The notes beneath the pieces are model-generated. The model did not search any database. It was not told where the DNA came from and saw only the letters and a program-made list of their open reading frames with translations. The position numbers and the translations under genes are program-made. Shown in pieces: positions 1 through 64,000 of a DNA stretch of 64,000 bases (the first letter of the stretch is position 1; the number at the start of each line of letters is the position of its first letter). This stretch comes from Zygosaccharomyces rouxii. Its lineage: Eukaryota; Ascomycota; Saccharomycetes; Saccharomycetales; Saccharomycetaceae. The stretch covers positions 744,001-808,000 of the forward strand of contig NC_012993.1 of assembly GCF_000026365.1 (NCBI RefSeq), written 5' to 3'.

Positions 1-898
1 GTAGGGATCCTTGTGAAAGACCAATTACAGCAGCCAATTCAGGTGAGTATTCAAGAAGTTCACCTGTAACACCTTTCAATTGAATGGTAAGGGTGCATTC
101 GATATTTTCAGAACCATTCCTCTTGATATCGAGCCCATCAAAGTCAACAGGATTTATGGGGTCAAAATGCCATTCAACTGCGTCCGTAATATCACTCTTT
201 GGCTTTTCCTCTTGAACATTATTATCGTTAGGGTTACTTGGCATCTGCATCGGTAGTGAAAGTCCCACTAGCGAGTCGTTCCTTGTCCCATCCATGTCTA
301 CATCCTGGTCCTCAGCCTTAGGTCCATCCTCACCTTTAGAGTTCTCATCTTCGTCATCATCATCGTCTCTTGGTTTCTTAAAATCTACCGCTATAGCCTG
401 TAAGAAGGAACTAAATTTTGGCCTTGCTGGGTCCTGCACTTCCTGTGTATCCAGTAATCTTCCTTCGATCCTCATTGTCCATGACGCGTTTTGAATATCA
501 TTGTTCTCATCTTGCCATGGTTGATTCTCTGCAATATTAGATACGAAGATTCTCAGATATTTCACATCGTTCTTATTATGTGAAGTGGTGATACCTGATT
601 TAGAATTGTTCCATTGAGACACACTTTGTTGTAAATCAATACGTTTCCTTGCTAGAAAAACGTCCACTCTTTTCTCAGATTCCTTTAGCTGTTCATAAGA
701 TTTTAATTCAGGAACTAGGTCACTCAAATGGTTTGGGATATAAGTATCGGTTGGTTGTGTAGTAGGAGTTGGATTAGTCTGTTTACTGGCTGTTAAAGGT
801 ACTTTACCATTTTCACTTGCAACACCATTTGAACCAGCTGGAACTGGACCTCCCCCTTTCACATTCCTAACAGGAATTCTATTAGGCAATTGGGACAT
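1..898 (-). CDS. SNF12: SNF12/SWP73-like SWI/SNF subunit, 3' part missing (window edge)
   Basis: The minus strand is open from an ATG at 896-898 to the window edge, about 299 codons with no stop, so the C-terminal part lies outside. The translation contains the segments LRIFVSNIAENQPWQ, SWTMRIEGRLLD and NPVDFDGLDIKR, which match the BAF60/Swp73 family, and Snf12 rather than Rsc6 by residue pattern. Snf12 is a core subunit of the SWI/SNF chromatin-remodelling complex in the nucleus. An acidic stretch (Asp/Glu run near residues 180-190) follows the first conserved block. The gene is divergent from MRPL50 across about 200 bp, the same pairing as YNR023W/YNR022C in S. cerevisiae, which supports the call. 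The SWIB-like region expected further on is not visible here. Confidence 0.9.
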   Translation of the reverse strand, partial: MSQLPNRIPVRNVKGGGPVPAGSNGVASENGKVPLTASKQTNPTPTTQPTDTYIPNHLSDLVPELKSYEQLKESEKRVDVFLARKRIDLQQSVSQWNNSKSGITTSHNKNDVKYLRIFVSNIAENQPWQDENNDIQNASWTMRIEGRLLDTQEVQDPARPKFSSFLQAIAVDFKKPRDDDDDEDENSKGEDGPKAEDQDVDMDGTRNDSLVGLSLPMQMPSNPNDNNVQEEKPKSDITDAVEWHFDPINPVDFDGLDIKRNGSENIECTLTIQLKGVTGELLEYSPELAAVIGLSQGSL

Positions 899-1099
899 AT
901 TGCAAACTGCTTGAACTCCTAATGTCTATTGATTTTCACCTCTTTCTTGCTTGTTTACTATTATGCAAAGAATTGAAATTTTTCAACAAGAGTTGATTGT
1001 CAGAGACAAACTCATCTTTTGGAACCAAGATATTTGAGCCAAATTACGAAGGAAACACGAAAATTAAGGGCTCGTCGAGGCATCTAGGACCTGTTCACC

Positions 1100-1534
1100 A
1101 TGTTTAAGCCCACATCCATTTGCCTGAGTGCCCTCTCGAAACGTACAAAGAGGGTTAAAGTACAGATTTTAAAAGATTTCCCCCAATTCCTGTTGTACAG
1201 AGGTGAAGTAGCACAAGTCAAACCATCATTGATGAGAAATTACTTGCATAATTACAATGGTGCTCGTTACATTTTACAAGATAATGATATCGATTTGGAG
1301 CTAATGAAATCTTTCGAGCAGAGACAAGAAGAGTTAAGATCCGCAAAGTCGGAATCTAAGACTAAAGAAGATGCTGTACATACTGCTGATACAACGCCAG
1401 ACAAATCCTCCACACAATCTCCAGCACAAACAACTGCACCACAATCACAACAGCAGGAGCCCGAAAAGCCTAAGGGTGTATTAGAAAAAGATATCACAGT
1501 TAAAGACATTAAGATCCCCGGGTTGGACCTCTGA
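1100..1534 (+). CDS. MRPL50: Mitochondrial large-subunit ribosomal protein bL9m (Mrpl50)
   Basis: A 144-residue ORF starting at the first ATG. The N-terminal part has the bL9 signature ([16 protein letters not shown] followed by a basic [11 protein letters not shown] segment). The C-terminal third is low-complexity and rich in Ser, Thr, Gln and Glu. The product is a structural protein of the mitochondrial 54S ribosomal subunit. Length is close to the S. cerevisiae protein (about 139). Position next to SNF12 and the YNR021W homologue reproduces the YNR021W-YNR022C-YNR023W order. It is convergent with the next gene, whose stop lies about 100 bp away. Confidence 0.9.
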
Positions 1535-1632
1535 ACAATTAATTTATACAAATTAAAAAGAATTCTAAGAAAGTCATGTAAATAATAACAAGATGCAATT
1601 TTTAAATTTTTAACTCGTTTTTTTTCTTCCCT

Positions 1633-2850
1633 CTACATCCTCACTTTTTGCTTATTCTTTGCACGTCTTTCTCTTCTGTCCCTCTTCTTTTGATCAAATT
1701 TCTCAGCATCACCAGATTGCTTCAACAGACGTCTTTGCTCCTTTTCAGCTTCGTGCTTCTTCTCTAATGCCATTTCTCTTTCCACTTGCTTCATGGTCTT
1801 AACGATTTTAGCCAATTCTTGTGAACGCAATTGTGAAGTCTTCTTTAACAAATCATTGGTGATGAAAACGTGTGGATTCTTTTGAACCAAATCCTTTGTA
1901 AAATTGTCATATACTGCAATAACTGAACCTATCACATCCTTTAGTGCTTTAAATTGAGCTTTATTAGATGGGATCGAAGTACGAATAACGGCACGAGGTA
2001 AGAGATTGGCATTCCATTTTTTTTCAGTCAATGGTTTTTCTGTAGGTAAATCGGTAAAACTGATACAGTGTAAGATCGAAGAAGCTTCTCTAAGAACTTG
2101 AAAGAAATTGGGTGCGTAATGTGAAATAAATTCATTCAATTGATTCATTTCTGACATGTAAACATATTCCACAGGTAACTTGGCGGATTCAGTGGTGCGT
2201 GTCAATGACAAGTAATAATTATCACGACGAACTTCATTCATTGATGATTTATGGACCACTGAGGTGACAAATTTAAAATTGTTTAAAATATCAGAGACAT
2301 TAGCATTAGGTTTGGCAGTCTCATTAGCGACATAGATACCATTGGGCTTCACGACAATCTCACAATATTCATCCAGATCTTTAACAGTCATACTGGGGAA
2401 AAAAGTTCCTAGTAGTCTTTCCATCAACATGGCTGCAGGGTTACTACGTCCATACAGGTGGGCCCTAACACAAATACTTTCAACAGCCGAACGTCCAGTC
2501 GCAAAGGTGGTAAACCAAGTCTTTTGTTGTTCATCCAAATACTGCAGTTTAGATCCGTCCTTATTGGCAAATCCTACACGGGCAAATTGTTGATCGTTCT
2601 TAAAATAATCGTTCAATTGTGTGAACAACCCATCAGTCATTCGGGTATTATAATAAAGTCCTAGTTTGTAAAGTGCAAATACAATTGCAATCACAAGGAT
2701 ACCACCAATTTCAAAAGTCCAATTGTAACGCGATAGTCTTTGCAAAATAGTCATTTGTTTGAGTTCCTCATAGGGTGTAGAAACGTACTCGTCATTAAAT
2801 GAATTGACGAGCTCACTAAGTTTAAGCACAGGTGCCAATAGACCGCTCAT
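1633..2850 (-). CDS. YNR021W homologue, ER membrane protein of the CCDC47/DUF1682 family
   Basis: A 405-residue protein with one clear membrane segment near residues 48-66 (GGILVIAIVFALYKLGLYY), a long soluble domain, and a very basic, charged, probably coiled-coil tail (residues 345-405, ending KKRDRRERRAKNKQKVRM). This architecture is that of the UPF0674/DUF1682 family, which includes human CCDC47, a component of an ER translocon-associated chaperone complex. The S. cerevisiae member has no well-defined function, so the role here is inference from the family. Synteny with MRPL50 and ATP23 (YNR020C) supports orthology to YNR021W. Confidence 0.85.
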   Translation of the reverse strand: MSGLLAPVLKLSELVNSFNDEYVSTPYEELKQMTILQRLSRYNWTFEIGGILVIAIVFALYKLGLYYNTRMTDGLFTQLNDYFKNDQQFARVGFANKDGSKLQYLDEQQKTWFTTFATGRSAVESICVRAHLYGRSNPAAMLMERLLGTFFPSMTVKDLDEYCEIVVKPNGIYVANETAKPNANVSDILNNFKFVTSVVHKSSMNEVRRDNYYLSLTRTTESAKLPVEYVYMSEMNQLNEFISHYAPNFFQVLREASSILHCISFTDLPTEKPLTEKKWNANLLPRAVIRTSIPSNKAQFKALKDVIGSVIAVYDNFTKDLVQKNPHVFITNDLLKKTSQLRSQELAKIVKTMKQVEREMALEKKHEAEKEQRRLLKQSGDAEKFDQKKRDRRERRAKNKQKVRM

Positions 2851-3082
2851 GTTGACTCAATGGATCCTTTGGAAACCTTTTCCTTCTTCCTTTTCCAATT
2901 TTAGGAAGTGGTTTAAAAAGAGGTCAAGTTGGTCGATTTTCAGTGCTCTTTATATGATGAAAAAAAAAAAAAGGTAGCATATATTGTACGATACAATGAG
3001 GGAAGATATATACACTTAAAATACACTTATCAAGATGCCAATGGCTTCAGAGTAATTCTATTTTACAATTATTTCTCATACT

Positions 3083-3709
3083 TCATTTCCTACGCTTGGT
3101 ATCAGGTGCCTCTGCATCGTCCTGGGTTGCATTCTGCGACCGTATGACTTCTCTTATGTAGCTCTGCAGTTCTTCCTCAGGATTATCACCACTTAGGATT
3201 TCCTCCAGTCTCTGCCTTCTTGCCATAGATTCAGGATCGTCACTAGCTGGTTCAGATTCCATTGTGTAGCGTATATTGTCTTTAAACTGAGCCCACTGAT
3301 CAGCGTCTATGCCAAGAGAGCCTTCATCTGCTGAGATACCACTCTTGATACGCAGGTACTGGATTAATTCTGGGAATTCTCCATCCTCTTCAGCCGATTG
3401 TAGAGCAGTTTTACCCTCTTCATTCTGCAGACTGATATCACCGCCCAGTTCTTCAAGGATCACTTTAGCAGTATGAGCATCTTCACAATGGTGCAATGGA
3501 GTATCACCGTCACTATCTTTAACATTAATGTTACCACCGTATTCTTGACACAGTTTACGCAATAGTTCTATGTGACCATATGCAGCTGCCGCATGCACTG
3601 GTGTGTATCCGTTGGGATCCTTGACGTTACCGTCCCTCTGATAATTTTCCTGTAATAATTTCTCTACAACAGAAGTTCTGCCGTCACTAGCAGCAATCCA
3701 AACGTTCAT
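3083..3709 (-). CDS. Ankyrin-repeat protein, YCR051W-like
   Basis: A 208-residue protein made largely of ankyrin repeats: NGYTPVHAAAAYGHIELLRKL at about 33-53 and DGDTPLHHCEDAHTAKVILEE at about 68-88 carry the TPLH-type signature, and the start MNVWIAASDGRTSVVEKLL is a degenerate first repeat. The C-terminal 80 residues are acidic and end in a basic TKRRK. It resembles the uncharacterised S. cerevisiae protein YCR051W, and its position beside ATP23 and ARE2/ARE1 (YCR048W) fits the merged chromosome III/XIV order. It is divergent from ATP23 across about 130 bp containing a perfect RRPE element, hinting at growth-linked expression. Function unknown; ankyrin repeats bind proteins. Confidence 0.8.
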   Translation of the reverse strand: MNVWIAASDGRTSVVEKLLQENYQRDGNVKDPNGYTPVHAAAAYGHIELLRKLCQEYGGNINVKDSDGDTPLHHCEDAHTAKVILEELGGDISLQNEEGKTALQSAEEDGEFPELIQYLRIKSGISADEGSLGIDADQWAQFKDNIRYTMESEPASDDPESMARRQRLEEILSGDNPEEELQSYIREVIRSQNATQDDAEAPDTKRRK

Positions 3710-3776
3710 ATTGGGGTTCTTCGCACTCTTCTTTTACTAGTAGTTGTCAACCTTCTTGGTTTAAGTTGACTTTGAC

Positions 3777-3787
3777 TGAAAAATTTT
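3777..3787. promoter_or_regulatory. RRPE-type element between the ankyrin gene and ATP23
   Basis: The sequence TGAAAAATTTT matches the ribosomal RNA processing element (bound by Stb3 in S. cerevisiae). It lies in the 129-bp divergent promoter. No PAC box was seen beside it, so the assignment rests on one short motif. Confidence 0.4.
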
Positions 3788-3838
3788 GATATTGAACTGT
3801 TAACACCAACAGAGATCTATCGAAAAAAGACCCGATTT

Positions 3839-4579
3839 ATGTCCGATCCCACTACGATTCCACCACCAGGTGAATTGCAGAAACCTAATCCTCCAAGTGA
3901 TCCAAATTCCACGAAAGGTTTCCATTGGTGGAGACGTACGTTCCAATACAAGACAGGTATTGGCCTTACACCTAAGGAGAAGCAAAATTATGAGAATGAC
4001 TACCATTTCGTTCTACAGAAGAAGCAATGCCAACAATGTTATGAATACAGAGATTGGATTCTGAAATATTCACCAACTGTAAGGTTTATGGCACAACAAA
4101 TCTCTAAACTTAATGGTAATAGCGATGGCCAAGTTTTACCGTTTGACGAATCCAAAATAGTTTGTGATGCATGCCCTGAATGGAGAAGTGGTGGATTTCA
4201 TCCTGAATTGGGAATCTTGTTGTGTCAAAACCGTATACGTGACAAATGGCACTTAGAAGATACACTGGCACACGAAATGGTTCACTATTTTGATAATTTG
4301 AAATGGCAAGTCGATTGGTTAAACTTAAAGCACCATGCATGCTCTGAAATTAGAGCATCCTCACTAAGTGGTGAATGCAGATTTTCAGCAGAGTTTCATA
4401 GAAGAGGATTTGGATTCGCTATCGCTAAGGGTCATCAAGATTGTGTCAAGAGAAGGGCTACGTTAAGCGTTATGGGTAATCCAAATTGCAAAGGTGAAAA
4501 GGAAGCCGAAAAAATCGTCAATGAAGTTTGGGATTCATGTTTTAACGACACTAGACCCTTTGACGAAATTTATAGATGA
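3839..4579 (+). CDS. ATP23: Mitochondrial inner-membrane metalloprotease/chaperone Atp23
   Basis: A 246-residue protein (about 227 in S. cerevisiae). The zinc-protease signature HEMVH is at residues 145-149, followed by YFDNLKWQVDWLNLKHHACSE, the highly conserved Atp23 core, and Cys-rich pairs (CQQC, CDAC) earlier. In S. cerevisiae Atp23 processes the Atp6 presequence and helps assemble the F0 ring of ATP synthase in the intermembrane space. There is no cleavable presequence, as expected for a Cys-rich intermembrane-space protein. The start is the first ATG after the divergent promoter. It converges with ARE2 with a 58-bp gap. Confidence 0.92.
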   Translation: MSDPTTIPPPGELQKPNPPSDPNSTKGFHWWRRTFQYKTGIGLTPKEKQNYENDYHFVLQKKQCQQCYEYRDWILKYSPTVRFMAQQISKLNGNSDGQVLPFDESKIVCDACPEWRSGGFHPELGILLCQNRIRDKWHLEDTLAHEMVHYFDNLKWQVDWLNLKHHACSEIRASSLSGECRFSAEFHRRGFGFAIAKGHQDCVKRRATLSVMGNPNCKGEKEAEKIVNEVWDSCFNDTRPFDEIYR

Positions 4580-4592
4580 AAATTCATTCATT

Positions 4593-4603
4593 TTTTATGT
4601 TTA
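4593..4603 (+). other. Match to the ARS consensus (possible replication origin)
   Basis: TTTTATGTTTA fits the 11-base S. cerevisiae ACS pattern WTTTAYRTTTW. It lies in the AT-rich gap between the convergent ATP23 and ARE2 genes, a typical origin location. A single ACS match is common by chance in AT-rich DNA. Confidence 0.25.
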
Positions 4604-4637
4604 TAAATCTAATATCTCATGTAAATAGCTTTTATTA

Positions 4638-6452
4638 TTAGAACGTCAGGTACATGGTACATAAAACACTAGGACCCGTGCAAATACCAAGCCAAAAGAA
4701 AAGGTTACCTACGATGGGATTACGTTTAATTATTTTCGAATTACTCATTGCCACTAGCGGCAATTGACCCATTTGAAAAAAAAACAGGTAAAATCTCAAC
4801 TTTCCGAAAAGGACGTACATTGACAATTCATGCACTATTGATGATAAAAGAAATGTCATCAAAGTGGCCTGGATCTTGTTCAATTGCAACGCACTCATAG
4901 AACTATGGTAGACGTGTCTTAGTAAAAACTTGTGGATAGGAACGTTCCAAATTCTACTAAATTCATCCCATGACACACAATTCCACCAATCACCATAAAA
5001 GTAACGATCACCAAATTTAGTCAGTTCTGCAATACAATTTAAAATTGCATCCCAAATCAAGTAAAATACCAGCAGGTACATGACGATGAATGATGGGATG
5101 TATTCAATAAGAATAAATCCCCATTGTTGGAGTCTTTCACCCGCTGACAACCAGGTCTTCTCACGTAAACTTAGAGCCTTTAAAGCTAATGGATACATGG
5201 AACTTTGAGCTAAAGCCATCATGACAAAGATAGTACCAAAGATAGCACAGATTTTTTCAAAAACGTAGCCCCATCTAACGATAGGAGTTCTTGGATATTC
5301 AATTTGGTATACCACCGTTGGATACATGGTATACATGAAGAAGTTTTTCAAATTAATATTATTAGGGAACACATCCTGCGGTGAACTCGATTGTGACTCA
5401 ATTTCAGATTTACAGAAAGAACGACTACGTTCCAGCACAGTAATCACTTTAGGATCAGAAATTGAAGATTTTTTTTTCAATTGCTTTGTGGAAAAATTCA
5501 ATTCATCTAGGATATTCCACATGTAACCATTATAGAATGCATACGAATGCATCTTCATCAATAGAACCAAAGAGTGTAAAAATAAAAAGATCTTGGCCAA
5601 CCAATGTAATCCTAAAATATGTTCCGGCAAATATAGATAAAAGATCAAGTATGCAAATTCCAATGTACTTGTGATCACCATCCCAGTACTCGACCATTTA
5701 ATCCATTTGCTCTTACAAGCTTTGTGGATAAAGAAAACCATGTAAATGTTCAAATACATGACCAAGTCGACAAATCCAACTGTAAAAATGTCGGTAGTCA
5801 TGAATTTTAAGATAGCACTATCACGGAATGTACGTCCATGTTCATAGTAGTAATTGATACACATATTCATCGACATGAACGCTACCGTTAGCCAGAACAA
5901 TACGTATAGTCCTGAAAAACTTGGAGTCAATTCGCAATTGTCAATAATAACATGATTATTAGTACCCTCTAATTTAACGGCTGTCTTTTTAGCTCTAATC
6001 TGTTTTTCCAATGTTGGACCTTCGAATCTAGTCTTCATAGGATCATTAATTGCACCATCAAGAATAGTAGGCCTATACTCAAAGGCAACATCACCAAAAA
6101 ATGAATATCTCTTCTCAGGTCCATTCAGATTCGCATCATTGTAAAGACGCCTTAAACGTAGCTTAATATGCTCTTCGTCAGAGCCTTCAACACTGTCAGT
6201 CCCGGTAGCTATAATTGCCCCCTTATCAGGAGAGGCTCCCCTAGAAGCTCTTGAACCTTCTGGTAGTGATTTGACACCTTCATCGGCTGTTTTCTTCAGT
6301 TCATCCAGTGAGACCTCTTTAACAAGTTCTAATCCATCTTCACGTTCTTCCTCTTCTTCTTGTTCTAGTGCGATAGACTTACGCCTATTTCCACCTGAAT
6401 TCAGCTTACGAATCCTGAGAAACCTCTCATCTTGCATCAAAGGCTTTGTCAT
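4638..6452 (-). CDS. ARE2: Sterol O-acyltransferase (ACAT), Are2/Are1 orthologue
   Basis: A 604-residue multi-pass MBOAT-family protein of the ER that esterifies sterols with acyl-CoA for storage in lipid droplets. Visible marks: a long hydrophilic acidic N-terminus (residues 1-180), then about nine hydrophobic segments, the ACAT motif FYGDWWN near residue 480, and the putative catalytic His in SSIVHELSMYVLF near residue 540. The ATG at 6450-6452 (A at -3) was chosen; the longer open frame upstream would need a TTG start. The ancestral gene is represented twice in S. cerevisiae (ARE1/YCR048W, ARE2/YNR019W). It is divergent from BUD23, as the ancestral order of both copies predicts. Confidence 0.93.
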   Translation of the reverse strand: MTKPLMQDERFLRIRKLNSGGNRRKSIALEQEEEEEREDGLELVKEVSLDELKKTADEGVKSLPEGSRASRGASPDKGAIIATGTDSVEGSDEEHIKLRLRRLYNDANLNGPEKRYSFFGDVAFEYRPTILDGAINDPMKTRFEGPTLEKQIRAKKTAVKLEGTNNHVIIDNCELTPSFSGLYVLFWLTVAFMSMNMCINYYYEHGRTFRDSAILKFMTTDIFTVGFVDLVMYLNIYMVFFIHKACKSKWIKWSSTGMVITSTLEFAYLIFYLYLPEHILGLHWLAKIFLFLHSLVLLMKMHSYAFYNGYMWNILDELNFSTKQLKKKSSISDPKVITVLERSRSFCKSEIESQSSSPQDVFPNNINLKNFFMYTMYPTVVYQIEYPRTPIVRWGYVFEKICAIFGTIFVMMALAQSSMYPLALKALSLREKTWLSAGERLQQWGFILIEYIPSFIVMYLLVFYLIWDAILNCIAELTKFGDRYFYGDWWNCVSWDEFSRIWNVPIHKFLLRHVYHSSMSALQLNKIQATLMTFLLSSIVHELSMYVLFGKLRFYLFFFQMGQLPLVAMSNSKIIKRNPIVGNLFFWLGICTGPSVLCTMYLTF

Positions 6453-7140
6453 TTTGCCTGAATAATCCCTGTAATAGTTTAACAAGGTAAAATAACCCGG
6501 GCAATCAATAGCTGATGCTACGGACAATATATGTATGTATATATATGTGTAGTTGAAAAAAGCCTCCTCGGCTCCTAATGGAGTTTTGTATTGAAATGTG
6601 ATACTTTTTATACCTTAATAGTACGACGTTAATCTTGAAAATACCGTCCTTCATGATTCCTGATGACCATATACAACAATAGGAATTATATTAAATCCAT
6701 TAGTATCCCATTATGGCTCACCGTGCCTTCAATGTAACATTAGGAATTGGCTCGCAGCTACCTATTATACGACTTTAAGTATAGCAGCGGTCGAATGAAC
6801 ATGTCGTGAGCGAGAAGAATAGGGTTTAATACAGTTGCACCAGTTATATTCGTATGGGAGGAGGACGACACGCAGAATCTGTGCGGTACTAAGGATAAGA
6901 ATTTATGATAAAAGCATACTACAATTGAATATCAGAGTAACTAGGATCGAATCTATAGACTTTTGGAAACAGTTGCAGTTTCATACTACCTTGTTTCTCA
7001 TCAATCGTATGCACCTTCAAAACTCCGAAAATGAAAAAAATCCTTAGTGAAAAAATTCATCTCATCGCGATGATTTAATTCTTTACATACAGAAGAAGAG
7101 AGGAACAAAGACAGGTAAAAAGAGGATCCATCTCTCCATT
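6453..7140. promoter_or_regulatory. ARE2/BUD23 divergent promoter region with RRPE and PAC
   Basis: 688 bp without a convincing gene. Close to BUD23 lie an RRPE-like TGAAAAAATTCA at 7048-7059 and, immediately after, a perfect PAC box (CTCATCGC at 7061-7068, the reverse of GCGATGAG). RRPE next to PAC 70-95 bp before the start is the classic ribosome-biogenesis promoter and fits BUD23. A TATA-like AT repeat at about 6528-6548 lies near ARE2. Nothing else was recognised. Confidence 0.7.
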
Positions 7141-7953
7141 ATGTCACGTCCTGAAGAGTTGGCACCACCAGAGGTGTTCTACAATGACAATGAATCCAAT
7201 AAGTATACCACATCTACTCGTGTGCAGCATATACAGGCCAAGATGACATTGCGTGCATTAGAACTATTGAACATCCCACCCAACTCGTTTGTGTTAGATG
7301 TCGGCTGTGGTTCTGGTCTTAGTGGAGAGATTCTCACGGAAGAGTATGGTCACGTCTGGTGTGGATTAGATATTTCGCCTAGCATGTTGGCTACGGGATT
7401 AACAAGAGAGGTAGAAGGTGATTTAATGATGCAAGATATGGGTCAAGGTGTGCCGTTCCGTGCAGGTACATTCGATGCAGCTATCAGTATTAGTGCAATC
7501 CAGTGGCTTTGTTATGCAGATACCAAATACCATGAGCCTCAGAAACGACTGATGAGATTTTTCAACGGATTATTTGCCTCATTGAAAAAAGGTGGTAAGT
7601 TCGTTGCACAGTTCTATCCCAAGGATGATGATCATGTCGAACAAATTCAACATGCAGCCAAATTAGCAGGATTCAGTGGTGGTCTTGTCATTGATGATCC
7701 AGAGTCGAAGAAGAATAAGAAGTACTACCTCGTCCTAACGTCAGGCGCACCTAGTGTACAAGATCAACAGGTTAACTTAGAAGGTGTCACTATGGATGAA
7801 CAGGAGAAGATCAGCAATGCAAGACGTAAGAAGAACGAAAGAGAGTCTACAAAGAACTACGTGATGAGAAAGAAGGAACTAATGAAACGTAGAGGTCGCC
7901 AAGTCACCCATGATTCCAAATTTACTGGTAGAAAGAGAAGGCCAAGATTTTAA
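7141..7953 (+). CDS. BUD23: 18S rRNA (guanine-N7) methyltransferase Bud23
   Basis: A 270-residue class I SAM-dependent methyltransferase. The SAM-binding motif I VLDVGCGSGL is at residues 51-60, followed by GLDISPSMLA, DAAISISAIQWL and a strongly basic C-terminal tail (KKELMKRRGRQ, FTGRKRRPRF) that serves for nucleolar location and rRNA contact. In S. cerevisiae Bud23 with Trm112 methylates G1575 of 18S rRNA and supports 40S maturation. Length matches the family (275). The upstream PAC plus RRPE pair indicates ribosome-biogenesis co-regulation. It sits between ARE2 and IMG1 as in YCR046C-YCR048W. Confidence 0.95.
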   Translation: MSRPEELAPPEVFYNDNESNKYTTSTRVQHIQAKMTLRALELLNIPPNSFVLDVGCGSGLSGEILTEEYGHVWCGLDISPSMLATGLTREVEGDLMMQDMGQGVPFRAGTFDAAISISAIQWLCYADTKYHEPQKRLMRFFNGLFASLKKGGKFVAQFYPKDDDHVEQIQHAAKLAGFSGGLVIDDPESKKNKKYYLVLTSGAPSVQDQQVNLEGVTMDEQEKISNARRKKNERESTKNYVMRKKELMKRRGRQVTHDSKFTGRKRRPRF

Positions 7954-8136
7954 CGATTTAAAGATATCACTATGGGTTTACTTATATATATAAATATATA
8001 CTGATAAAATAGGTTTATTCTTGTCATGTAGTACGTGCATGTTAATTTCAACATCAATTTGAAAAATTCATAGAACTACCCATGGCTAAGCTATCAGACT
8101 ACCCAAGATACAAAATAAAAGATCCCAACTATCGAC

Positions 8137-8652
8137 ATGTATTCTTTTCCAAGACTTAGAGTTGGTTTGATATCGCAGGTACGCTCCTACCAAATCCCTA
8201 CTACCACAAGAAAGGTGATTCCGGTTTATCCTCCTGTGGAACAAAGACAAAAACCCAACCTTTTACAGACTTTAACAGATGTGAATCTAAAAAGTTTAGA
8301 CCCACAGGGCTGGAAACGTCAATTAGTATCTAAGAACTCACGTCAAAGTCTAAGAGCTGGTGACGTGGTTCGTGTGGTTTATGATCAATCCAAGTGTTCG
8401 CATGATAATTTCGTCGGTTACGTGCTTAGCGTCAATCGTAAGGAATTGGTACAAGATTCATCCCTGCTATTGAGAAATCAAATTTCCAAGACGGCTGTAG
8501 AGATGAGAGTCCCAGTTTTCTCACCCTTAATAGAAAGAATTGATCTGTTGAAGAAGACCGATGGCAAGAGACAACGTAATAGACACTACTACATTAGAGG
8601 CACCAAGTTGGACGTTGGCGATCTAGAAGCAGGTCTAAGGAAGAGAAAATAA
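8137..8652 (+). CDS. IMG1: Mitochondrial large-subunit ribosomal protein bL19m (Img1)
   Basis: A 171-residue protein with an N-terminal presequence-like start ([19 protein letters not shown]: basic, no acidic residues) followed by a bL19 core ([39 protein letters not shown]). S. cerevisiae Img1 (YCR046C, about 169 residues) is required for mitochondrial translation and genome maintenance. It lies in tandem after BUD23 (184 bp gap), keeping the YCR047C-YCR046C order, and converges with RCF2 about 105 bp away. Confidence 0.9.
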
Positions 8653-8757
8653 GAGAACTAACTCCAAATAACTCAATAACCCTTGTATATAACGTATCTA
8701 GAGTGGAAAATAAACAAAATTTGACATTACAACATTCTTATATTCTTATTTCGTATC

Positions 8758-9432
8758 TTACTCGTATTTGAAAATCTTGGAGTTGACTCTTTGGCTGTTA
8801 TCCCTAAAGCCCGCAACACCATCGTGAGAAGTCTTTTCTTCGGCTTCGACATCGGCTAGAAGTCTGTCCCAGCGCTGTTTCTCCCTTACTTGTTCCTTGT
8901 TTGGATGCAATTTTCTTTCGTACATACTCAACCCCATAGATGCTAGTAAAAGACCGACCGTGATAAATTGAGCGTACATTCTTGCTTGAACCGCCTTTTG
9001 AGCTTTGGTCATAATAGGATCCTTGTCAACGACTACCCATGATCCGTACATAGAAGCTGCCCATGCACCAACGATAATTTTGTACTTGTTATTGGATAAA
9101 CCTTCCACTAATTTTTGCTTCATTGACATCTCTTTCCATTTCCTGTGTTCTTCCAAGGCATCAGCAGATTCACCACCACTACTATACATCATAGAATCGA
9201 ATTTATTCGATGCTTCTTCAGCGCAGATCGCAGTCATAAGGGTTGGTGGTGAAATCCAGAAAGCTGTCTTGATGGACCAAGGCCATCTTCTTGGTTGAAA
9301 TCTGGGGTATCTGATGGGGGCAAACTTCCATACGGCACCTGCAATGGCAAACCCTGCAATAGCACCCTTGACACCACCAGCGATTGTATGGTACTTGTGG
9401 GCTTCAATCTCTTCCTTGGATAGAATCTTCAT
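8758..9432 (-). CDS. RCF2: Respiratory supercomplex factor 2 (Rcf2)
   Basis: A 224-residue protein, the same length as S. cerevisiae Rcf2 (YNR018W). The C-terminal half carries a HIG1-type domain with two membrane segments (IIVGAWAASMYGSWVVV and MYAQFITVGLLLASMGLSMY, about residues 118-134 and 152-171) and the following Lys/Arg-rich stretch. The N-terminal half has further hydrophobic segments (GGVKGAIAGFAIAGAVWKF). It acts in the mitochondrial inner membrane in cytochrome c oxidase and supercomplex assembly. The neighbour TIM23 (YNR017W) lies beyond RRT12, a chromosome III gene interleaved here. Confidence 0.93.
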   Translation of the reverse strand: MKILSKEEIEAHKYHTIAGGVKGAIAGFAIAGAVWKFAPIRYPRFQPRRWPWSIKTAFWISPPTLMTAICAEEASNKFDSMMYSSGGESADALEEHRKWKEMSMKQKLVEGLSNNKYKIIVGAWAASMYGSWVVVDKDPIMTKAQKAVQARMYAQFITVGLLLASMGLSMYERKLHPNKEQVREKQRWDRLLADVEAEEKTSHDGVAGFRDNSQRVNSKIFKYE

Positions 9433-10339
9433 GCTGTGATATTATTACTAGTAACTTGACCTCAAGCTAGTATTGATTACTTACTCGTATCTTCGTATCT
9501 TCTTCTGCAACAAAAAAAGTACTCTCCTTAATCCCAAGTCTGTCGGAAGCTAAACGATGCTCTTATATATAATTTTTCAAACCCATACCGTAACTTGGCG
9601 ATAATATAAAAAGAGGAATGGAGTGAATTAACGGCAAACAAACTCCAAATAGGTAGTAACAGGTAACAACCAAATTTAACCCATCCGACTTCCTGTCTAT
9701 TCCGATATACGCCACTGATTGTCATGAAATCAGGGTTCTTGTCTCTATGAGAAACACTCTATGTAGGCTGGAGTTACCTAATGAAGCTATGCCCGTTACA
9801 CTGGGACTTGAAATGCAAGGATTTTCTGTTGCGTCAGTTGAGCCTGTATTGAGAGTCACCAACCCACTATTTGTGCATATACGATCTATTATTCTATACG
9901 AGTTTATATACGATGATCGCGTAGAAGTACAAAGTCATCATGAAATGCATTAGAACTGAATCTCAGATTTTGAAACAGAACTGTCCAAGACAATTGCTAA
10001 ACTATTCAGCCAGTCTCTAGGGTTTTGCAAACGTAAAATCAAAATCGATTTCTTTGCTCTTGAAGCGTCAGCTCCGAGCTTGAGCTATTTGTATATCGGT
10101 TTTATGCTAATCAACCACAGCTGTGGTCCGCCAAGACGAAGCGCTGCCTTCCGATTGGTCGGTCGGAACGGCTAAGCGACAACGACACAAATGTCTGCGT
10201 CAGTAATTCAAATAAGAAAATAATAATATTTCTCTTTAAATCCCCAGAATAATCATTTGCCCTTCTTTTTTACCTCTTATTAATAAAGTAGCATAGGAAG
10301 AATTCGAGAGCAGTAAGCGAAATTATTATTACTATTATT
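9433..10339. promoter_or_regulatory. RCF2/RRT12 divergent intergenic region
   Basis: 907 bp without a supported gene; the short ORFs here have no recognisable features. Three items stand out near RRT12: a perfect 14-bp palindrome ACCACAGCTGTGGT at 10114-10127, an inverted CCAAT box within CCGATTGGTCGG near 10151-10162, and GACACAAAT at 10194-10202, which fits the middle sporulation element DNCRCAAAW recognised by Ndt80. The last would suit the sporulation role of Rrt12 but is a short degenerate motif. Confidence 0.5.
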
Positions 10340-11812
10340 ATGAGGTTTTCATCGGTATTATTGTCACTTTTGATAGGTTCCGCCAGCGCTGAAGAATATT
10401 TGATAAGATTCAAGAGCCCTGATGGGTTCCAATTTTTCATGAATTCTGCCAAAGATCACACAAAAAATTTTAAGGAGTTTTTCCACAACAAAATTTCACA
10501 TACTTTCTCATTTGGATCATTTAGAGGTATTACAGTTGATATCTCCCAAGATGTAGTGGAAAAAATTCGCAATAATCCACTTGTGGCTGACTTAGTTCCT
10601 AATATTCAATTCAAGGCATTTGATGATGTGCTAGGTGTACAGGAACTCCAACAAAATTATCATGGCGATAATCTTGATGATGAAGACGGGTTTAATCCCT
10701 TCAAGGTTAAAGTGCAAGGGGAAGCGCCGCGCCATCTCGCACGGCTGTCAAGAAGAGCGCCATTACCTTACGAATTCGATGATGAATTAAGATACGAAGA
10801 GAGTTTCAATTATTACTATTATAAATGGCACAAGGGTAGAAATATCAATGCATATATTATTGATACTGGAATCTATAAAGAACATAAGGACTTCTGTGGA
10901 CGTGCCATATTCGGCCGAGACTTTACAGGGGAAGGTCCTGGTGATCGTAATGGACATGGAACTCACGTTGCTGGCATTGTGGGATCGAGCAACTTTGGTG
11001 TTGCTAAAAAGGTGAATTTAATTGAGGTTAAAGCTTTGAACAATAGAGGCCAAGGCAATTTAACAACAGTAATTAGCGCTGTTGAATTTGCCGTGAATCA
11101 TTGTAAATCATCGGGCAAAAAGGGTTGCGTTGCCAATCTTTCATTGGGTGCCGTCAGAAACAGTGTAATAAATCAAGCAATTAAAGCTGCTCATGAAGCA
11201 GGCCTCATTATTGTAGTTGCAGCAGGTAATTCTAATATTAATGCATGTTGGAATAGCCCTGCCTCTGCACCTGAGGCTATTACTGTAGGCGCCTTTGATG
11301 ATCGTACAGATACAATTGCAAAATTTAGTAATTGGGGTCCATGTGTTGATATTTTTGCATCAGGCGTCAAAGTTAAATCATTGTCTGCATTCCCACCTCA
11401 TAAACCAATTGCATTTTCAGGTACTTCGATGGCTTCACCAAGTGTTACTGGACTTGTTGCTATATTATTGGATAAAGGCGTTGAACCAGAAAATATTAAG
11501 GCTAAGCTTGTGGAATTAGCTACTCATGACCTTCTACAAAGGCGTACATTGTTTTTCAAACCTGGTACACCAAATAGAATTGCATTTAATGGTATGGAAA
11601 GAGAAGATGATGAATATGATGATGCTGTCTATCCAATTGTCGATTTGGAATCATTAGTACAAGAGTTACAAAATTATCAACCACCTCCATTAGAAGTTAA
11701 TAATAAAGATGGCAAATTTGATATCATCAATTTTAAAGATGATTCACCGTTACCAATGGGTACGATCGATTTGACAAAGAGGAAGATTCTATCACCTGGA
11801 GAAGAAAATTAA
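10340..11812 (+). CDS. RRT12: Subtilisin-family protease, Rrt12-like
   Basis: A 490-residue subtilase. The N-terminus MRFSSVLLSLLIGSASA is a signal peptide, followed by an inhibitor-type propeptide (residues 20-95). The catalytic triad is visible: Asp175 in YIIDTGIY, His209 in NGHGTHVAGIVG and Ser363 in FSGTSMASPS; the oxyanion-hole Asn is in AAGNSN. It belongs to the Prb1/Ysp3/Rrt12 group of proteinase-K-like enzymes. Length (491 in S. cerevisiae Rrt12), the long C-terminal tail and position next to IMG1 (YCR046C) favour YCR045C/RRT12, which acts in the dityrosine layer of the spore wall. All catalytic residues are present, so it should be active. Confidence 0.88.
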   Translation: MRFSSVLLSLLIGSASAEEYLIRFKSPDGFQFFMNSAKDHTKNFKEFFHNKISHTFSFGSFRGITVDISQDVVEKIRNNPLVADLVPNIQFKAFDDVLGVQELQQNYHGDNLDDEDGFNPFKVKVQGEAPRHLARLSRRAPLPYEFDDELRYEESFNYYYYKWHKGRNINAYIIDTGIYKEHKDFCGRAIFGRDFTGEGPGDRNGHGTHVAGIVGSSNFGVAKKVNLIEVKALNNRGQGNLTTVISAVEFAVNHCKSSGKKGCVANLSLGAVRNSVINQAIKAAHEAGLIIVVAAGNSNINACWNSPASAPEAITVGAFDDRTDTIAKFSNWGPCVDIFASGVKVKSLSAFPPHKPIAFSGTSMASPSVTGLVAILLDKGVEPENIKAKLVELATHDLLQRRTLFFKPGTPNRIAFNGMEREDDEYDDAVYPIVDLESLVQELQNYQPPPLEVNNKDGKFDIINFKDDSPLPMGTIDLTKRKILSPGEEN

Positions 11813-11963
11813 AAAAATTGATCTTTAATTCTTTAAAGAAGGAAAAACTGATATGATATAATAATCTATATGTACAAGTGCATTAATCGTCATCAGGGAA
11901 GGAAGGCGAAGGAGAAAGGAGAAAAAAGATCTATATAAAGATAATAGTAGTAATAATACACGC

Positions 11964-12608
11964 TTAATTTAGAAGCGATTTTTTAACCAAACTCCAACTA
12001 CCTGCGGCACCTGCCATCATTGCAGACGCATATCCCATTGGTTTTAAACCTCTAGATGATCTGAAGATGGCACCAGTGATTGCACCAGCACCAATCGATC
12101 CGACAGTATCATGCTTACCTCTATAGGAGTCAATGGAGGAATTGATCAAATTGTACATCATTGCTAAAACACCCATATTGTTACCAAGGAATGGACCTCT
12201 TCTAGTTACATGATTAAGCACGGTGTTCAACTGTAGTTTCCCCGGACTATTTGGTGGAATATTTCTTAAACCTTCAAAAAAACCATATGCACCACCAGAT
12301 CCCAATCCAATTAGATATACAGCACCAGTACCGTAACAAAGATCGTCACCCCAACCACGTGAAGGAATCAAACCTTGGGAACCTTCCATTGTTGACAGTT
12401 GTTCTTCCTCTAGATCTAAAAATTCAACACCTTTGTCTAGTCCCGCTAGGGGATGCAATTTGTTCACATCAAGGGCACCAGGTGTTTGAATGACGTTCGA
12501 AACATTGGTCAATTGAGATGGGTCAAACCCTAGAGTCTGCTCCAAATTTGAATCTTGCTCTTGTGAATTCTTCTGCTCTTGAGGCTCTGATCTACTGAAC
12601 CAACCCAT
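11964..12608 (-). CDS. TIM23: Mitochondrial import channel subunit Tim23
   Basis: A 214-residue protein (222 in S. cerevisiae). The hydrophilic intermembrane-space N-terminus (1-90) contains HPLAGLDKGVEFLDLEEEQL, the Tim50/presequence-binding region, followed by the Tim17/22/23 four-helix domain with SRGWGDDLCYGTGAVYLIGL, NTVLNHVTRRGPFLGNN and GSIGAGAITGAIFRSSRGLKP. It forms the core of the TIM23 translocase for matrix and inner-membrane proteins. Synteny is YNR017W, between RCF2 and ACC1. Confidence 0.96.
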   Translation of the reverse strand: MGWFSRSEPQEQKNSQEQDSNLEQTLGFDPSQLTNVSNVIQTPGALDVNKLHPLAGLDKGVEFLDLEEEQLSTMEGSQGLIPSRGWGDDLCYGTGAVYLIGLGSGGAYGFFEGLRNIPPNSPGKLQLNTVLNHVTRRGPFLGNNMGVLAMMYNLINSSIDSYRGKHDTVGSIGAGAITGAIFRSSRGLKPMGYASAMMAGAAGSWSLVKKSLLN

Positions 12609-12976
12609 CTCGACAAAAAGGTAAACGCTTTTGGTTATAGTATGTTATACTTTGGTCGCTAACACTACCACCTTGTGCTCAAAACTCTGCAACTTTTGTC
12701 ATATTGGGCGAAACTGGATTCAAAATTTCACCACCGGAAAAAAAAAAAAAAAAAATAAAAATTTGTCAACCGCTCGTATTTTATGATCAGAAGTAGCGAT
12801 TTACAGTTTCGAAGTGTCAGCGTCAGTAAATAAGAAACCAAGATAGAAGAAACTCGATGAAATGCATAAAATATATAAAGTGTCAAAGCTACTGGAATCA
12901 ATCTATCATTTATCATGACTATACTCAGTAGAATTACCTTGAATTTCTGAAGTACCTTGCAGAAAAAATTGACAAG
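12609..12976. other. TIM23 / unknown-gene divergent spacer with an A18 tract
   Basis: 368 bp with no gene. It contains an A18 homopolymer at 12738-12755, probably a nucleosome-excluding promoter element, directly after a CCACCGG sequence, and a TATA-like ATATATAAAG near 12869-12878. Nothing else is recognisable. Confidence 0.5.
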
Positions 12977-13498
12977 ATGCAAATGCAAGCGCCACAACCA
13001 ATATTGGTTATTGACCCGACGGAAGCCGCCAGACTACAGAGAGCTCATCGTCATTTGCACGTTTCGTTTGATCTGTTCTCTACAGAACTGCAAAGATTGG
13101 AGGCTACTAAAATATTCCTGCCTCAATGGCAGTATCCTGAACAGGAGAATAATGAAGAATGGGCAATGGTGCCTTCCCCATCACCAATTGTGTCACAGGA
13201 AACATCTCACAGCGCGCTAGATGTACAAATTCAATCTTATAGATCCTACGCGGCCAAGTGTAATGGTAGGATGAGGTTTTGGGAGTCTGCGAGACGCCGT
13301 AACCAACCAGAGGGTGAACGCATTTTCAGCGATTCCGACTACGACAATGATGAAGATGATACTATATGCGCTGAAATGGATTATCAATTGCACAGCGAAG
13401 ACGAGAAGCAGGAAGTAGAAGAGCAAGATCAGACTGAACCAGGATTGACCGCATTAAAAAAGCTTTATAGAGCATACCAGGCGATCATACATACGTGA
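12977..13498 (+). CDS. Unrecognised protein of 173 residues
   Basis: An ATG-initiated ORF of 173 residues that I do not recognise. The N-terminal half (IDPTEAARLQRAHRHLHVSF, then DLFSTELQRLEATKIFL) looks like an amphipathic helical segment. It is followed by a Pro/Ser linker, a basic patch (WESARRRNQ) and a long acidic region of Asp, Glu and Gln (residues 115-155) before a short helical C-terminus (LTALKKLYRAYQAIIHT). No signal peptide or membrane segment. It lies between TIM23 and ACC1, where S. cerevisiae has adjacent genes (YNR017W, YNR016C) with nothing between. Ordered composition and a clean promoter argue for a real gene; function unknown. Confidence 0.6.
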   Translation: MQMQAPQPILVIDPTEAARLQRAHRHLHVSFDLFSTELQRLEATKIFLPQWQYPEQENNEEWAMVPSPSPIVSQETSHSALDVQIQSYRSYAAKCNGRMRFWESARRRNQPEGERIFSDSDYDNDEDDTICAEMDYQLHSEDEKQEVEEQDQTEPGLTALKKLYRAYQAIIHT

Positions 13499-13574
13499 AT
13501 AAAAAACAAATGATAAAAAAAAAAAAGATTCATATATCCATTCCATACATAAGCACATTAAACATCCTCAATTC

Positions 13575-13835
13575 TTAGGTATGTGGTTGTACCAGATTTT
13601 CTTGCTTCTTCGTAGAACTAGGAGCATCGTTTGAATCATCATCCTCCTCCGCGTCAGTATCGGTATCAGCGTCCACGACATCAATAGTCTTGACAAAATC
13701 CGTCAGCGTATCATTGAAGCTTTTAACGCCGGAAACAATACTACCAAAGAGCCAGGATAAAGTTGATTGAGATTCTTCTTCATTTGCATCAGTTGGCATT
13801 GTTGTTGTATTGAATGATTCACTTCTAATTGACAT
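13575..13835 (-). CDS. Small acidic protein of 86 residues, unrecognised
   Basis: An ATG-initiated 86-residue ORF, convergent with the preceding unknown gene (76 bp between stops). The centre has one hydrophobic-amphipathic segment, STLSWLFGSIVSGVKSFND, followed by a strongly acidic tail (DADTDTDAEEDDD). There is no cleavable signal. The amphipathic helix plus acidic tail could contact a membrane or a partner, but this is inference. I cannot name a homologue. Size and composition make a spurious ORF possible, although clean start context and a promoter-like region behind it favour a gene. Confidence 0.45.
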   Translation of the reverse strand: MSIRSESFNTTTMPTDANEEESQSTLSWLFGSIVSGVKSFNDTLTDFVKTIDVVDADTDTDAEEDDDSNDAPSSTKKQENLVQPHT

Positions 13836-14558
13836 TGTGGTTTCTTAATACTGGAGTTTTTAGTGTTCAGTAGCAGTGAAAAGAATCCTTATTATAATTA
13901 ATGTCAAAAGTGGCTTAAGTGATTTGCTATTTTAAGGGTACTATGCTTTTAATGTGTCCCTGAGTAAGTTTTAGGGCGGTATATTCCGTTACCCGATAAT
14001 CAAAAACCGAGTTACCGATTAACCGTACACCAGACGGGAGAGAGGGGGGGTACATCAGATAATTGATGGTAGAGGCAGAAGGGCAAAGCTTCAGAATGTA
14101 AACGGCATCCCCCCCAGATTCATCGTTAATAGTGCACCTTTTTATCCTTGATGATATACAGGATCCAAGGAGTTAGATCATGTGATAATCATATGCCCTA
14201 TTAGCCGCCGATAGATATGTTACCCGCACATCATATGATACGTTCGATGTAAAGCATTTAAACCAATAACTATGTACGCGGGATACCCAGAGATTTAAGT
14301 ATGTTTATTCATAGATCATCACCCGTATTCTACCCTGCAGCATTCTTCTCCCTTTTAATATGTGATTACCCACAGTTATTTCATTGGTTTTCCTTCTGCT
14401 TCCGTTACGCGTTACGAACGCCTTACATCACGATTTTTTTTCAACAATTTTTTTGTTGGCGGTTTCTTCGTTCACTGCGCGACGAGAGTATATAAAGGAG
14501 GTGGGTCCACTGCTACTCGGCGGCAACCAAGACTCCAAACAAACCATCACAATCAAGG
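13836..14558 (+). promoter_or_regulatory. ACC1 promoter and predicted non-coding first exon
   Basis: Upstream control region of ACC1. Visible sites: Reb1-type TTACCCG at 13989-13995 and 14220-14226; an E-box CATGTG at 14179-14184 resembling the inositol/choline element bound by Ino2/Ino4; and an exact Ume6 URS1 core TAGCCGCCGA at 14202-14211. This set matches how S. cerevisiae lipid-synthesis genes, including ACC1, are controlled. A strong TATATAAA lies at 14489-14496. The predicted leader exon therefore starts somewhere after about 14520 and ends at the splice donor at 14559. It contains no ATG. G- and C-homopolymer tracts occur near 14043 and 14109. Confidence 0.7.
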
Positions 14559-15075
14559 GTATGTATAGGGGGGTAATAAAATAAGAGAGGGAAAATTGTT
14601 GACGAGTTATTGAGAATGGCATTGACAAGATAAACTGGCAAAAGCTTGTTTATCTTTCTTTTATTTCATTTTATTTTATTTTTCTGTTTCATTTTCGTGT
14701 TTTTCATGTAGGGTTGACAAGCTATCAGGGTTGCGAGGGACATTCTACCGGATGGCATATACGATTATCAAGGAATGGGAAGGATGCCATGGCATCAGAT
14801 ATAGGATCTGTAATATGAAAAATGTATTTTTTTGGTTCGATTGATCTTCGGCCCGCTGTTTCCTTTGCTCGCTCGGCTTGTCTGTTCGTTTGTCTGTCTA
14901 CCTTTTTTTTTTCGTTCGTTTTTGTCTTCTCTCTTTTCGACAATCCAACAACGTTTCCTATCTCAATCCAACAATATTATACAAGAGAAAAAAATAAGAA
15001 TAAAAAAAACCAAACAACAAAAAGATTGGATTCAGATTGTAGTGGCAGTAATACTAACATCAAGACGATTTCTAG
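14559..15075 (+). other. ACC1: Predicted spliceosomal intron in the ACC1 5' leader
   Basis: The donor GTATGT at 14559-14564, the perfect branch site TACTAAC at 15052-15058 and the acceptor TCTAG ending at 15075 have canonical yeast sequence and spacing (18 nt from branch A to AG). A second acceptor, TTTAG ending at 15084, is possible. The 517-nt intron contains several ATGs, including the one at 14822 that opens in frame with ACC1; splicing would remove them all. Neither the first exon after the TATA box nor the remaining leader (15076-15166) contains an ATG, so splicing leaves the ACC1 ATG as the first. No ACC1 intron is known to me in S. cerevisiae. Confidence 0.8.
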
Positions 15076-15166
15076 CCTCTTTAGACAAATACGATTCAAT
15101 TTTGTGAGCAGTTTACCACGCCTGCGTTTAACCCGTTGTTTTCATTTTAATAGAACTCAATTGAAG

Positions 15167-18100
15167 ATGAGTGAGGAGAGCCTTTTTGAAGTTAGTTCAA
15201 AAGTGGGAGTTGAAGAAATAGCGGATTATGCAAAAGAACATGCAAAATTACCAGCAAGTTTTATAGGTTACAGGACCGTAGATAAAGCGGAAGAGAGTCC
15301 ACTTAAAGATTTCGTTAGAAACCATGGTGGTCATACCGTCATTTCAAAGATTCTAATTGCAAACAATGGTATTGCAGCTGTTAAAGAAATCAGATCTGTA
15401 AGGAAATGGGCTTACGAAACATTTGGTGACGATAGAGCTGTTCAATTTGTTGCAATGGCAACCCCAGAAGATTTAGAGGCCAATGCAGAGTATATTCGTA
15501 TGGCTGAGCAATACGTAGAAGTTCCAGGTGGTACAAACAACAACAACTATGCCAATGTGGATCTTATCGTTGAAATTGCAGAAAGAGCTGACGTTGACGC
15601 AGTATGGGCTGGTTGGGGTCATGCAAGTGAAAATCCAGATTTACCTGAGACGCTTGCAAATTCTAAACGTAAAATTCTTTTCATCGGTCCACCAGGTAAC
15701 GCCATGAGATCTTTAGGTGACAAAATTTCATCAACCATTGTCGCCCAGCACGCAAAGGTTCCATGTATTCCTTGGTCAGGTACAGGTGTTGATAAAGTTC
15801 GTATTGATTATGAATCAGGTTTAGTGTGCGTTGATGATGAAATTTATAAGCAAGGTTGTTCTACATCCGCGGAAGATGGGTTAGAACGTGCTAAGAAGAT
15901 TGGATTCCCAGTCATGGTAAAGGCCTCAGAAGGTGGTGGTGGTAAAGGTATTAGACAAGTACATCGTGCAGAAGATTTCATACCGTTATACAACCAAGCA
16001 GCCAATGAAATTCCAGGTTCCCCCATCTTTATTATGAAATTAGCAGGTAGAGCCCGCCATTTGGAAGTTCAATTATTAGCCGATCAATACGGTGCAAATG
16101 TTTCATTATTTGGTCGTGATTGTTCCGTACAAAGACGTCATCAAAAGATTATTGAAGAGGCACCAGTTACCATTGCCAAACCTGATACCTTTAAGGAGAT
16201 GGAGAAAGCTGCTGTCAGATTGGGTAAATTAGTCGGTTACGTTTCTGCAGGTACAGTGGAGTATCTTTATTCTCATGATGATGATCAATTCTATTTCTTA
16301 GAATTAAATCCTCGCTTACAAGTGGAACATCCAACTACAGAAATGGTTAGTGGTGTCAACTTACCGGCAGCTCAATTACAAATTGCAATGGGTATCCCCA
16401 TGCATAGAATAAGAGACATTAGAATGCTCTACGGTATGCACCCTCAACAATCGACAAAGATCGATTTTGAATTTGCAAACGAAGAATCTTCCACCACACA
16501 GAGAAAGCCAACGCCAAAGGGTCATTGTACTGCATGTCGTATTACATCTGAAGATCCAAACGAAGGTTTTAAACCATCCGGTGGGTCACTTCACGAACTA
16601 AATTTTAGATCATCTTCTAACGTTTGGGGGTATTTCTCCGTGGGTAACAATGGTGGTATTCATTCCTTTTCAGATTCCCAATTTGGTCACATCTTTGCCT
16701 TTGGTGAAAATAGACAAGCATCTAGAAAGCATATGGTTGTAGCATTGAAGGAATTATCCATTAGAGGTGATTTCAGAACGACAGTGGAATATTTAATTAA
16801 ACTTTTAGAAACCGAAGATTTTGAGAAAAATACAATTACTACAGGTTGGTTAGACGATTTGATCTCTCAAAAGATGACCGCCGAAAAGCCGGACCCAACT
16901 TTAGCAGTTATTTGTGGTGCCGCAACAAAGGCATTCATTGCATCTGAAGCTGCTCGTCAAAATTATATCAATTCTTTGAAAAAGGGTCAAGTGCCTAGTA
17001 AATCCCTGTTGCAAACCATGTATCCAGTGGAATTCATTCATGAAGGTAAACGTTACAAGTTTACAGTGGCCAAATCTGCAGACGACCGTTATACACTTTT
17101 CATCAATGGATCCAAATGTGAAGTTCGTATACGTAAACTGTCTGATGGTGGTCTTTTGATTGCCATTGGCGGTAAATCACATACGATTTACTGGAAGGAT
17201 GAAGTTAGTGCTACCAGATTGTCTGTGGATTCTATGACTACTTTATTAGAAGCAGAAGATGATCCAACTCAGCTACGTACTCCATCCCCTGGTAAATTGG
17301 TTAAATTTTTGGTGGATAACGGTGACCACATCGATGGTGGCCAAACCTACGCTGAAGTGGAAGTCATGAAGATGCAAATGCCGCTAGTGGCACAAGAGAG
17401 CGGTGTGGTACAATTATTAAAGCAACCAGGTTCCACCATCGCTGCTGGTGACATTATTGCCATTTTAAGTTTAGATGATCCATCCAAGGTTAAACACGCA
17501 TTACCTTTTGAAGGTATGTTACCAGACTTCGGTGCTCCTATAATTGAAGGTACTAAGCCAGCTTATAAGTTCAGATCATTAGAGACTACTTTACAAAACA
17601 TTTTGAATGGGTATGATAACCAAGTAATTATGAATCCATCTTTGCAAGAGTTAATCAAAGTTCTAAGAGATCCTCAATTACCTTACTCTGAATGGTCCAT
17701 GCAAATCTCCGCATTGCATTCTAGATTACCACCAAAGTTGAATGAACAATTGAGTCAATTGGTGGACCGTTCCTCCAAGAGAAATGCCCTTTTCCCTGCT
17801 AGACAATTGAATAAACTATTGGAAAGTGCAACAAAACAACCTGATTCTGATCCTTCGTTGACACCTGTGGTGGAACCATTATTGGATGTCACTCGCCGTT
17901 ATGCCAACGGTTTAGAAGCCCATGAACACTCTGTTTTTGTGAAATTCTTGGAAGAGTATTACAACGTGGAAAAACTGTTTAGTTCTACCACCGAGGACAA
18001 CGTTATCTTGAAATTGAGAGATGAATATTCCGACAATTTGGAAAAAGTGGTGGTCATCGTTCTATCTCACGCTAAGGTCGCCGCTAAGAACAACTTGATT

Positions 18101-21100
18101 TTAGCCATTTTGAGACACTACCAACCTTTGTGTAAGATGTCTTCCCAGGTGGCTTCCATTATCTCAGGTCCTTTAAAACACATTGTGGAATTGGAATCAA
18201 AGGCTACTGCTAGGGTTGCCTTGCAAGCTAGAGAAATTCTAATCCAAGGTGCTCTACCATCTGTTAAGGAAAGATCTGAACAAGTGGAACACATTTTGAA
18301 ATCATCTGTGGTTAGACCTACTTATGGCGCAACCAATCCAAAACGTTCAGAACCTGATATGGAAGTCTTAAAGGACTTGATTGATTCCAACTATGTGGTT
18401 TTTGATGTTTTGACTCCATTCTTGAGCTACCCAGATCCTGCTGTGGCAGCTGCTGCAGCTCAAGTTTACGTTCGTCATGCTTACAGAGCTTATACCATTG
18501 GTGAGGTCAAAGTTTGTGAAGGTACTACTACACCAATCTGCAAATGGAAATTCCAAATGCCATCTGCAGCTTTCACCTCTATTCCACAAATTAAAACTAA
18601 ATTCGGTATGAACAGGGCTATCTCTGTCTCTGATTTGACCTACGTGGCTGATCCTGAAAATTCTCCACTAAGAACTGGTATCTTGGTGTCTGCCGAACAC
18701 TTGGACGATGTGGATGATTCTCTTGCCCAAAGTTTGGAAACAATCCCTAACACATCTTCTTCTGCAGCAGCTGCTGGTCCTGTTCCTGACAGATCTGTTA
18801 GCTCTTCATCTTTGAGTAATGTGACTAACGTTTACGTTCAATCCACTGATGGCTTTGAATCTGAAGCCGATGTCTTGAGCAGATTGAGAGAAATTTTAGA
18901 TTCCAACAAGCAAGAATTGATCTCCTCTGCTATCCGTCGTATTACATTTATCTTTGGTTACAGTGATGGTTCTTATCCAAAGTATTACACTTTCAAGGGA
19001 CCTGCTTATGAGGAAGATAAGACCATTCGTCACATTGAACCTGCCTTGGCTTACCAATTGGAATTGGGAAGAATGTCCAACTTCAACATCAAGCCAATCT
19101 TTACTGAAAACAGAAATATTCACGTTTATGAAGCTGTTGGTAAGAGTACTCCTTTGGATAAGAGATTCTTCACTAGAGGTATCATTAGAACCGGTCGTAT
19201 CCGTGATGACATTTCTATCCAAGAATATTTGACCTCTGAAGCCAATAGATTGATGAGTGACATCTTGGACAACTTGGAAATTATTGATACTTCTAACTCT
19301 GACTTGAACCACATCTTTATCAACTTCTCTGCCGTATTTGACGTTTCTCCTGAAGATGTGGAAGCTGCCTTTGGAGGATTCTTGCAAAGATTTGGTAAGA
19401 GATTATTGAGATTGCGTGTTGCCTCTGCTGAGATCCGTATCATTATTAAGGATCCCGAAACTGGCGCACCAGTTCCTCTACGTGCATTAATCAACAATGT
19501 CTCTGGTTATGTTGTTAAGACTGAGTTATACACCGAAGTTAAGAATGCGAACGGTGATTGGGTCTTTAAATCCTTGGGTAAACCAGGATCCATGCATTTA
19601 AGACCTATTGCCACACCATACCCTGTAAAGGAATGGTTGCAACCAAAACGTTACAAGGCACACTTGATGGGCACAACTTATGTGTATGATTTCCCTGAAC
19701 TATTCCATCAAGCCCTTGTCTCACAATGGCAAAAATTCTCTCCAAAGACTAAGTTGAACGATAATTTCTTCATTGCCAATGAATTGATTGAAGATGAAAA
19801 TGGTGAACTGACTGAAGTTGACCGTGAACCAGGTGCTAACACTATCGGTATGGTTGCTTTCAAAATTACCGCCAAGACACCAGAGTACCCTCGTGGTCGT
19901 CAATTTGTGATTGTCTCCAACGATATCACTTTCAAGGTTGGTTCTTTCGGACCTCAAGAAGATGAATTCTTCAATAAGGTTACTGAATACGCCAGAAAGC
20001 GCGGTATTCCTAGAATCTACTTGTCTGCCAACTCTGGTGCTAGAATCGGTATTGCTGAAGAATTGGTCCCATTATTCCAAGTTGCATGGAAGGATCCTAA
20101 GGATTCTACAAAGGGATTTGATTACTTGTACTTGACATCTGAAGGTTTAAGAGAACTAAAGAAATACGGTAAGGACCATAGCGTTGTTACTGAACGTGTT
20201 GTCGAAAACGGTGAAGAAAGACATTTAATCAAGGCTATCATTGGTGTCGATGAAGGTTTAGGTGTGGAATGTTTGAGAGGTTCTGGTTTAATTGCTGGTG
20301 CCACTTCAAAGGCCTACCAAGATATCTTCACCATTACTTTGGTTACTTGTAGATCCGTCGGTATTGGTGCTTACTTGGTTAGATTGGGTCAAAGAGCTAT
20401 TCAAGTGGAAGGTCAACCTATCATCTTGACTGGTGCACCAGCCATCAATAAGGTGTTAGGTAGAGAAGTCTACACTTCTAACTTGCAACTCGGTGGTACT
20501 CAAATTATGTACAACAATGGTGTTTCTCATTTGACCGCTTCTGATGATTTGGCTGCTATTGAAAAGATTCTAGCATGGTTGTCCTACATTCCAGCTAAGC
20601 GTAACATGCCAGTACCAATCTTGGAGACTGAAGATAAATGGGATAGAGAGGTGGAATACTTCCCACCTAAGGAGGAAACTTACGACGTGAGATGGTTAAT
20701 TGCCGGTCGTGATTCTCCTGAAGGATTCGAAAGAGGTTTGTTCGACAAGGACTCCTTTATGGAAACACTTTCTGGCTGGGCTAAAGGTGTTGTTGTTGGT
20801 AGAGCTCGTCTAGGTGGTATTCCAATGGGTGTCATTGGTGTCGAAATTAGAACCATGCAAAACTTGACCCCTGCAGATCCTGCTAACCCAGATTCTACTG
20901 AATCTGTGTCTCAAGAAGCTGGACAAGTGTGGTACCCTAATTCTGCTTTCAAGACTGCTCAAGCTATCCGTGATTTCAACCATGGTGAACAATTGCCTTT
21001 AATGATCTTAGCTAACTGGAGAGGTTTCTCTGGTGGTCAAAGAGACATGTACAACGAGGTCTTGAAATATGGTTCCTTTATCGTCGATGCTCTTGTCGAT

Positions 21101-21862
21101 TACAAGCAACCTATTATGATTTACATTCCTCCAACAGGTGAATTGAGAGGTGGTTCCTGGGTTGTTGTTGATCCATCGATCAACAAGGAACACATGGAAA
21201 TGTATGCCGATAAAGAATCTAGAGCAGGTGTTTTGGAACCAGCTGGTATGGTTGGTGTCAAATACCGTAGAGAGAAGTTGTTGGCCACTATGTCTAGATT
21301 GGATGACACCTACAGATCATTGAAGGAGAAATTATCTGATGCATCTTTGAGCCCAGAAGAACATCAAGAAATTTCCAAGAAATTGTCCATCCGTGAGAAA
21401 CAGTTGTTACCAATCTACAGTTCCATCAGTGTCCAATTTGCCGACTTACACGACAGATCTGACCGTATGTTGGCTAAGGGTGTGATTAGAAAAGAATTAC
21501 AATGGGTTAATTCTCGTCGTTTCTTCTTCTGGAGATTGAGACGTAGATTGAACGAGGAATATTTGATGAGAAGATTGGATGTTGAATTACCACTTGCTTC
21601 CAGGTTGGAAAAGATCGCCAGATTGAGATCTTGGTACCCAGCATCTGTTGACCATGAAAATGATAGACAAGTGGCCTCTTGGATTGAAGAAAACTTCCAA
21701 TTGTTAGATGAACATTTGAAGGCTTTGAAACTAGAATCCTTTGCTCAAAGCCTGGCTAAATCTTTGAGAAGTGACCACGATAATGTTATAACTGGTCTCT
21801 CCGAAGTGTTGAAGATGATGTCCGCTGAGGATAAGGAGAAGATCATCAAAAGCTTGAAATAA
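15167..21862 (+). CDS. ACC1: Acetyl-CoA carboxylase (single ACC1/HFA1 ancestor)
   Basis: A 2231-residue multidomain enzyme (S. cerevisiae Acc1: 2233) making malonyl-CoA for fatty-acid synthesis. Order: biotin carboxylase (about 55-560; Gly-rich ATP loop EGGGGKGIRQV; RHLEVQLLADQYG), biotin carrier with biotin Lys735 in EVMKMQM, central region, and carboxyltransferase (about 1480-2190; GSARIG-like NSGARIG, GLGVECLRGSGLIAG, ANWRGFSGGQRDM). Ser1153 in MNRAISVSDL matches the Snf1 phosphorylation site of the S. cerevisiae enzyme. The start is the ATG before SEESLFEVS, conserved with Acc1. The open frame continues upstream without acidic residues through 15076 and, after splicing, into exon 1, giving a presequence-like extension. 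Only one ACC gene is seen here; S. cerevisiae has cytosolic ACC1 and mitochondrial HFA1. Confidence 0.98.
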   Translation: MSEESLFEVSSKVGVEEIADYAKEHAKLPASFIGYRTVDKAEESPLKDFVRNHGGHTVISKILIANNGIAAVKEIRSVRKWAYETFGDDRAVQFVAMATPEDLEANAEYIRMAEQYVEVPGGTNNNNYANVDLIVEIAERADVDAVWAGWGHASENPDLPETLANSKRKILFIGPPGNAMRSLGDKISSTIVAQHAKVPCIPWSGTGVDKVRIDYESGLVCVDDEIYKQGCSTSAEDGLERAKKIGFPVMVKASEGGGGKGIRQVHRAEDFIPLYNQAANEIPGSPIFIMKLAGRARHLEVQLLADQYGANVSLFGRDCSVQRRHQKIIEEAPVTIAKPDTFKEMEKAAVRLGKLVGYVSAGTVEYLYSHDDDQFYFLELNPRLQVEHPTTEMVSGVNLPAAQLQIAMGIPMHRIRDIRMLYGMHPQQSTKIDFEFANEESSTTQRKPTPKGHCTACRITSEDPNEGFKPSGGSLHELNFRSSSNVWGYFSVGNNGGIHSFSDSQFGHIFAFGENRQASRKHMVVALKELSIRGDFRTTVEYLIKLLETEDFEKNTITTGWLDDLISQKMTAEKPDPTLAVICGAATKAFIASEAARQNYINSLKKGQVPSKSLLQTMYPVEFIHEGKRYKFTVAKSADDRYTLFINGSKCEVRIRKLSDGGLLIAIGGKSHTIYWKDEVSATRLSVDSMTTLLEAEDDPTQLRTPSPGKLVKFLVDNGDHIDGGQTYAEVEVMKMQMPLVAQESGVVQLLKQPGSTIAAGDIIAILSLDDPSKVKHALPFEGMLPDFGAPIIEGTKPAYKFRSLETTLQNILNGYDNQVIMNPSLQELIKVLRDPQLPYSEWSMQISALHSRLPPKLNEQLSQLVDRSSKRNALFPARQLNKLLESATKQPDSDPSLTPVVEPLLDVTRRYANGLEAHEHSVFVKFLEEYYNVEKLFSSTTEDNVILKLRDEYSDNLEKVVVIVLSHAKVAAKNNLILAILRHYQPLCKMSSQVASIISGPLKHIVELESKATARVALQAREILIQGALPSVKERSEQVEHILKSSVVRPTYGATNPKRSEPDMEVLKDLIDSNYVVFDVLTPFLSYPDPAVAAAAAQVYVRHAYRAYTIGEVKVCEGTTTPICKWKFQMPSAAFTSIPQIKTKFGMNRAISVSDLTYVADPENSPLRTGILVSAEHLDDVDDSLAQSLETIPNTSSSAAAAGPVPDRSVSSSSLSNVTNVYVQSTDGFESEADVLSRLREILDSNKQELISSAIRRITFIFGYSDGSYPKYYTFKGPAYEEDKTIRHIEPALAYQLELGRMSNFNIKPIFTENRNIHVYEAVGKSTPLDKRFFTRGIIRTGRIRDDISIQEYLTSEANRLMSDILDNLEIIDTSNSDLNHIFINFSAVFDVSPEDVEAAFGGFLQRFGKRLLRLRVASAEIRIIIKDPETGAPVPLRALINNVSGYVVKTELYTEVKNANGDWVFKSLGKPGSMHLRPIATPYPVKEWLQPKRYKAHLMGTTYVYDFPELFHQALVSQWQKFSPKTKLNDNFFIANELIEDENGELTEVDREPGANTIGMVAFKITAKTPEYPRGRQFVIVSNDITFKVGSFGPQEDEFFNKVTEYARKRGIPRIYLSANSGARIGIAEELVPLFQVAWKDPKDSTKGFDYLYLTSEGLRELKKYGKDHSVVTERVVENGEERHLIKAIIGVDEGLGVECLRGSGLIAGATSKAYQDIFTITLVTCRSVGIGAYLVRLGQRAIQVEGQPIILTGAPAINKVLGREVYTSNLQLGGTQIMYNNGVSHLTASDDLAAIEKILAWLSYIPAKRNMPVPILETEDKWDREVEYFPPKEETYDVRWLIAGRDSPEGFERGLFDKDSFMETLSGWAKGVVVGRARLGGIPMGVIGVEIRTMQNLTPADPANPDSTESVSQEAGQVWYPNSAFKTAQAIRDFNHGEQLPLMILANWRGFSGGQRDMYNEVLKYGSFIVDALVDYKQPIMIYIPPTGELRGGSWVVVDPSINKEHMEMYADKESRAGVLEPAGMVGVKYRREKLLATMSRLDDTYRSLKEKLSDASLSPEEHQEISKKLSIREKQLLPIYSSISVQFADLHDRSDRMLAKGVIRKELQWVNSRRFFFWRLRRRLNEEYLMRRLDVELPLASRLEKIARLRSWYPASVDHENDRQVASWIEENFQLLDEHLKALKLESFAQSLAKSLRSDHDNVITGLSEVLKMMSAEDKEKIIKSLK

Positions 21863-22145
21863 GAAAGACTAATAGTACTTGTGAATTAATTGCATATGAG
21901 AAAAGCGTGGTTAAGAAAAGAAAAGAAAAGATAAGATAAGAAAAAAAAATGATAAATTGGGATAAGAGTCGCTGGTAACTGCAGCAGGGTTTCGTTGTTG
22001 TTTTCCCCATTGTAAGTTGTCTTTGCTCTTTTTCTCTAAGATAAAGTAAATGTAACATAGTTGAATTAAACTTAAATTTTAAATTAAAATTAAGAGATAT
22101 TTATAAGAATAAAAATGCAGTATTTTTTGTATATGTATATGTATT

Positions 22146-23267
22146 TTAAGTTTTAATTTTCTTCGATTCTTGTACGCCCTCCTGTTCCAACGATTGCCTC
22201 TTTTCTGCCTGTCTTTGTTTAGATTTTAATTCATTGGTCCTTTGTTTGGCCAATTTTTCTTGTTGTCTACAGTTTTCAATAAACGGTAGTGGATCCCCAA
22301 GTGGGTCGCCTTTGGGTCCTAATAGACCCAGTACGTGTTCGATCTCTTGAAATGTTTTACAACGCGCAAAAAATTGGTAAAACTTCGATTTGCCCGGTAC
22401 AATTCTCGAAATCATATATTTGGTATTCCCCAAGTTATTATCGTAATCGTTAGCTATTCTCACATATTGCTTAACCACATCAAACCATTCAATTGGTGAA
22501 TCTAAGAACACTGTAGGGTTCTGTTCTGCACAATCTGCCATCATACCACCGATCTCCTTCGGTAATTCTAGATCCCTTTGTATCTCTTGGAAATGTGATC
22601 TACTTTTAATACCCCCATTTATGATTAACGTTACACCGTTTGTTTGGCAAACCTCGTAAATCTCTTTGATATAACCTCTGATTGGTTGTTCTCTGTTTCT
22701 CATCGGTGTAGTTCTACAATGAACCGTTAAATGTGAAATACCAGTTTGACATAGTCTGTTAATTAGTTGCAAGGTATCTTCCCTGTTGTCTAAGAGCCTA
22801 ATCTTTACACTTATTGTCTTGCCATATGGTCTACCCACTTTTTCCACTAATTCACAAAGAATTTCGCATAATTTGTCAGGAGTTCTCAATAGAGCTGCTC
22901 CCATACCAGAATGGATCGAAAAGTGCTTAGGGCAACCTGCATTGATATCAATGCCATCAACATCTTGTATTACTGTCAACGCTGCCTGAATGGCCAATGA
23001 TGGAGTTGATGTACCAATTTGGAACACAATTTTGCCCTTTTCAATCTGTGGGCAAGTTCTAAACACAGGAGACGTTGTACCGTCAACCAAGTAATCTACA
23101 CAACCAAGTTTCTCATTTACATGCCTCTTACATTGAATCAGTTTCTTATCAATAATTTCAGGTCCCCAGACCAAATCTGCACCGTTTCTAATCGCTAAAA
23201 TTCGTGTGGGTAGTTCACCAGCACGAACCATCGGCGCCAGCACCAATTTACCAGCAAATGACAGCAT
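22146..23267 (-). CDS. SMM1: tRNA-dihydrouridine synthase 2 (Smm1/Dus2)
   Basis: A 373-residue FMN-dependent TIM-barrel enzyme that reduces U20 in cytoplasmic tRNAs. The Dus signature is clear: APMVRAGELPTR at residues 11-22, DGIDINAGCPKHFS with the catalytic Cys112, and HCRTTPMRNREQP. The C-terminal extension ends in a Lys/Gln-rich tail. It converges with ACC1, as YNR015W does with YNR016C. Upstream of its ATG lie tandem PAC-like GATGA repeats and an RRPE, indicating ribosome-biogenesis-type control. Confidence 0.94.
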   Translation of the reverse strand: MLSFAGKLVLAPMVRAGELPTRILAIRNGADLVWGPEIIDKKLIQCKRHVNEKLGCVDYLVDGTTSPVFRTCPQIEKGKIVFQIGTSTPSLAIQAALTVIQDVDGIDINAGCPKHFSIHSGMGAALLRTPDKLCEILCELVEKVGRPYGKTISVKIRLLDNREDTLQLINRLCQTGISHLTVHCRTTPMRNREQPIRGYIKEIYEVCQTNGVTLIINGGIKSRSHFQEIQRDLELPKEIGGMMADCAEQNPTVFLDSPIEWFDVVKQYVRIANDYDNNLGNTKYMISRIVPGKSKFYQFFARCKTFQEIEHVLGLLGPKGDPLGDPLPFIENCRQQEKLAKQRTNELKSKQRQAEKRQSLEQEGVQESKKIKT

Positions 23268-23611
23268 ATTGTATCGTTTTTCCTAGTGATCTATTCTCGA
23301 TGATATTATCTTTTCATCTCATCTCATCTCATCTCGCTGCATTCCATGTTGAAAAATTTCTGAAATAATCCGATAGAAGCATATGAGCATCTAAACAGGA
23401 ATTCGCGTCCTGAAACCAATCATTTTCCTGAAACAGTTTTAGTTGTCTAGAATGTAGAATTGGTCTATTGTGACATTAGTCTCCATGGTCGCGTATATAA
23501 GTAAAGTAACGTTTTAATGTGTACCCCAGGTATCAGCATGTTTATGCGTCGCATTGTACCTAGTGCAAGCATTACCACAGCTACTACGGCTATTATTGCT
23601 GGTGCTACAAT
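23268..23611 (-). promoter_or_regulatory. SMM1 promoter with tandem PAC repeats and RRPE (shared with the Msb1-like gene)
   Basis: 344 bp. On the plus strand TCATC occurs four times in tandem at 23314-23333, which reads GATGAGATGAG... on the SMM1 strand and so gives several overlapping PAC cores (GATGAG). An RRPE-like TGAAAAATTTC follows at 23350-23360. On the other strand a 40-codon uORF starts at 23538 and overlaps the Msb1-like start. Confidence 0.65.
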
Positions 23612-23660
23612 ATGTTCAAGAATTTTAAGGCTAGGATTCGTTCAGGCTCCAGTCAATTGA
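23538..23660 (+). promoter_or_regulatory. 40-codon uORF overlapping the Msb1-like start codon
   Basis: An ATG at 23538 opens a 40-residue frame that ends at a TGA at 23658-23660, out of frame with and overlapping the ATG at 23612. The encoded peptide starts with a basic segment (MFMRRIVPSA) followed by Thr/Ile/Ala-rich hydrophobic residues. If the transcript starts upstream, this would repress the main ORF; if it starts between the two ATGs, it is irrelevant. Confidence 0.4.
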
Positions 23661-26215
23661 AAAGTAGCGGCGCTCATGGGTTAGATAAGTTGGCTAAAAG
23701 CGGTAGCAAAAGAAGTGCTAGTGGTAGTGCTGCCACTACTTCTAGTAACAACCGTAAAAGTCGAAACGACGGGCATGACGATGGAATAGACCAACAAAGG
23801 TCCATTTCGGCACCTGGAACTTCACAACCAGGATATCAGTCACATTTCGCCGATAACAGGTCCCCTAGGCAAGCTTATAGACCACCACCAATTGGGGCAG
23901 GGGATGAATTGACGTATTCGCCAGTACCCTCTAGTAAGAGCTTTCCCAAGAGTACACGTCACTATTCACAAGAAAATCCATACAGTGAGAGGAATTCTTT
24001 GACGATGCTAGGTGGTCCAAACCACTATGTTTACGACAATGCTGCCTATGATACCAATGATAAGGAATTCAACATTTTTAGCAAACCAGATGGTATAACG
24101 CCATGTTCTTCTAGGTTGGTGGTACAAAGTTTGACAAGTGCGTTTAAGGAGTCCATATCACACGTTGGTGATACGAAAGTTTTGCAACAGGTGGTTAAAC
24201 CGAATTTACATCACTTCTCAAAGGAAGAAGTTCAAGAGGTGAAAAGATTGATCTGTAAGTTGTTTCCCTACGATGGCTGTACTTTGAAAGACCAGGCTTT
24301 GAAGAAATCGATCAACGAATCATTCGGAGATAATGTAATTAGACTGACCGTAGCGTTAAGAATTATCTGGAGTTCATTCCCCAGGGGAATTATACCATGG
24401 GATTCGTACTATAAATTCACCAAGTGGGAATCACAAACTGGATTCCCACCAGAATCGTTCCACTTCAGGTTTTCGAAATTTCTACCTGACAGAAATTATA
24501 CATTTTGCACATTTGCATTTTTGGAATTTTTACTATGCATTCTTTTACAGAAGAATAAATTGATGCTCGACAAAAGTATTCAAATGGACTTAATCTTCAC
24601 GGCAGGTGCGACTGCATTTGTTAGGGATCCAAGCTATTGTAGTCCGGCAAATGAAGAAACGCCCCCTGTTATAAGATCCTATTATCAACGTGGTAATGCG
24701 CTGCACAGACTGTTTGTCGGGTACATACGGTCATTAAACCATGAACGTAAGATGACTGATGTCTATTTGCTAGATATATTTCAAATCGAGCAATATCCAC
24801 CAAGACCTTATAAGGCACGCTCAGCAAAGGCACTGACGTTAACAATTCCTAAGGGTAACCCAGACGGTAATGATTTTACTTCATTGATAAGTCAAGCGGC
24901 TTCTGCAAAGAAAAGATTTTATGCGTCAAGTTCTTCGTTCTCACGTATTGAAAACGCATTCTTGGATCAATTCGAAGAGCAAACTTTACGTGTCATTATG
25001 AGTTTTTTCTCTGAATCATCAAACCGTTATATTACAACGTTTGACGATGGATTCGATGCTGACTTTTTACAAGGGGCTTCCAAACGTAATAAATCACATA
25101 CTCGTAAGGTAAGTGATGATAATATGGTCGCGACTTGGTTACAAATGGCAAAGGAGCAAAATGGATTCGATGAATTATTGGATGTACTTGAAAATAATCA
25201 TATGCCAGAGGGAGGTACGTTGGCGCTGGGCGCCCCCGCGGCCACAATGGGCCCCACATCCCGCAGAGATCGTACTGAGGCTGCAGATAGTTCCGTTAGA
25301 ATTGGTAAAACTGATATTACAGAATGGATCATCAATTCTTGGAAATACGAAATGTTTATGAGTCGTGTTCAAAATACGCTTTTGATTAAATTGACTAAAA
25401 AAGTTGATGAATGCAACTGGTTAGTTTTATCATGTGAAGAAAATGTCAATATGAATCCAAAGGCAATCCCACCTCCTGCTAAACATCCGCCAATACCAAA
25501 GGAAAGACCACATCGTTTGCAACAACCAAAGGTTACTATTAGAGAGCCAGCAACTCATTCATTACCATCCGTCAAGGAGTCTGTACCCACTGATTTTTCA
25601 CATTTACCTGTTGATCTACCAATACCCGAATCTTTTGTAGAAGCTGAGCCTAAACCAGAATCGAAACCGTTGCCTAACCCAGCAGAAGAATCTTTAAAAG
25701 GACCCATTAGTGAAACCGTTAGGGAACCTTCCACGGAATCCAATGCAGATGCATCTGTGGAACCTACCAAGGTATCCAATGCAAGTTCAGTTGTGGAGTC
25801 TACCAAGGTATCCAATGCAAGTTCAGTTGCGGAACCTACCAAGGAATCCAATGCAAGTTTAGCCGAGGAACCCATCAAGGAACACAATGCAAATGCATCT
25901 GTGGAACCTACTGAGGAATCCAATGCGAGTTCAGTTGTAGAACCTACCGAAAAATCCAATGCAAGTTCAGTTATGGAGCCTACCAAAGAATCCAATGTGG
26001 ATGCAGCTGAGGAACCTACCAAGCAACCTGTTAAATCATCCGTACCCTCCAATGACGCTTTAATTGCAAAATTGAATAACGTTGGCATCTCACCGAGCGC
26101 AATTGATACCCGTTATGAAAAGAACGGCAACAGAACTGCAAGAAGCAGTCGTAACATCCTGGGAGATCTATTAGAAAGCTGCTATAGTGGAAATGAGGTG
26201 GAAGCAATAAACTAA
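23612..26215 (+). CDS. Msb1/Mug8-domain protein (MSB1-like), with 12-residue C-terminal repeats
   Basis: An 867-residue protein. Residues about 175-520 resemble the Msb1/Mug8 domain: HHFSKEEVQEVKRLICKLFP, then an IIWSSFPRGIIPWDSYYKF segment, an LHRLFVGYIRSLNHE helix, and a QYPPR box followed by SAKALTLTIP, all with counterparts in S. cerevisiae Msb1 by remembered pattern. Msb1 acts in polarity establishment with Cdc42/Bem1 and the Pkc1 pathway at bud sites. The N-terminus is basic and Ser-rich; the C-terminus (710-805) has eight tandem 12-residue repeats. The gene is not between SMM1 and PHO91 in S. cerevisiae, so it may be MSB1 in another place or a paralogue lost there. I give no symbol for that reason. 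Confidence 0.65.
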   Translation: MFKNFKARIRSGSSQLKSSGAHGLDKLAKSGSKRSASGSAATTSSNNRKSRNDGHDDGIDQQRSISAPGTSQPGYQSHFADNRSPRQAYRPPPIGAGDELTYSPVPSSKSFPKSTRHYSQENPYSERNSLTMLGGPNHYVYDNAAYDTNDKEFNIFSKPDGITPCSSRLVVQSLTSAFKESISHVGDTKVLQQVVKPNLHHFSKEEVQEVKRLICKLFPYDGCTLKDQALKKSINESFGDNVIRLTVALRIIWSSFPRGIIPWDSYYKFTKWESQTGFPPESFHFRFSKFLPDRNYTFCTFAFLEFLLCILLQKNKLMLDKSIQMDLIFTAGATAFVRDPSYCSPANEETPPVIRSYYQRGNALHRLFVGYIRSLNHERKMTDVYLLDIFQIEQYPPRPYKARSAKALTLTIPKGNPDGNDFTSLISQAASAKKRFYASSSSFSRIENAFLDQFEEQTLRVIMSFFSESSNRYITTFDDGFDADFLQGASKRNKSHTRKVSDDNMVATWLQMAKEQNGFDELLDVLENNHMPEGGTLALGAPAATMGPTSRRDRTEAADSSVRIGKTDITEWIINSWKYEMFMSRVQNTLLIKLTKKVDECNWLVLSCEENVNMNPKAIPPPAKHPPIPKERPHRLQQPKVTIREPATHSLPSVKESVPTDFSHLPVDLPIPESFVEAEPKPESKPLPNPAEESLKGPISETVREPSTESNADASVEPTKVSNASSVVESTKVSNASSVAEPTKESNASLAEEPIKEHNANASVEPTEESNASSVVEPTEKSNASSVMEPTKESNVDAAEEPTKQPVKSSVPSNDALIAKLNNVGISPSAIDTRYEKNGNRTARSSRNILGDLLESCYSGNEVEAIN
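25739..26026 (+). repeat. Eight in-frame 36-bp tandem repeats inside the Msb1-like gene
   Basis: Eight consecutive 36-bp units encode variants of SNASSVVEPTKE (residues 710-805). Units differ at several positions, so the array is not recent everywhere. Being a multiple of three, copy-number change keeps the frame. The region is acidic and probably disordered. Confidence 0.9.
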
Positions 26216-26283
26216 CTGAAGGAAAAAGAATAATAAATAATAATTATAATAGTAATAATGTACACAGTATTTTTATTATCTTT

Positions 26284-26285
<2 letters not shown>

Positions 26286-26314
<29 letters not shown>

Positions 26315-26335
26315 GTTATTTGTTATTTGTTATTT
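26286..26335. repeat. T29 homopolymer followed by three GTTATTT repeats
   Basis: A run of 29 T (26286-26314) is followed by three perfect 7-bp GTTATTT units to 26335. It lies between the convergent ends of the Msb1-like gene and the small minus-strand ORF. The exact length of such a tract is prone to sequencing error and polymorphism. Confidence 0.9.
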
Positions 26336-26359
26336 GTTAGGAGAATTATGATTCTAATG

Positions 26360-26665
26360 CTAATCTGAACGTTTTTCAAACTTTACTGCAATGGAGTTAC
26401 GTCGGTGGTGGTGTCTATCACATGGGGACGCTTGCGTCTCTGGACTTGGGCAACTGCAGACGGAAACTCTGCGACACTTAGGTGAAGTTGACCTCGAGCA
26501 ACATTGTGAAAAATCGGAAAAATTACTGCATTGTTGATAATCTTTATCGTTCTGATTTTGCAAATCTAAAACCGTAAAAACATTATCACCAGGCTCAGGT
26601 TGTTGGCCCGCCTCGCCATGGCGGATTCTTATTTGGACAGAGACGGGTCTCTCACCGCTTGGCAT
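26360..26665 (-). CDS. Small protein, candidate YNR014W/YMR206W homologue
   Basis: A 101-residue ORF from the ATG at 26663-26665 (a longer frame would need a TTG start). The N-terminus MPSGERPVSVQIRIRHGEAG looks like an ordered strand-rich segment; the rest is rich in Ser, Cys, Pro, Arg and His. Orientation and place match what the ancestral order predicts for the YNR014W/YMR206W pair: minus strand, between SMM1/ACC1 and PHO91 on one side and before PFK2 on the other. It is shorter than either S. cerevisiae protein (about 212 and 313). The identification is mostly positional, and the function of the family is unknown. Confidence 0.5.
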   Translation of the reverse strand: MPSGERPVSVQIRIRHGEAGQQPEPGDNVFTVLDLQNQNDKDYQQCSNFSDFSQCCSRSTSPKCRRVSVCSCPSPETQASPCDRHHHRRNSIAVKFEKRSD

Positions 26666-27820
26666 TTTGGCAAGAACTTGAATCAATTATTTAATCAAAA
26701 CTAGAAATTAGCACATGTAGAAACAGCAATATAGCTATCGTTTATATATACCGCCTACTTTCGGAGCTCAATTTTACGTTACTTTTCGATCTCATGTACT
26801 CTGCTGGGGAAACCATGTATCCTTTATTATGAGAATTAAAGATAGCATTAATCTGCAGACTTTTGCGACCCCTTGAACAAATCGTTTATGGTTTCTTCCT
26901 ACGAAATTTTTAACAAGCCCAATGGTTTACGTGGAAATATGATAATATTCCATTATGCTCGTTATTTCTTTTGCCAAAAGGTGCATATTGGAATAATTTC
27001 GAACTATATCCAAGAGTCTTATTGTCCAAATTCCTCTTTTGGGCCTTTAGCCAAAGAATTCGGGCTAGAGGTTTCTCCTACGAGAATCATGTGTCCATAT
27101 TTATCAAAGGCCAACATCAGTAGCAAGGATATTTATTATGCAGAATTTGGCGATCGGTTCATAACTCCACAATAATTTCTCACTTTCAAGATGTGTTGGA
27201 AGTGTAACATGTTCGGTTTGCACTGATTCTTGTTCTATCGCAATATTGCCGAGAATTGACGAAACTATAGGCAACAGGGGTCGAAGTTGGAAATGAGGCT
27301 GTCAACGTTCTGGCCATTGTAGCAGTAGAGGTAGAGTAAAATAGAGATGAAATGACAAGAGTAGTCTTCAGACTTCTTTAACAGAAGTAAAGGTTCCCTT
27401 GCTGTATCATGGGACGAGGCTGTCATCTTTACTCCGGACAAGGCCTGTCGTTATATATTCCGGACATTTTCTGTCACTCCACTGACTGTCCGGATAACCA
27501 TGGTATACTTCTGAGTTGTCCGGACCGTCCGGGACAACCCTATCCACTTGAATCAGTGTCCGGAAATCTACTTGTTCTGAGACCCCGGAGAACTCTCAAG
27601 TCGCAATTTTTTCTGGGGGCCAATATGGGAAAATATGAGCACCTGGTATTACAACCCGACTGCAACAATCTAACCACAGGTTTCTATCTACTACAGTAGG
27701 GCATCTATTCCAATTCGAATTCTTCTTCATTCTATGATTTAGAGCTCTAACAATAGTTTATTTATTATTAGGTAGCTGAATTACCCCCAAAGCGTTTTGA
27801 AGTTTTAGAATCCCAGTGTA
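26666..27820 (+). promoter_or_regulatory. Long region upstream of PHO91 with a TCCGGA cluster
   Basis: 1155 bp. Five perfect TCCGGA palindromes occur at 27433-27438, 27459-27464, 27489-27494, 27519-27524 and 27559-27564, plus the near-copies TCCGGGA at 27528-27534 and CCCGGA at 27584-27589. CGG half-sites of this kind are typical of Zn2Cys6 activators. The cluster is 257-388 bp before the PHO91 ATG. Two short ORFs in the region (ATG at 26888; ATG at 27409) have no recognisable features and I do not call them genes. Confidence 0.65.
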
Positions 27821-30349
27821 ATGAAGTTCTCGCACTCGTTGCAGTTTAATGCTGTTCCAGAATGGTCTTCTAAATACATTAGCTATTCACAATTAAAGAA
27901 ACTGATCTATGCATTACAAAAGGAGCAGCTTTATGGGACTAAAAATTTAGATAATGAAACTCAACCACTTTTGAGTGGTGATGAGATTTACGTTTCAAGG
28001 TTCATATCAGCACTTGATACAGAATTGAAAAAAATTGACAAGTTCTACCTCTCACAAGAGACTGGGTTGATGGCGAATTATCGAGAGTTAGAAGATGATG
28101 TACGAGATCTCGAGCAAGATTTGTTGAATAATCGTGTGGATTCGCTCGAAGACGTTTACCCCCGTAGAAGATCAGCGGGTTCCGCTAGATATAGTAGTGC
28201 TTCTAGTTTGGAGGCAGGTGGTGGCGATGATGATATACATTCCGGATTTTCAACGAGGTCTCAGTCTCATTTGGAAAATGATAATGTAGGCTCCGATATC
28301 TATCAAGCGAGGTCCAGAACTACTAACAATACGTGGGGATCATCTTCACAAGCTCATTTTATTTCACCTGCTATGGAGCGGAGGATTATTCTGAAGAAAC
28401 GTATTATTGCCGTTTATACACAGTTGTCCGAATTGAAAAGCTATATCGAATTAAACTGTACAGGTTTCTCCAAAATATGCAAAAAATTCGACAAGTCATT
28501 ACAAACTGACATAAGACAGAGTTATTTGGATTCACTTAAAAAGAGATCACATGTTTTCAATCCTCAGACAATCGAAACTGTACAAAAGTGCATAACGGCT
28601 GCGGTGGTTACCTACGCAAGACTTTCTCAGGATTCTTTCTCTTATCCTCCAGCTGAAGAGGGTTCAAATGTATTAGATATTGAGACGGCTGAATCGGAAC
28701 TTTCATCACATTTACGTGAACATGTTGTCTGGGAAAGAAATACTGTTTGGAAAGATATGATGAATTTGGAAAGAAAGGCACAAAATGTGAAGGCAGAGAC
28801 TCGTATGTCTAAATTAGCTCAAAATTTAAAGGCAAAGGAGGGTGCTGGTCGTACAGTAGAGGTACCTGCTGAAGTTACGATGGTTCCTGAAACTCTGGCT
28901 GAAATTCGTAAGATGAACTGGTCTCAATTGGGCCGGCTACTGTTGCTCCAAACAGCCGCTTTGAAATTTCTGCTCATCACTAATATATTTATTCTATTAC
29001 TATGCTTCTCACCACTGAAGAACGTTTTACAAAAGAATTGTTTTGCCATTCTGGTGTATGCCTCTTTACTTTGGGCTACGGAAACTATCCCTCTGTTTGT
29101 CACTTCATTGCTGGTCCCCATGCTAATTGTAATTTTACCTGTGCTTCAAGATCCTTCCACCGGGAAAGCCATGGATCCACTATCTTCCTCTCAATATATT
29201 TTGTCTACCATGTGGAATAGTGTTATCATGTTGTTATTGGGAGGATTCACTTTGGCAGCTGCATTATCCAAATATAACATTGCTAAAGTGTTGTCCACAT
29301 ACATTTTATCTTCTGCAGGTACAAATCCAAAAATTATTCTAGTGACAAACATGGGTGTAGCACTTTTTGTCTCTATGTGGGTTTCCAATGTGGCAGCACC
29401 TGTACTTTGTTATTCCATCATTCAACCTTTGCTGAGGACATTGCCAAGAGACAGTTCCTATGCCAAATCTATGATCTTAGGTATTGCACTGGCATCTAAT
29501 ATTGGTGGAATGGCATCACCAATTGCATCTCCACAAAACATTTTTTCCATTGGTCTTATGGATCCACAACCTTCTTGGGCCGAATGGTTCATCGTTTCGT
29601 TGCCTGTCTGCGCCTTATGCATCTTTGGCACTTGGGTATTACTGTTGCTCACTTTCCCACTGGATCCCTCTTTGAAACTTCTTCAATTGCATCCATTGAG
29701 AGATCCATTTACCATTAAACAATGGTTCGTTACTATAGTTTGTTGTGGGACAATTGTCCTCTGGTGTATGTCTAATAGGCTAAGCGGTATATTTGGTGAG
29801 ATGGGTGTCATCTCTATAATACCGCTGCTCATATTTTTTGGTACAGGTTTGTTGACATCCGATGATTTCAACAATTTTATGTGGACTATCGTAATTTTAG
29901 CCATGGGTGGTAACACTTTGGGTAAGGCAGTTACTTCATCAGGTCTTCTGGCTACAATTGCATCTGTTATCAAGGAATCTGTCGAAGATAAACCGATCTT
30001 TGTTATTGTTCTATTATTCGGTGTTGTAATTTTAATGACAGCTACATTTGTTTCTCATACAGTAGCTGCTATGATTATTGTTCCTCTCATGAGTGAAATT
30101 GGTGCAAATTTGCCATCAGGAAATCATTCGAGATTGCTCATCATGGTTGCAGCTTTACTATGTTCTTGTGCCATGGGATTGCCTACTTCTGGTTTCCCCA
30201 ACGTTACGGCCATTTCAATGATAAACGAGGTAGGAGATAGATATTTGACCGTAGGAACATTCATCACAAGAGGTATTCCTGCAAGTTTGATTTGTTACGT
30301 TTGCATCGTCACCGTGGGATACGGTTTAATGGTATTAGTAGGGTTTTGA
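27821..30349 (+). CDS. PHO91: SPX-domain vacuolar phosphate transporter Pho91
   Basis: An 842-residue protein (about 894 in S. cerevisiae). The N-terminal SPX domain begins MKFSHSLQFNAVPEWSSKYI and continues with YSQLKKLIYALQKEQ and, near residues 200-225, the third SPX block (LKSYIELNCTGFSKICKKFDK). After a linker come about twelve membrane segments of the DASS (divalent anion:Na+) family, with conserved loops ALASNIGGMASPIASPQN and MGLPTSGFPN. Pho91 exports phosphate from the vacuole and is gated through SPX binding of inositol pyrophosphates. The lysines of the SPX basic pocket appear intact. It is convergent with URK1, as in YNR013C/YNR012W. Confidence 0.94.
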   Translation: MKFSHSLQFNAVPEWSSKYISYSQLKKLIYALQKEQLYGTKNLDNETQPLLSGDEIYVSRFISALDTELKKIDKFYLSQETGLMANYRELEDDVRDLEQDLLNNRVDSLEDVYPRRRSAGSARYSSASSLEAGGGDDDIHSGFSTRSQSHLENDNVGSDIYQARSRTTNNTWGSSSQAHFISPAMERRIILKKRIIAVYTQLSELKSYIELNCTGFSKICKKFDKSLQTDIRQSYLDSLKKRSHVFNPQTIETVQKCITAAVVTYARLSQDSFSYPPAEEGSNVLDIETAESELSSHLREHVVWERNTVWKDMMNLERKAQNVKAETRMSKLAQNLKAKEGAGRTVEVPAEVTMVPETLAEIRKMNWSQLGRLLLLQTAALKFLLITNIFILLLCFSPLKNVLQKNCFAILVYASLLWATETIPLFVTSLLVPMLIVILPVLQDPSTGKAMDPLSSSQYILSTMWNSVIMLLLGGFTLAAALSKYNIAKVLSTYILSSAGTNPKIILVTNMGVALFVSMWVSNVAAPVLCYSIIQPLLRTLPRDSSYAKSMILGIALASNIGGMASPIASPQNIFSIGLMDPQPSWAEWFIVSLPVCALCIFGTWVLLLLTFPLDPSLKLLQLHPLRDPFTIKQWFVTIVCCGTIVLWCMSNRLSGIFGEMGVISIIPLLIFFGTGLLTSDDFNNFMWTIVILAMGGNTLGKAVTSSGLLATIASVIKESVEDKPIFVIVLLFGVVILMTATFVSHTVAAMIIVPLMSEIGANLPSGNHSRLLIMVAALLCSCAMGLPTSGFPNVTAISMINEVGDRYLTVGTFITRGIPASLICYVCIVTVGYGLMVLVGF

Positions 30350-30473
30350 AATAATAGAAAAGGTTAACGATATCAATGAAAGAATGCCGATCAAGCGTAT
30401 ATATAAATATGTTCATGTGTATGGATATTTAGAGTTACAAGTAATTAATTCACTATAGATAATCTAATTACAT

Positions 30474-31937
30474 TCACCAGCCAAAGTACTTTGCTCCAAC
30501 AAATCTGGCCTTAGCCCAGTCGCACCGGTTCAATTCATTTTTGGTAACTATTTTACCGACGTAGATGTCAACTTTCCCATCAAAAGCATTAAGAATTCTT
30601 CTGATGCTAATTTCCGTTGCTAAGAATACAACGACCTTGATGTTTTCGAGTTCAACACCATGGTCTAATAAGACTTGGGTGGACATAATCATAGAGGCAC
30701 CGGAAATCATTTGAGCTTCCGTTAAAAGGACCATTTTGTAGTTGGTGATGTCAGGAGGCAAAAGTTTAAAATGCAATTGAGGTTCCCCCGTCCGTGAGTC
30801 AGATTGCACCAATAATTTCCCAGTGACAATGTTTGGAATTGTTTTCTTCAAGGAATGCATAAAACAGTCGCCTGATTCGATTAAATTGATGGCGGTTATT
30901 TGGTTGAAATCGCATTTTAAGGCATCAGGTATAGTAGTACCTTCGGGAGTCTCTATGGTACATTTTTCATATACAGGTATGTCACTTAACACCTGTGTGA
31001 GAAGAATAGTGGCAATCCTATCAAAATAAAATACAAAATCATAGCGACTAGTCATTTTGTTTAACAGCATAGTAATTATGGCATTAACTTGATTTGTTGG
31101 CACCAATTCATGTAAAGAGGGATGCTCAGAAACATTAACCAAATCAGAATGACCCAATTCTATCAACTCCTTCAAATGTTCTTCGGATTTTTGTTGTAAT
31201 CTCGATTTGATGTGATTAATGATTAATTCCACAGCGACACCATTATCGGTTAAAGAGGGCACGATTGCATCTGCTTCTTTCATTTTAGGTCTCAAATAGC
31301 GTTCTGCATTGGGTTTGACAAACCTCTCCCATTGTTCGAGACAACCCTCGAGGTCTCTACCTCTATATACGATATCTCTCGATAACCTTCTCGCAAGACA
31401 AACGTCCAGATCTGCATCCACATAGATTTTCAAATCCATTAGGTCAAGTAATCTTTTGTCATAAAGGGTGTAAATCCCTTCAAGTACAATGATACTAGCA
31501 CCATAGATGGTTATATTCTTGTTAGGAATTCTATTGTGCTCCACAAAGCTGTAAACAGGGATTGTAGTCTTTTTACCCTCTTTTAAGCTCGATATCGCCT
31601 CATATGCTAAATCTAAATCAAGAGCGGTTGGATGGTCAAAATCGTAGTTGTTCTCGAATGCTGTTCTTCTCTGTTCAGCATTTAATGGTTTGTAGAAATT
31701 GTCCAATGAAATTAAAACTGTCCAGGGAACGTTCAAGGAAGATACTATCTTGGCTGCTACACTCGTCTTACCTGATCCTGATGGTCCTCCTACCCCGATG
31801 ACATATGGAGTGGTCCATGGTGGTAGATACTGGAATCTTTTTGATTTAGAATGATGACCATTTGCGTCACTATGGTGGACCTTAGCAACATTGGTGGACT
31901 CTAAAATAGTGGGAGATGGTGTATTGGACGCTGTCAT
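30474..31937 (-). CDS. URK1: Uridine/cytidine kinase Urk1
   Basis: A 487-residue protein (501 in S. cerevisiae). The P-loop GGPSGSGKT is at about residues 50-58; SLDNFYKP, NYDFDHPTALD and the lid region LARRLSRDIVYRGRD follow. The C-terminal half (about 275-487) has the uracil phosphoribosyltransferase-like fold seen in fungal and plant kinases. It phosphorylates uridine and cytidine in pyrimidine salvage. The ATG at 31935-31937 is used; one extra codon upstream would be TTG. It is divergent from PRP2 across 178 bp. Confidence 0.95.
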   Translation of the reverse strand: MTASNTPSPTILESTNVAKVHHSDANGHHSKSKRFQYLPPWTTPYVIGVGGPSGSGKTSVAAKIVSSLNVPWTVLISLDNFYKPLNAEQRRTAFENNYDFDHPTALDLDLAYEAISSLKEGKKTTIPVYSFVEHNRIPNKNITIYGASIIVLEGIYTLYDKRLLDLMDLKIYVDADLDVCLARRLSRDIVYRGRDLEGCLEQWERFVKPNAERYLRPKMKEADAIVPSLTDNGVAVELIINHIKSRLQQKSEEHLKELIELGHSDLVNVSEHPSLHELVPTNQVNAIITMLLNKMTSRYDFVFYFDRIATILLTQVLSDIPVYEKCTIETPEGTTIPDALKCDFNQITAINLIESGDCFMHSLKKTIPNIVTGKLLVQSDSRTGEPQLHFKLLPPDITNYKMVLLTEAQMISGASMIMSTQVLLDHGVELENIKVVVFLATEISIRRILNAFDGKVDIYVGKIVTKNELNRCDWAKARFVGAKYFGW

Positions 31938-32115
31938 CAATGGGAAATGCAGGAAATTTACCCTACTAAGGCTTTGGTGTGCTTTCGGAGTTTTTTGTTG
32001 TTTATTGATAAAGATCTTCTTTTTAGTACAGCTTTCAACAGAAGAAAACTGATATTGATTAGATAGAAGAGCTCATCGCTTGCAAGAAAACACTGAATGT
32101 AGAAACATTTAAGCC

Positions 32116-34812
32116 ATGAGTGCTGCAGATACTGGTGGAGATGAACATTTTCAGACTGGTAAAGGTAAGAGAAGAACTAAGAGGACTTTCGAAAGCCATG
32201 ATGGCAATAATGAGAAGCCGCTAGACGATAACGATGAGCTACAAGAGAATGGGAAACCTTTGGTTCAACCGCTAGATGGTATTACAGAGGATGTTGATGA
32301 GATGAAGCAACTTCGATTACTGGCTAGACAGAGGTATTTGAGTCACAGAGAAAGGGAAAAATTGGTTATACTTGCCAAAGAGTTGGAATACTTAGAACAA
32401 GATATTGAGAAATACGGTTGGGAGAACTTGACCCAAAGCGAAAGGGATGATATTACTTTGAAAAGAGATTTGGTTTCATTGATTGAACACCGAGAGGATG
32501 CTGGAGTTCAAAAGTTCAATTTACAAGAAGACTATGTGAACAATGAAGGTAAGTTGGATGTTGAGAGAAAGAAGGCATTATTGAATGATAGAAGTGGATA
32601 TCGCCAACATGAGGATGAAGGTAAAAGGAAACATATGTGGGAAGAGAAGCAGTTGCGCAAGGCCGTTAAGAAGGATGATGATATAGATGAGATTAAGCTT
32701 CCTGGTGCCGATAAATACGAATTTGTATTTGATGATAATGCCATGGTAGACTACGAGGATGAAGAAGAAGTGTTGCCTGGGAAGGATTCTGAGCAAGATA
32801 ATCATTTATTAGAACAATTGGAAATTGAGCAGAAAAGGATCACTTCTGTTCAGGAGACAAGGAAATTCTTGCCGGTCTATCGATATCGGAAAGAATTATT
32901 GGAAGCTATCAAAGAGCATCAGATTCTAATCATAGTTGGTGAAACAGGTTCTGGTAAGACAACACAACTACCTCAGTACTTAGTAGAGGATGGCTATACG
33001 CAAGGTGGTAAATTTCAAATCGCAGTGACGCAGCCGCGGAGGGTAGCGGCTACCGCTGTAGCGGCAAGAGTTGCAGATGAGATGGACGTGGTCTTAGGGA
33101 AAGAAGTCGGTTATTCCATCCGGTTTGAGGATAAGACCACGGCAGATAAGACTATTCTTAAGTACATGACAGATGGTATGCTTCTTCGGGAGTTTTTAGT
33201 GGATCCAGAACTTCAGAAATATTCTTGCATTATGATAGATGAAGCACATGAGAGAACACTAGCGACGGACATCTTGTTGGGTTTACTCAAGGATATTTTG
33301 TCGCATCGTAAGGATATGAAGCTACTCATTTCCTCTGCGACCATGAATGCCACTAAATTCTCACGATTCTTTAACAACTGTCCCATCTTTAACGTTCCTG
33401 GTAGAAGATTTCCAGTGGATATTCATTATACGGTACAACCTGAAGCCAATTATTTGCATGCAGTTATTAGTACAGTTTTCCAAATTCATACAAGGGAGCC
33501 ATTGCCAGGGGACATCCTAGTATTTTTGACTGGGCAAGATGAAATTGAGAACATGGCTGAAAAGATGGAAATGATAGCTGGAAAATTAGGTGAGAAGGCT
33601 ATGCCCATGATAATTACTCCTATCTATGCAAATTTACCACAGGATCAACAGAACAGGATATTTATACCTACGCCGCCAAGTTGTAGGAAAGTTGTATTGG
33701 CAACCAATATTGCTGAAACTTCTTTGACCGTGGATGGTATTAAATATGTGGTAGATCCAGGGTACGTTAAGGAAAATTCATTCGTGCCCTCTACTGGTAT
33801 GACCCAGTTGTTAACGGTACCTTGTTCGAGAGCATCTGTGGATCAAAGAGCTGGTAGAGCAGGTCGTGTTGGACCAGGTAAATGTTATCGAATATTTACC
33901 AAATGGTCATACTACAATGAACTAGAATTAATGCCTAAGCCTGAAGTCTTGAGGACTAATTTATCATCCGTGGTTCTACTTTTACTATCTCTGGGTATTA
34001 CGAATTTAGTCGATTTCCAATTGTTGGATAAACCAAGTGTGTCTTCGTTGTCCAAATCTTTGGAGAATTTGTACTTATTAGGAGCCCTCAATAGCAAAGG
34101 TACTATCACAAAACTGGGTAGAATTATGTGTGAATTTCCTTGCGAACCAGAATTCGCTAAAGTGTTACATACAGCCGCTACACATGAGATGTGCCATGGG
34201 GTGCTTGAGGAGTGCATAGATATTGTTGCCATGCTCCATGAAGCCAAATCTTTGTTCGTAGGATCTAAAAATCCAAATCCCGGCTCTCATGTCGTTGGAC
34301 AAGTCGATAGTGACCACATGCTCTACTGGGAGATCTATAATGAATGGAGAAATTCCAACTATTCGAAGATGTGGTGTCAGGACCATAAATTACAGTACAA
34401 GACCCTTTGCAGGGTGCGAAACATTAGAGATCAATTGTTCCAATGTGCAGATAAATTGGGACTTGTTGCTCTCAACGAATCGGCTCGCAGGGAATTGGTA
34501 GATAAGCAGGCCAATTCTGCTCTCACTGCCAGGATAACTAAATGTTTCATTGGTGGATTCCCCATGAACGTCGCACAACTTGGCACGAATGCCTACCGTA
34601 CGGTGGGCAAAAAGAGCACCAGCGGACTAGATGTCTATATACACCCTTCGAGCGTTGTTATCCATTCTACAAGAGACGGCAAAAAGCCATGCAAATTTGT
34701 GCTGTACCAACAACTAATGCTTACTTCTAAGGAGTTTATAAGGGATTGTCTACCAATCCCTAGGGAGTCGTGGTTAGAAGAAATGGTCCCGCAACTGTTT
34801 CAGAGTCGTTAA
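32116..34812 (+). CDS. PRP2: DEAH-box RNA helicase Prp2 (spliceosome activation)
   Basis: An 898-residue DEAH/RHA helicase (876 in S. cerevisiae). Motif I GETGSGKT is at residues 275-282, DEAH at 375-378, SAT in LLISSATMN, and motif VI QRAGRAGRVGPGKCYR; the helicase-associated and OB-fold domains complete the C-terminus. The charged N-terminal 250 residues are typical of Prp2. It drives the remodelling that activates the spliceosome before the first catalytic step, with Spp2 as cofactor. Order PHO91-URK1-PRP2 equals YNR013C-YNR012W-YNR011C, which distinguishes it from the related Prp16, Prp22 and Prp43. Confidence 0.93.
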   Translation: MSAADTGGDEHFQTGKGKRRTKRTFESHDGNNEKPLDDNDELQENGKPLVQPLDGITEDVDEMKQLRLLARQRYLSHREREKLVILAKELEYLEQDIEKYGWENLTQSERDDITLKRDLVSLIEHREDAGVQKFNLQEDYVNNEGKLDVERKKALLNDRSGYRQHEDEGKRKHMWEEKQLRKAVKKDDDIDEIKLPGADKYEFVFDDNAMVDYEDEEEVLPGKDSEQDNHLLEQLEIEQKRITSVQETRKFLPVYRYRKELLEAIKEHQILIIVGETGSGKTTQLPQYLVEDGYTQGGKFQIAVTQPRRVAATAVAARVADEMDVVLGKEVGYSIRFEDKTTADKTILKYMTDGMLLREFLVDPELQKYSCIMIDEAHERTLATDILLGLLKDILSHRKDMKLLISSATMNATKFSRFFNNCPIFNVPGRRFPVDIHYTVQPEANYLHAVISTVFQIHTREPLPGDILVFLTGQDEIENMAEKMEMIAGKLGEKAMPMIITPIYANLPQDQQNRIFIPTPPSCRKVVLATNIAETSLTVDGIKYVVDPGYVKENSFVPSTGMTQLLTVPCSRASVDQRAGRAGRVGPGKCYRIFTKWSYYNELELMPKPEVLRTNLSSVVLLLLSLGITNLVDFQLLDKPSVSSLSKSLENLYLLGALNSKGTITKLGRIMCEFPCEPEFAKVLHTAATHEMCHGVLEECIDIVAMLHEAKSLFVGSKNPNPGSHVVGQVDSDHMLYWEIYNEWRNSNYSKMWCQDHKLQYKTLCRVRNIRDQLFQCADKLGLVALNESARRELVDKQANSALTARITKCFIGGFPMNVAQLGTNAYRTVGKKSTSGLDVYIHPSSVVIHSTRDGKKPCKFVLYQQLMLTSKEFIRDCLPIPRESWLEEMVPQLFQSR

Positions 34813-35201
34813 GGAGGAAAGAAAGAGAGCGAGAGAAGAGGGCATTTTTCATACTGGTAGGTTTTGATAATGGTTGTTCTGTCGCTATTACAGTCCGTTG
34901 TTCCTTTGGCCTTAATATCGGAACTAACTTTAAAGAACAACGCCAATTAGTAAAACATCCTTACATGATCGCGTGCGGCTCTCTTTGCAAACATATCCCG
35001 TAATTTTCGTTGAGAAAAAGGATTGGATTCATCATCCTTCTCCCATCCCTTCCCATTGCGTATTTCCTCTTCCTTTATCGCCTATTGCATGTTCTTAATT
35101 CCTATCGTAGTTTTATATAAGGCTTGTAAATTTTCAGCAACTGGAAAAATCCTTTAATTCAACTTAACTTACATATTTGAAATTTCTTTTAGAATCCTTT
35201 T
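34813..35201 (+). promoter_or_regulatory. PRP2-GLO1 spacer, GLO1 promoter
   Basis: 389 bp. A TATATAA at 35114-35120 lies 82 bp before the first GLO1 ATG. A purine-rich tract follows the PRP2 stop. No gene is seen. Ancestral gene order with S. cerevisiae breaks here (YNR011C side to GLO1, YML004C). Confidence 0.5.
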
Positions 35202-36245
35202 ATGTTCAGTAGAGTATTCAGTAGATTGGGATTAATTAAACAGCATATAAGGACAATGTCGACTAAAACTTCTGAAGCCCAGTACTATACTAAGAAAATT
35301 GCCTCCGCTGTTGGAGATCCATCTTTGAGATTTAACCACACATGTTTGAGAATCAAGGATCCATCAGCTAGTGTTGAATTCTACAAAAAGCACTTCAACA
35401 TGACTCTGCTTTCTAAGAAGGATTTCCCTGATATGAAGTTCAGTCTTTACTTCTTAGTCATGACTAAAGAAAATTTACCAAAGAATGAGAAGGGTGAGAA
35501 TTTAGTCTTTGCCAACCGTGGTATATTAGAATTGACTCACAACTGGGGGACTGAGGCTGATCCAGAGTACAAGGTTAATAACGGTAATGTTGAACCACAC
35601 CGTGGGTTTGGTCACATCTGTTTCTCCGTTGCCAATGTGGAATCTACTTGCCAAAGATTGGAATCTGAAGGTGTTAAATTCCAAAAGAGATTAGTCGATG
35701 GTAGACAAAAGAATATTGCATTCGCTCTGGATCCAGATGGATACTGGATTGAATTGATTCAATACATCAATGAATCTGGTGAAGGGCCAAAGACTGATTT
35801 GGGTAACAGATTTAACCACACTATGGTTCGTGTCAAGGATCCTGTTAAGTCTTTGGAATTCTACCAAAACGTCCTTGGTATGACTTTGCACAGGGTTAGT
35901 GAGCACGCTAATGCTAAGTTCACTCTATACTTTTTGGGCTACGACATCCCACAGGGTGATAGCACAGGCTCCGCTGAAACTCTATTGGAATTGACTCACA
36001 ACTGGGGTACTGAGAATGATCCTGATTTCCACTACCATAACGGTAATGCTCAACCACAGGGTTATGGTCACATTTGTATCACTTGTAAGGATCCAGGCGC
36101 TTTGTGTGAAGAAATTGAAAAGAAGTATAATGAACAAGTTGTCTGGTCACCAAAATGGAATCATGGTAAGATGAAGAACTTGGCCTTTATCAAGGATCCT
36201 GATGGATATTCCATTGAAATCGTGCCTGCCGAGCTTGTACTATAA
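35202..36245 (+). CDS. GLO1: Glyoxalase I (Glo1), two-domain monomer, with possible mitochondrial start
   Basis: A 347-residue protein with two tandem glyoxalase domains (about 42-190 and 200-345). Each contains FNHT, an ELTHNWGT block and a DPDGY...IE block that supply metal ligands, as in yeast Glo1 (326 residues), where each domain pair makes an active site. It converts the methylglyoxal-glutathione hemithioacetal to S-lactoylglutathione. Two starts are possible. The first ATG (35202) adds MFSRVFSRLGLIKQHIRT, which is basic and free of acidic residues, and has T at -3. The second (35256, MSTKTSEAQ) has A at -3 and matches the usual cytosolic start. The domains are very similar to each other. 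Confidence 0.95.
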   Translation: MFSRVFSRLGLIKQHIRTMSTKTSEAQYYTKKIASAVGDPSLRFNHTCLRIKDPSASVEFYKKHFNMTLLSKKDFPDMKFSLYFLVMTKENLPKNEKGENLVFANRGILELTHNWGTEADPEYKVNNGNVEPHRGFGHICFSVANVESTCQRLESEGVKFQKRLVDGRQKNIAFALDPDGYWIELIQYINESGEGPKTDLGNRFNHTMVRVKDPVKSLEFYQNVLGMTLHRVSEHANAKFTLYFLGYDIPQGDSTGSAETLLELTHNWGTENDPDFHYHNGNAQPQGYGHICITCKDPGALCEEIEKKYNEQVVWSPKWNHGKMKNLAFIKDPDGYSIEIVPAELVL

Positions 36246-36325
36246 GATGACGAACACCAAAAAGTATTTTTTGTGTAAATACTTACCTTTTTATATTTGA
36301 TTTGCATAGCATGTTAGTTAATTGT

Positions 36326-37966
36326 CTAACTCTTTTCCTTTAAAGTGGACCCTTTTGTACCTTCTACCTCCTCCACGATGAATTCCATCGAGGACGTTTC
36401 TTTCTGGTTCAACAACTCCGTCTTTCCTGTCTCTAGTCCAGAGTTATCATCTAGATCAGGTCTTCTACCGGTCTCAAAGTCCATCTCTTTATATTTGATA
36501 AATCCTTTCTTAAAATAGAAGAAGTCGTAGCAGAACCAAAATACAGGGAAAAGTGCTAATAAAATATAACCGTCGATAAAAGCTTTGTAGTCAAATGGCT
36601 TAAAACACGACCAACCTTGCACAAGGGTCAGTACAATTCCAATTATTAGTCCCACATAATCTAACCAAGGGAAAAGGGGAGCCTTATAGGGGAGACTCTC
36701 TAGTGAATAACCTTGTTTGATCCATCCCTTCCTGAATCGAATATGTATAACACAGATACCGGTCCAAACAATAAAGGATGCCACACCTCCCACATTCACG
36801 ATATAACTATAAGCATTCGAAGAACCCGAACTGTAAGATAATATTGATAAAAACCCCAAAATATGGCAAGAATGAATGGCCACATAGGGAATACCTCTAC
36901 TATTAACTTTAGTGAATATCTTTGGACCATAGCCAGCTTTACAAAGTGTGAATAGAGATCTGGATGCAAAATAGATGGCTGTATTGATTGAAGAAATGCA
37001 TGTTATCCAAATCATAGTAGCCACGAAATATTTGGAATTTTTCCATCCGGCTTCAGTCATGGCAATAGTCATAGGGGATTTCATGGCCGATTGGTGATTA
37101 TTCAAAATGGGATCATCATAAGGAACAGTAATACCATAAAAGATTGTTAATCCGTAATAAACGAAAAAAATTCGAAACACAGTGTTCTTCACTGCTTTGG
37201 GGATCGCTCTTCTAGGATTGCGCGCTTCTGCCGCTATCACAGATACACCTTCTACACCTGAATAAAACACGCCAGCGTAAACAAATGAATTGGCAATTCC
37301 TTTGAAGCCACTCTTCAGAGGGTGCGTACCAAAGGGATTGTCAGGTTTGTGTCCCTTGATGCCGCCGGCTGCGTAAACAATAGAGAAGATGTAGTAGCCT
37401 GATAAATAGAAAAGCTTGACAAAACCTAAGATATATTCGCACTCTCCCCACCAGGAGACATCAAAAAGCTGGAACACACTGAACGCGGCCCAAAAGATTA
37501 AGTACCATCCATAGGTAGGTATTTTGGTCGTATAGGCTTCCATGCTAGAGGTTAATGAGGTATATTCACCGATGATATTTGTTACCCATAAAATGACGTA
37601 GTATATTGCCAAGGTAGCACCAAACCCTTGTGAAACGTATCTAGAGCCATGGATGGCAAAGTGGAAATCAAATGCTGAATTTAATTCGCCAATACATGCC
37701 ATCATGGATAACACCAGTACTCCTACAATACTGAAGCCCACAATAAGACCAACAGGGCCACCTTTAGCAAGCGCCGTTCCCATACCTATGAAAACACCAG
37801 GCCCTATAATCCCACATAATGCGATTAAGTTGATCATTCGATCTTTGAGACCTGCTTTCAATCCATTTTCAAGGATTGTATCACCATGATCATTATTGTG
37901 ATATCCAACTTTGTTGGAAGCTATTGAGTAAGTTTCTATGTCCTGAGGATCCTTTGTATCCTCCAT
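36326..37966 (-). CDS. Amino-acid permease, Agp3-like (APC family)
   Basis: A 546-residue permease with about twelve membrane segments. The first segment reads LIALCGIIGPGVFIGMGTAL, preceded by GLKAGLKDRMIN, and VIAAEARNPRRAIPKAVKNT follows segment 6. The Gly-Pro in GIIGPG and the SPMTIAM, ISSINTAIYFASR and NAYSYIVN stretches resemble S. cerevisiae Agp3 more than Can1, Gap1 or Dip5. Agp3 is a low-affinity general amino-acid permease used in nitrogen-poor conditions. The gene shares a 435-bp divergent promoter with an M19 dipeptidase, and GATAA sites between them suggest nitrogen control. AGP3 is subtelomeric in S. cerevisiae, so this location is not conserved. Confidence 0.85.
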   Translation of the reverse strand: MEDTKDPQDIETYSIASNKVGYHNNDHGDTILENGLKAGLKDRMINLIALCGIIGPGVFIGMGTALAKGGPVGLIVGFSIVGVLVLSMMACIGELNSAFDFHFAIHGSRYVSQGFGATLAIYYVILWVTNIIGEYTSLTSSMEAYTTKIPTYGWYLIFWAAFSVFQLFDVSWWGECEYILGFVKLFYLSGYYIFSIVYAAGGIKGHKPDNPFGTHPLKSGFKGIANSFVYAGVFYSGVEGVSVIAAEARNPRRAIPKAVKNTVFRIFFVYYGLTIFYGITVPYDDPILNNHQSAMKSPMTIAMTEAGWKNSKYFVATMIWITCISSINTAIYFASRSLFTLCKAGYGPKIFTKVNSRGIPYVAIHSCHILGFLSILSYSSGSSNAYSYIVNVGGVASFIVWTGICVIHIRFRKGWIKQGYSLESLPYKAPLFPWLDYVGLIIGIVLTLVQGWSCFKPFDYKAFIDGYILLALFPVFWFCYDFFYFKKGFIKYKEMDFETGRRPDLDDNSGLETGKTELLNQKETSSMEFIVEEVEGTKGSTLKEKS

Positions 37967-38354
37967 AGTTCGTTCGTCATTTCCTCTTTGTGAACTTTAT
38001 GGTTCTCATGTTTGTCCAACCCCCAATACTTGGTACTTTAAAAGCATTTCCTTTTGATATGATTAAACGCGGATTAATCTTCTTTTATTGAAAAATGTGG
38101 CAAATGCTTGCTTGATACACATTCTTTTGATTACCCTTGATAAGGATCTTCACGGATTAAGACCGATTTTAGACCTCGACTTCCCTTATACTAGGGACGG
38201 TTTTGACGAAAGATAGGCATGTCGCGCTGTAAATGGGAGATGAGAAAAAAACCAGGGAAACCGATAACAATTATTAACAACCTAGTTATCTGGTCGTAAA
38301 GTTTCATGTAAGACCATTTCTTGGTTGTAAGCTTATTAAAAGAAAGGGAAAAAA
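37967..38354. promoter_or_regulatory. Divergent permease/dipeptidase promoter with GATAA sites
   Basis: Three GATAA cores occur: GATAAG at 38139-38144, GATAA at 38263-38267, and the reverse TTATC at 38286-38290. These are the targets of the GATA factors of nitrogen catabolite repression (Gln3, Gat1). The arrangement would allow both genes to respond to nitrogen quality. GATAA is short, so three in about 400 bp is suggestive only. Confidence 0.5.
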
Positions 38355-38392
38355 ATGGAGTTTAACAAAAACATCTTAAAATGACCAAATAG
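38355..38392 (+). promoter_or_regulatory. Two overlapping uORFs before the dipeptidase
   Basis: uORF1 runs 38355-38384 (nine codons, MEFNKNILK, stop TGA). uORF2 starts inside that stop (ATGA overlap), runs 38381-38392 and encodes MTK followed by TAG. The main ATG is at 38402, ten bases after the second stop. Such close packing would strongly limit main-ORF translation unless the transcript starts downstream of them. Confidence 0.6.
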
Positions 38393-38401
38393 TTGGGTGC
38401 A

Positions 38402-39634
38402 ATGTCAATTGATGAGAGGTTTGAATCACTGTGTCAAAAGGTACCCATCGTGGATACTCATAACGATTTTCCTTACCTCTTGAGAGTTCAATTGCACAAT
38501 GAATTACACTGTGATGGTAACAAGTTTGATTTTGGATCCATGCTAACTAGTCATACCGATCTCGTGCGATTAAAGAAGGGAAAAGTTGGTATTCAGTTCT
38601 TTAGCTGTTTCATTGAGTGCAAAGACGATGATTACCTGTATGAGGATTTTAATAAGCCAAATGCTGCCGTAAGAGATACACTCGAGCAAATAGACGTAGT
38701 CCAAAGGCTTGCTGACGAGTATCCTGGAGAGCTTAATTTTGTCGAAACGGCAGACGAAGCCTTGGAAAGCTTCACACGGAGTCATGGACAATCTATTTCT
38801 ATTACATTGGGTATTGAAGGTTTACATCAGTGCGATTTATCATTAGCAGTGCTAAGGCAGTACTATCGTTTGGGTGTACGTTATATCACCTTAACCCACA
38901 ATTGCGATAACCCTTTTGCGACTGCCGCTTCCTCCATTGCCGCAGGTAAACCCGATCATGGCTTGACGTGTTATGGTGTTGATTGCATTAAGGAGATGAA
39001 CCGACTCGGTCTGATTGTAGATCTTAGTCATGTTTCCCACAAAACCATGGTCGATACTTTGAAAGTGACAAGGGCACCAGTTATCTTTTCTCATAGTTCT
39101 GTCTATACTCTTACAAACCATGAGAGAAACGTTAGAGACGATGTCCTGCAAATGGTTAAGAATAACGGTGGTGTAGTTTGCATCAATTTCTTCCCCGTAT
39201 TTCTGCAAAGGCAGGCGGGTGGGGAAGTGACCATTGATGATGCTGTTAGGCATATAAAATATGTAGTAGACACTATAGGTTGGGATCATGTAGGTCTAGG
39301 TTCTGATTTCGATGGCATACCAAAGGGTCCTATTGGTCTTGAAGATGTTTCCAAATATCCAGATTTAATCAGAAGAGTATGGGAGGAAACCGGTGCTGCT
39401 GAGAAGGATATAGCCAAGTTGATGGGCTTGAATGTATTCAGAGTCTGGAAAAGGTGCGAAGATGTAGCTAAAAGCTGGGATCAAAGTGATACACCTGTGG
39501 AAAGCAATTGGTCCGAAAGGAGGTGGGAATTTTTTGAGTACTGTAAGGATTTTCCAGAAATATACCCTGGAAGCTTTACCGCCCAGCAAAATGTCTATAA
39601 GGACACTCAATTACTTGATAATTCGAAAAAATAA
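38402..39634 (+). CDS. Renal-dipeptidase-like zinc dipeptidase (peptidase M19)
   Basis: A 410-residue protein starting MSIDERFESL (a three-codon longer frame would need TTG). Metal-site motifs of family M19 are all present: DTHNDFP (HxD, near residues 18-24), GIEGLHQ (bridging Glu), DLSHVSHKT and IFSHSS (His ligands), and GLGSDFDGIP (Asp). No signal peptide or GPI signal is visible, so unlike mammalian membrane dipeptidase it should be cytosolic. M19 enzymes cleave dipeptides, including ones with D-residues or dehydropeptides, and Cys-Gly in some species. I know of no S. cerevisiae counterpart. Pairing with an amino-acid permease suggests a role in using extracellular or recycled dipeptides as nitrogen. 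Confidence 0.9.
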   Translation: MSIDERFESLCQKVPIVDTHNDFPYLLRVQLHNELHCDGNKFDFGSMLTSHTDLVRLKKGKVGIQFFSCFIECKDDDYLYEDFNKPNAAVRDTLEQIDVVQRLADEYPGELNFVETADEALESFTRSHGQSISITLGIEGLHQCDLSLAVLRQYYRLGVRYITLTHNCDNPFATAASSIAAGKPDHGLTCYGVDCIKEMNRLGLIVDLSHVSHKTMVDTLKVTRAPVIFSHSSVYTLTNHERNVRDDVLQMVKNNGGVVCINFFPVFLQRQAGGEVTIDDAVRHIKYVVDTIGWDHVGLGSDFDGIPKGPIGLEDVSKYPDLIRRVWEETGAAEKDIAKLMGLNVFRVWKRCEDVAKSWDQSDTPVESNWSERRWEFFEYCKDFPEIYPGSFTAQQNVYKDTQLLDNSKK

Positions 39635-40421
39635 TAGAAAGGTCGAATACGTATCTACGTATAATATTGCTGTATCACTTTTTTCATTCCCTTAAAAATT
39701 AGCCGCGCGGCGGCCCGTCAGGGTATAAAAGGAGAGGAAAGCAGGAACCCTTTCCTTTTTCACCTTTAGTTCTTTTCCTAGTTCAAAAAAAGGAATCACT
39801 TGCAAGGAATAGGACAGCTATATGAAGAGAATTAGAGTGTTATATGGCAAGTAAGACACATCCCAATGCCACCGAGTACAGTAAACTTCGCCATACTTAC
39901 GTTTGCTCAATCATCTTTCTCTAGAGCATCTATTAGGCCGCATATGTGAAAAAATAGATGGGTTGGAATTAGCTAATTTTTAGCCGCTGATGTATCTCAT
40001 CACGCGATACTCACGTGGTGTTATTCTGATCCAAGAAAAATTAGCGGAATTCTTCCGAATCGAATTACAGGAAGCTCCCTTTTCCGGATTCCACTAAATG
40101 ATGAGCTTCCTCTATTTGGAGATTCCGAAAATGACATCAAGCTACAAAGGTGACGCTCCTTACCGCTTTAAACGGTTCCCGTCTTGTGAGGGTGCCCCTA
40201 ATGGAAAAGTGCAAAGCAGTGGTAGTTGTTAATCACCGGGGGAGAAGAGAGCTTAGTGTGAAGGTTTTCTAAGTCCAAGTTATAAAGCTACTTACTACAA
40301 CTATCATCGAATTTTTCCAATCCTCTCTGGCTGATCTTCGGTTGATTTAGTTTAGGAAGGTTGGTAATACATTTTTAATAAGAAAAACCTGTAAAAGGGG
40401 TAGTTTGAAGAAAAATAAAGA
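39635..40421 (+). promoter_or_regulatory. PFK2 upstream region with an orphan strong core promoter
   Basis: 787 bp. A perfect GC-rich palindrome GCCGCGCGGC (39702-39711) stands 12 bp before a strong TATA box (TATAAAA at 39724-39730), about 700 bp before PFK2 and too far to be its own core promoter. The first ATG after it (39822) opens only ten codons. Nearer to PFK2 are repeated CTTCC/GGAAG motifs (near 40049, 40070 and 40104), the core of Gcr1 sites that drive glycolytic genes. Confidence 0.5.
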
Positions 40422-43298
40422 ATGACTGTGGATATACCACTTGTTAATGGTACTTACTCCTTTACCATAAAGGCCTACTCAGAGGAGTCCTTCAAGAAGG
40501 CCATTGAATTTTATAAGACTTTTTTGCTTTTAGAGCATCGTTCCGACTCTGCCACTTCTGCTCTTCTTTTCAATGGGGTGGTCTCTTTGAAGATTGAATT
40601 ACAAGAAGATGCTTCCAAGCAGCGTGAAGTTGATAGTGTTTGTGAAGATTTGAAGGCAAATGGTAGCATAAAGGATTGGAGAGGTATGGTCAATGAGTCC
40701 TTCGTCTTCAAGACGGGAGATATCCTTTTCTCAAAGCAATCTTTGGTTGATTTGAAATTGCCTTACCAAAGCTATCCTAATGAAGTGTCTCCTATGCAGG
40801 TCTATACCATTGACCCTCTAGGAAACGTCATTGGTGTCACTTCTACCAAGAATGCCGTTAGTACTAAACCTACTCATCCAAGTATACCAGATCATGAAGG
40901 CCGTACTACCGCTTTGACATCTAAGGTTCCATCTTATGGTGACTTGAAAAGTGCAGATTCTGAACCTCGTGAGAAAGCTGTCGAGGCCAGTAATGTGAAA
41001 GCTCAAAAGGCTATTGGTATTATGACATCAGGTGGTGATGCTCCCGGTATGAATGCATGCGTAAGAGCTGTGGTACGTACAGCTATCCATAAGGGTTGCC
41101 GTGCTTATGCTATCATGGAAGGTTACGAGGGTTTGGTTCGTGGTGGACCAGAATATATCAAGGAATTCACCTGGGATGATGTGCGTGGTTGGAGTAGTCT
41201 TGGTGGTACCGATATTGGTACTGCTCGTTGTATGGAATTCAAAGAACGTAAGGGTAGATTGAAGGGTGCCCAACACATGATTGAAGCTGGTATCGATGCT
41301 TTGATCGTATGTGGTGGTGATGGTTCTTTGACTGGTGCAGATTTGTACAGATCTGAATGGCCATCTCTTGTGCAGGAATTGCTTGAAACCGGTGTGATTT
41401 CTCAAGAGCAATATGATCGTTATAAACACTTGAACATCTGTGGTACTGTTGGTTCCATTGATAACGATATGTCTACTACTGACGCAACTATTGGTGCCTA
41501 CTCTGCATTAGACAGAATCCTCAAGGCTATCGACTACGTGGAGGCTACCGCTAACTCTCACTCTAGAGCTTTCGTCGTCGAAGTTATGGGTAGAAACTGT
41601 GGTTGGTTAGCTCTACTGGCAGGTATTTCTACATCTGCAGACTATATTTTGATTCCAGAAAAGCCTTCTTCTTCTCGCGAATGGGAAGAACAGATGTGTG
41701 GCATTGTTACAAAACACAGACAAAGAGGTAAGAGAACTACCATTGTGATTGTAGCAGAAGGTGCTATCACTAATGATTTGGAACCAATTACATCTAAAGA
41801 TGTGCACAAGATTTTAAGTGGTAAGCTAGGTTTAGACACCAGAATTACCACCTTGGGTCATGTGCAAAGAGGTGGTTCTCCAGTTGCTTACGACCGTATC
41901 TTGGCTACCTTACAAGGTGTGGAAGCAGTGAACGCCGTTTTAGATAGTACACCTGATACTCCATCTCCATTGATTGCCGTTAATGAAAATAAGATTGTTC
42001 GTAAGTCATTGGTGGATTCCGTCAGATTGACCAAATCTGTTGCAGATGCTATCCAGGAGAAGGACTTTAAGAAAGCCATGTCCTTGAGAGATACAGAATT
42101 TATTGAACATTTGAACAACTTTATGGCTATTAACTCTGCTGATCACAATGAACCAGAGTTGCCATCTGACAAGAGGTTAAAAATTGCCATTATTAACGTT
42201 GGTGCACCTGCAGGTGGTGCTAATTCTGCTGTGTACTCAATGGCTACTTATTGTATGTCTCGTGGTCACAAACCATATGCCATTTACAACGGTTGGTCTG
42301 GATTATGTAGACATGAGAGTGTTCGCTCCTTGGATTGGGCTTCGATGTTAGGATGGCAGAGCCGTGGTGGTTCTGAAATTGGTACCAATAGAGTCACCCC
42401 TGAAGAAGCTGATATCGGTATGGTTGCATACTATTTCCAGAAATACCAGTTTGATGGGTTAATCATCGTTGGTGGTTTCGAAGCATTTGCATCATTGAAT
42501 CAATTGGAAAGAGCTAGAGACAGTTACGCTGCCTTTAGAATTCCAATGGTTTTGATTCCAGCAACTCTATCAAACAATGTTCCAGGTACTGAGTATTCTT
42601 TGGGTAGTGATACTTCTTTGAATGCTTTGGTGGAATACTGTGATGTGATTAAACAATCTGCATCTTCCACTAGAGGTAGAGTGTTTGTCGTTGAATGCCA
42701 AGGTGGTAATTCTGGTTACTTAGCTACCAGTGCTTCTCTAGCATGTGGTGCACAAGTTTCTTATGTTCCTGAAGAAGGTATTTCGTTGGATCAATTAACC
42801 TTGGATATTGAAACTTTGGATAAACAATTTGAGATGTCTGAAGGTAGAAACAGATTTGGTAAATTGATTTTAACCAGTGGCAATGCATCAAAGGCCTTCT
42901 CTGCAGAAGCATTAGCAAAGGTTATGACTTCTGAATCTAATGGTATGTTTGAAGCTAAGGCAGCTATTCCTGGCCATGTTCAACAAGGTGGATTACCATC
43001 TGCAATTGACAGAACAAGAGCTACTAGATTATCCATCAAAGCTGTCAACTTCGTTGAAGATCAACAAGATGTTATGATCAATGCACGTCATGATGATGAT
43101 GAATTTGATGTTCATGATAGAAAATTATCACAAACTGCAGCTGTTCTGGGTGTTAGAGGTAGTCATGTCTTGTTTACATCGGTTAGAAAGCTATGGGATA
43201 CAGAGACTGAAATTAAAAATAGAACTCCAAAGATTATTCATTGGCAGGCAACCAGGGATATTGCAGACAGGTTAGTCGATAGGAAAAGAATCGATTAA
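40422..43298 (+). CDS. PFK2: 6-phosphofructokinase beta subunit (Pfk2)
   Basis: A 958-residue protein (959 in S. cerevisiae). The N-terminal 190 residues form the fungal-specific glyoxalase-like extension (MTVDIPLVNGTYSFTIKAYS). Then come two tandem PFK domains: the first with GIMTSGGDAPGMNACVRA, CGGDGSLTGAD and GSIDNDM (catalytic Asp), and the second with NVGAPAGGANSAVYS and IIVGGFEAF, a regulatory copy lacking GGDGS. It forms the hetero-octamer with Pfk1 and makes fructose 1,6-bisphosphate in glycolysis. Similarity throughout favours Pfk2 (YMR205C) over Pfk1, and INP1 (YMR204C) follows directly. Confidence 0.95.
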   Translation: MTVDIPLVNGTYSFTIKAYSEESFKKAIEFYKTFLLLEHRSDSATSALLFNGVVSLKIELQEDASKQREVDSVCEDLKANGSIKDWRGMVNESFVFKTGDILFSKQSLVDLKLPYQSYPNEVSPMQVYTIDPLGNVIGVTSTKNAVSTKPTHPSIPDHEGRTTALTSKVPSYGDLKSADSEPREKAVEASNVKAQKAIGIMTSGGDAPGMNACVRAVVRTAIHKGCRAYAIMEGYEGLVRGGPEYIKEFTWDDVRGWSSLGGTDIGTARCMEFKERKGRLKGAQHMIEAGIDALIVCGGDGSLTGADLYRSEWPSLVQELLETGVISQEQYDRYKHLNICGTVGSIDNDMSTTDATIGAYSALDRILKAIDYVEATANSHSRAFVVEVMGRNCGWLALLAGISTSADYILIPEKPSSSREWEEQMCGIVTKHRQRGKRTTIVIVAEGAITNDLEPITSKDVHKILSGKLGLDTRITTLGHVQRGGSPVAYDRILATLQGVEAVNAVLDSTPDTPSPLIAVNENKIVRKSLVDSVRLTKSVADAIQEKDFKKAMSLRDTEFIEHLNNFMAINSADHNEPELPSDKRLKIAIINVGAPAGGANSAVYSMATYCMSRGHKPYAIYNGWSGLCRHESVRSLDWASMLGWQSRGGSEIGTNRVTPEEADIGMVAYYFQKYQFDGLIIVGGFEAFASLNQLERARDSYAAFRIPMVLIPATLSNNVPGTEYSLGSDTSLNALVEYCDVIKQSASSTRGRVFVVECQGGNSGYLATSASLACGAQVSYVPEEGISLDQLTLDIETLDKQFEMSEGRNRFGKLILTSGNASKAFSAEALAKVMTSESNGMFEAKAAIPGHVQQGGLPSAIDRTRATRLSIKAVNFVEDQQDVMINARHDDDEFDVHDRKLSQTAAVLGVRGSHVLFTSVRKLWDTETEIKNRTPKIIHWQATRDIADRLVDRKRID

Positions 43299-43738
43299 AA
43301 AAAAAAACAAAAAAACAAAAAAAAAAAATGTTCATGAGATAACTGTATAACGTGTATTCCAAACTATTTTTTATTATGATATAACTGATACGTCTTTTAT
43401 TATGTTGCACAGCCAGTGTTAGTGTTATTTTTCTTATTGACGGGGTCCGACGTGATGGCCCCTTAAAAATGTAGAAAGTGTAGGTATGTAAGACGATTTC
43501 AAAATAATCTCTAGTGGTTTCAATTCGTAAAAGCTGTTAATGCAAACATTTCAAGACGATTGGAACAATTACATTACCATCAATAATTAGTCCAATATCG
43601 ATTTTAATCATCCCTCGTTGTGTCCGAACACTGAAAAAAAATCTACCTAATGGTTCGGACAGTACTTCACCAATTCAAAACAACAAGAATTCAATTACAA
43701 GAGTAAACAGTTACTGTCGATCAGTATCAATACCGTTG
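43299..43738 (+). other. PFK2-INP1 spacer
   Basis: 440 bp. It begins with A-rich tracts interrupted by single C residues just after the PFK2 stop (43296-43330). A copy of TCCGAAC near 43623 is mirrored by GTTCGGA near 43652, a small inverted repeat of about 7 bp. No gene or RNA was recognised. Confidence 0.4.
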
Positions 43739-44602
43739 ATGATTGGTAATGGTACCAATTTCATTGGTACTATGAATAATCCGCTTGATCTTAACATACC
43801 AAAGAAAAGAAAGAGGGATGTCAATAGACAAAGACTATCAGCACATAAGGTTTCATTATTTCAATATTCAAATGTAAAGGCTATTAGTTGCACCGACGGT
43901 AATAAAAATACAAGTCCATTATTATCAAATGGACCGTTAGAGTTATATCAAATTGTTACACCAGCACCGAATAACTATGATAAAAGTCAAGAGATGAACT
44001 ATTTATCACTGGGGAGAAACGGAAATATTGTGCATCCAATTTTACCAAGGTTACAAGTTAAAAAATTGAAAACTAATGGAGTTAGGTTTTTAATTACGTT
44101 TTATAATCCAGAGAGGTATTGGGAATTAGAATTCCTCCCGAACAATGATGATAAAGATTTATGGGCAATCGTTGATGATTTTGAAAAAATAATTTCCAAA
44201 ATTTGTGTTTATAAAAGTGTGGAAGAGATACGAGGGGAGAATGTAAATGAAAATGAAGAAAAGGAGGATGACGATGAGGATGACGATGAGGATGAATTAG
44301 ATTATTTGTTAAATGAATCGGAACAAGCACAGGATTCGAACCCAAGACTAGAAGTGATACGACGTGAAGAAACTCGAGCATCCCGTGAGACCTCCACGGA
44401 TGAATTCATCAACCAGGCATTTAAAAGGGCGATTCGTGCACTAAGCAATCCAAGAGATGCTACCACGAATCGGCCGAGGAGGCATAGTACATTTATTGCC
44501 CGTCGACCGCATCAGCAGCAACCACAACAAAATGACGTCATGAGCAAAAGATTTTCATACCAAGGTTTACCACTTCGCATAGCATCGGACCCAACAAATT
44601 AA
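43739..44602 (+). CDS. INP1: Peroxisome inheritance protein Inp1
   Basis: A 287-residue protein, shorter than the S. cerevisiae one (420). Characteristic blocks are kept: RQRLSAHKVSLFQYSNVKAI, GPLELYQIVTP, NYLSLGRNGNIVHPILPRLQ and FLITFYNPERYWELEFLP, followed by a long Asp/Glu run and LDYLLNE, then a Ser/Arg-rich C-terminus. Inp1 tethers peroxisomes to the mother-cell cortex together with Pex3. The real ATG is at 43739; one earlier codon is TTG. The stop is only 30 bp from the GCN4 stop on the other strand, which is also where synteny with YMR204C switches to YEL009C. Confidence 0.9.
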   Translation: MIGNGTNFIGTMNNPLDLNIPKKRKRDVNRQRLSAHKVSLFQYSNVKAISCTDGNKNTSPLLSNGPLELYQIVTPAPNNYDKSQEMNYLSLGRNGNIVHPILPRLQVKKLKTNGVRFLITFYNPERYWELEFLPNNDDKDLWAIVDDFEKIISKICVYKSVEEIRGENVNENEEKEDDDEDDDEDELDYLLNESEQAQDSNPRLEVIRREETRASRETSTDEFINQAFKRAIRALSNPRDATTNRPRRHSTFIARRPHQQQPQQNDVMSKRFSYQGLPLRIASDPTN

Positions 44603-44632
44603 ATTAACATCTAATTAAATTTTATTTAACAA

Positions 44633-45277
44633 TCAAGCTCCAGTTTCAGATAGAGCGAGTCTCTGTTCCAATTGACGATTTCTTTTCTCTAATTCTTCAT
44701 TCTTGGCCAGTAATTCTTCAACTCTTTCCTCAAGTTGAGACATTCTTTCTAATTTCCTAGCTCTAGATCTCCTTGCGGCCTCGGTATTACGTGCCCTTTT
44801 CATCGCAACAGGATCATCACTTTCGCATAAAACCGGCGTCAGTGGTGCGTTCCTATTCTTACGATTGTAAGAAACAACACCTAACTTGTCTACCTTGGAA
44901 ACACGGGAAGCCCTACTCCTTGGCTTGGGATCTGGTTGGGGTGTAGGCAAAACAAAATCGGACACTGGTGCGGGGATCTCAGAAACCGGAAACTCTGGCA
45001 CCGAATCGACAGCGATACCGAAATCGACATCGCTCGAACCCGTCGCCAGTTCCTGTAATACACCTTCAACTTCAGTACTTCCTACTCCTGTACTACTTTC
45101 AACATTTGCATCCTCACCAGTACCAAACAGAGGTTCCCATGTTTCCTGATGCTGTGGTGGATCCAATTCGAACATCGCCTGCTCATCTTCTAAAAAGAAA
45201 CTGTCCGCGATCTCCGCACCCAAACATCCGGGCACGGGGCTATCTAACTTATTCTCAAATAAACTTTGTACTGACAT
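44633..45277 (-). CDS. GCN4: bZIP transcription activator Gcn4
   Basis: A 214-residue protein (281 in S. cerevisiae). The basic region [20 protein letters not shown] is identical in most positions to Gcn4, followed by a leucine-zipper ([20 protein letters not shown]). Activation motifs are conserved: [15 protein letters not shown] near residues 26-40 and WEPLF at 47-51, matching the central WxxLF activation patch. The [18 protein letters not shown] segment before the bZIP is also Gcn4-like. It activates amino-acid biosynthesis genes during starvation by binding TGACTCA. Translational control is expected from the uORFs in its leader. It is divergent from MIT1 (YEL007W). Confidence 0.95.
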
Positions 45278-45311
45278 TTTTTTGGATAAAAATATTCGTA
45301 TGAAAACACAT
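45255..45311 (-). promoter_or_regulatory. GCN4 leader uORF overlapping the GCN4 start
   Basis: ATG at 45309-45311, 18 codons, stop at 45255-45257, out of frame with GCN4 (ATG 45275-45277). Ribosomes that translate it end 20 bases inside GCN4 and cannot initiate at the GCN4 ATG. Confidence 0.6.
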
Positions 45312-45339
45312 CTTTAAAATCAAAATCAAAAAACGACCT

Positions 45340-45375
45340 TTAACGGCTATCGTTGTTACTACTATGACACCTCAT
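45340..45375 (-). promoter_or_regulatory. GCN4 leader uORF, 11 codons
   Basis: ATG at 45373-45375, peptide MRCHSSNNDSR, stop TAA at 45340-45342. It lies about 60 bases upstream of the GCN4 ATG. Confidence 0.6.
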
Positions 45376-45407
45376 GGTGTTGTACGCACTCTAACACATT
45401 TTCTCAT
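45372..45407 (-). promoter_or_regulatory. GCN4 leader uORF, 11 codons, containing a nested two-codon uORF
   Basis: ATG at 45405-45407, peptide MRKCVRVRTTP, stop TGA at 45372-45374 (overlapping the next ATG by 2 bases). Inside it, in another frame, ATG TGT TAG at 45391-45399 forms a minimal uORF. Confidence 0.6.
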
Positions 45408-45510
45408 AATACAATTGAAAAAACAAAGTGGGAGAAAACTCCTTTTTACAGTAAACTTTTATTCTCGAGTTACTGCTATATTCTATCTTCAATCCTAATG
45501 GATATCTAAC

Positions 45511-45522
45511 TTAACAAGCCAT
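45511..45522 (-). promoter_or_regulatory. GCN4 uORF1 (Met-Ala-Cys-stop)
   Basis: ATGGCTTGTTAA encodes MAC-stop, the same peptide as the re-initiation-permissive uORF1 of S. cerevisiae GCN4. It is the 5'-most uORF in the predicted leader, about 234 bases before GCN4. In S. cerevisiae uORF1 lets 40S subunits resume scanning, so that low eIF2 ternary complex lets them bypass the later uORFs. Confidence 0.8.
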
Positions 45523-46846
45523 CTTGAGTATATTCAAATCTATATTTCTCTCTCCTATACTCAAAATTAAAACTAATACCAATTTCCTGTGTATTCCGCG
45601 TTAGTAGTGCTTGTAGTGTTTGTAGCTATAAAGTGCTTGACTTGGTTCGGGTGCGTAAGCATTATAGAAGGTAAAAACTTTTTTCAAAAATTTGTCACTT
45701 TTTATAGCAAGAATTTGCGTGGGTCTCGCTTCCGCGTGGGTAACCCAAAATGGGCAAAGATCTGTCGGCTTACTTTTCTTAATTGGTGTACGGGTGACAG
45801 TCATTCGAATCGGAACGTTGTCCCGCTTGCTTTTTTTATCTCAGCTATTATGAGATCGTTCTAGATTTGCCTTTGTCTTCAAGGAGTACAGAACCTTCAC
45901 AATTCACTCCGCAAGCAATCTTCCCTGCGTCCGAATTACTGAAGGTAGGAAAACGTCAATTGATGTTCTTTCCTTCTACTTCCTATAATGGAAGCAAAAA
46001 GAAACGCGGGATGGACAAGAACAACATGTTGCAACACTAACTAACCGGGGCCGACTTAAATCACCCATTTTTCCAGTCCCTCGAAACTCTCGAGATAACT
46101 TTGTACTTGTCTGTCTTGGCAACAGACTGTATAATTACTCTTGTCCCTTGGTTTCCTTTTAATGATGTCTTGTTTGTCTGTGCGGGTGGCATTTTTTTTT
46201 CTTTCCGTGCACCGAAGAAATCGAACGAAGGAAAGATAGAATATTACTATTATTAAGATTTTCCGTAGGGAAAGGCTAATACCCGAATTGGATCAAACTG
46301 CACCGAATTGAATCGCGATACTTTATTGTAATCTTAAGATTAATTTAAATTTAAATTTAATTAGGTTACAATATTTTATTTTGCTGTAGGTTTCATTCAA
46401 CTTTATTCTGCTCGTTGAAGGAACGTAGGTTGGAATCAAACTAGATAACTTGAGGAAGGCACCAGTCAATTGGAAGTTTATCGCAGTTGTTACTTCCTCG
46501 AAGTATCTAGGGAATAGGAAAGAAGGTAAAAAAAAAAAAAAAACTGCAGAAGGAATATTAAAGTTGTTAGAGGTTCTGGAAAAACAGGAGAGTAAATAAA
46601 ATAGAACACAAGAGGATAATCACAATACACGCAATATACACACCGATACCTTTTATACACATTGGCTACGATACCCCTGCTATCAAGGCTGCTAGGTCTT
46701 CCTCTCTACTAAACACAAATCTACTATTTCAATTTCAAAACCCTATCACCGGTACAACTATATGATCTCCCAAGGGCCTTCGGTATAGTGTACTATTTTC
46801 TACTACAGATATTAACAAGAACAGATCGGATTTATATTTTCCGCCG
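45523..46846. promoter_or_regulatory. GCN4/MIT1 divergent promoter, remainder
   Basis: A long intergenic region with no supported gene. A TATAAAAA box on the GCN4 strand lies at 45702-45709, about 190 bp before uORF1. The MIT1 side is about 1.1 kb long, AT-rich near 46330-46360 (TTTAAATTTAAATTTAA) and has an A15-17 tract near 46529. Long upstream regions are usual for regulators of the Wor1/Mit1 family. The short ORFs here look spurious. Confidence 0.5.
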
Positions 46847-48331
46847 ATGGATATCGGACCAACGTTTAAAGGTTATATCGAGGACGAAAACGATGTCCTC
46901 CTCGTTTTACAAGCGACATTAGATGGTAAATTAAAACACATTCCAAGGAGACCATATGAAGTGGAGAGAAGATATTTAATCGTTTCAGGATCAATATTTG
47001 TTTTCATTGAAGAAATTTCTGGTATTAAGCGTTGGACAGACGGTGTCTCATGGTCACCAAGTAGAATTTCTGGTAAATTTTTAATGTACAAGGAATTGGA
47101 TAAATCTGTTCAATATCCACCTATGGGATCGAATCGTAAGAGGTCAGGCACAACGTCGACATTCTCATCACCATCATCATCATCACCATCATCGCCAAAA
47201 TTAAAGATGAGTTCACTGACACCTGATCAAGTAGGTACTGGCGGTGATAGAAGAGGCCTTGTACCTGCATCGCCATCAAGTGGTAGTAGTGGGAGTAGCA
47301 ATAATTCATTAGTTCATGCGCACTTTTCAACACCTCACCAAGCTTTTTCACCTTTACATCAGCATCGTCATCAGCATCAGCATGATTCAAAATATACGGG
47401 ATTTGTTAAAAAGACTATGAGCGTTAGGATCAAAACGCCTGATATGATGTCACCAGAGACTTTGCATATTGTTTCTTACTATGCTGTTGAAGATGTTCAG
47501 TCTGGTAAACTAATTAGACCAAGGGATTTACCATTTTTTAGTGGTACAAAACCATCACAAGAATTATTGATAGCTATGGAAAATACCTCGTTAGGTTCTC
47601 ATAGTAAATCAGGTTCATCAACAGCTGTTAATTCACCATTAGCGACCGGTGCTAATACTAGTGGTAAAATGAAATTCATCGGTATTAATAGTACTGCTGG
47701 CAGTATGAGGGATTCACAACCACAGCAACAACAGAAACAAAAACTAGAAAATAACGATAACTTTTATCAGCGACAGGAACAACAACAGCTACAACAATCT
47801 AAACCAGTTCTGCCGAATATGCAGCCACTGCCGGGCTTAAGAATTCCCTCTTTGACCTCCATCTATAACATTAATAATAATAATAATAACAATAGTCAAC
47901 CTAATGGTGGAACAGCATTACCTCCACATCCAAAATTCACGAGGTTTATTGGAAGCCCATTACCAAATCCTTATTTGAATAATCCACATCAAAGTTATCA
48001 ATTGACGAATGCTAGAAATACAACAACTGCAAATGCTCCTCCTCCTCCTCCTCCTCCACCACCTGCACCACCTATGATAAACAAGCTCAACGAAAGATTT
48101 TACAGTTTCCCGCCAGGTTATGTTTATTATGGTAGTTCACCCCATCAGAATAGTAGTCTTTTTTACCCTTTGCCTACTACTGCACCATCGACTATGGCAA
48201 CGGCAACTCAATTACCACATCCACCAACAAGTACAAATACAAATACGACTTCGACCAACGTTCCAGATCTACAGGATGGGACATCTTCTGGACCAACTTT
48301 TAGAAGGGCGCCGGCGGATGCTGGAGATTAA
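46847..48331 (+). CDS. MIT1: WOPR-family (Gti1/Pac2) transcription regulator, Mit1 orthologue
   Basis: A 494-residue protein. WOPR box a covers about residues 5-90 (FKGYIEDENDVLLVLQATLD, RRYLIVSGSIFVFIEE, WTDGVSWSPSRI) and box b about 180-235 (KYTGFVKKTMSVRIKTPD, LHIVSYYAVEDV). The rest is low-complexity with Ser, Gln, Asn runs and a poly-Pro stretch near 397-410. The family includes Candida Wor1 and S. cerevisiae Mit1 (YEL007W), which control cell-fate switching or pseudohyphal growth through DNA binding by the two WOPR boxes. Position between GCN4 and the YEL006W homologue supports MIT1. Confidence 0.93.
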   Translation: MDIGPTFKGYIEDENDVLLVLQATLDGKLKHIPRRPYEVERRYLIVSGSIFVFIEEISGIKRWTDGVSWSPSRISGKFLMYKELDKSVQYPPMGSNRKRSGTTSTFSSPSSSSPSSPKLKMSSLTPDQVGTGGDRRGLVPASPSSGSSGSSNNSLVHAHFSTPHQAFSPLHQHRHQHQHDSKYTGFVKKTMSVRIKTPDMMSPETLHIVSYYAVEDVQSGKLIRPRDLPFFSGTKPSQELLIAMENTSLGSHSKSGSSTAVNSPLATGANTSGKMKFIGINSTAGSMRDSQPQQQQKQKLENNDNFYQRQEQQQLQQSKPVLPNMQPLPGLRIPSLTSIYNINNNNNNNSQPNGGTALPPHPKFTRFIGSPLPNPYLNNPHQSYQLTNARNTTTANAPPPPPPPPPAPPMINKLNERFYSFPPGYVYYGSSPHQNSSLFYPLPTTAPSTMATATQLPHPPTSTNTNTTSTNVPDLQDGTSSGPTFRRAPADAGD

Positions 48332-48743
48332 TTGAAGATTTGCAATTCATGCAATAAGATGGCATTTTAATATAAGGTTGTGTGCTTTACACTATGAGAG
48401 AAAACATTAAAAAAAGAATATTACATGAACATTCAAAATTTTCTGACCTTTCTCCATTATCGTAACAATTCATACATTCAATGGAATCGTACATATGTCA
48501 TTGTCAGTATTATTGTTTATTATTAACACTTCGGTGCCCTGCATCATTTCTTTCGTGGTATGCGATTGGATGGATAGAAAGACGATCCGAAAAAAAATGT
48601 AGGTAACCTAAGTTAGTAAAAAGTATAATAAGTTTATCAAAAATTAAATTCCATGTAGTAGTTAATTGTAATCTATTTTCAACTTGTATTGAAATAGTGG
48701 TGGTGGAGTTAAAATTGTCCATGAATAAAAGTGATACTCCCCC
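48332..48743 (+). other. MIT1-YIA6 spacer
   Basis: 412 bp, AT-rich, with no recognisable gene or strong motif. Confidence 0.5.
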
Positions 48744-49802
48744 ATGTTAGAAGATGGTAACAATCACGAATACCTCGTTCCTGATGTAGCTGCTGCATCG
48801 TCTTCAGATGTTGTAGAACCATGTAGATCTGAGATTATTGATAATGATGGTAGTAGATTAGGTGGGACTCAAATTGTTGCAATTAGTGGTGCATTAGCAG
48901 GATTTTTATCAGGTGTTGCAGTTTGCCCATTAGATGTTGCTAAGACTAGGTTACAAGCTCAGGGTATGCAATCCCAAAATGAAAATAAATATTATCGAGG
49001 AATGTTTGGGACTTTAAGAACAATCTATAGAGATGAAGGACCAAGAGGAATGTATAAGGGTTTGGTACCAATCGTGCTTGGATATTTTCCTACATGGATG
49101 ATTTATTTCTCAGTTTATGAATTTTGCAAAGATTTATACCCAGCTTTATTCCCTGGTTATGATTTTATTTCACACTCATGTTCTGCAATTAGTGCGGGTG
49201 CAGTCTCAACAATCTGCACAAATCCGATTTGGGTTGTAAAGACAAGATTAATGTTACAAACACATGTTTCGACTAATCCAACACATTATAAAGGTACTAG
49301 GGATGCATTTCGTAAAATATGGAACCAAGAGGGTATAAAATCTTTTTATGCAGGGTTAATACCGTCATTATTAGGTTTATTTCATGTAGCGATTCATTTT
49401 CCAGTTTACGAAAAATTAAAGATAACTTTTAAATGTTATGGAGATTCGGATCTACGATCAGGAAGATCTTTGCATTTGGGAAGGCTAATATTGGCATCAT
49501 GTTGTTCAAAAATGGTTGCATCTTTAATCACATACCCACATGAAATTCTTAGAACTAGGATGCAATTAAAGTCAAATTTACCAAGTACTGTTCAAAAAAG
49601 ATTATTTCCATTGATTAAAAACACTTATCAAAGAGAAGGATTTAGAGCTTTTTATTCAGGATTTGCCACAAATTTATTTCGAACAGTTCCAGCATCTGCG
49701 ATTACGCTAGTATCATTTGAATATGTGAGAGATCATATAACATCCTTAAATGATAGTATCTTGTCACCACCACCTTTACCTAGGAAGTCATCACCAAATT
49801 AA
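48744..49802 (+). CDS. YIA6: Mitochondrial NAD+ carrier (Yia6/Yea6)
   Basis: A 352-residue member of the mitochondrial carrier family with three repeats, each starting with the signature Px[DE]xx[KR]: [16 protein letters not shown] and PHEILRTR. The blocks ITALSGA-like [42 protein letters not shown] and [17 protein letters not shown] [16 protein letters not shown] match the yeast NAD+ transporters. It imports NAD+ into mitochondria across the inner membrane. The N-terminal 45 residues are non-conserved and acidic. It is the single ancestor of the duplicate pair YIL006W/YEL006W. Confidence 0.93.
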
Positions 49803-50162
49803 TTGAATGGACACATTAAGAATTTTAGTTGGGAGGGAAAAAAAAATAAAAAAATAAAAATTAATAGGAGTGATTAATTCGAAGAGAAATGTCTATGTTC
49901 AATTGGCATGCATGTTATGTACATTATATTCTTGTTACGCGCTTAAATAGTTATTTATCATGTTACCTTTTGGCTTTAAATTATATTTATTTGTTATATT
50001 ACCCTTACATTACATGGATCTTCTTGACGATGTCTACAAAATTCAATGTCTAAGCTAAGTTAAAAAGAAACTTACCGGAGTTATTCGTCACGATTGAAAG
50101 TTAAGTTCATTTGGGTTTTATTAGGGGGGGATAGAGGAATTCAATTAGGGACTTGTTGAATA
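49803..50162 (+). other. YIA6-EPS1 spacer
   Basis: 360 bp without a gene. AT-rich after the YIA6 stop; a G7 run near 50125 precedes the EPS1 start. Confidence 0.5.
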
Positions 50163-52271
50163 ATGAGATTGCTGAAATTGTTAAGTGCATTGTACTTGAT
50201 AATAGGTATTGCAAGATCTAGTAGTGTTAGTAGTGATTATGATGGTGAATTTGAACCGAGGGCACCCTTGGGAGAAAAAGAGTTCAGACAAGAGTTAAAG
50301 AGTGGATTACATCTGGTAGAATTCTATAGTCCATACTGTCCTCACTGTCGTGACTTTGCACCAACTTGGCATGAAACGTGGAGGAAATTTCGTAAAGAAG
50401 GGGAGAGGTTAAACATTTCATTCGTTCAAGTTAACTGCGTTAAAGACGGTGATCTATGTTATGATGAAGCTATAACGGAATATCCTGCCATTAAATTATA
50501 TGGTCCAGAAGGGTTTATTAAGAATTATCCAAATGAGTATGAAAGGACAGAGGGAGATCTGATTAACTTTGCTCGTCAAGAGGCCTTAGATCCAATAAAT
50601 ATGGAGGCAACAGATTTAGAAATCTCGAGTAAATTTTTAAATGCACAGGATTTTAACGAATTATTAGCTGGTAAAGGGAAGCAACCTTATTTAGTATCGT
50701 TCTGGCCAAGTGATGATCATGAAGATCCATTAGCTGGAAGTAAGAGTTACGATTTTTGTCCAGAATGCCAAACTTTCCAAAAACTTTGGCCTCAGATTAC
50801 CAAAAAATTGTTGCTTCAAGGTGTTGCAACCGGTCATATCAATTGTGAAACTTTACCCAATTTATGTCATGAAATGGAGTTCCACAAATTGGTTAATGGT
50901 GCACAAGCAGTGGATAATTACCCACGAGTTGCCCTAGTACTCCCAGGTAAGGGTGTAAACAATCTTTTTATCTATGAAAACGGATTTTCTAGTTCTGTCT
51001 GGTCCTATGAAGATTTTGCAGTTAGAGCCATTTCTAACTCTGAAGCACCAGAAATCACACTTGAACAAATTGTGGAATTAGTCCGTCAAGATTTCCAATT
51101 TCCTGAAAGCAAGAATCTTCCCGTTCCATCTCAGGCTCTCCACGTTGTTTTCGCTTACAGTCCTGAAAATGTAGTAACTGAGGATTTCCACGTTCTTGAA
51201 CACTTGGTTAAGCATTTGGCTAAAGTTCCTAATGCGTATTTACACAAATCGAAGGATGATGTTTCCACGGCGGCAAAGGTTAGTTTGGACTACATGTATG
51301 AAAAAATAAATTATAACAGAAGTGAGCCTGTAAAGTTACCAAAGACTGATTATTTGGAATTGAATTTAGTTCCTCAGAGTCCTACTTTTTACATCTTCAA
51401 AGAAGGTGATTGGGTACCTCATTTATATGTTGGAGATTCTACAACAGAGACAAGAAACGTTGAAGCTTTGGCTAAATGGTTTAATGAATCTGCATTACCT
51501 GTAATCAGTGAAGTGACACCTTATAATTTCGGTCAATTGTTGAGTTTCCAACCTTCTGATTATGATGCGGTGGCAATCCAGCTGGTCGACCTGACTGATG
51601 CTGAAAGTATTAAAACAAGCAACGAACAGTTGAAAAATTTCATTAAGGCGGCTTATGACTACGAAGATGTTAGAATGCAAAATGTGGTCAACGTACGTGC
51701 TGAGAAAAGAGCTAATAAGAATAAAAGAATCAAAGAATTGAAAGCTGCTAAAGCATCTTCTGATAAAATTGGCAAAGTTTACCATGAGGAAATTAAATTT
51801 GAAGATAAAAACAAAGTAATTCTGGGTTATGTGGATATTTCTAAAGGACCGCATGTTCTAGAAGATCTCGGATTCCATAGGGGTAGAGATGACTATAAGA
51901 GTGGTGACGTTCTTGTGGTTGATAGTTACTCTAGCGCCTTTACGGAGAAGGATGTTTTTGGTAATAGATTAACAACAGATTCAATGTATGCATTAAGGGA
52001 GACTTTAGTCAAGCTAATTTTACCAGAACTATCACATTTCCATGAACGTTTAGAATCTCAAGAATTATCCTTCAACTATAGCAGAGGGTTGGATATCTTT
52101 GAACCCATGAGAAAGCATAAAGTATGGCGCTATTTCTTCATCGTTGGTGCTCTTGTTCTAATCGTCAAGGCACCATCATTTTACAAGAAATTCAAGTCTA
52201 ATAAGAAGTATAAGGCCAAAAGAAGTACTGTTGGAATATTAGGGCAACCTAGCAAAAGATCAAAGGACTAA
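50163..52271 (+). CDS. EPS1: ER membrane PDI-family protein Eps1
   Basis: A 702-residue protein (701 in S. cerevisiae). Signal peptide MRLLKLLSALYLIIGIARS; thioredoxin domain 1 with active site CPHC at residues 59-62; a second Cys pair CPEC at 199-202; a long lumenal region; one membrane segment near 656-672 (YFFIVGALVLIVKAPSFYK); and a Lys-rich cytosolic tail. Eps1 acts in ER quality control, retaining and targeting misfolded membrane proteins for degradation. Several N-glycosylation sequons (NIS, NRS, NES) are in the lumenal part. It follows YIA6 as YIL005W follows YIL006W. Confidence 0.94.
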   Translation: MRLLKLLSALYLIIGIARSSSVSSDYDGEFEPRAPLGEKEFRQELKSGLHLVEFYSPYCPHCRDFAPTWHETWRKFRKEGERLNISFVQVNCVKDGDLCYDEAITEYPAIKLYGPEGFIKNYPNEYERTEGDLINFARQEALDPINMEATDLEISSKFLNAQDFNELLAGKGKQPYLVSFWPSDDHEDPLAGSKSYDFCPECQTFQKLWPQITKKLLLQGVATGHINCETLPNLCHEMEFHKLVNGAQAVDNYPRVALVLPGKGVNNLFIYENGFSSSVWSYEDFAVRAISNSEAPEITLEQIVELVRQDFQFPESKNLPVPSQALHVVFAYSPENVVTEDFHVLEHLVKHLAKVPNAYLHKSKDDVSTAAKVSLDYMYEKINYNRSEPVKLPKTDYLELNLVPQSPTFYIFKEGDWVPHLYVGDSTTETRNVEALAKWFNESALPVISEVTPYNFGQLLSFQPSDYDAVAIQLVDLTDAESIKTSNEQLKNFIKAAYDYEDVRMQNVVNVRAEKRANKNKRIKELKAAKASSDKIGKVYHEEIKFEDKNKVILGYVDISKGPHVLEDLGFHRGRDDYKSGDVLVVDSYSSAFTEKDVFGNRLTTDSMYALRETLVKLILPELSHFHERLESQELSFNYSRGLDIFEPMRKHKVWRYFFIVGALVLIVKAPSFYKKFKSNKKYKAKRSTVGILGQPSKRSKD

Positions 52272-52540
52272 GAATGTATTTTTAGCGCCTGCTATTGTTA
52301 TTATTTAGTTTTTGGGGAATTCAACATAGCTTTTTAATTTGATAAATTTTTTTCCTAATTTTGCATTAATTAATTCTAACCCTCGTCAATTATCTCGCAA
52401 TAGTGAGTATTTCCTATTTATGACGATGATATTAATACATGGTAACTAAAGAGTGTTCTTGTACTCGAATGCAAATTTTTACACAGATCCAGAATGTCCA
52501 TTTCCTGTTTTTGATTTAAATAGATTCACCAATATTAACA

Positions 52541-52936
52541 TTACCTTATTCTTACCCAGAAGAAGAAGATTCCAACAACGAAGAAGATCAATAACCACAT
52601 CTTGATGCTAATTCTTGATTTTTGAGCCATTACCATCATGTTTTTGAAAGTACCTTTCAACTTCATTGTAGTATTTTCAAAAGTATCACCCAATTGATCC
52701 AGAGTATGATTACTACCGCGAATTTCATCTCCCATTCTCACAGATAGATTCTTGAGAGCTTTTATCTTTTGACCCATAACACCTACATCCTGCTCACTTT
52801 GAGACTCCAGTTGAGCCAGAGAACTTTGAGAATAATCTGCCTTCTTGGGCTGGGCATACGGTGATGCTGGTTGGTTGAAATTGGTATCAAACAATCGCGT
52901 CCTCGTATTATCACGCTGGTGTAGTGACCGATCCAT
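52541..52936 (-). CDS. BET1: ER-Golgi v/Qc-SNARE Bet1
   Basis: A 131-residue tail-anchored SNARE (142 in S. cerevisiae). The SNARE helix covers about residues 42-105 (SLAQLESQSEQDVGVMGQKI, ALKNLSVRMGDEIRGSNHTL) and is followed by the C-terminal membrane anchor MWLLIFFVVGIFFFW. It mediates fusion of COPII vesicles with Sed5, Bos1 and Sec22. The N-terminus is short (MDRSLHQRDNTRTRLF). S. cerevisiae BET1 is interrupted by an intron near its start; here no donor or branch site was found in front of the ORF, and the frame is continuous. Confidence 0.94.
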   Translation of the reverse strand: MDRSLHQRDNTRTRLFDTNFNQPASPYAQPKKADYSQSSLAQLESQSEQDVGVMGQKIKALKNLSVRMGDEIRGSNHTLDQLGDTFENTTMKLKGTFKNMMVMAQKSRISIKMWLLIFFVVGIFFFWVRIR

Positions 52937-53242
52937 GTGTGTATATATTTAAAACCGTGTCAATAGTCTTGAAAGACGTGTTCTATCAAATACGCCGAAT
53001 ACAATCCAACTCACACTAATGGAACCCTCAAGCAAATAGCCTCTTTGCAATGTTGGCTGGATGGATGAATCGTTTGGCGTATGTTAAATGGACCGTTTAT
53101 ACGTTTTTCGATCTTCGTCATTAGCTACGTCTGATATTTGAAGGTACCTTAATTATAGTGATGATGATAATGATTATCAATCGTATTCATCGCTGGAACC
53201 AAGAAATAGTAAGGCATTCCTAAAGAAGTCGATAAAACACCT
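52937..53242. other. BET1/CFD1 divergent promoter
   Basis: 306 bp without a gene. It holds a short run of ATGATGATAATGATTAT repeats near 53160-53176 and no other motif I recognise. Confidence 0.4.
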
Positions 53243-54088
53243 ATGGAAGAACCTATGAGTGCCTCTCTTGAGGCCCTAAGTCAGATAAAACATATATTTT
53301 TAATCCTCTCAGGTAAGGGTGGTGTTGGTAAAAGTTCGGTGACTACGCAGGCCGCCCTGGCGCTATGCAACCTTGGCTATAAAGTTGGTGTTCTGGATAT
53401 TGACCTCACAGGACCTTCCCTGCCGAGAATGTTTGGTTTGGAAGGTCAAAGTATTTTACAATCTCAACAGGGTTGGATACCTGTTCCGATTCCAGTACCA
53501 GATGACATAAAGGGAACATTAAAAGTGATCTCTTTGGGATTTCTATTAGATGATAGAGGCAATAGCGTTGTTTGGAGAGGACCTAAAAAGGCTTCTATGA
53601 TCAAGCAATTCATTTCAAGCGTTGCTTGGGGTGAATTGGATTATCTTTTAATCGACACACCTCCCGGGACGGGGGATGAACATATATCTATTGCAGAACA
53701 ATTGAGATGGTCGAATCCAGATGGTGCTATTATTGTAACGACCCCACAAAGTGTTGCTACTGCAGATGTGAAAAAAGAAATTAATTTCTGCAGAAAAGTG
53801 GAATTGGACATCTTGGGAATTGTAGAGAACATGTCAGGATTCATATGTCCCCACTGTGCAGAATGCACAGATATTTTCTCTAGTGGGGGAGGTTCAAAAT
53901 TGGCCGAAACTTACTCAGTACCATATCTAGGTGCTATTCCCATAGATCCTAGGTTTGTGGAATTAATTGAAAATCAATCTACTGCAGGTGAATTATTAGT
54001 GCGTTCATATCACGAATCATCCATTTTTTCCGTCTTTAAAGAGATTCTTAACAAATTATTAGAACAGCAGAAACCACCTAGATTTTAA
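53243..54088 (+). CDS. CFD1: Cytosolic Fe-S cluster assembly ATPase Cfd1
   Basis: A 281-residue Mrp/NBP35 P-loop NTPase (293 in S. cerevisiae). The deviant Walker A GKGGVGKS is at residues 24-31, followed by [16 protein letters not shown] and [12 protein letters not shown]. The C-terminal cluster-binding cysteines are CPHC at 202-205, with a third Cys at 208. With Nbp35 it forms the scaffold of the cytosolic iron-sulfur assembly pathway. It lacks the N-terminal ferredoxin-like extension that distinguishes Nbp35. It is convergent with VAB2, 28 bp apart. Confidence 0.96.
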
Positions 54089-54116
54089 GTACTTCCCTTG
54101 TATATAAGGACTATAC

Positions 54117-54908
54117 TCATTCTGATCTCTTTATATTAATGATTTCACTAGCATTAATGTTTTCTAAAGTTGTAGATGTTGAGGGAGCACAAATTTTCCT
54201 TCTCAAAGTTGGTGGCATGAATTGGGTCTTAATTTTATTTTGGGGTGGTGTAGCCGTTTCGGTCTCATCATGACTTGATTCTTTTGGTGAACTCCTCTCT
54301 AGTGAATTCTGTGATGGTATTGATTGTGGCGGCAATGGTATCGAAGGCGTTGATAGTGGTGATGAAACTTTAGGAAATTTTTCATTCAGCAGTTGAAAGA
54401 GAAGTGGATAGTGTTGTTTGTTAACTAAATCCTCCTTCAACATCTGACTCTTTTTGGGGAATTTATTGTCTATTTGTACAATGTTGCTTAATATGCCACT
54501 GACTAAAACATCAATCTCATTAACGGAATTCTGTACGTTATCTTCTTTATCAAAAAAATTACCTAATAGCCTTGAATTGTAACTGGCGGCTCTATTTTGA
54601 TCCCTTTCTACTGCAACTTCGTTATAAGCATGGTTTACTCTTTTCAATGACTTTTTAAGCTGTAGCTCTACAAGTCCAATTTGTCTATTTTCATTGGAAA
54701 CATCTCTTTCAATTACACTGTATAACGATGAAATGTCTTCTTTTAGTTGTTTAAAATTGGGACCTACTGCATCAAATATTGAGCCTTCTAACAATTGTCT
54801 ATGGCTTGGAATCACAGGAAGTTCCTTCAATTCATTGTAGGACTTATCATTTTCAATAGTCTTGAAAGTAAATTTCTTTCTTCTTCTCCTAGAATTATCC
54901 CCACTCAT
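54117..54908 (-). CDS. VAB2: BLOC-1 subunit Vab2
   Basis: A 263-residue protein from the ATG at 54906-54908 (a longer frame would need a GTG start). The N-terminus is basic (SRRRRKKFTFKTIEND), the middle (about residues 40-170) is predicted helical or coiled-coil (LKEDISSLYSVIERDV, IGLVELQLKKSLKRVNHAYNE), and the C-terminus is Ser/Pro-rich. Length and position between CFD1 and GIM4 match YEL005C/VAB2 (282), a subunit of the yeast BLOC-1 complex acting on endosomes through Rab5 GAP Msb3. The identification relies on synteny plus general pattern. Confidence 0.8.
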   Translation of the reverse strand: MSGDNSRRRRKKFTFKTIENDKSYNELKELPVIPSHRQLLEGSIFDAVGPNFKQLKEDISSLYSVIERDVSNENRQIGLVELQLKKSLKRVNHAYNEVAVERDQNRAASYNSRLLGNFFDKEDNVQNSVNEIDVLVSGILSNIVQIDNKFPKKSQMLKEDLVNKQHYPLLFQLLNEKFPKVSSPLSTPSIPLPPQSIPSQNSLERSSPKESSHDETETATPPQNKIKTQFMPPTLRRKICAPSTSTTLENINASEIINIKRSE

Positions 54909-55741
54909 CAACTTCTCTGAAGTCGACACTTTTATGTTGCTAGTGGGTATGATTTTCACCTTTTGACTTTGATAGATTTACAACGGTTTGTTTGCAAATT
55001 GAACCTTCGTCGGGACAAAACGTTAATTATAATATTTGAGAGAGATCACTCGAGAAGATGAATGCAAGAAACCTCGAATGTGTTAGATTAATCAAACCTG
55101 CAAAGTCGAGTTAAGCATTCAAGACTATCAATACCGATACTCTAATTGTGTAAAACATTAGAGATGCTGTACCAACGATGAACGTTTGACTTCAGCACCA
55201 TATAATATTTAAACGCAACTCAACTAAATAAGCAACTACTCTTGGTAGCCTTCTCAACTTTCGACCTAAGGGTATTGAATGGGATTGAAAAAATCCTCTC
55301 GAGACAACAGTTAGCGGCAGCTCAGAGTCTTTAAAACCCAGAGTATAAGAACCCTCATAGTATAGATCGTCCTGACGGATTAATTTTAGTGTACAAGACA
55401 TGTGTGGTTAGTCACCCACACAGAGTCATAGACGACCTCGACATCGGTTTGTGAATAGCTCCAATAATGCCCGTAGACGACAATTAAGTATCTAGAATTT
55501 ACTGTTCAGCTGCATAACTTCAAAAGGCTAAAATAACGACACAAGAGGAGAAAGCTGTAGGTGTACTGAACATCGTTTTTGTTCCATTTCATATGGTATT
55601 TCATGTATTTCCTGCCAATCTTTTTAAGAACTCGCTTTAGTAACTAATTGTCAATATGGTAAAAAATTCATCAAGAAAAGCATTGGTTCTCATAATTAAA
55701 ACCAATATTCAGGAAGACTAAATTCGAAGGGTTTTGAAAGA
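54909..55741. other. VAB2/GIM4 divergent spacer where YEA4 (YEL004W) is absent
   Basis: 833 bp. S. cerevisiae has YEA4 (YEL004W) between the homologues of these two genes. Here there is no transporter ORF, and frames are broken by stops throughout. A 69-codon ATG frame on the minus strand (55192-55401) has no recognisable features. I saw no convincing relic of YEA4. Confidence 0.5.
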
Positions 55742-56153
55742 ATGGATCAAAGAAACAATAGTATGTCACAAATGATTTTAAAGTATTTAAGCATTCCTTT
55801 TCCACTTAATTGATCATTTTGCTAACTCAAGCTAAGATTTCCAATTGAAATATAACGAATACAAGAACACCTTGGAAGAACTACAGGAAAAAGTAATTGA
55901 ACTAGGTCGTGATAAGGATGAACACGAAGTTGTATTAAAGACTTTAAATGATACGGATCCTATCAGAAAATGTTACCGAATGGTAGGTAGTTCTTTGGTG
56001 GAAAGCGATGTGAAGACCACGATCCCAATCCTGGAAACCAACAATAAGAAAATAACGGAAACCATATCGACTATGAAATCAGAATTAATCAAAACTGCAC
56101 AGGAATTTGAGAAATGGAAAAAAGATAATAAGATTCAAGTCGTCAGACAGTGA
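55742..56153 (+). CDS. GIM4: Prefoldin subunit 2 (Gim4), spliced
   Basis: The coding sequence is interrupted. Exon 1 (55742-55760) encodes MDQRNN plus one base; exon 2 (55837-56153) restores the frame with FQLKYNEYKNTLEELQEK. The join gives a 111-residue protein, the length of S. cerevisiae Gim4, which also has an intron after its first few codons. Beta-prefoldin marks: two helical coiled-coil arms around KCYRMVGSSLVESDV, ending in EFEKWKKDNKIQVV. It is a subunit of the cytosolic hexameric prefoldin that passes actin and tubulin to the CCT chaperonin. Position matches YEL003W. Confidence 0.93.
55761..55836 (+). other. GIM4: GIM4 intron
   Basis: Donor GTATGT at 55761-55766, branch TGCTAAC at 55820-55826 (one mismatch to TACTAAC), and an acceptor AAG ending at 55836, only 11 bases from the branch A. 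Among the nearby AGs, only this one keeps the Gim4 frame. The AAG acceptor is less common than YAG in yeasts. Confidence 0.88.
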
Positions 56154-56277
56154 TTGCTGGCTAGCTTTCGAAATTTATCTTTGTCTTCAAAAGGTAGATT
56201 TTATTTTATTTCAGTTAATTATATGTATACTATAAATTGATGTAAAATTCCTTTTTCCTTTTTAAAGAGCATTTTAA

Positions 56278-57555
56278 TCAATTGTTCTTCTTACTAGTAT
56301 TCACTGATTTACTAACCGCTGGGGATGCAGTGATAAAAAATATGATGAAGATGATCCAAGCAAAAATCACTGAAAAGATAGAGCTCAAGTAAATGACAGC
56401 ATTAGAGATATCCCAACTTCTTGCATATTCACTATGAGCCAGATTACGAATAGGTTTCACATCTCTTTGCACAGCAAATGAAAATCCATCCCTCTTGTAA
56501 TCGGTTTCAAAAGTGAAGACACCATGATGATCAGGCAAGTTAAATTCACCAGTAGTATAATATTGAACTTCACCTTCTTGTCTACCTGGTTTTAAAGTTA
56601 ACCTGTAATAAGGATCTAACATTTTCAATTCAAATTGAATGTCATCAGTAATGAATGGTACCCATTTTTCACCATTCCATTCTGAAAAGCCAACTTCATA
56701 GATTACAGTATCCTTAATCTTATAAGGTACTTCTTCGTAAGAAGTACCATCAGCATGGAAATGAGATGCACTAACACTTTTAATGACATTCTTTTCTTGG
56801 AAAACCCATTTAGCCACTTCCTGAACAAAGTTACCATTGCTACCGTAGAATTCATTCTTCAAGAAATCGACACTACCTAACCAAGCCACACGAGCATTCT
56901 TTAAATTTTGGAATGCGGCTGCCAAGAATCCTTGAGAACCAACAGACCATGGATCCTTGCTAGTAGCTCCAGTGTAGGATGTTCTTGGCGCTGCTAATAT
57001 AGGAAAAATTTGCTCACGATTATCCAGAAGTGCAGCTGATGAACTACTCAAAGATATGGAATCGCCATCCTTAGCTTCATAAATGCGGGAACCTCTGTAT
57101 TCGCTTGAACCAATCTTCAAGGATCCTTGTACATTGTCAACCAATTCATATCCCTTAGGACTTGGGAAAATACCCAATTGATTTAAGAACAAACGAATAG
57201 AATCAGGAACTGCACCCGGACTAGTAACAGACAGTATATCACCACCATCATTGTAAAATTGTAACAAAGTCTTATCTGAAATCAATTTGTTGATATGCTT
57301 ACCTTTTACCGGTAGGACTATCAAATTGTCATAAAGTCTGTTTTCACCTTCATACAATTCAATATCTGCGGTGGAATTAGCTGTATAGTAATCTATCTCA
57401 TATTCACGACTTTTTAAATCATCTAGGAAGTTGGAAAAACTATCCAATTGATCTAACCTTTCATCATAAAGCACCAAAGTTTTAGATGCGTGTACGCTCG
57501 CCGCATACACGTTACCACAAAGGGCTAAAAAAAATGTAATAAAGATGGATACCAT
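56278..57555 (-). CDS. WBP1: Oligosaccharyltransferase subunit Wbp1
   Basis: A 425-residue type I ER membrane protein (430 in S. cerevisiae). The ATG at 57553-57555 gives the signal peptide MVSIFITFFLALCGNVYA; a longer frame would need TTG. Conserved blocks: TLVLYDERLDQLDSF, SPGAVPDSIRLFLNQLGIFP, NLKNARVAWLGS, HADGTSYEEVPYKIKDTVIY and YTTGEFNLPDHHGVFTF. A C-terminal membrane segment (about 390-415) is followed by a KKNN end, an ER-retrieval type KKxx signal. It is part of the Wbp1-Swp1-Ost2 subcomplex for N-glycosylation. Position YEL002C. Confidence 0.95.
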   Translation of the reverse strand: MVSIFITFFLALCGNVYAASVHASKTLVLYDERLDQLDSFSNFLDDLKSREYEIDYYTANSTADIELYEGENRLYDNLIVLPVKGKHINKLISDKTLLQFYNDGGDILSVTSPGAVPDSIRLFLNQLGIFPSPKGYELVDNVQGSLKIGSSEYRGSRIYEAKDGDSISLSSSSAALLDNREQIFPILAAPRTSYTGATSKDPWSVGSQGFLAAAFQNLKNARVAWLGSVDFLKNEFYGSNGNFVQEVAKWVFQEKNVIKSVSASHFHADGTSYEEVPYKIKDTVIYEVGFSEWNGEKWVPFITDDIQFELKMLDPYYRLTLKPGRQEGEVQYYTTGEFNLPDHHGVFTFETDYKRDGFSFAVQRDVKPIRNLAHSEYARSWDISNAVIYLSSIFSVIFAWIIFIIFFITASPAVSKSVNTSKKNN

Positions 57556-57859
57556 TAGTGCAACTTGTTCAAAAGCACCAGTACAAGCCAATTGACTTTG
57601 TATATCAACTAATCACAAACGGTTTCGTTTTAACTTTTGTAAAAGTAACTACTTCGAATGGTGAACTTTAAAGACGTGTATTTTGAACAACTTGGTCGTT
57701 CTCGCCTCGCCTTCGTCGGGGAATGCAATAAGGCGGCTCAGTTCTACGTATTTGACGAAAGGGCAAATCAGATTGTAAAAATGGGAAGAACAAGAACAAG
57801 AGGAAAAGTAACAAAATCAATAGTTCGACAAAGAATCATACTTTTAGACATTTTCTTGT

Positions 57860-58087
57860 ATGACCGTGGAGGATACTACCAATAATAGGGGTGTTGACCC
57901 CAAAGAATTTGCACAAGCTTGGAAGGCTCTGCAAGAAGGTGAACACACGGCAGATGAGATTGAAAATAAACTTGATACCATGGAAGAGAAGATGGCAGTC
58001 CTTCTTGAGCAAGTAGAGAGGCTGCAACAGGAGACTGGATCGAGCAGATATTTAGGTTCCAAGAAGGAGGGTGGAGAAAAGCAATGA
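57860..58087 (+). CDS. Small conserved helical protein, YIL002W-A homologue
   Basis: A 75-residue ORF. The first part (DPKEFAQAWKALQEGE) and the rest (TADEIENKLDTMEEKMAVLL EQVERLQ in two halves) form a probable helical hairpin or coiled coil; charge is strongly acidic. S. cerevisiae has the small uncharacterised YIL002W-A (69 residues) in the same orientation next to INP51, and the relation to INP51 here (convergent, about 165 bp) is the same. Function unknown. Coiled-coil shape suggests a subunit of a small complex, but this is inference. Size alone makes it easy to overlook. Confidence 0.7.
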   Translation: MTVEDTTNNRGVDPKEFAQAWKALQEGEHTADEIENKLDTMEEKMAVLLEQVERLQQETGSSRYLGSKKEGGEKQ

Positions 58088-58252
58088 AAAACCATTATTG
58101 GAGTGATTAGATTAGATACTCTAGCTCAAAAAATCGAAACGCCTAATGATAATAATTTAGTAGAAACAAAATAAAGTATAAAATGGGATATAATTCAGCG
58201 CTAGATCGTCTAGACCTCTGCTACACGCCAAGTTCAGCACTTGCTTCACGGG

Positions 58253-61078
58253 CTATGTATGATGATTAGGTTTTTGTACAAATAAAGGTTCCTCATTTTC
58301 CATAAAAGGATTAACAGGTTTCTTAGGGTTAACCATGTATTGCTTCGAATCAACATCAAGTACCACTTTTACCTGCTTACCGTTGCCGAGCCACCATCTT
58401 CTTAGTTCTGAGCTTGGCGGTTTAAGCGTTCTCTTATGCTTGGCGCTTGCAGGTGTGTCCTCATGGACAGTACTAACGCTTTCTTCATCAATACCATCAA
58501 TCAAAGGACCACCAGCATTTAGGATTGCTATTTTTTCTTCTTCATTAATCGTGGCTAACTTTTCGGCAATCTTACTATATATGTAAGAGGATAATGCTGC
58601 CTTCTTTTGTTCATCAACCACAGTAACTTGAGCAGAGAAAGTTGCATATACTGGTCGGTGATCTGAGAAGAGAATATCCGGGGCGCATCCGTATGTTAAT
58701 TGTTTCAAAACCTCACCCCTACTAAGGATTCTATCGGTCCATGCTGGAATACGCATCTTTTCACTGGTATCATATGTTTTAGTTCCTGGATCAAACTTGT
58801 AAGTAGGATCAAAGTTGATTTCCATTTCATTGTAGTAAGGAAAAGCTTCACCAGCGATCATCTGTTGGTTCAATTGATCTTTCTCAAAGAGGCTTCCGTA
58901 TTTTCTCTCTACAATGAGTCTTCTTACTTCCTCATTGGGCATCAAAATTCTGTAATTGAAATCACCCATCCAAATAATAGCGTCATGATCCCTTATCCGT
59001 AAACTACTTGGAAATCTAATATTTTTAACGATGGTTTTATAGTCATTATGACGCTGTTCAACATTTTCTAACCCAGCAGCTAAATGGGAAACTAGAAAAC
59101 AAAACTTCGTTGCAGAATATTTGAAACTCACGGCGACTGCTCCCTTATTTGAAGTCATCCCACCGAACCCTGTCTTCTTAACATCACCTTCAATGTGCTT
59201 GACCCTAGGATACTGCGTTTCACTCACAAAAAGCATCAACATAATCGCACCCAGTTGACTGCTCCACGGGCAACCGTACTTCCTTTCGCCAGAACTGTTC
59301 AAATGACTTAATATGATTTTTTCCCAGTGCTGCTTCAGGTAAGGATCCGTCGTCAACATACGGCCCGGTGTAAGTTCAACCACTTCTTCCAAACCAATAA
59401 CATACATATCTTCCTGTCTTCCTGGTTCAGGAAAAATCCAACTGCTTAAATCCTCTGCAGGAACTTTGCCGCTTAGGTTAAAAGTTCCTGCAAAAACGCT
59501 GATGTTTCTTTCAAAAGTATACGTAGACCTTCTTTGACGCAAATGATGTGAAATTGTAGAATGAAGAGGGTCATAAAGTTTAATCTTGGAGCTGAATAAT
59601 TTAGTGTAAATCTTTTTGTACTTCCCTGGATTTCGAACATTTTTAGAATAAGTTCTTTCGATCCAATAATAATTCTCTGACCAAAGCCTATCATGCACCT
59701 TAAGGAAAGCTGAGGTAATGTCTAGACCGGAAAGTTCGTTAGTGGCTAGCTCAAGAACCTCTCGACTCACGAGTCTCTCTACAGTATTAGGCCTTTCAAT
59801 TGAGTCGAATGCACTAATTCGAAAAACACCCGTCTGTTTTCCTATGTAAACACCTTTGTCCCTATTGTAGACCACAGTTCCAAATTCATAAATGTCCTGC
59901 TTCAATAAATAGAGCAATTTATGTGGTGTTTTCGTTAAAAGACCAGACCCGTAATCTACATTGGTAAATTTTATTCCCTTTAAATCAGCACAGGTCTTAT
60001 ACCCGTTTCCCAAGGATTCTTGAGATTCGCTCTTAGGTTTCATCAGGTTGACAACACTAACAACACCATATTTGGACGCAATATTATCAAAATGTCTATC
60101 AAATGCAGCTTGAGTATGTTCAAGGCTCTTCGTCAACTTGAGTTTTCTCCCGTACAAAAGCTGTCCCTCAGTGGTTTCCCAGAAAAGCGGTACGTTACCA
60201 TTCACCTGTGTATATGAGAAAATAAAATTGCTAGTAGTAACAATTATTTCAGTCTCAATGAAATTGGACACCCTACCATCTTCATCAATACCATCCAAAT
60301 CAAAGGCATTTTGTTTACTTTCTGCTGAGATTCTAGAAACCAAAGTAATCGTTGCCAGAGAATCAACCATGTCCACTACCTGAGTCTTGTAAAATCCTCT
60401 CATTAGAAAAGTAAGAAATTCACCATCAAAGCATTGCTTTTCCTCAGCAGCAATGCGGCTCCTCCAATTAATTAATTCAGTCACTAAGTTCGAATTCCAA
60501 ATAAAATTTTTGTCCTGATTGTCAATAGTGTAATCCATACTATGTGCTAAACCATGGCTTTTCAGCACATTTGAAATGTCAAAATTCCTTGAGAAGTAAA
60601 AGGTCCCATCACTAAACAGTTTTTTGAAAGCACCACAGGGGTGTTCGTTGGTTAACTTTTCGTAATTTTGTTCTGAAATTTCTTGGAATAAACTGTCAAA
60701 TACGGGGGTATCCAAACTGTGGAAATCAACATCTAGAACTTTGTAGACATTTTCTGTAGTGACAATATGTCCATCTTCTTGCCGCCATCTCGGGAATCCC
60801 ACTTTCTGCACACCTGTGATAACGGCTACGAACAGATCACCATTGACAGAGACTAACCCAAGTAACCCATTCAAAATCCGATTCTTGATTTCAACGTAAC
60901 CATTCTCTTCCGTTAATTCATGATCTGGAATGGATTTTAGAGCAACGACCGGCGTCTTTATATTCTGTTGCTGTTGCTGCTGGTTCCCAGAAACGCCAAA
61001 GATTCTCCTAAATGACAGATTATAGCCATTAGAAGACAGTACAATACTACGTGGACTCCTACCGATGAAAATTCTCAT
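58253..61078 (-). CDS. INP51: Synaptojanin-like PI(4,5)P2 5-phosphatase Inp51
   Basis: A 941-residue protein (946 in S. cerevisiae). The ATG at 61076-61078 is used; the longer frame would need TTG. The N-terminal Sac1-like domain (about 40-480) has a degenerate catalytic motif: where active Sac domains have RxNCxDCLDRTN, this reads RISAFDSIERPNTVE, without the Cys. So this domain should be inactive, as reported for S. cerevisiae Inp51. The C-terminal 5-phosphatase domain (about 500-840) is intact: WMGDFNYR, PAWTDRIL and SDHRPVYATF. A C-terminal NPF motif (VNPFMENE) fits binding to EH-domain partners such as Irs4/Tax4. It regulates PI(4,5)P2 at the plasma membrane. Confidence 0.94.
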   Translation of the reverse strand: MRIFIGRSPRSIVLSSNGYNLSFRRIFGVSGNQQQQQQNIKTPVVALKSIPDHELTEENGYVEIKNRILNGLLGLVSVNGDLFVAVITGVQKVGFPRWRQEDGHIVTTENVYKVLDVDFHSLDTPVFDSLFQEISEQNYEKLTNEHPCGAFKKLFSDGTFYFSRNFDISNVLKSHGLAHSMDYTIDNQDKNFIWNSNLVTELINWRSRIAAEEKQCFDGEFLTFLMRGFYKTQVVDMVDSLATITLVSRISAESKQNAFDLDGIDEDGRVSNFIETEIIVTTSNFIFSYTQVNGNVPLFWETTEGQLLYGRKLKLTKSLEHTQAAFDRHFDNIASKYGVVSVVNLMKPKSESQESLGNGYKTCADLKGIKFTNVDYGSGLLTKTPHKLLYLLKQDIYEFGTVVYNRDKGVYIGKQTGVFRISAFDSIERPNTVERLVSREVLELATNELSGLDITSAFLKVHDRLWSENYYWIERTYSKNVRNPGKYKKIYTKLFSSKIKLYDPLHSTISHHLRQRRSTYTFERNISVFAGTFNLSGKVPAEDLSSWIFPEPGRQEDMYVIGLEEVVELTPGRMLTTDPYLKQHWEKIILSHLNSSGERKYGCPWSSQLGAIMLMLFVSETQYPRVKHIEGDVKKTGFGGMTSNKGAVAVSFKYSATKFCFLVSHLAAGLENVEQRHNDYKTIVKNIRFPSSLRIRDHDAIIWMGDFNYRILMPNEEVRRLIVERKYGSLFEKDQLNQQMIAGEAFPYYNEMEINFDPTYKFDPGTKTYDTSEKMRIPAWTDRILSRGEVLKQLTYGCAPDILFSDHRPVYATFSAQVTVVDEQKKAALSSYIYSKIAEKLATINEEEKIAILNAGGPLIDGIDEESVSTVHEDTPASAKHKRTLKPPSSELRRWWLGNGKQVKVVLDVDSKQYMVNPKKPVNPFMENEEPLFVQKPNHHT

Positions 61079-61322
61079 GATTGCATCTATAGAAGCAGCA
61101 TTTAGCAACTTTCTTCAGTTTTCACTCGAGGTGTTGTTTTAACAAGTCGGTTCACTTTTCACGTCCCTCGGAAGGTGAAGAATCATCAAACCTTCAACAC
61201 CTTGAGCTGCAAAACGCATACATAAAAGGGTGATAATTGAAGTTCTTAAGTGAAATTGATACTAATCAGGGAGCTCTAAGGCTCATATTTTAGTTTGTTT
61301 GAATGTCCAAGTTGTCGCTGAA

Positions 61323-62861
61323 ATGGATAAGAACTTTAATGACCTCTGTTACGCCTGTAGGATCGGAGACACAGATAACGCTGACAGACTCATATCCACA
61401 GGAGTTAACTTAAATGGGCTTGATGAATTCGATAACTCGCCACTTTTTTTAGCAAGCTTATGTGGACACGAGGAGGTGGTTAAATTATTGCTTGAAAGAG
61501 GGGCAGTTTGTGATCGTGATAGATTTGAAGGAGCTCGATGCGTCTATGGTGCACTAAATGATTCAATTCGGGATATTTTAGTCAAACGTGATATTTCAAA
61601 AGCTGTGGATATAAACCAACCATTTGTTATGCATATTTCATCATTGTTTAAAGACTGGTCCTTGAACACGCATGATATTCAAATAAGTCCTCCAAAAGAA
61701 ATAAACGACAACGGGTTGAAGTTGCACAAATTCCTATTAAGTACCAGAAGTTTGAAGTTACGATACAATTTATCCACGGTGTGGAACAACAAATCTAAAT
61801 TAACCACTGATATTCCCACTTCCGTGCTTAATATCATTACCAAATTTATTTATTTAATACCAGTATTGCACGAAATCAACATGTCCGATTACAATACATT
61901 ATTACAAATATCGCTCCAGTGGGATTTAGAGCTTCTTTCAGAGTATTTGAACCGATTAAAAGATGTAGCAGATTCCTCTGAAAAATCCACTTTGATGGCC
62001 GAATACCAATACAGATTTACAGAAGATGCCAGGGACCAACTAAAGCGATTCGTGAACGATAATATTTTGAAATGTTCGATTGATTTGCATTCCACGACAA
62101 ATTTCGAAGAAGGAATCCAGTTTGCCGAAAATTGTGTTGCTTTTCCTGATTTACTCCTTCTTGTGGAGAATTTCAACGAAGACAAGCGCATATACCCTTG
62201 CCATCTTGCAATACTAAGTCGTGCCAACTATTTCAGGATGATGTTTAGCCTTCCCATGGAAGAAAAGGCGACTTATCAAGAATATAAAGATTTCAAAGAC
62301 TCACGAAGGCTGCCGCTCATATCTCTACCATCCTGTGACTTCGAAGTGGCGGAAATAATTCTCCGTTATTTATATCATGATAGCTCCGAAATTCCCTGGC
62401 AATATGCAATTGATGTATTACTGATGGCGGATTTTCTACTTGAAGACAGGATGAAATCCATGGCCGCTGTTGTAATGACGCAATCGAAAGATTTCCTCGA
62501 AAAGCATTCAATCTTTGATATACTCTATGTTGCCTGGGAAACAAAAATGGAGCGTTTGGAACAATTTGCCGCTAAAGTAATTGCCTTTGATCTAAAGAAT
62601 TATACTAAGGAGACTGAATTGAAAAATGCTATAATAAAATCCTCTCAGATGATCTCTGTGAGGGAGGAAACCGATACGATCGAGCTTGTAGACGACATAA
62701 GATTTTATCTTCTAGAGAAATATGCCTTCGAACCAGACGATATAGACATTCTAAGTGAAGAAAAGGATATACAGCTTTTGAAAGCCTCAGGCATTCTCGA
62801 CTATCAGCAGGACGTCGCAATTATAGACAATCTCTTGGATGAGCTAACTCTCCAAGCCTAA
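61323..62861 (+). CDS. Ankyrin-repeat and BTB-domain protein, YIL001W homologue
   Basis: A 512-residue protein (513 in S. cerevisiae) from the ATG at 61323; an 8-codon longer frame would need TTG. Ankyrin repeats at about residues 5-85 (FDNSPLFLASLCGHEEVVKLL) are followed by two BTB/POZ-like regions, one near 110-220 and one near 275-400 (VENFNEDKRIYPCHLAILSR, YFRMMFSLP). This resembles the ankyrin-BTB (ABTB1/Btb3) family, whose members act as adaptors for cullin-3. The S. cerevisiae gene is uncharacterised. It is the gene next to CEN9 there, and here lies one gene away from a centromere-like element. Confidence 0.93.
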   Translation: MDKNFNDLCYACRIGDTDNADRLISTGVNLNGLDEFDNSPLFLASLCGHEEVVKLLLERGAVCDRDRFEGARCVYGALNDSIRDILVKRDISKAVDINQPFVMHISSLFKDWSLNTHDIQISPPKEINDNGLKLHKFLLSTRSLKLRYNLSTVWNNKSKLTTDIPTSVLNIITKFIYLIPVLHEINMSDYNTLLQISLQWDLELLSEYLNRLKDVADSSEKSTLMAEYQYRFTEDARDQLKRFVNDNILKCSIDLHSTTNFEEGIQFAENCVAFPDLLLLVENFNEDKRIYPCHLAILSRANYFRMMFSLPMEEKATYQEYKDFKDSRRLPLISLPSCDFEVAEIILRYLYHDSSEIPWQYAIDVLLMADFLLEDRMKSMAAVVMTQSKDFLEKHSIFDILYVAWETKMERLEQFAAKVIAFDLKNYTKETELKNAIIKSSQMISVREETDTIELVDDIRFYLLEKYAFEPDDIDILSEEKDIQLLKASGILDYQQDVAIIDNLLDELTLQA

Positions 62862-62910
62862 AGTTTGATATATATGACATAAAGTATTTACTCTAATTCG
62901 GAATAATTTT

Positions 62911-63594
62911 TTAAGGTTTCTCTGGTTTTTTGTAAGTATCTGGCAACCAAGATTGATCTACAGCAACAGGCTTCGCATTTTTAGCAGGTTTTCTTTTGGT
63001 TTCAGATTTGTCAAACGTGATGAAGGCATAAGTAGCACCTGCAATCAATAGGCCGAGAAGTATCTGCACGGATAAGAAGCTTGGGTTAAAGAAAGATAGT
63101 GGAGGAGGGTTGACAGTAATTAAAAGAGGGCGGATTCCTACTCTCAAGGGCTCACCATCCTTCATCACGTTCAAAACTGGCAACATGTAAAAGTTACCTT
63201 CTGGAAGGATCAATTGCACACCTGCTTGAAAGTTAGCAGTTTCGTTCACGCCAATTGGAACAGGTCCAATTGGTTGCTCGGTAATGTTAGCGACCTGATA
63301 ACCGTCTGGTGTCGAAATAACGCTACCAGCGACACCAACAACGCTCACATTGACCTTCTCGTTGTTGGTAAACGAATAATTAAATGTCGCAACCTCTTGC
63401 ATTGAGAACTCCACACCTCTGGATAGATCAGTGTCTAAGTGTTCGAGAATATTGTAGCCAACATCAAAATCAATGGTAGAAGGCTCCTCAACAGCGGTTT
63501 CGTTCGAAGAACTTTCAACATCAACCGATTCAGAAGATGCCAATGCTAGAAATGCATTAACTAGCAGGAACAGTGTCAATTGGAAAAGCTTCAT
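62911..63594 (-). CDS. IRC22: ER membrane protein Irc22 (TRAP-alpha-like)
   Basis: A 227-residue protein (225 in S. cerevisiae) from the ATG at 63592-63594, which has A at -3 and starts the signal peptide MKLFQLTLFLLVNAFLALAS. An upstream in-frame ATG at 63669 has T at -3 and would bury the signal peptide behind 25 residues. The lumenal domain contains FTNNEKVNVSVVGVAGSVIS, and GNFYMLPVL precedes a single membrane segment (about 173-193) and a basic tail ending SWLPDTYKKPEKP. The family resembles the translocon-associated TRAP-alpha subunit; the yeast function is poorly defined. It is YEL001C, the gene next to CEN5. Confidence 0.93.
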   Translation of the reverse strand: MKLFQLTLFLLVNAFLALASSESVDVESSSNETAVEEPSTIDFDVGYNILEHLDTDLSRGVEFSMQEVATFNYSFTNNEKVNVSVVGVAGSVISTPDGYQVANITEQPIGPVPIGVNETANFQAGVQLILPEGNFYMLPVLNVMKDGEPLRVGIRPLLITVNPPPLSFFNPSFLSVQILLGLLIAGATYAFITFDKSETKRKPAKNAKPVAVDQSWLPDTYKKPEKP

Positions 63595-63718
63595 TTTTGA
63601 GTAGCTTAGCTTGATTTTAATGGTTACGTGTAAAAGAGTTTGTTCAAGCTCTATGTTTATAGACGCCATTGAATAAAAAAAAATAAGTTGACAGCATTAT
63701 TGCTAAAGGGTAAATTTA

Positions 63719-63726
63719 GTCACATG
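63719..63726 (+). promoter_or_regulatory. CDEI, Cbf1 site of the centromere
   Basis: GTCACATG matches RTCACRTG, the binding site of Cbf1. Confidence 0.85.
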
Positions 63727-63860
63727 ATATATTTCTAGTAATACGTTATAAGTATTATTTTTAATCTATTCTTCTAAATTTTTAAAATAATAAAATGTAA
63801 GTTAACTTATTATTTATTATTAAATAAACGTGTACAAAACAATATTTTAAACTTCTGTTT

Positions 63861-63886
63861 AGTTTGTGGTTTCCGAACCTTGATTT
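63861..63886 (+). promoter_or_regulatory. CDEIII, CBF3 site of the centromere
   Basis: The essential CCG (63873-63875) sits in TTTCCGAA with the upstream GTTTGTGG in the proper register. This element binds the CBF3 complex and is indispensable in S. cerevisiae. Confidence 0.85.
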
Positions 63887-64000
63887 CGGCTTAAATTTTA
63901 AGAAACGATATATTAAAGCGATATCATTTACCACTCTTAGAATAATACACGTGATATATTTGCCCAACCGTTTAGATATAGCTTACATACATACGTTTAT
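63887..64000. other. Pericentromeric end of the window
   Basis: 114 bp past CDEIII with no gene. A second CACGTG-like site (ACACGTGATA) occurs near 63948-63957. Confidence 0.4.

Follow-up and report, generated by a model that had tools for sequence, protein, structure and literature searches.

The CEN4 point centromere of Zygosaccharomyces rouxii and candidate fixed-position letters in CDEII and 3' of CDEIII

In yeasts with point centromeres, the length of CDEII differs among species and is uniform within a species, according to Gordon 2011 (PMC3141009), and lengths from about 50 to nearly 200 bp, with repeated transitions and steps of about 10 bp, are reported by Helsen et al. 2025 (PMC12925627). 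Z. rouxii has seven chromosomes (PMC5433688), and its centromere on chromosome 4 has already been mapped: Table 1 of PMC3141009 equates ancestral CEN7 with S. cerevisiae CEN5 and CEN9 and with Z. rouxii chromosome 4, and Table 2 of PMC5433688 (2017) pairs Anc_CEN7 with Zr_CEN4. The element described below is therefore a known centromere and not a new one. It agrees with the Z. rouxii CEN4 of these two sources in chromosome number, CDEI–CDEII–CDEIII structure and species-uniform CDEII length, and with PMC3141009 also in its S. cerevisiae counterparts, CEN5 and CEN9. With the latter it has in common the CDEI and CDEIII cores, an AT-rich CDEII and the neighbouring genes, whereas its CDEII is longer (134 bp versus 78–86 bp) and less AT-rich (86% versus generally more than 90%) than the values given for S. 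cerevisiae in PMC6077249 (Zhang et al.).

The CEN4 element and its surroundings

The assembly comprises 9,764,635 bp in seven contigs (C1 to C7), and the window, the whole stretch of 64,000 nucleotides that was analysed, is located on contig C4. The following elements are present in it:

63719–63726, plus strand: CDEI, a Cbf1-type E-box, GTCACATG
63727–63860, plus strand: CDEII, 134 bp, 85.8% AT
63861–63886, plus strand: CDEIII, 26 bp, AGTTTGTGGTTTCCGAACCTTGATTT, with the core TTTCCGAA at 63870–63877 and CCGAA at 63873–63877

Both G2 and G8 of CDEIII are present. Neither the CDEI nor the CDEIII motif alone is above chance in the window: RTCACRTG has 5 matches against 7.4 expected, and TGNNTTCCGAA with at most one mismatch has 15 against 17.5 expected, the sole exact site being at 63867. 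AT richness is not unique either, 40 of the 63,867 windows of 134 bp being at least as AT-rich, including one near 26199. These frequencies would suit an E-box and a CCGAA that flank an AT-rich intergenic stretch by chance, as would the near-background number of motif pairs found when AT content is ignored. However, a composite pattern in which CDEI and TTCCGAA together span 157–160 bp, with an interval between them that is 80% or more AT, was found once in the window and in none of 60 dinucleotide-shuffled sequences. When the AT condition was dropped, it was present in one of the 60 shuffles, and with CCGAA alone as the core in 0 of 60 with the AT condition and in 7 of 60 without it. The element therefore stands out because the motif pair is combined with AT content, and not by the motifs or AT richness alone. 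The synteny described below and the same anatomy on all seven contigs also contradict a chance origin, which we consider extremely improbable.

Apart from the CEN4 element itself, a search for DNA similarity between it and the rest of the genome returned only a self-inverted match of 36 bases within its CDEII. This match is an imperfect inverted repeat (83%) at 63786–63821, with its centre near GTTAAC.

To the left of the element, in outward order, the window contains four genes assigned by Pfam families:

62911–63669, minus strand: TRAP-alpha family gene (IRC22-like), PF03896, E 1.7e-57, open reading frame as listed
61323–62861, plus strand: gene with ankyrin repeats and BTB (YIL001W-like), PF00651, E 1.2e-11
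58253–61078, minus strand: synaptojanin-like gene (INP51/YIL002C-like), a CEN9-side neighbour, PF22669 and PF02383
56278–57555, minus strand: OST48 family gene (WBP1/YEL002C-like), a CEN5-side neighbour, PF03345

The ATG at 63594, chosen by eye, gives the IRC22-like gene a signal-peptide-like start. To the right, beyond the window, Pfam families identify genes for an RRM protein, Nop16, phosphomannose isomerase (PMI), a HIM1/NAD-binding protein and a GDA1/CD39 protein. We take the S. cerevisiae names of the left neighbours to be IRC22/YEL001C, YIL001W, INP51/YIL002C and WBP1/YEL002C, while on the right the RRM, HIM1/NAD-binding and GDA1/CD39 genes are presumably SGN1-like, FMP52-like and YND1-like, respectively. 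Under these assumed names, the neighbours alternate between the centromere regions of S. cerevisiae chromosomes V and IX, and the order is therefore as expected of an unduplicated ancestor. The Pfam families of the four left and five right neighbours fit the ancestral CEN7 neighbourhood, in a comparison of gene families rather than of S. cerevisiae sequences.

The first-pass annotation had described CDEI, a spacer of about 134 bp with 86% AT and a CDEIII core; the coordinates that it gave hold, as do the length and AT content, and its end point of 63886 agrees with ours. It had placed IRC22-like and YIL001W-like genes directly beside the element, where the TRAP-alpha family and ankyrin–BTB genes are indeed found, and its view of the locus as the single counterpart of CEN5 and CEN9 is backed by the mapping in Table 1 of PMC3141009 and by the interleaved neighbour genes. 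The label 'ancestral-type' is appropriate for the location and not for the length of CDEII: 134 bp lies within the known range, about 50 to nearly 200 bp in PMC12925627, across which CDEII length has changed repeatedly in the family, and is unsupported as the ancestral value.

No tRNA genes were detected by ARAGORN (bacterial code) in the window or in the right-hand flanking sequence. Farther to the left, at 40422–45277, a phosphofructokinase gene lies beside Inp1-family and bZIP genes. The phosphofructokinase and Inp1-family genes presumably correspond to a block of S. cerevisiae chromosome XIII and, by this order, a synteny breakpoint may be located near 45–47 kb of the window.

The seven centromeres of the genome

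Genome-wide searches for motif pairs at about the CEN4 spacing, with AT content ignored, gave 11, 24, 1, 20 and 4 matches, versus 3, 26, 0, 12 and 6 for the respective reversed-pattern controls. Four of the 11 matches in the first of these lists have an AT fraction of at least 0.80 and are located on four different contigs, the next value being 0.77; in the 20-match list two reach at least 0.80, followed by 0.72. For minus-strand matches AT was computed after trimming from swapped ends, which makes a difference of about 0.02. The AT-rich elements found by pattern are located one each on C1, C2, C4, C5 and C7, that on C5 appearing in both lists. Because their CDEI core is CATGTG, CEN3 and CEN6 escaped the patterns and were reached via neighbouring genes instead:

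C3:581803–581960, minus strand: CEN3, CDEI core CATGTG, with its CCGAA at C3:581803 in a 1.2-kb stretch
C6 (piece L071:2741–2898), plus strand: CEN6, CDEI core CATGTG, between a HAT1 family gene and a LOC1-like start (by eye)

The S. cerevisiae neighbours that guided this search were CDC5 and RPB11 for CEN3 and HAT1 and LOC1 for CEN6. A location of CEN3 immediately downstream of CDC5 was rejected: the gap there (C3, piece L069:1777–1992) is without CCGAA and faces an RPB11-like gene. On C3 the CDC5-like and RPB11-like genes are arranged tail to tail without a centromere, and CEN3 is found some 14 kb from them, on the minus strand. An inversion including CEN3 would fit the S. cerevisiae gene order, and pointed to approximately C3:577–584 kb; the CCGAA at C3:581803 proved to be part of a CDEI–CDEII–CDEIII element. 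The neighbour-based placement of the C3, C4 and C6 centromeres agrees with the Z. rouxii column of the table in PMC3141009.

One CDEI–CDEII–CDEIII element was found on each of the seven contigs; a further and more divergent element may have been overlooked on some contig, since the motif patterns missed two of the seven. CDEII lengths from CEN1 to CEN7 are 134, 134, 134, 134, 136, 134 and 134 bp, and AT contents range from 82.1 to 88.8%. Because the patterns that yielded five of the seven elements limited the CDEI–CDEIII distance, similar lengths were favoured, though not one exact value; in CEN3 and CEN6, reached without gapped patterns, CDEII is again 134 bp long. In CDEI, columns T2, C3, A4, T7 and G8 are invariant in all seven centromeres, and an A directly follows in six. 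In CDEIII, G2, T3, T11, T12 and CCGAA are invariant in all seven, and position 1 is A in CEN4 and T in the other six. The CEN4 CDEI fits the published consensus NNCAVBTG; the CATGTG of CEN3 and CEN6 falls outside V at position 5. This CATGTG lies within TCATGTGA, the reverse complement of TCACATGA, and occupies the same columns as TCACATGA in CEN2, CEN4 and CEN7; the E-box of CEN3 and CEN6 reads as though flipped in place. An alignment with the other centromeres of the genome had been proposed in the first-pass annotation, which also regarded absence of the element from them as evidence against its reading. In the alignment CDEII is 134 bp long in all centromeres except CEN5 and the CDEIII columns listed above are shared, and with an element on every contig that reading stands.

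The sequence features that characterise point centromeres are thus found here. A CDEII of 76–98% AT with a length uniform in the species is represented by 85.8% AT in CEN4 and by the length of 134 bp in six centromeres and 136 bp in one; the invariant CCGAA is present in the 26-bp CDEIII of CEN4; there is one element per chromosome, with seven elements on seven contigs; and CBF3 is represented in the genome by the Ndc10 and Cep3 families (Ndc10 domain II on C7, E 3.6e-73; Cep3 on C1, E 4.1e-191). A second, weaker NDC10 domain II match (46.8 bits with neighbours) was found at C4:317904–318437 in an 823-aa open frame, which may encode an Ndc10 relative that serves a different role.

One could suppose that the CEN4 element is a relic, in which the motifs and the ancestral neighbourhood remain and the working centromere is located elsewhere on the chromosome. 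Centromere loss is known in this lineage, the Z. rouxii MET14–VPS1 interval having lost ancestral CEN2 (PMC5433688); in agreement with that source, the interval in the present assembly (C2, piece L073:2023–2855; VPS1 assigned by eye) has no CCGAA and no AT-rich CDEI–CDEIII pair. At CEN4, however, all three elements are intact and the genome-wide spacing is kept. Moreover, the pattern searches returned no other such element on C4, where the remaining match in the 11-match list has 77% AT and a different span. We consider a relic very improbable. The three elements, their spacing, the occurrence of one element per contig, the ancestral neighbourhood and the Ndc10 and Cep3 genes identify the CEN4 element as the point centromere of C4 (Z. 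rouxii CEN4, ancestral CEN7), with the CBF3/Cse4 assembly proposed below; we assign this reading a probability of about 0.97. CEN4 is a textbook case and is useful as a positive control.

By analogy with S. cerevisiae, Cbf1 would bind CDEI, and CBF3 would bind CDEIII via the zinc clusters of Cep3, at TGT and CCG half-sites. CBF3 and Scm3 would then deposit a single Cse4 nucleosome on the AT-rich CDEII, and the kinetochore responsible for segregation would be built on this nucleosome.

Letters at fixed positions in CDEII and 3' of CDEIII

The comparison of the seven centromeres suggests that stretches usually taken as lacking fixed sequence carry letters at fixed positions. In CEN4 these are:

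63768–63778, plus strand: CDEII block, ATTCTTCTAAA (roughly AWTMTTTTAAA over the seven centromeres), positions -93 to -83 from CDEIII
63891–63905, plus strand: 3' element, TT at 63891–63892 and TAAGAAA at 63899–63905, corresponding to +14/15 and +22 to +28 after CCGAA

After CCGAA, T14, G25 and A26 are present in all seven centromeres and T15 and T22 in six. The null model consisted of rotations that keep each sequence's own order, with the seven centromeres aligned on CCGAA. In the 3' flank none of 40,000 rotations reached the observed information of 2, 5, 7, 9 or 15 columns, one reached that of 12 columns, 8 that of a single column and 33 that of the whole 120 bases; dinucleotide shuffles agree with the rotations on this signal. 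From +29 to +450 no register signal was found, the best column being reached in 2,994 and the whole region in 1,206 of 8,000 rotations. When each centromere was held out and ranked with a matrix built from the other six, CEN1 to CEN7 took ranks 4, 1, 5, 3, 21, 2 and 2 of 436 for +14 to +28, and 33, 4, 8, 3, 1, 2 and 2 of 444 for +22 to +28.

For the CDEII block aligned on CDEIII, the observed values were reached by none of 40,000 rotations over 9 or 12 columns, by 4 over 7, 35 over 5, 2,055 over 2 and 17,842 over one column; for alignment on CDEI the corresponding numbers were 6 (9 columns), 2 (12), 5 (7), 51 (5), 3,614 (2) and 12,256 (1). Single columns of CDEII are not significant. Held-out ranks for CDEII columns 42–55 were 1, 7, 1, 2, 3, 2 and 2 of 121 for CEN1 to CEN7, and for columns 44–53 CEN2 ranked 13 of 125.

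The register is also seen in the T-minus-A signal, the mean pairwise correlation of which is 0.148 at lag 0; none of 40,000 rotations reached this value, the null maximum being 0.092. Without the columns around the block it is 0.098, unreached in 20,000 rotations. By part, the signal was reached in 4 of 10,000 rotations for -134 to -97, 113 of 10,000 for -77 to -40 and 329 of 10,000 for -39 to -1. When each centromere was compared with the average of the remaining six, lag 0 was the best in five of seven cases and ranked 4 of 134 in CEN2 and CEN5; CEN4 agrees best with the mean of the others (r 0.416). In CEN5, with its CDEII of 136 bp, it is alignment from the CDEIII side that preserves the register (score 9.2 versus 2.8 from the CDEI side), and the two additional bases are best placed no more than about 10 bases from CDEI. 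The CDEII profile has no significant period of 10.2 bp (0.092); the strongest periods, seen after the fact, are 12.4–12.8 bp.

A register signal 5' of CDEI is unconvincing. The best column was reached in 4,764, the best two in 935 and the whole region in 4,820 of 20,000 rotations, and the smallest fraction among dinucleotide shuffles was about 0.04. Block shuffles of the nearest 60 bp gave 0.0055 for two columns and 0.018 for five, with which the other two nulls disagree.

The register signals could represent remnants of shared ancestry or of gene conversion between the centromeres, or a fluke of seven sequences, rather than selected contacts. They come from seven sequences of one genome, with columns noticed before they were tested and no independent replication, and the held-out ranks include misses, namely CEN5 for +14 to +28, CEN1 for +22 to +28 and CEN2 in both CDEII ranges. 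In addition, among the CCGAA sites outside centromeres in the sequence examined, GA at +25/26 is not uncommon (33 of 299; together with T14, 12 of 299), and with the block cut out of CDEII the other local blocks are weak, five columns being reached in 633 of 20,000 rotations. However, whole-region CDEII measures remain unreached in 20,000 rotations after this removal, and the order-keeping nulls were passed at 0 of 40,000. CDEII identity is 39–51% over all 21 pairs with no close pair, and identity in the 3' flank from +61 to +450 is 24–33%. We give descent, conversion or fluke nearly an even chance.

If the letters are instead selected, those in CDEII and at +14 to +28 may correspond to contacts of CBF3/Ndc10 and the nucleosome, laid out from CDEIII. 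The simplest account would be that CBF3/Ndc10 favours certain letters on the 3' side of CDEIII, with the Cse4 particle or a second Ndc10 arranged along CDEII starting from CDEIII. The S. cerevisiae model of PMC6077249 puts an Ndc10 contact 3' of CDEIII, at the position of the 14–28 bp block, and cites Espelin 1997 for crosslinks that are interpreted as Ndc10 contacting thymines on the 3' side in a sequence-specific manner. Relative to this contact, Z. rouxii T14–T15 and G25–A26 lie 16–17 and 27–28 bp after CCG, respectively. The same source also calls Ndc10 DNA binding non-specific and, in the part covered here, names no conserved letters, whereas in Z. rouxii letters including G-A are in register across the seven centromeres.

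Therefore, we tentatively propose, at somewhat less than even odds, that the Z. rouxii centromere is longer than CDEI–CDEIII. Its CDEII would carry an A/T strand code registered from CDEIII and strongest at -93 to -83, and a fourth element (TT and approximately TAWGAWW) at +14 to +28 would be a sequence-preferring Ndc10 site. The distance of the block from CDEIII is close to that of CDEI in S. cerevisiae (CDEII of 78–86 bp), and the CDEIII-side geometry could therefore be common to both species, with about five extra helical turns towards CDEI in Z. rouxii. These register positions are not described in the portions of PMC3141009, PMC12925627, PMC6077249, PMC3155921, PMC1557759, PMC10476280, PMC12711049, PMC12873945, PMC5433688 and PMC4060950 that were covered. 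If the 134-bp CDEII keeps its A/T runs registered from CDEIII, the Cse4 particle would be positioned from the CBF3 side, and CDEII would accommodate changes in length chiefly towards CDEI. With a fixed 3' element, the Ndc10–thymine contacts cited for S. cerevisiae would be extended to an identifiable sequence element in the genus.

Some further sites were observed downstream of CCGAA. In CEN4, TTCGG (63885–63889), the inverse of CCGAA, is located 7 bp downstream of the CCGAA of CDEIII (span 63873–63889), and in CEN2 a TTCGGAA is found about 30 bp past the CCGAA. On the minus strand, about 70 bp beyond the CEN4 CCGAA, there is another perfect CDEI-type site, ATCACGTG, at 63948–63955.
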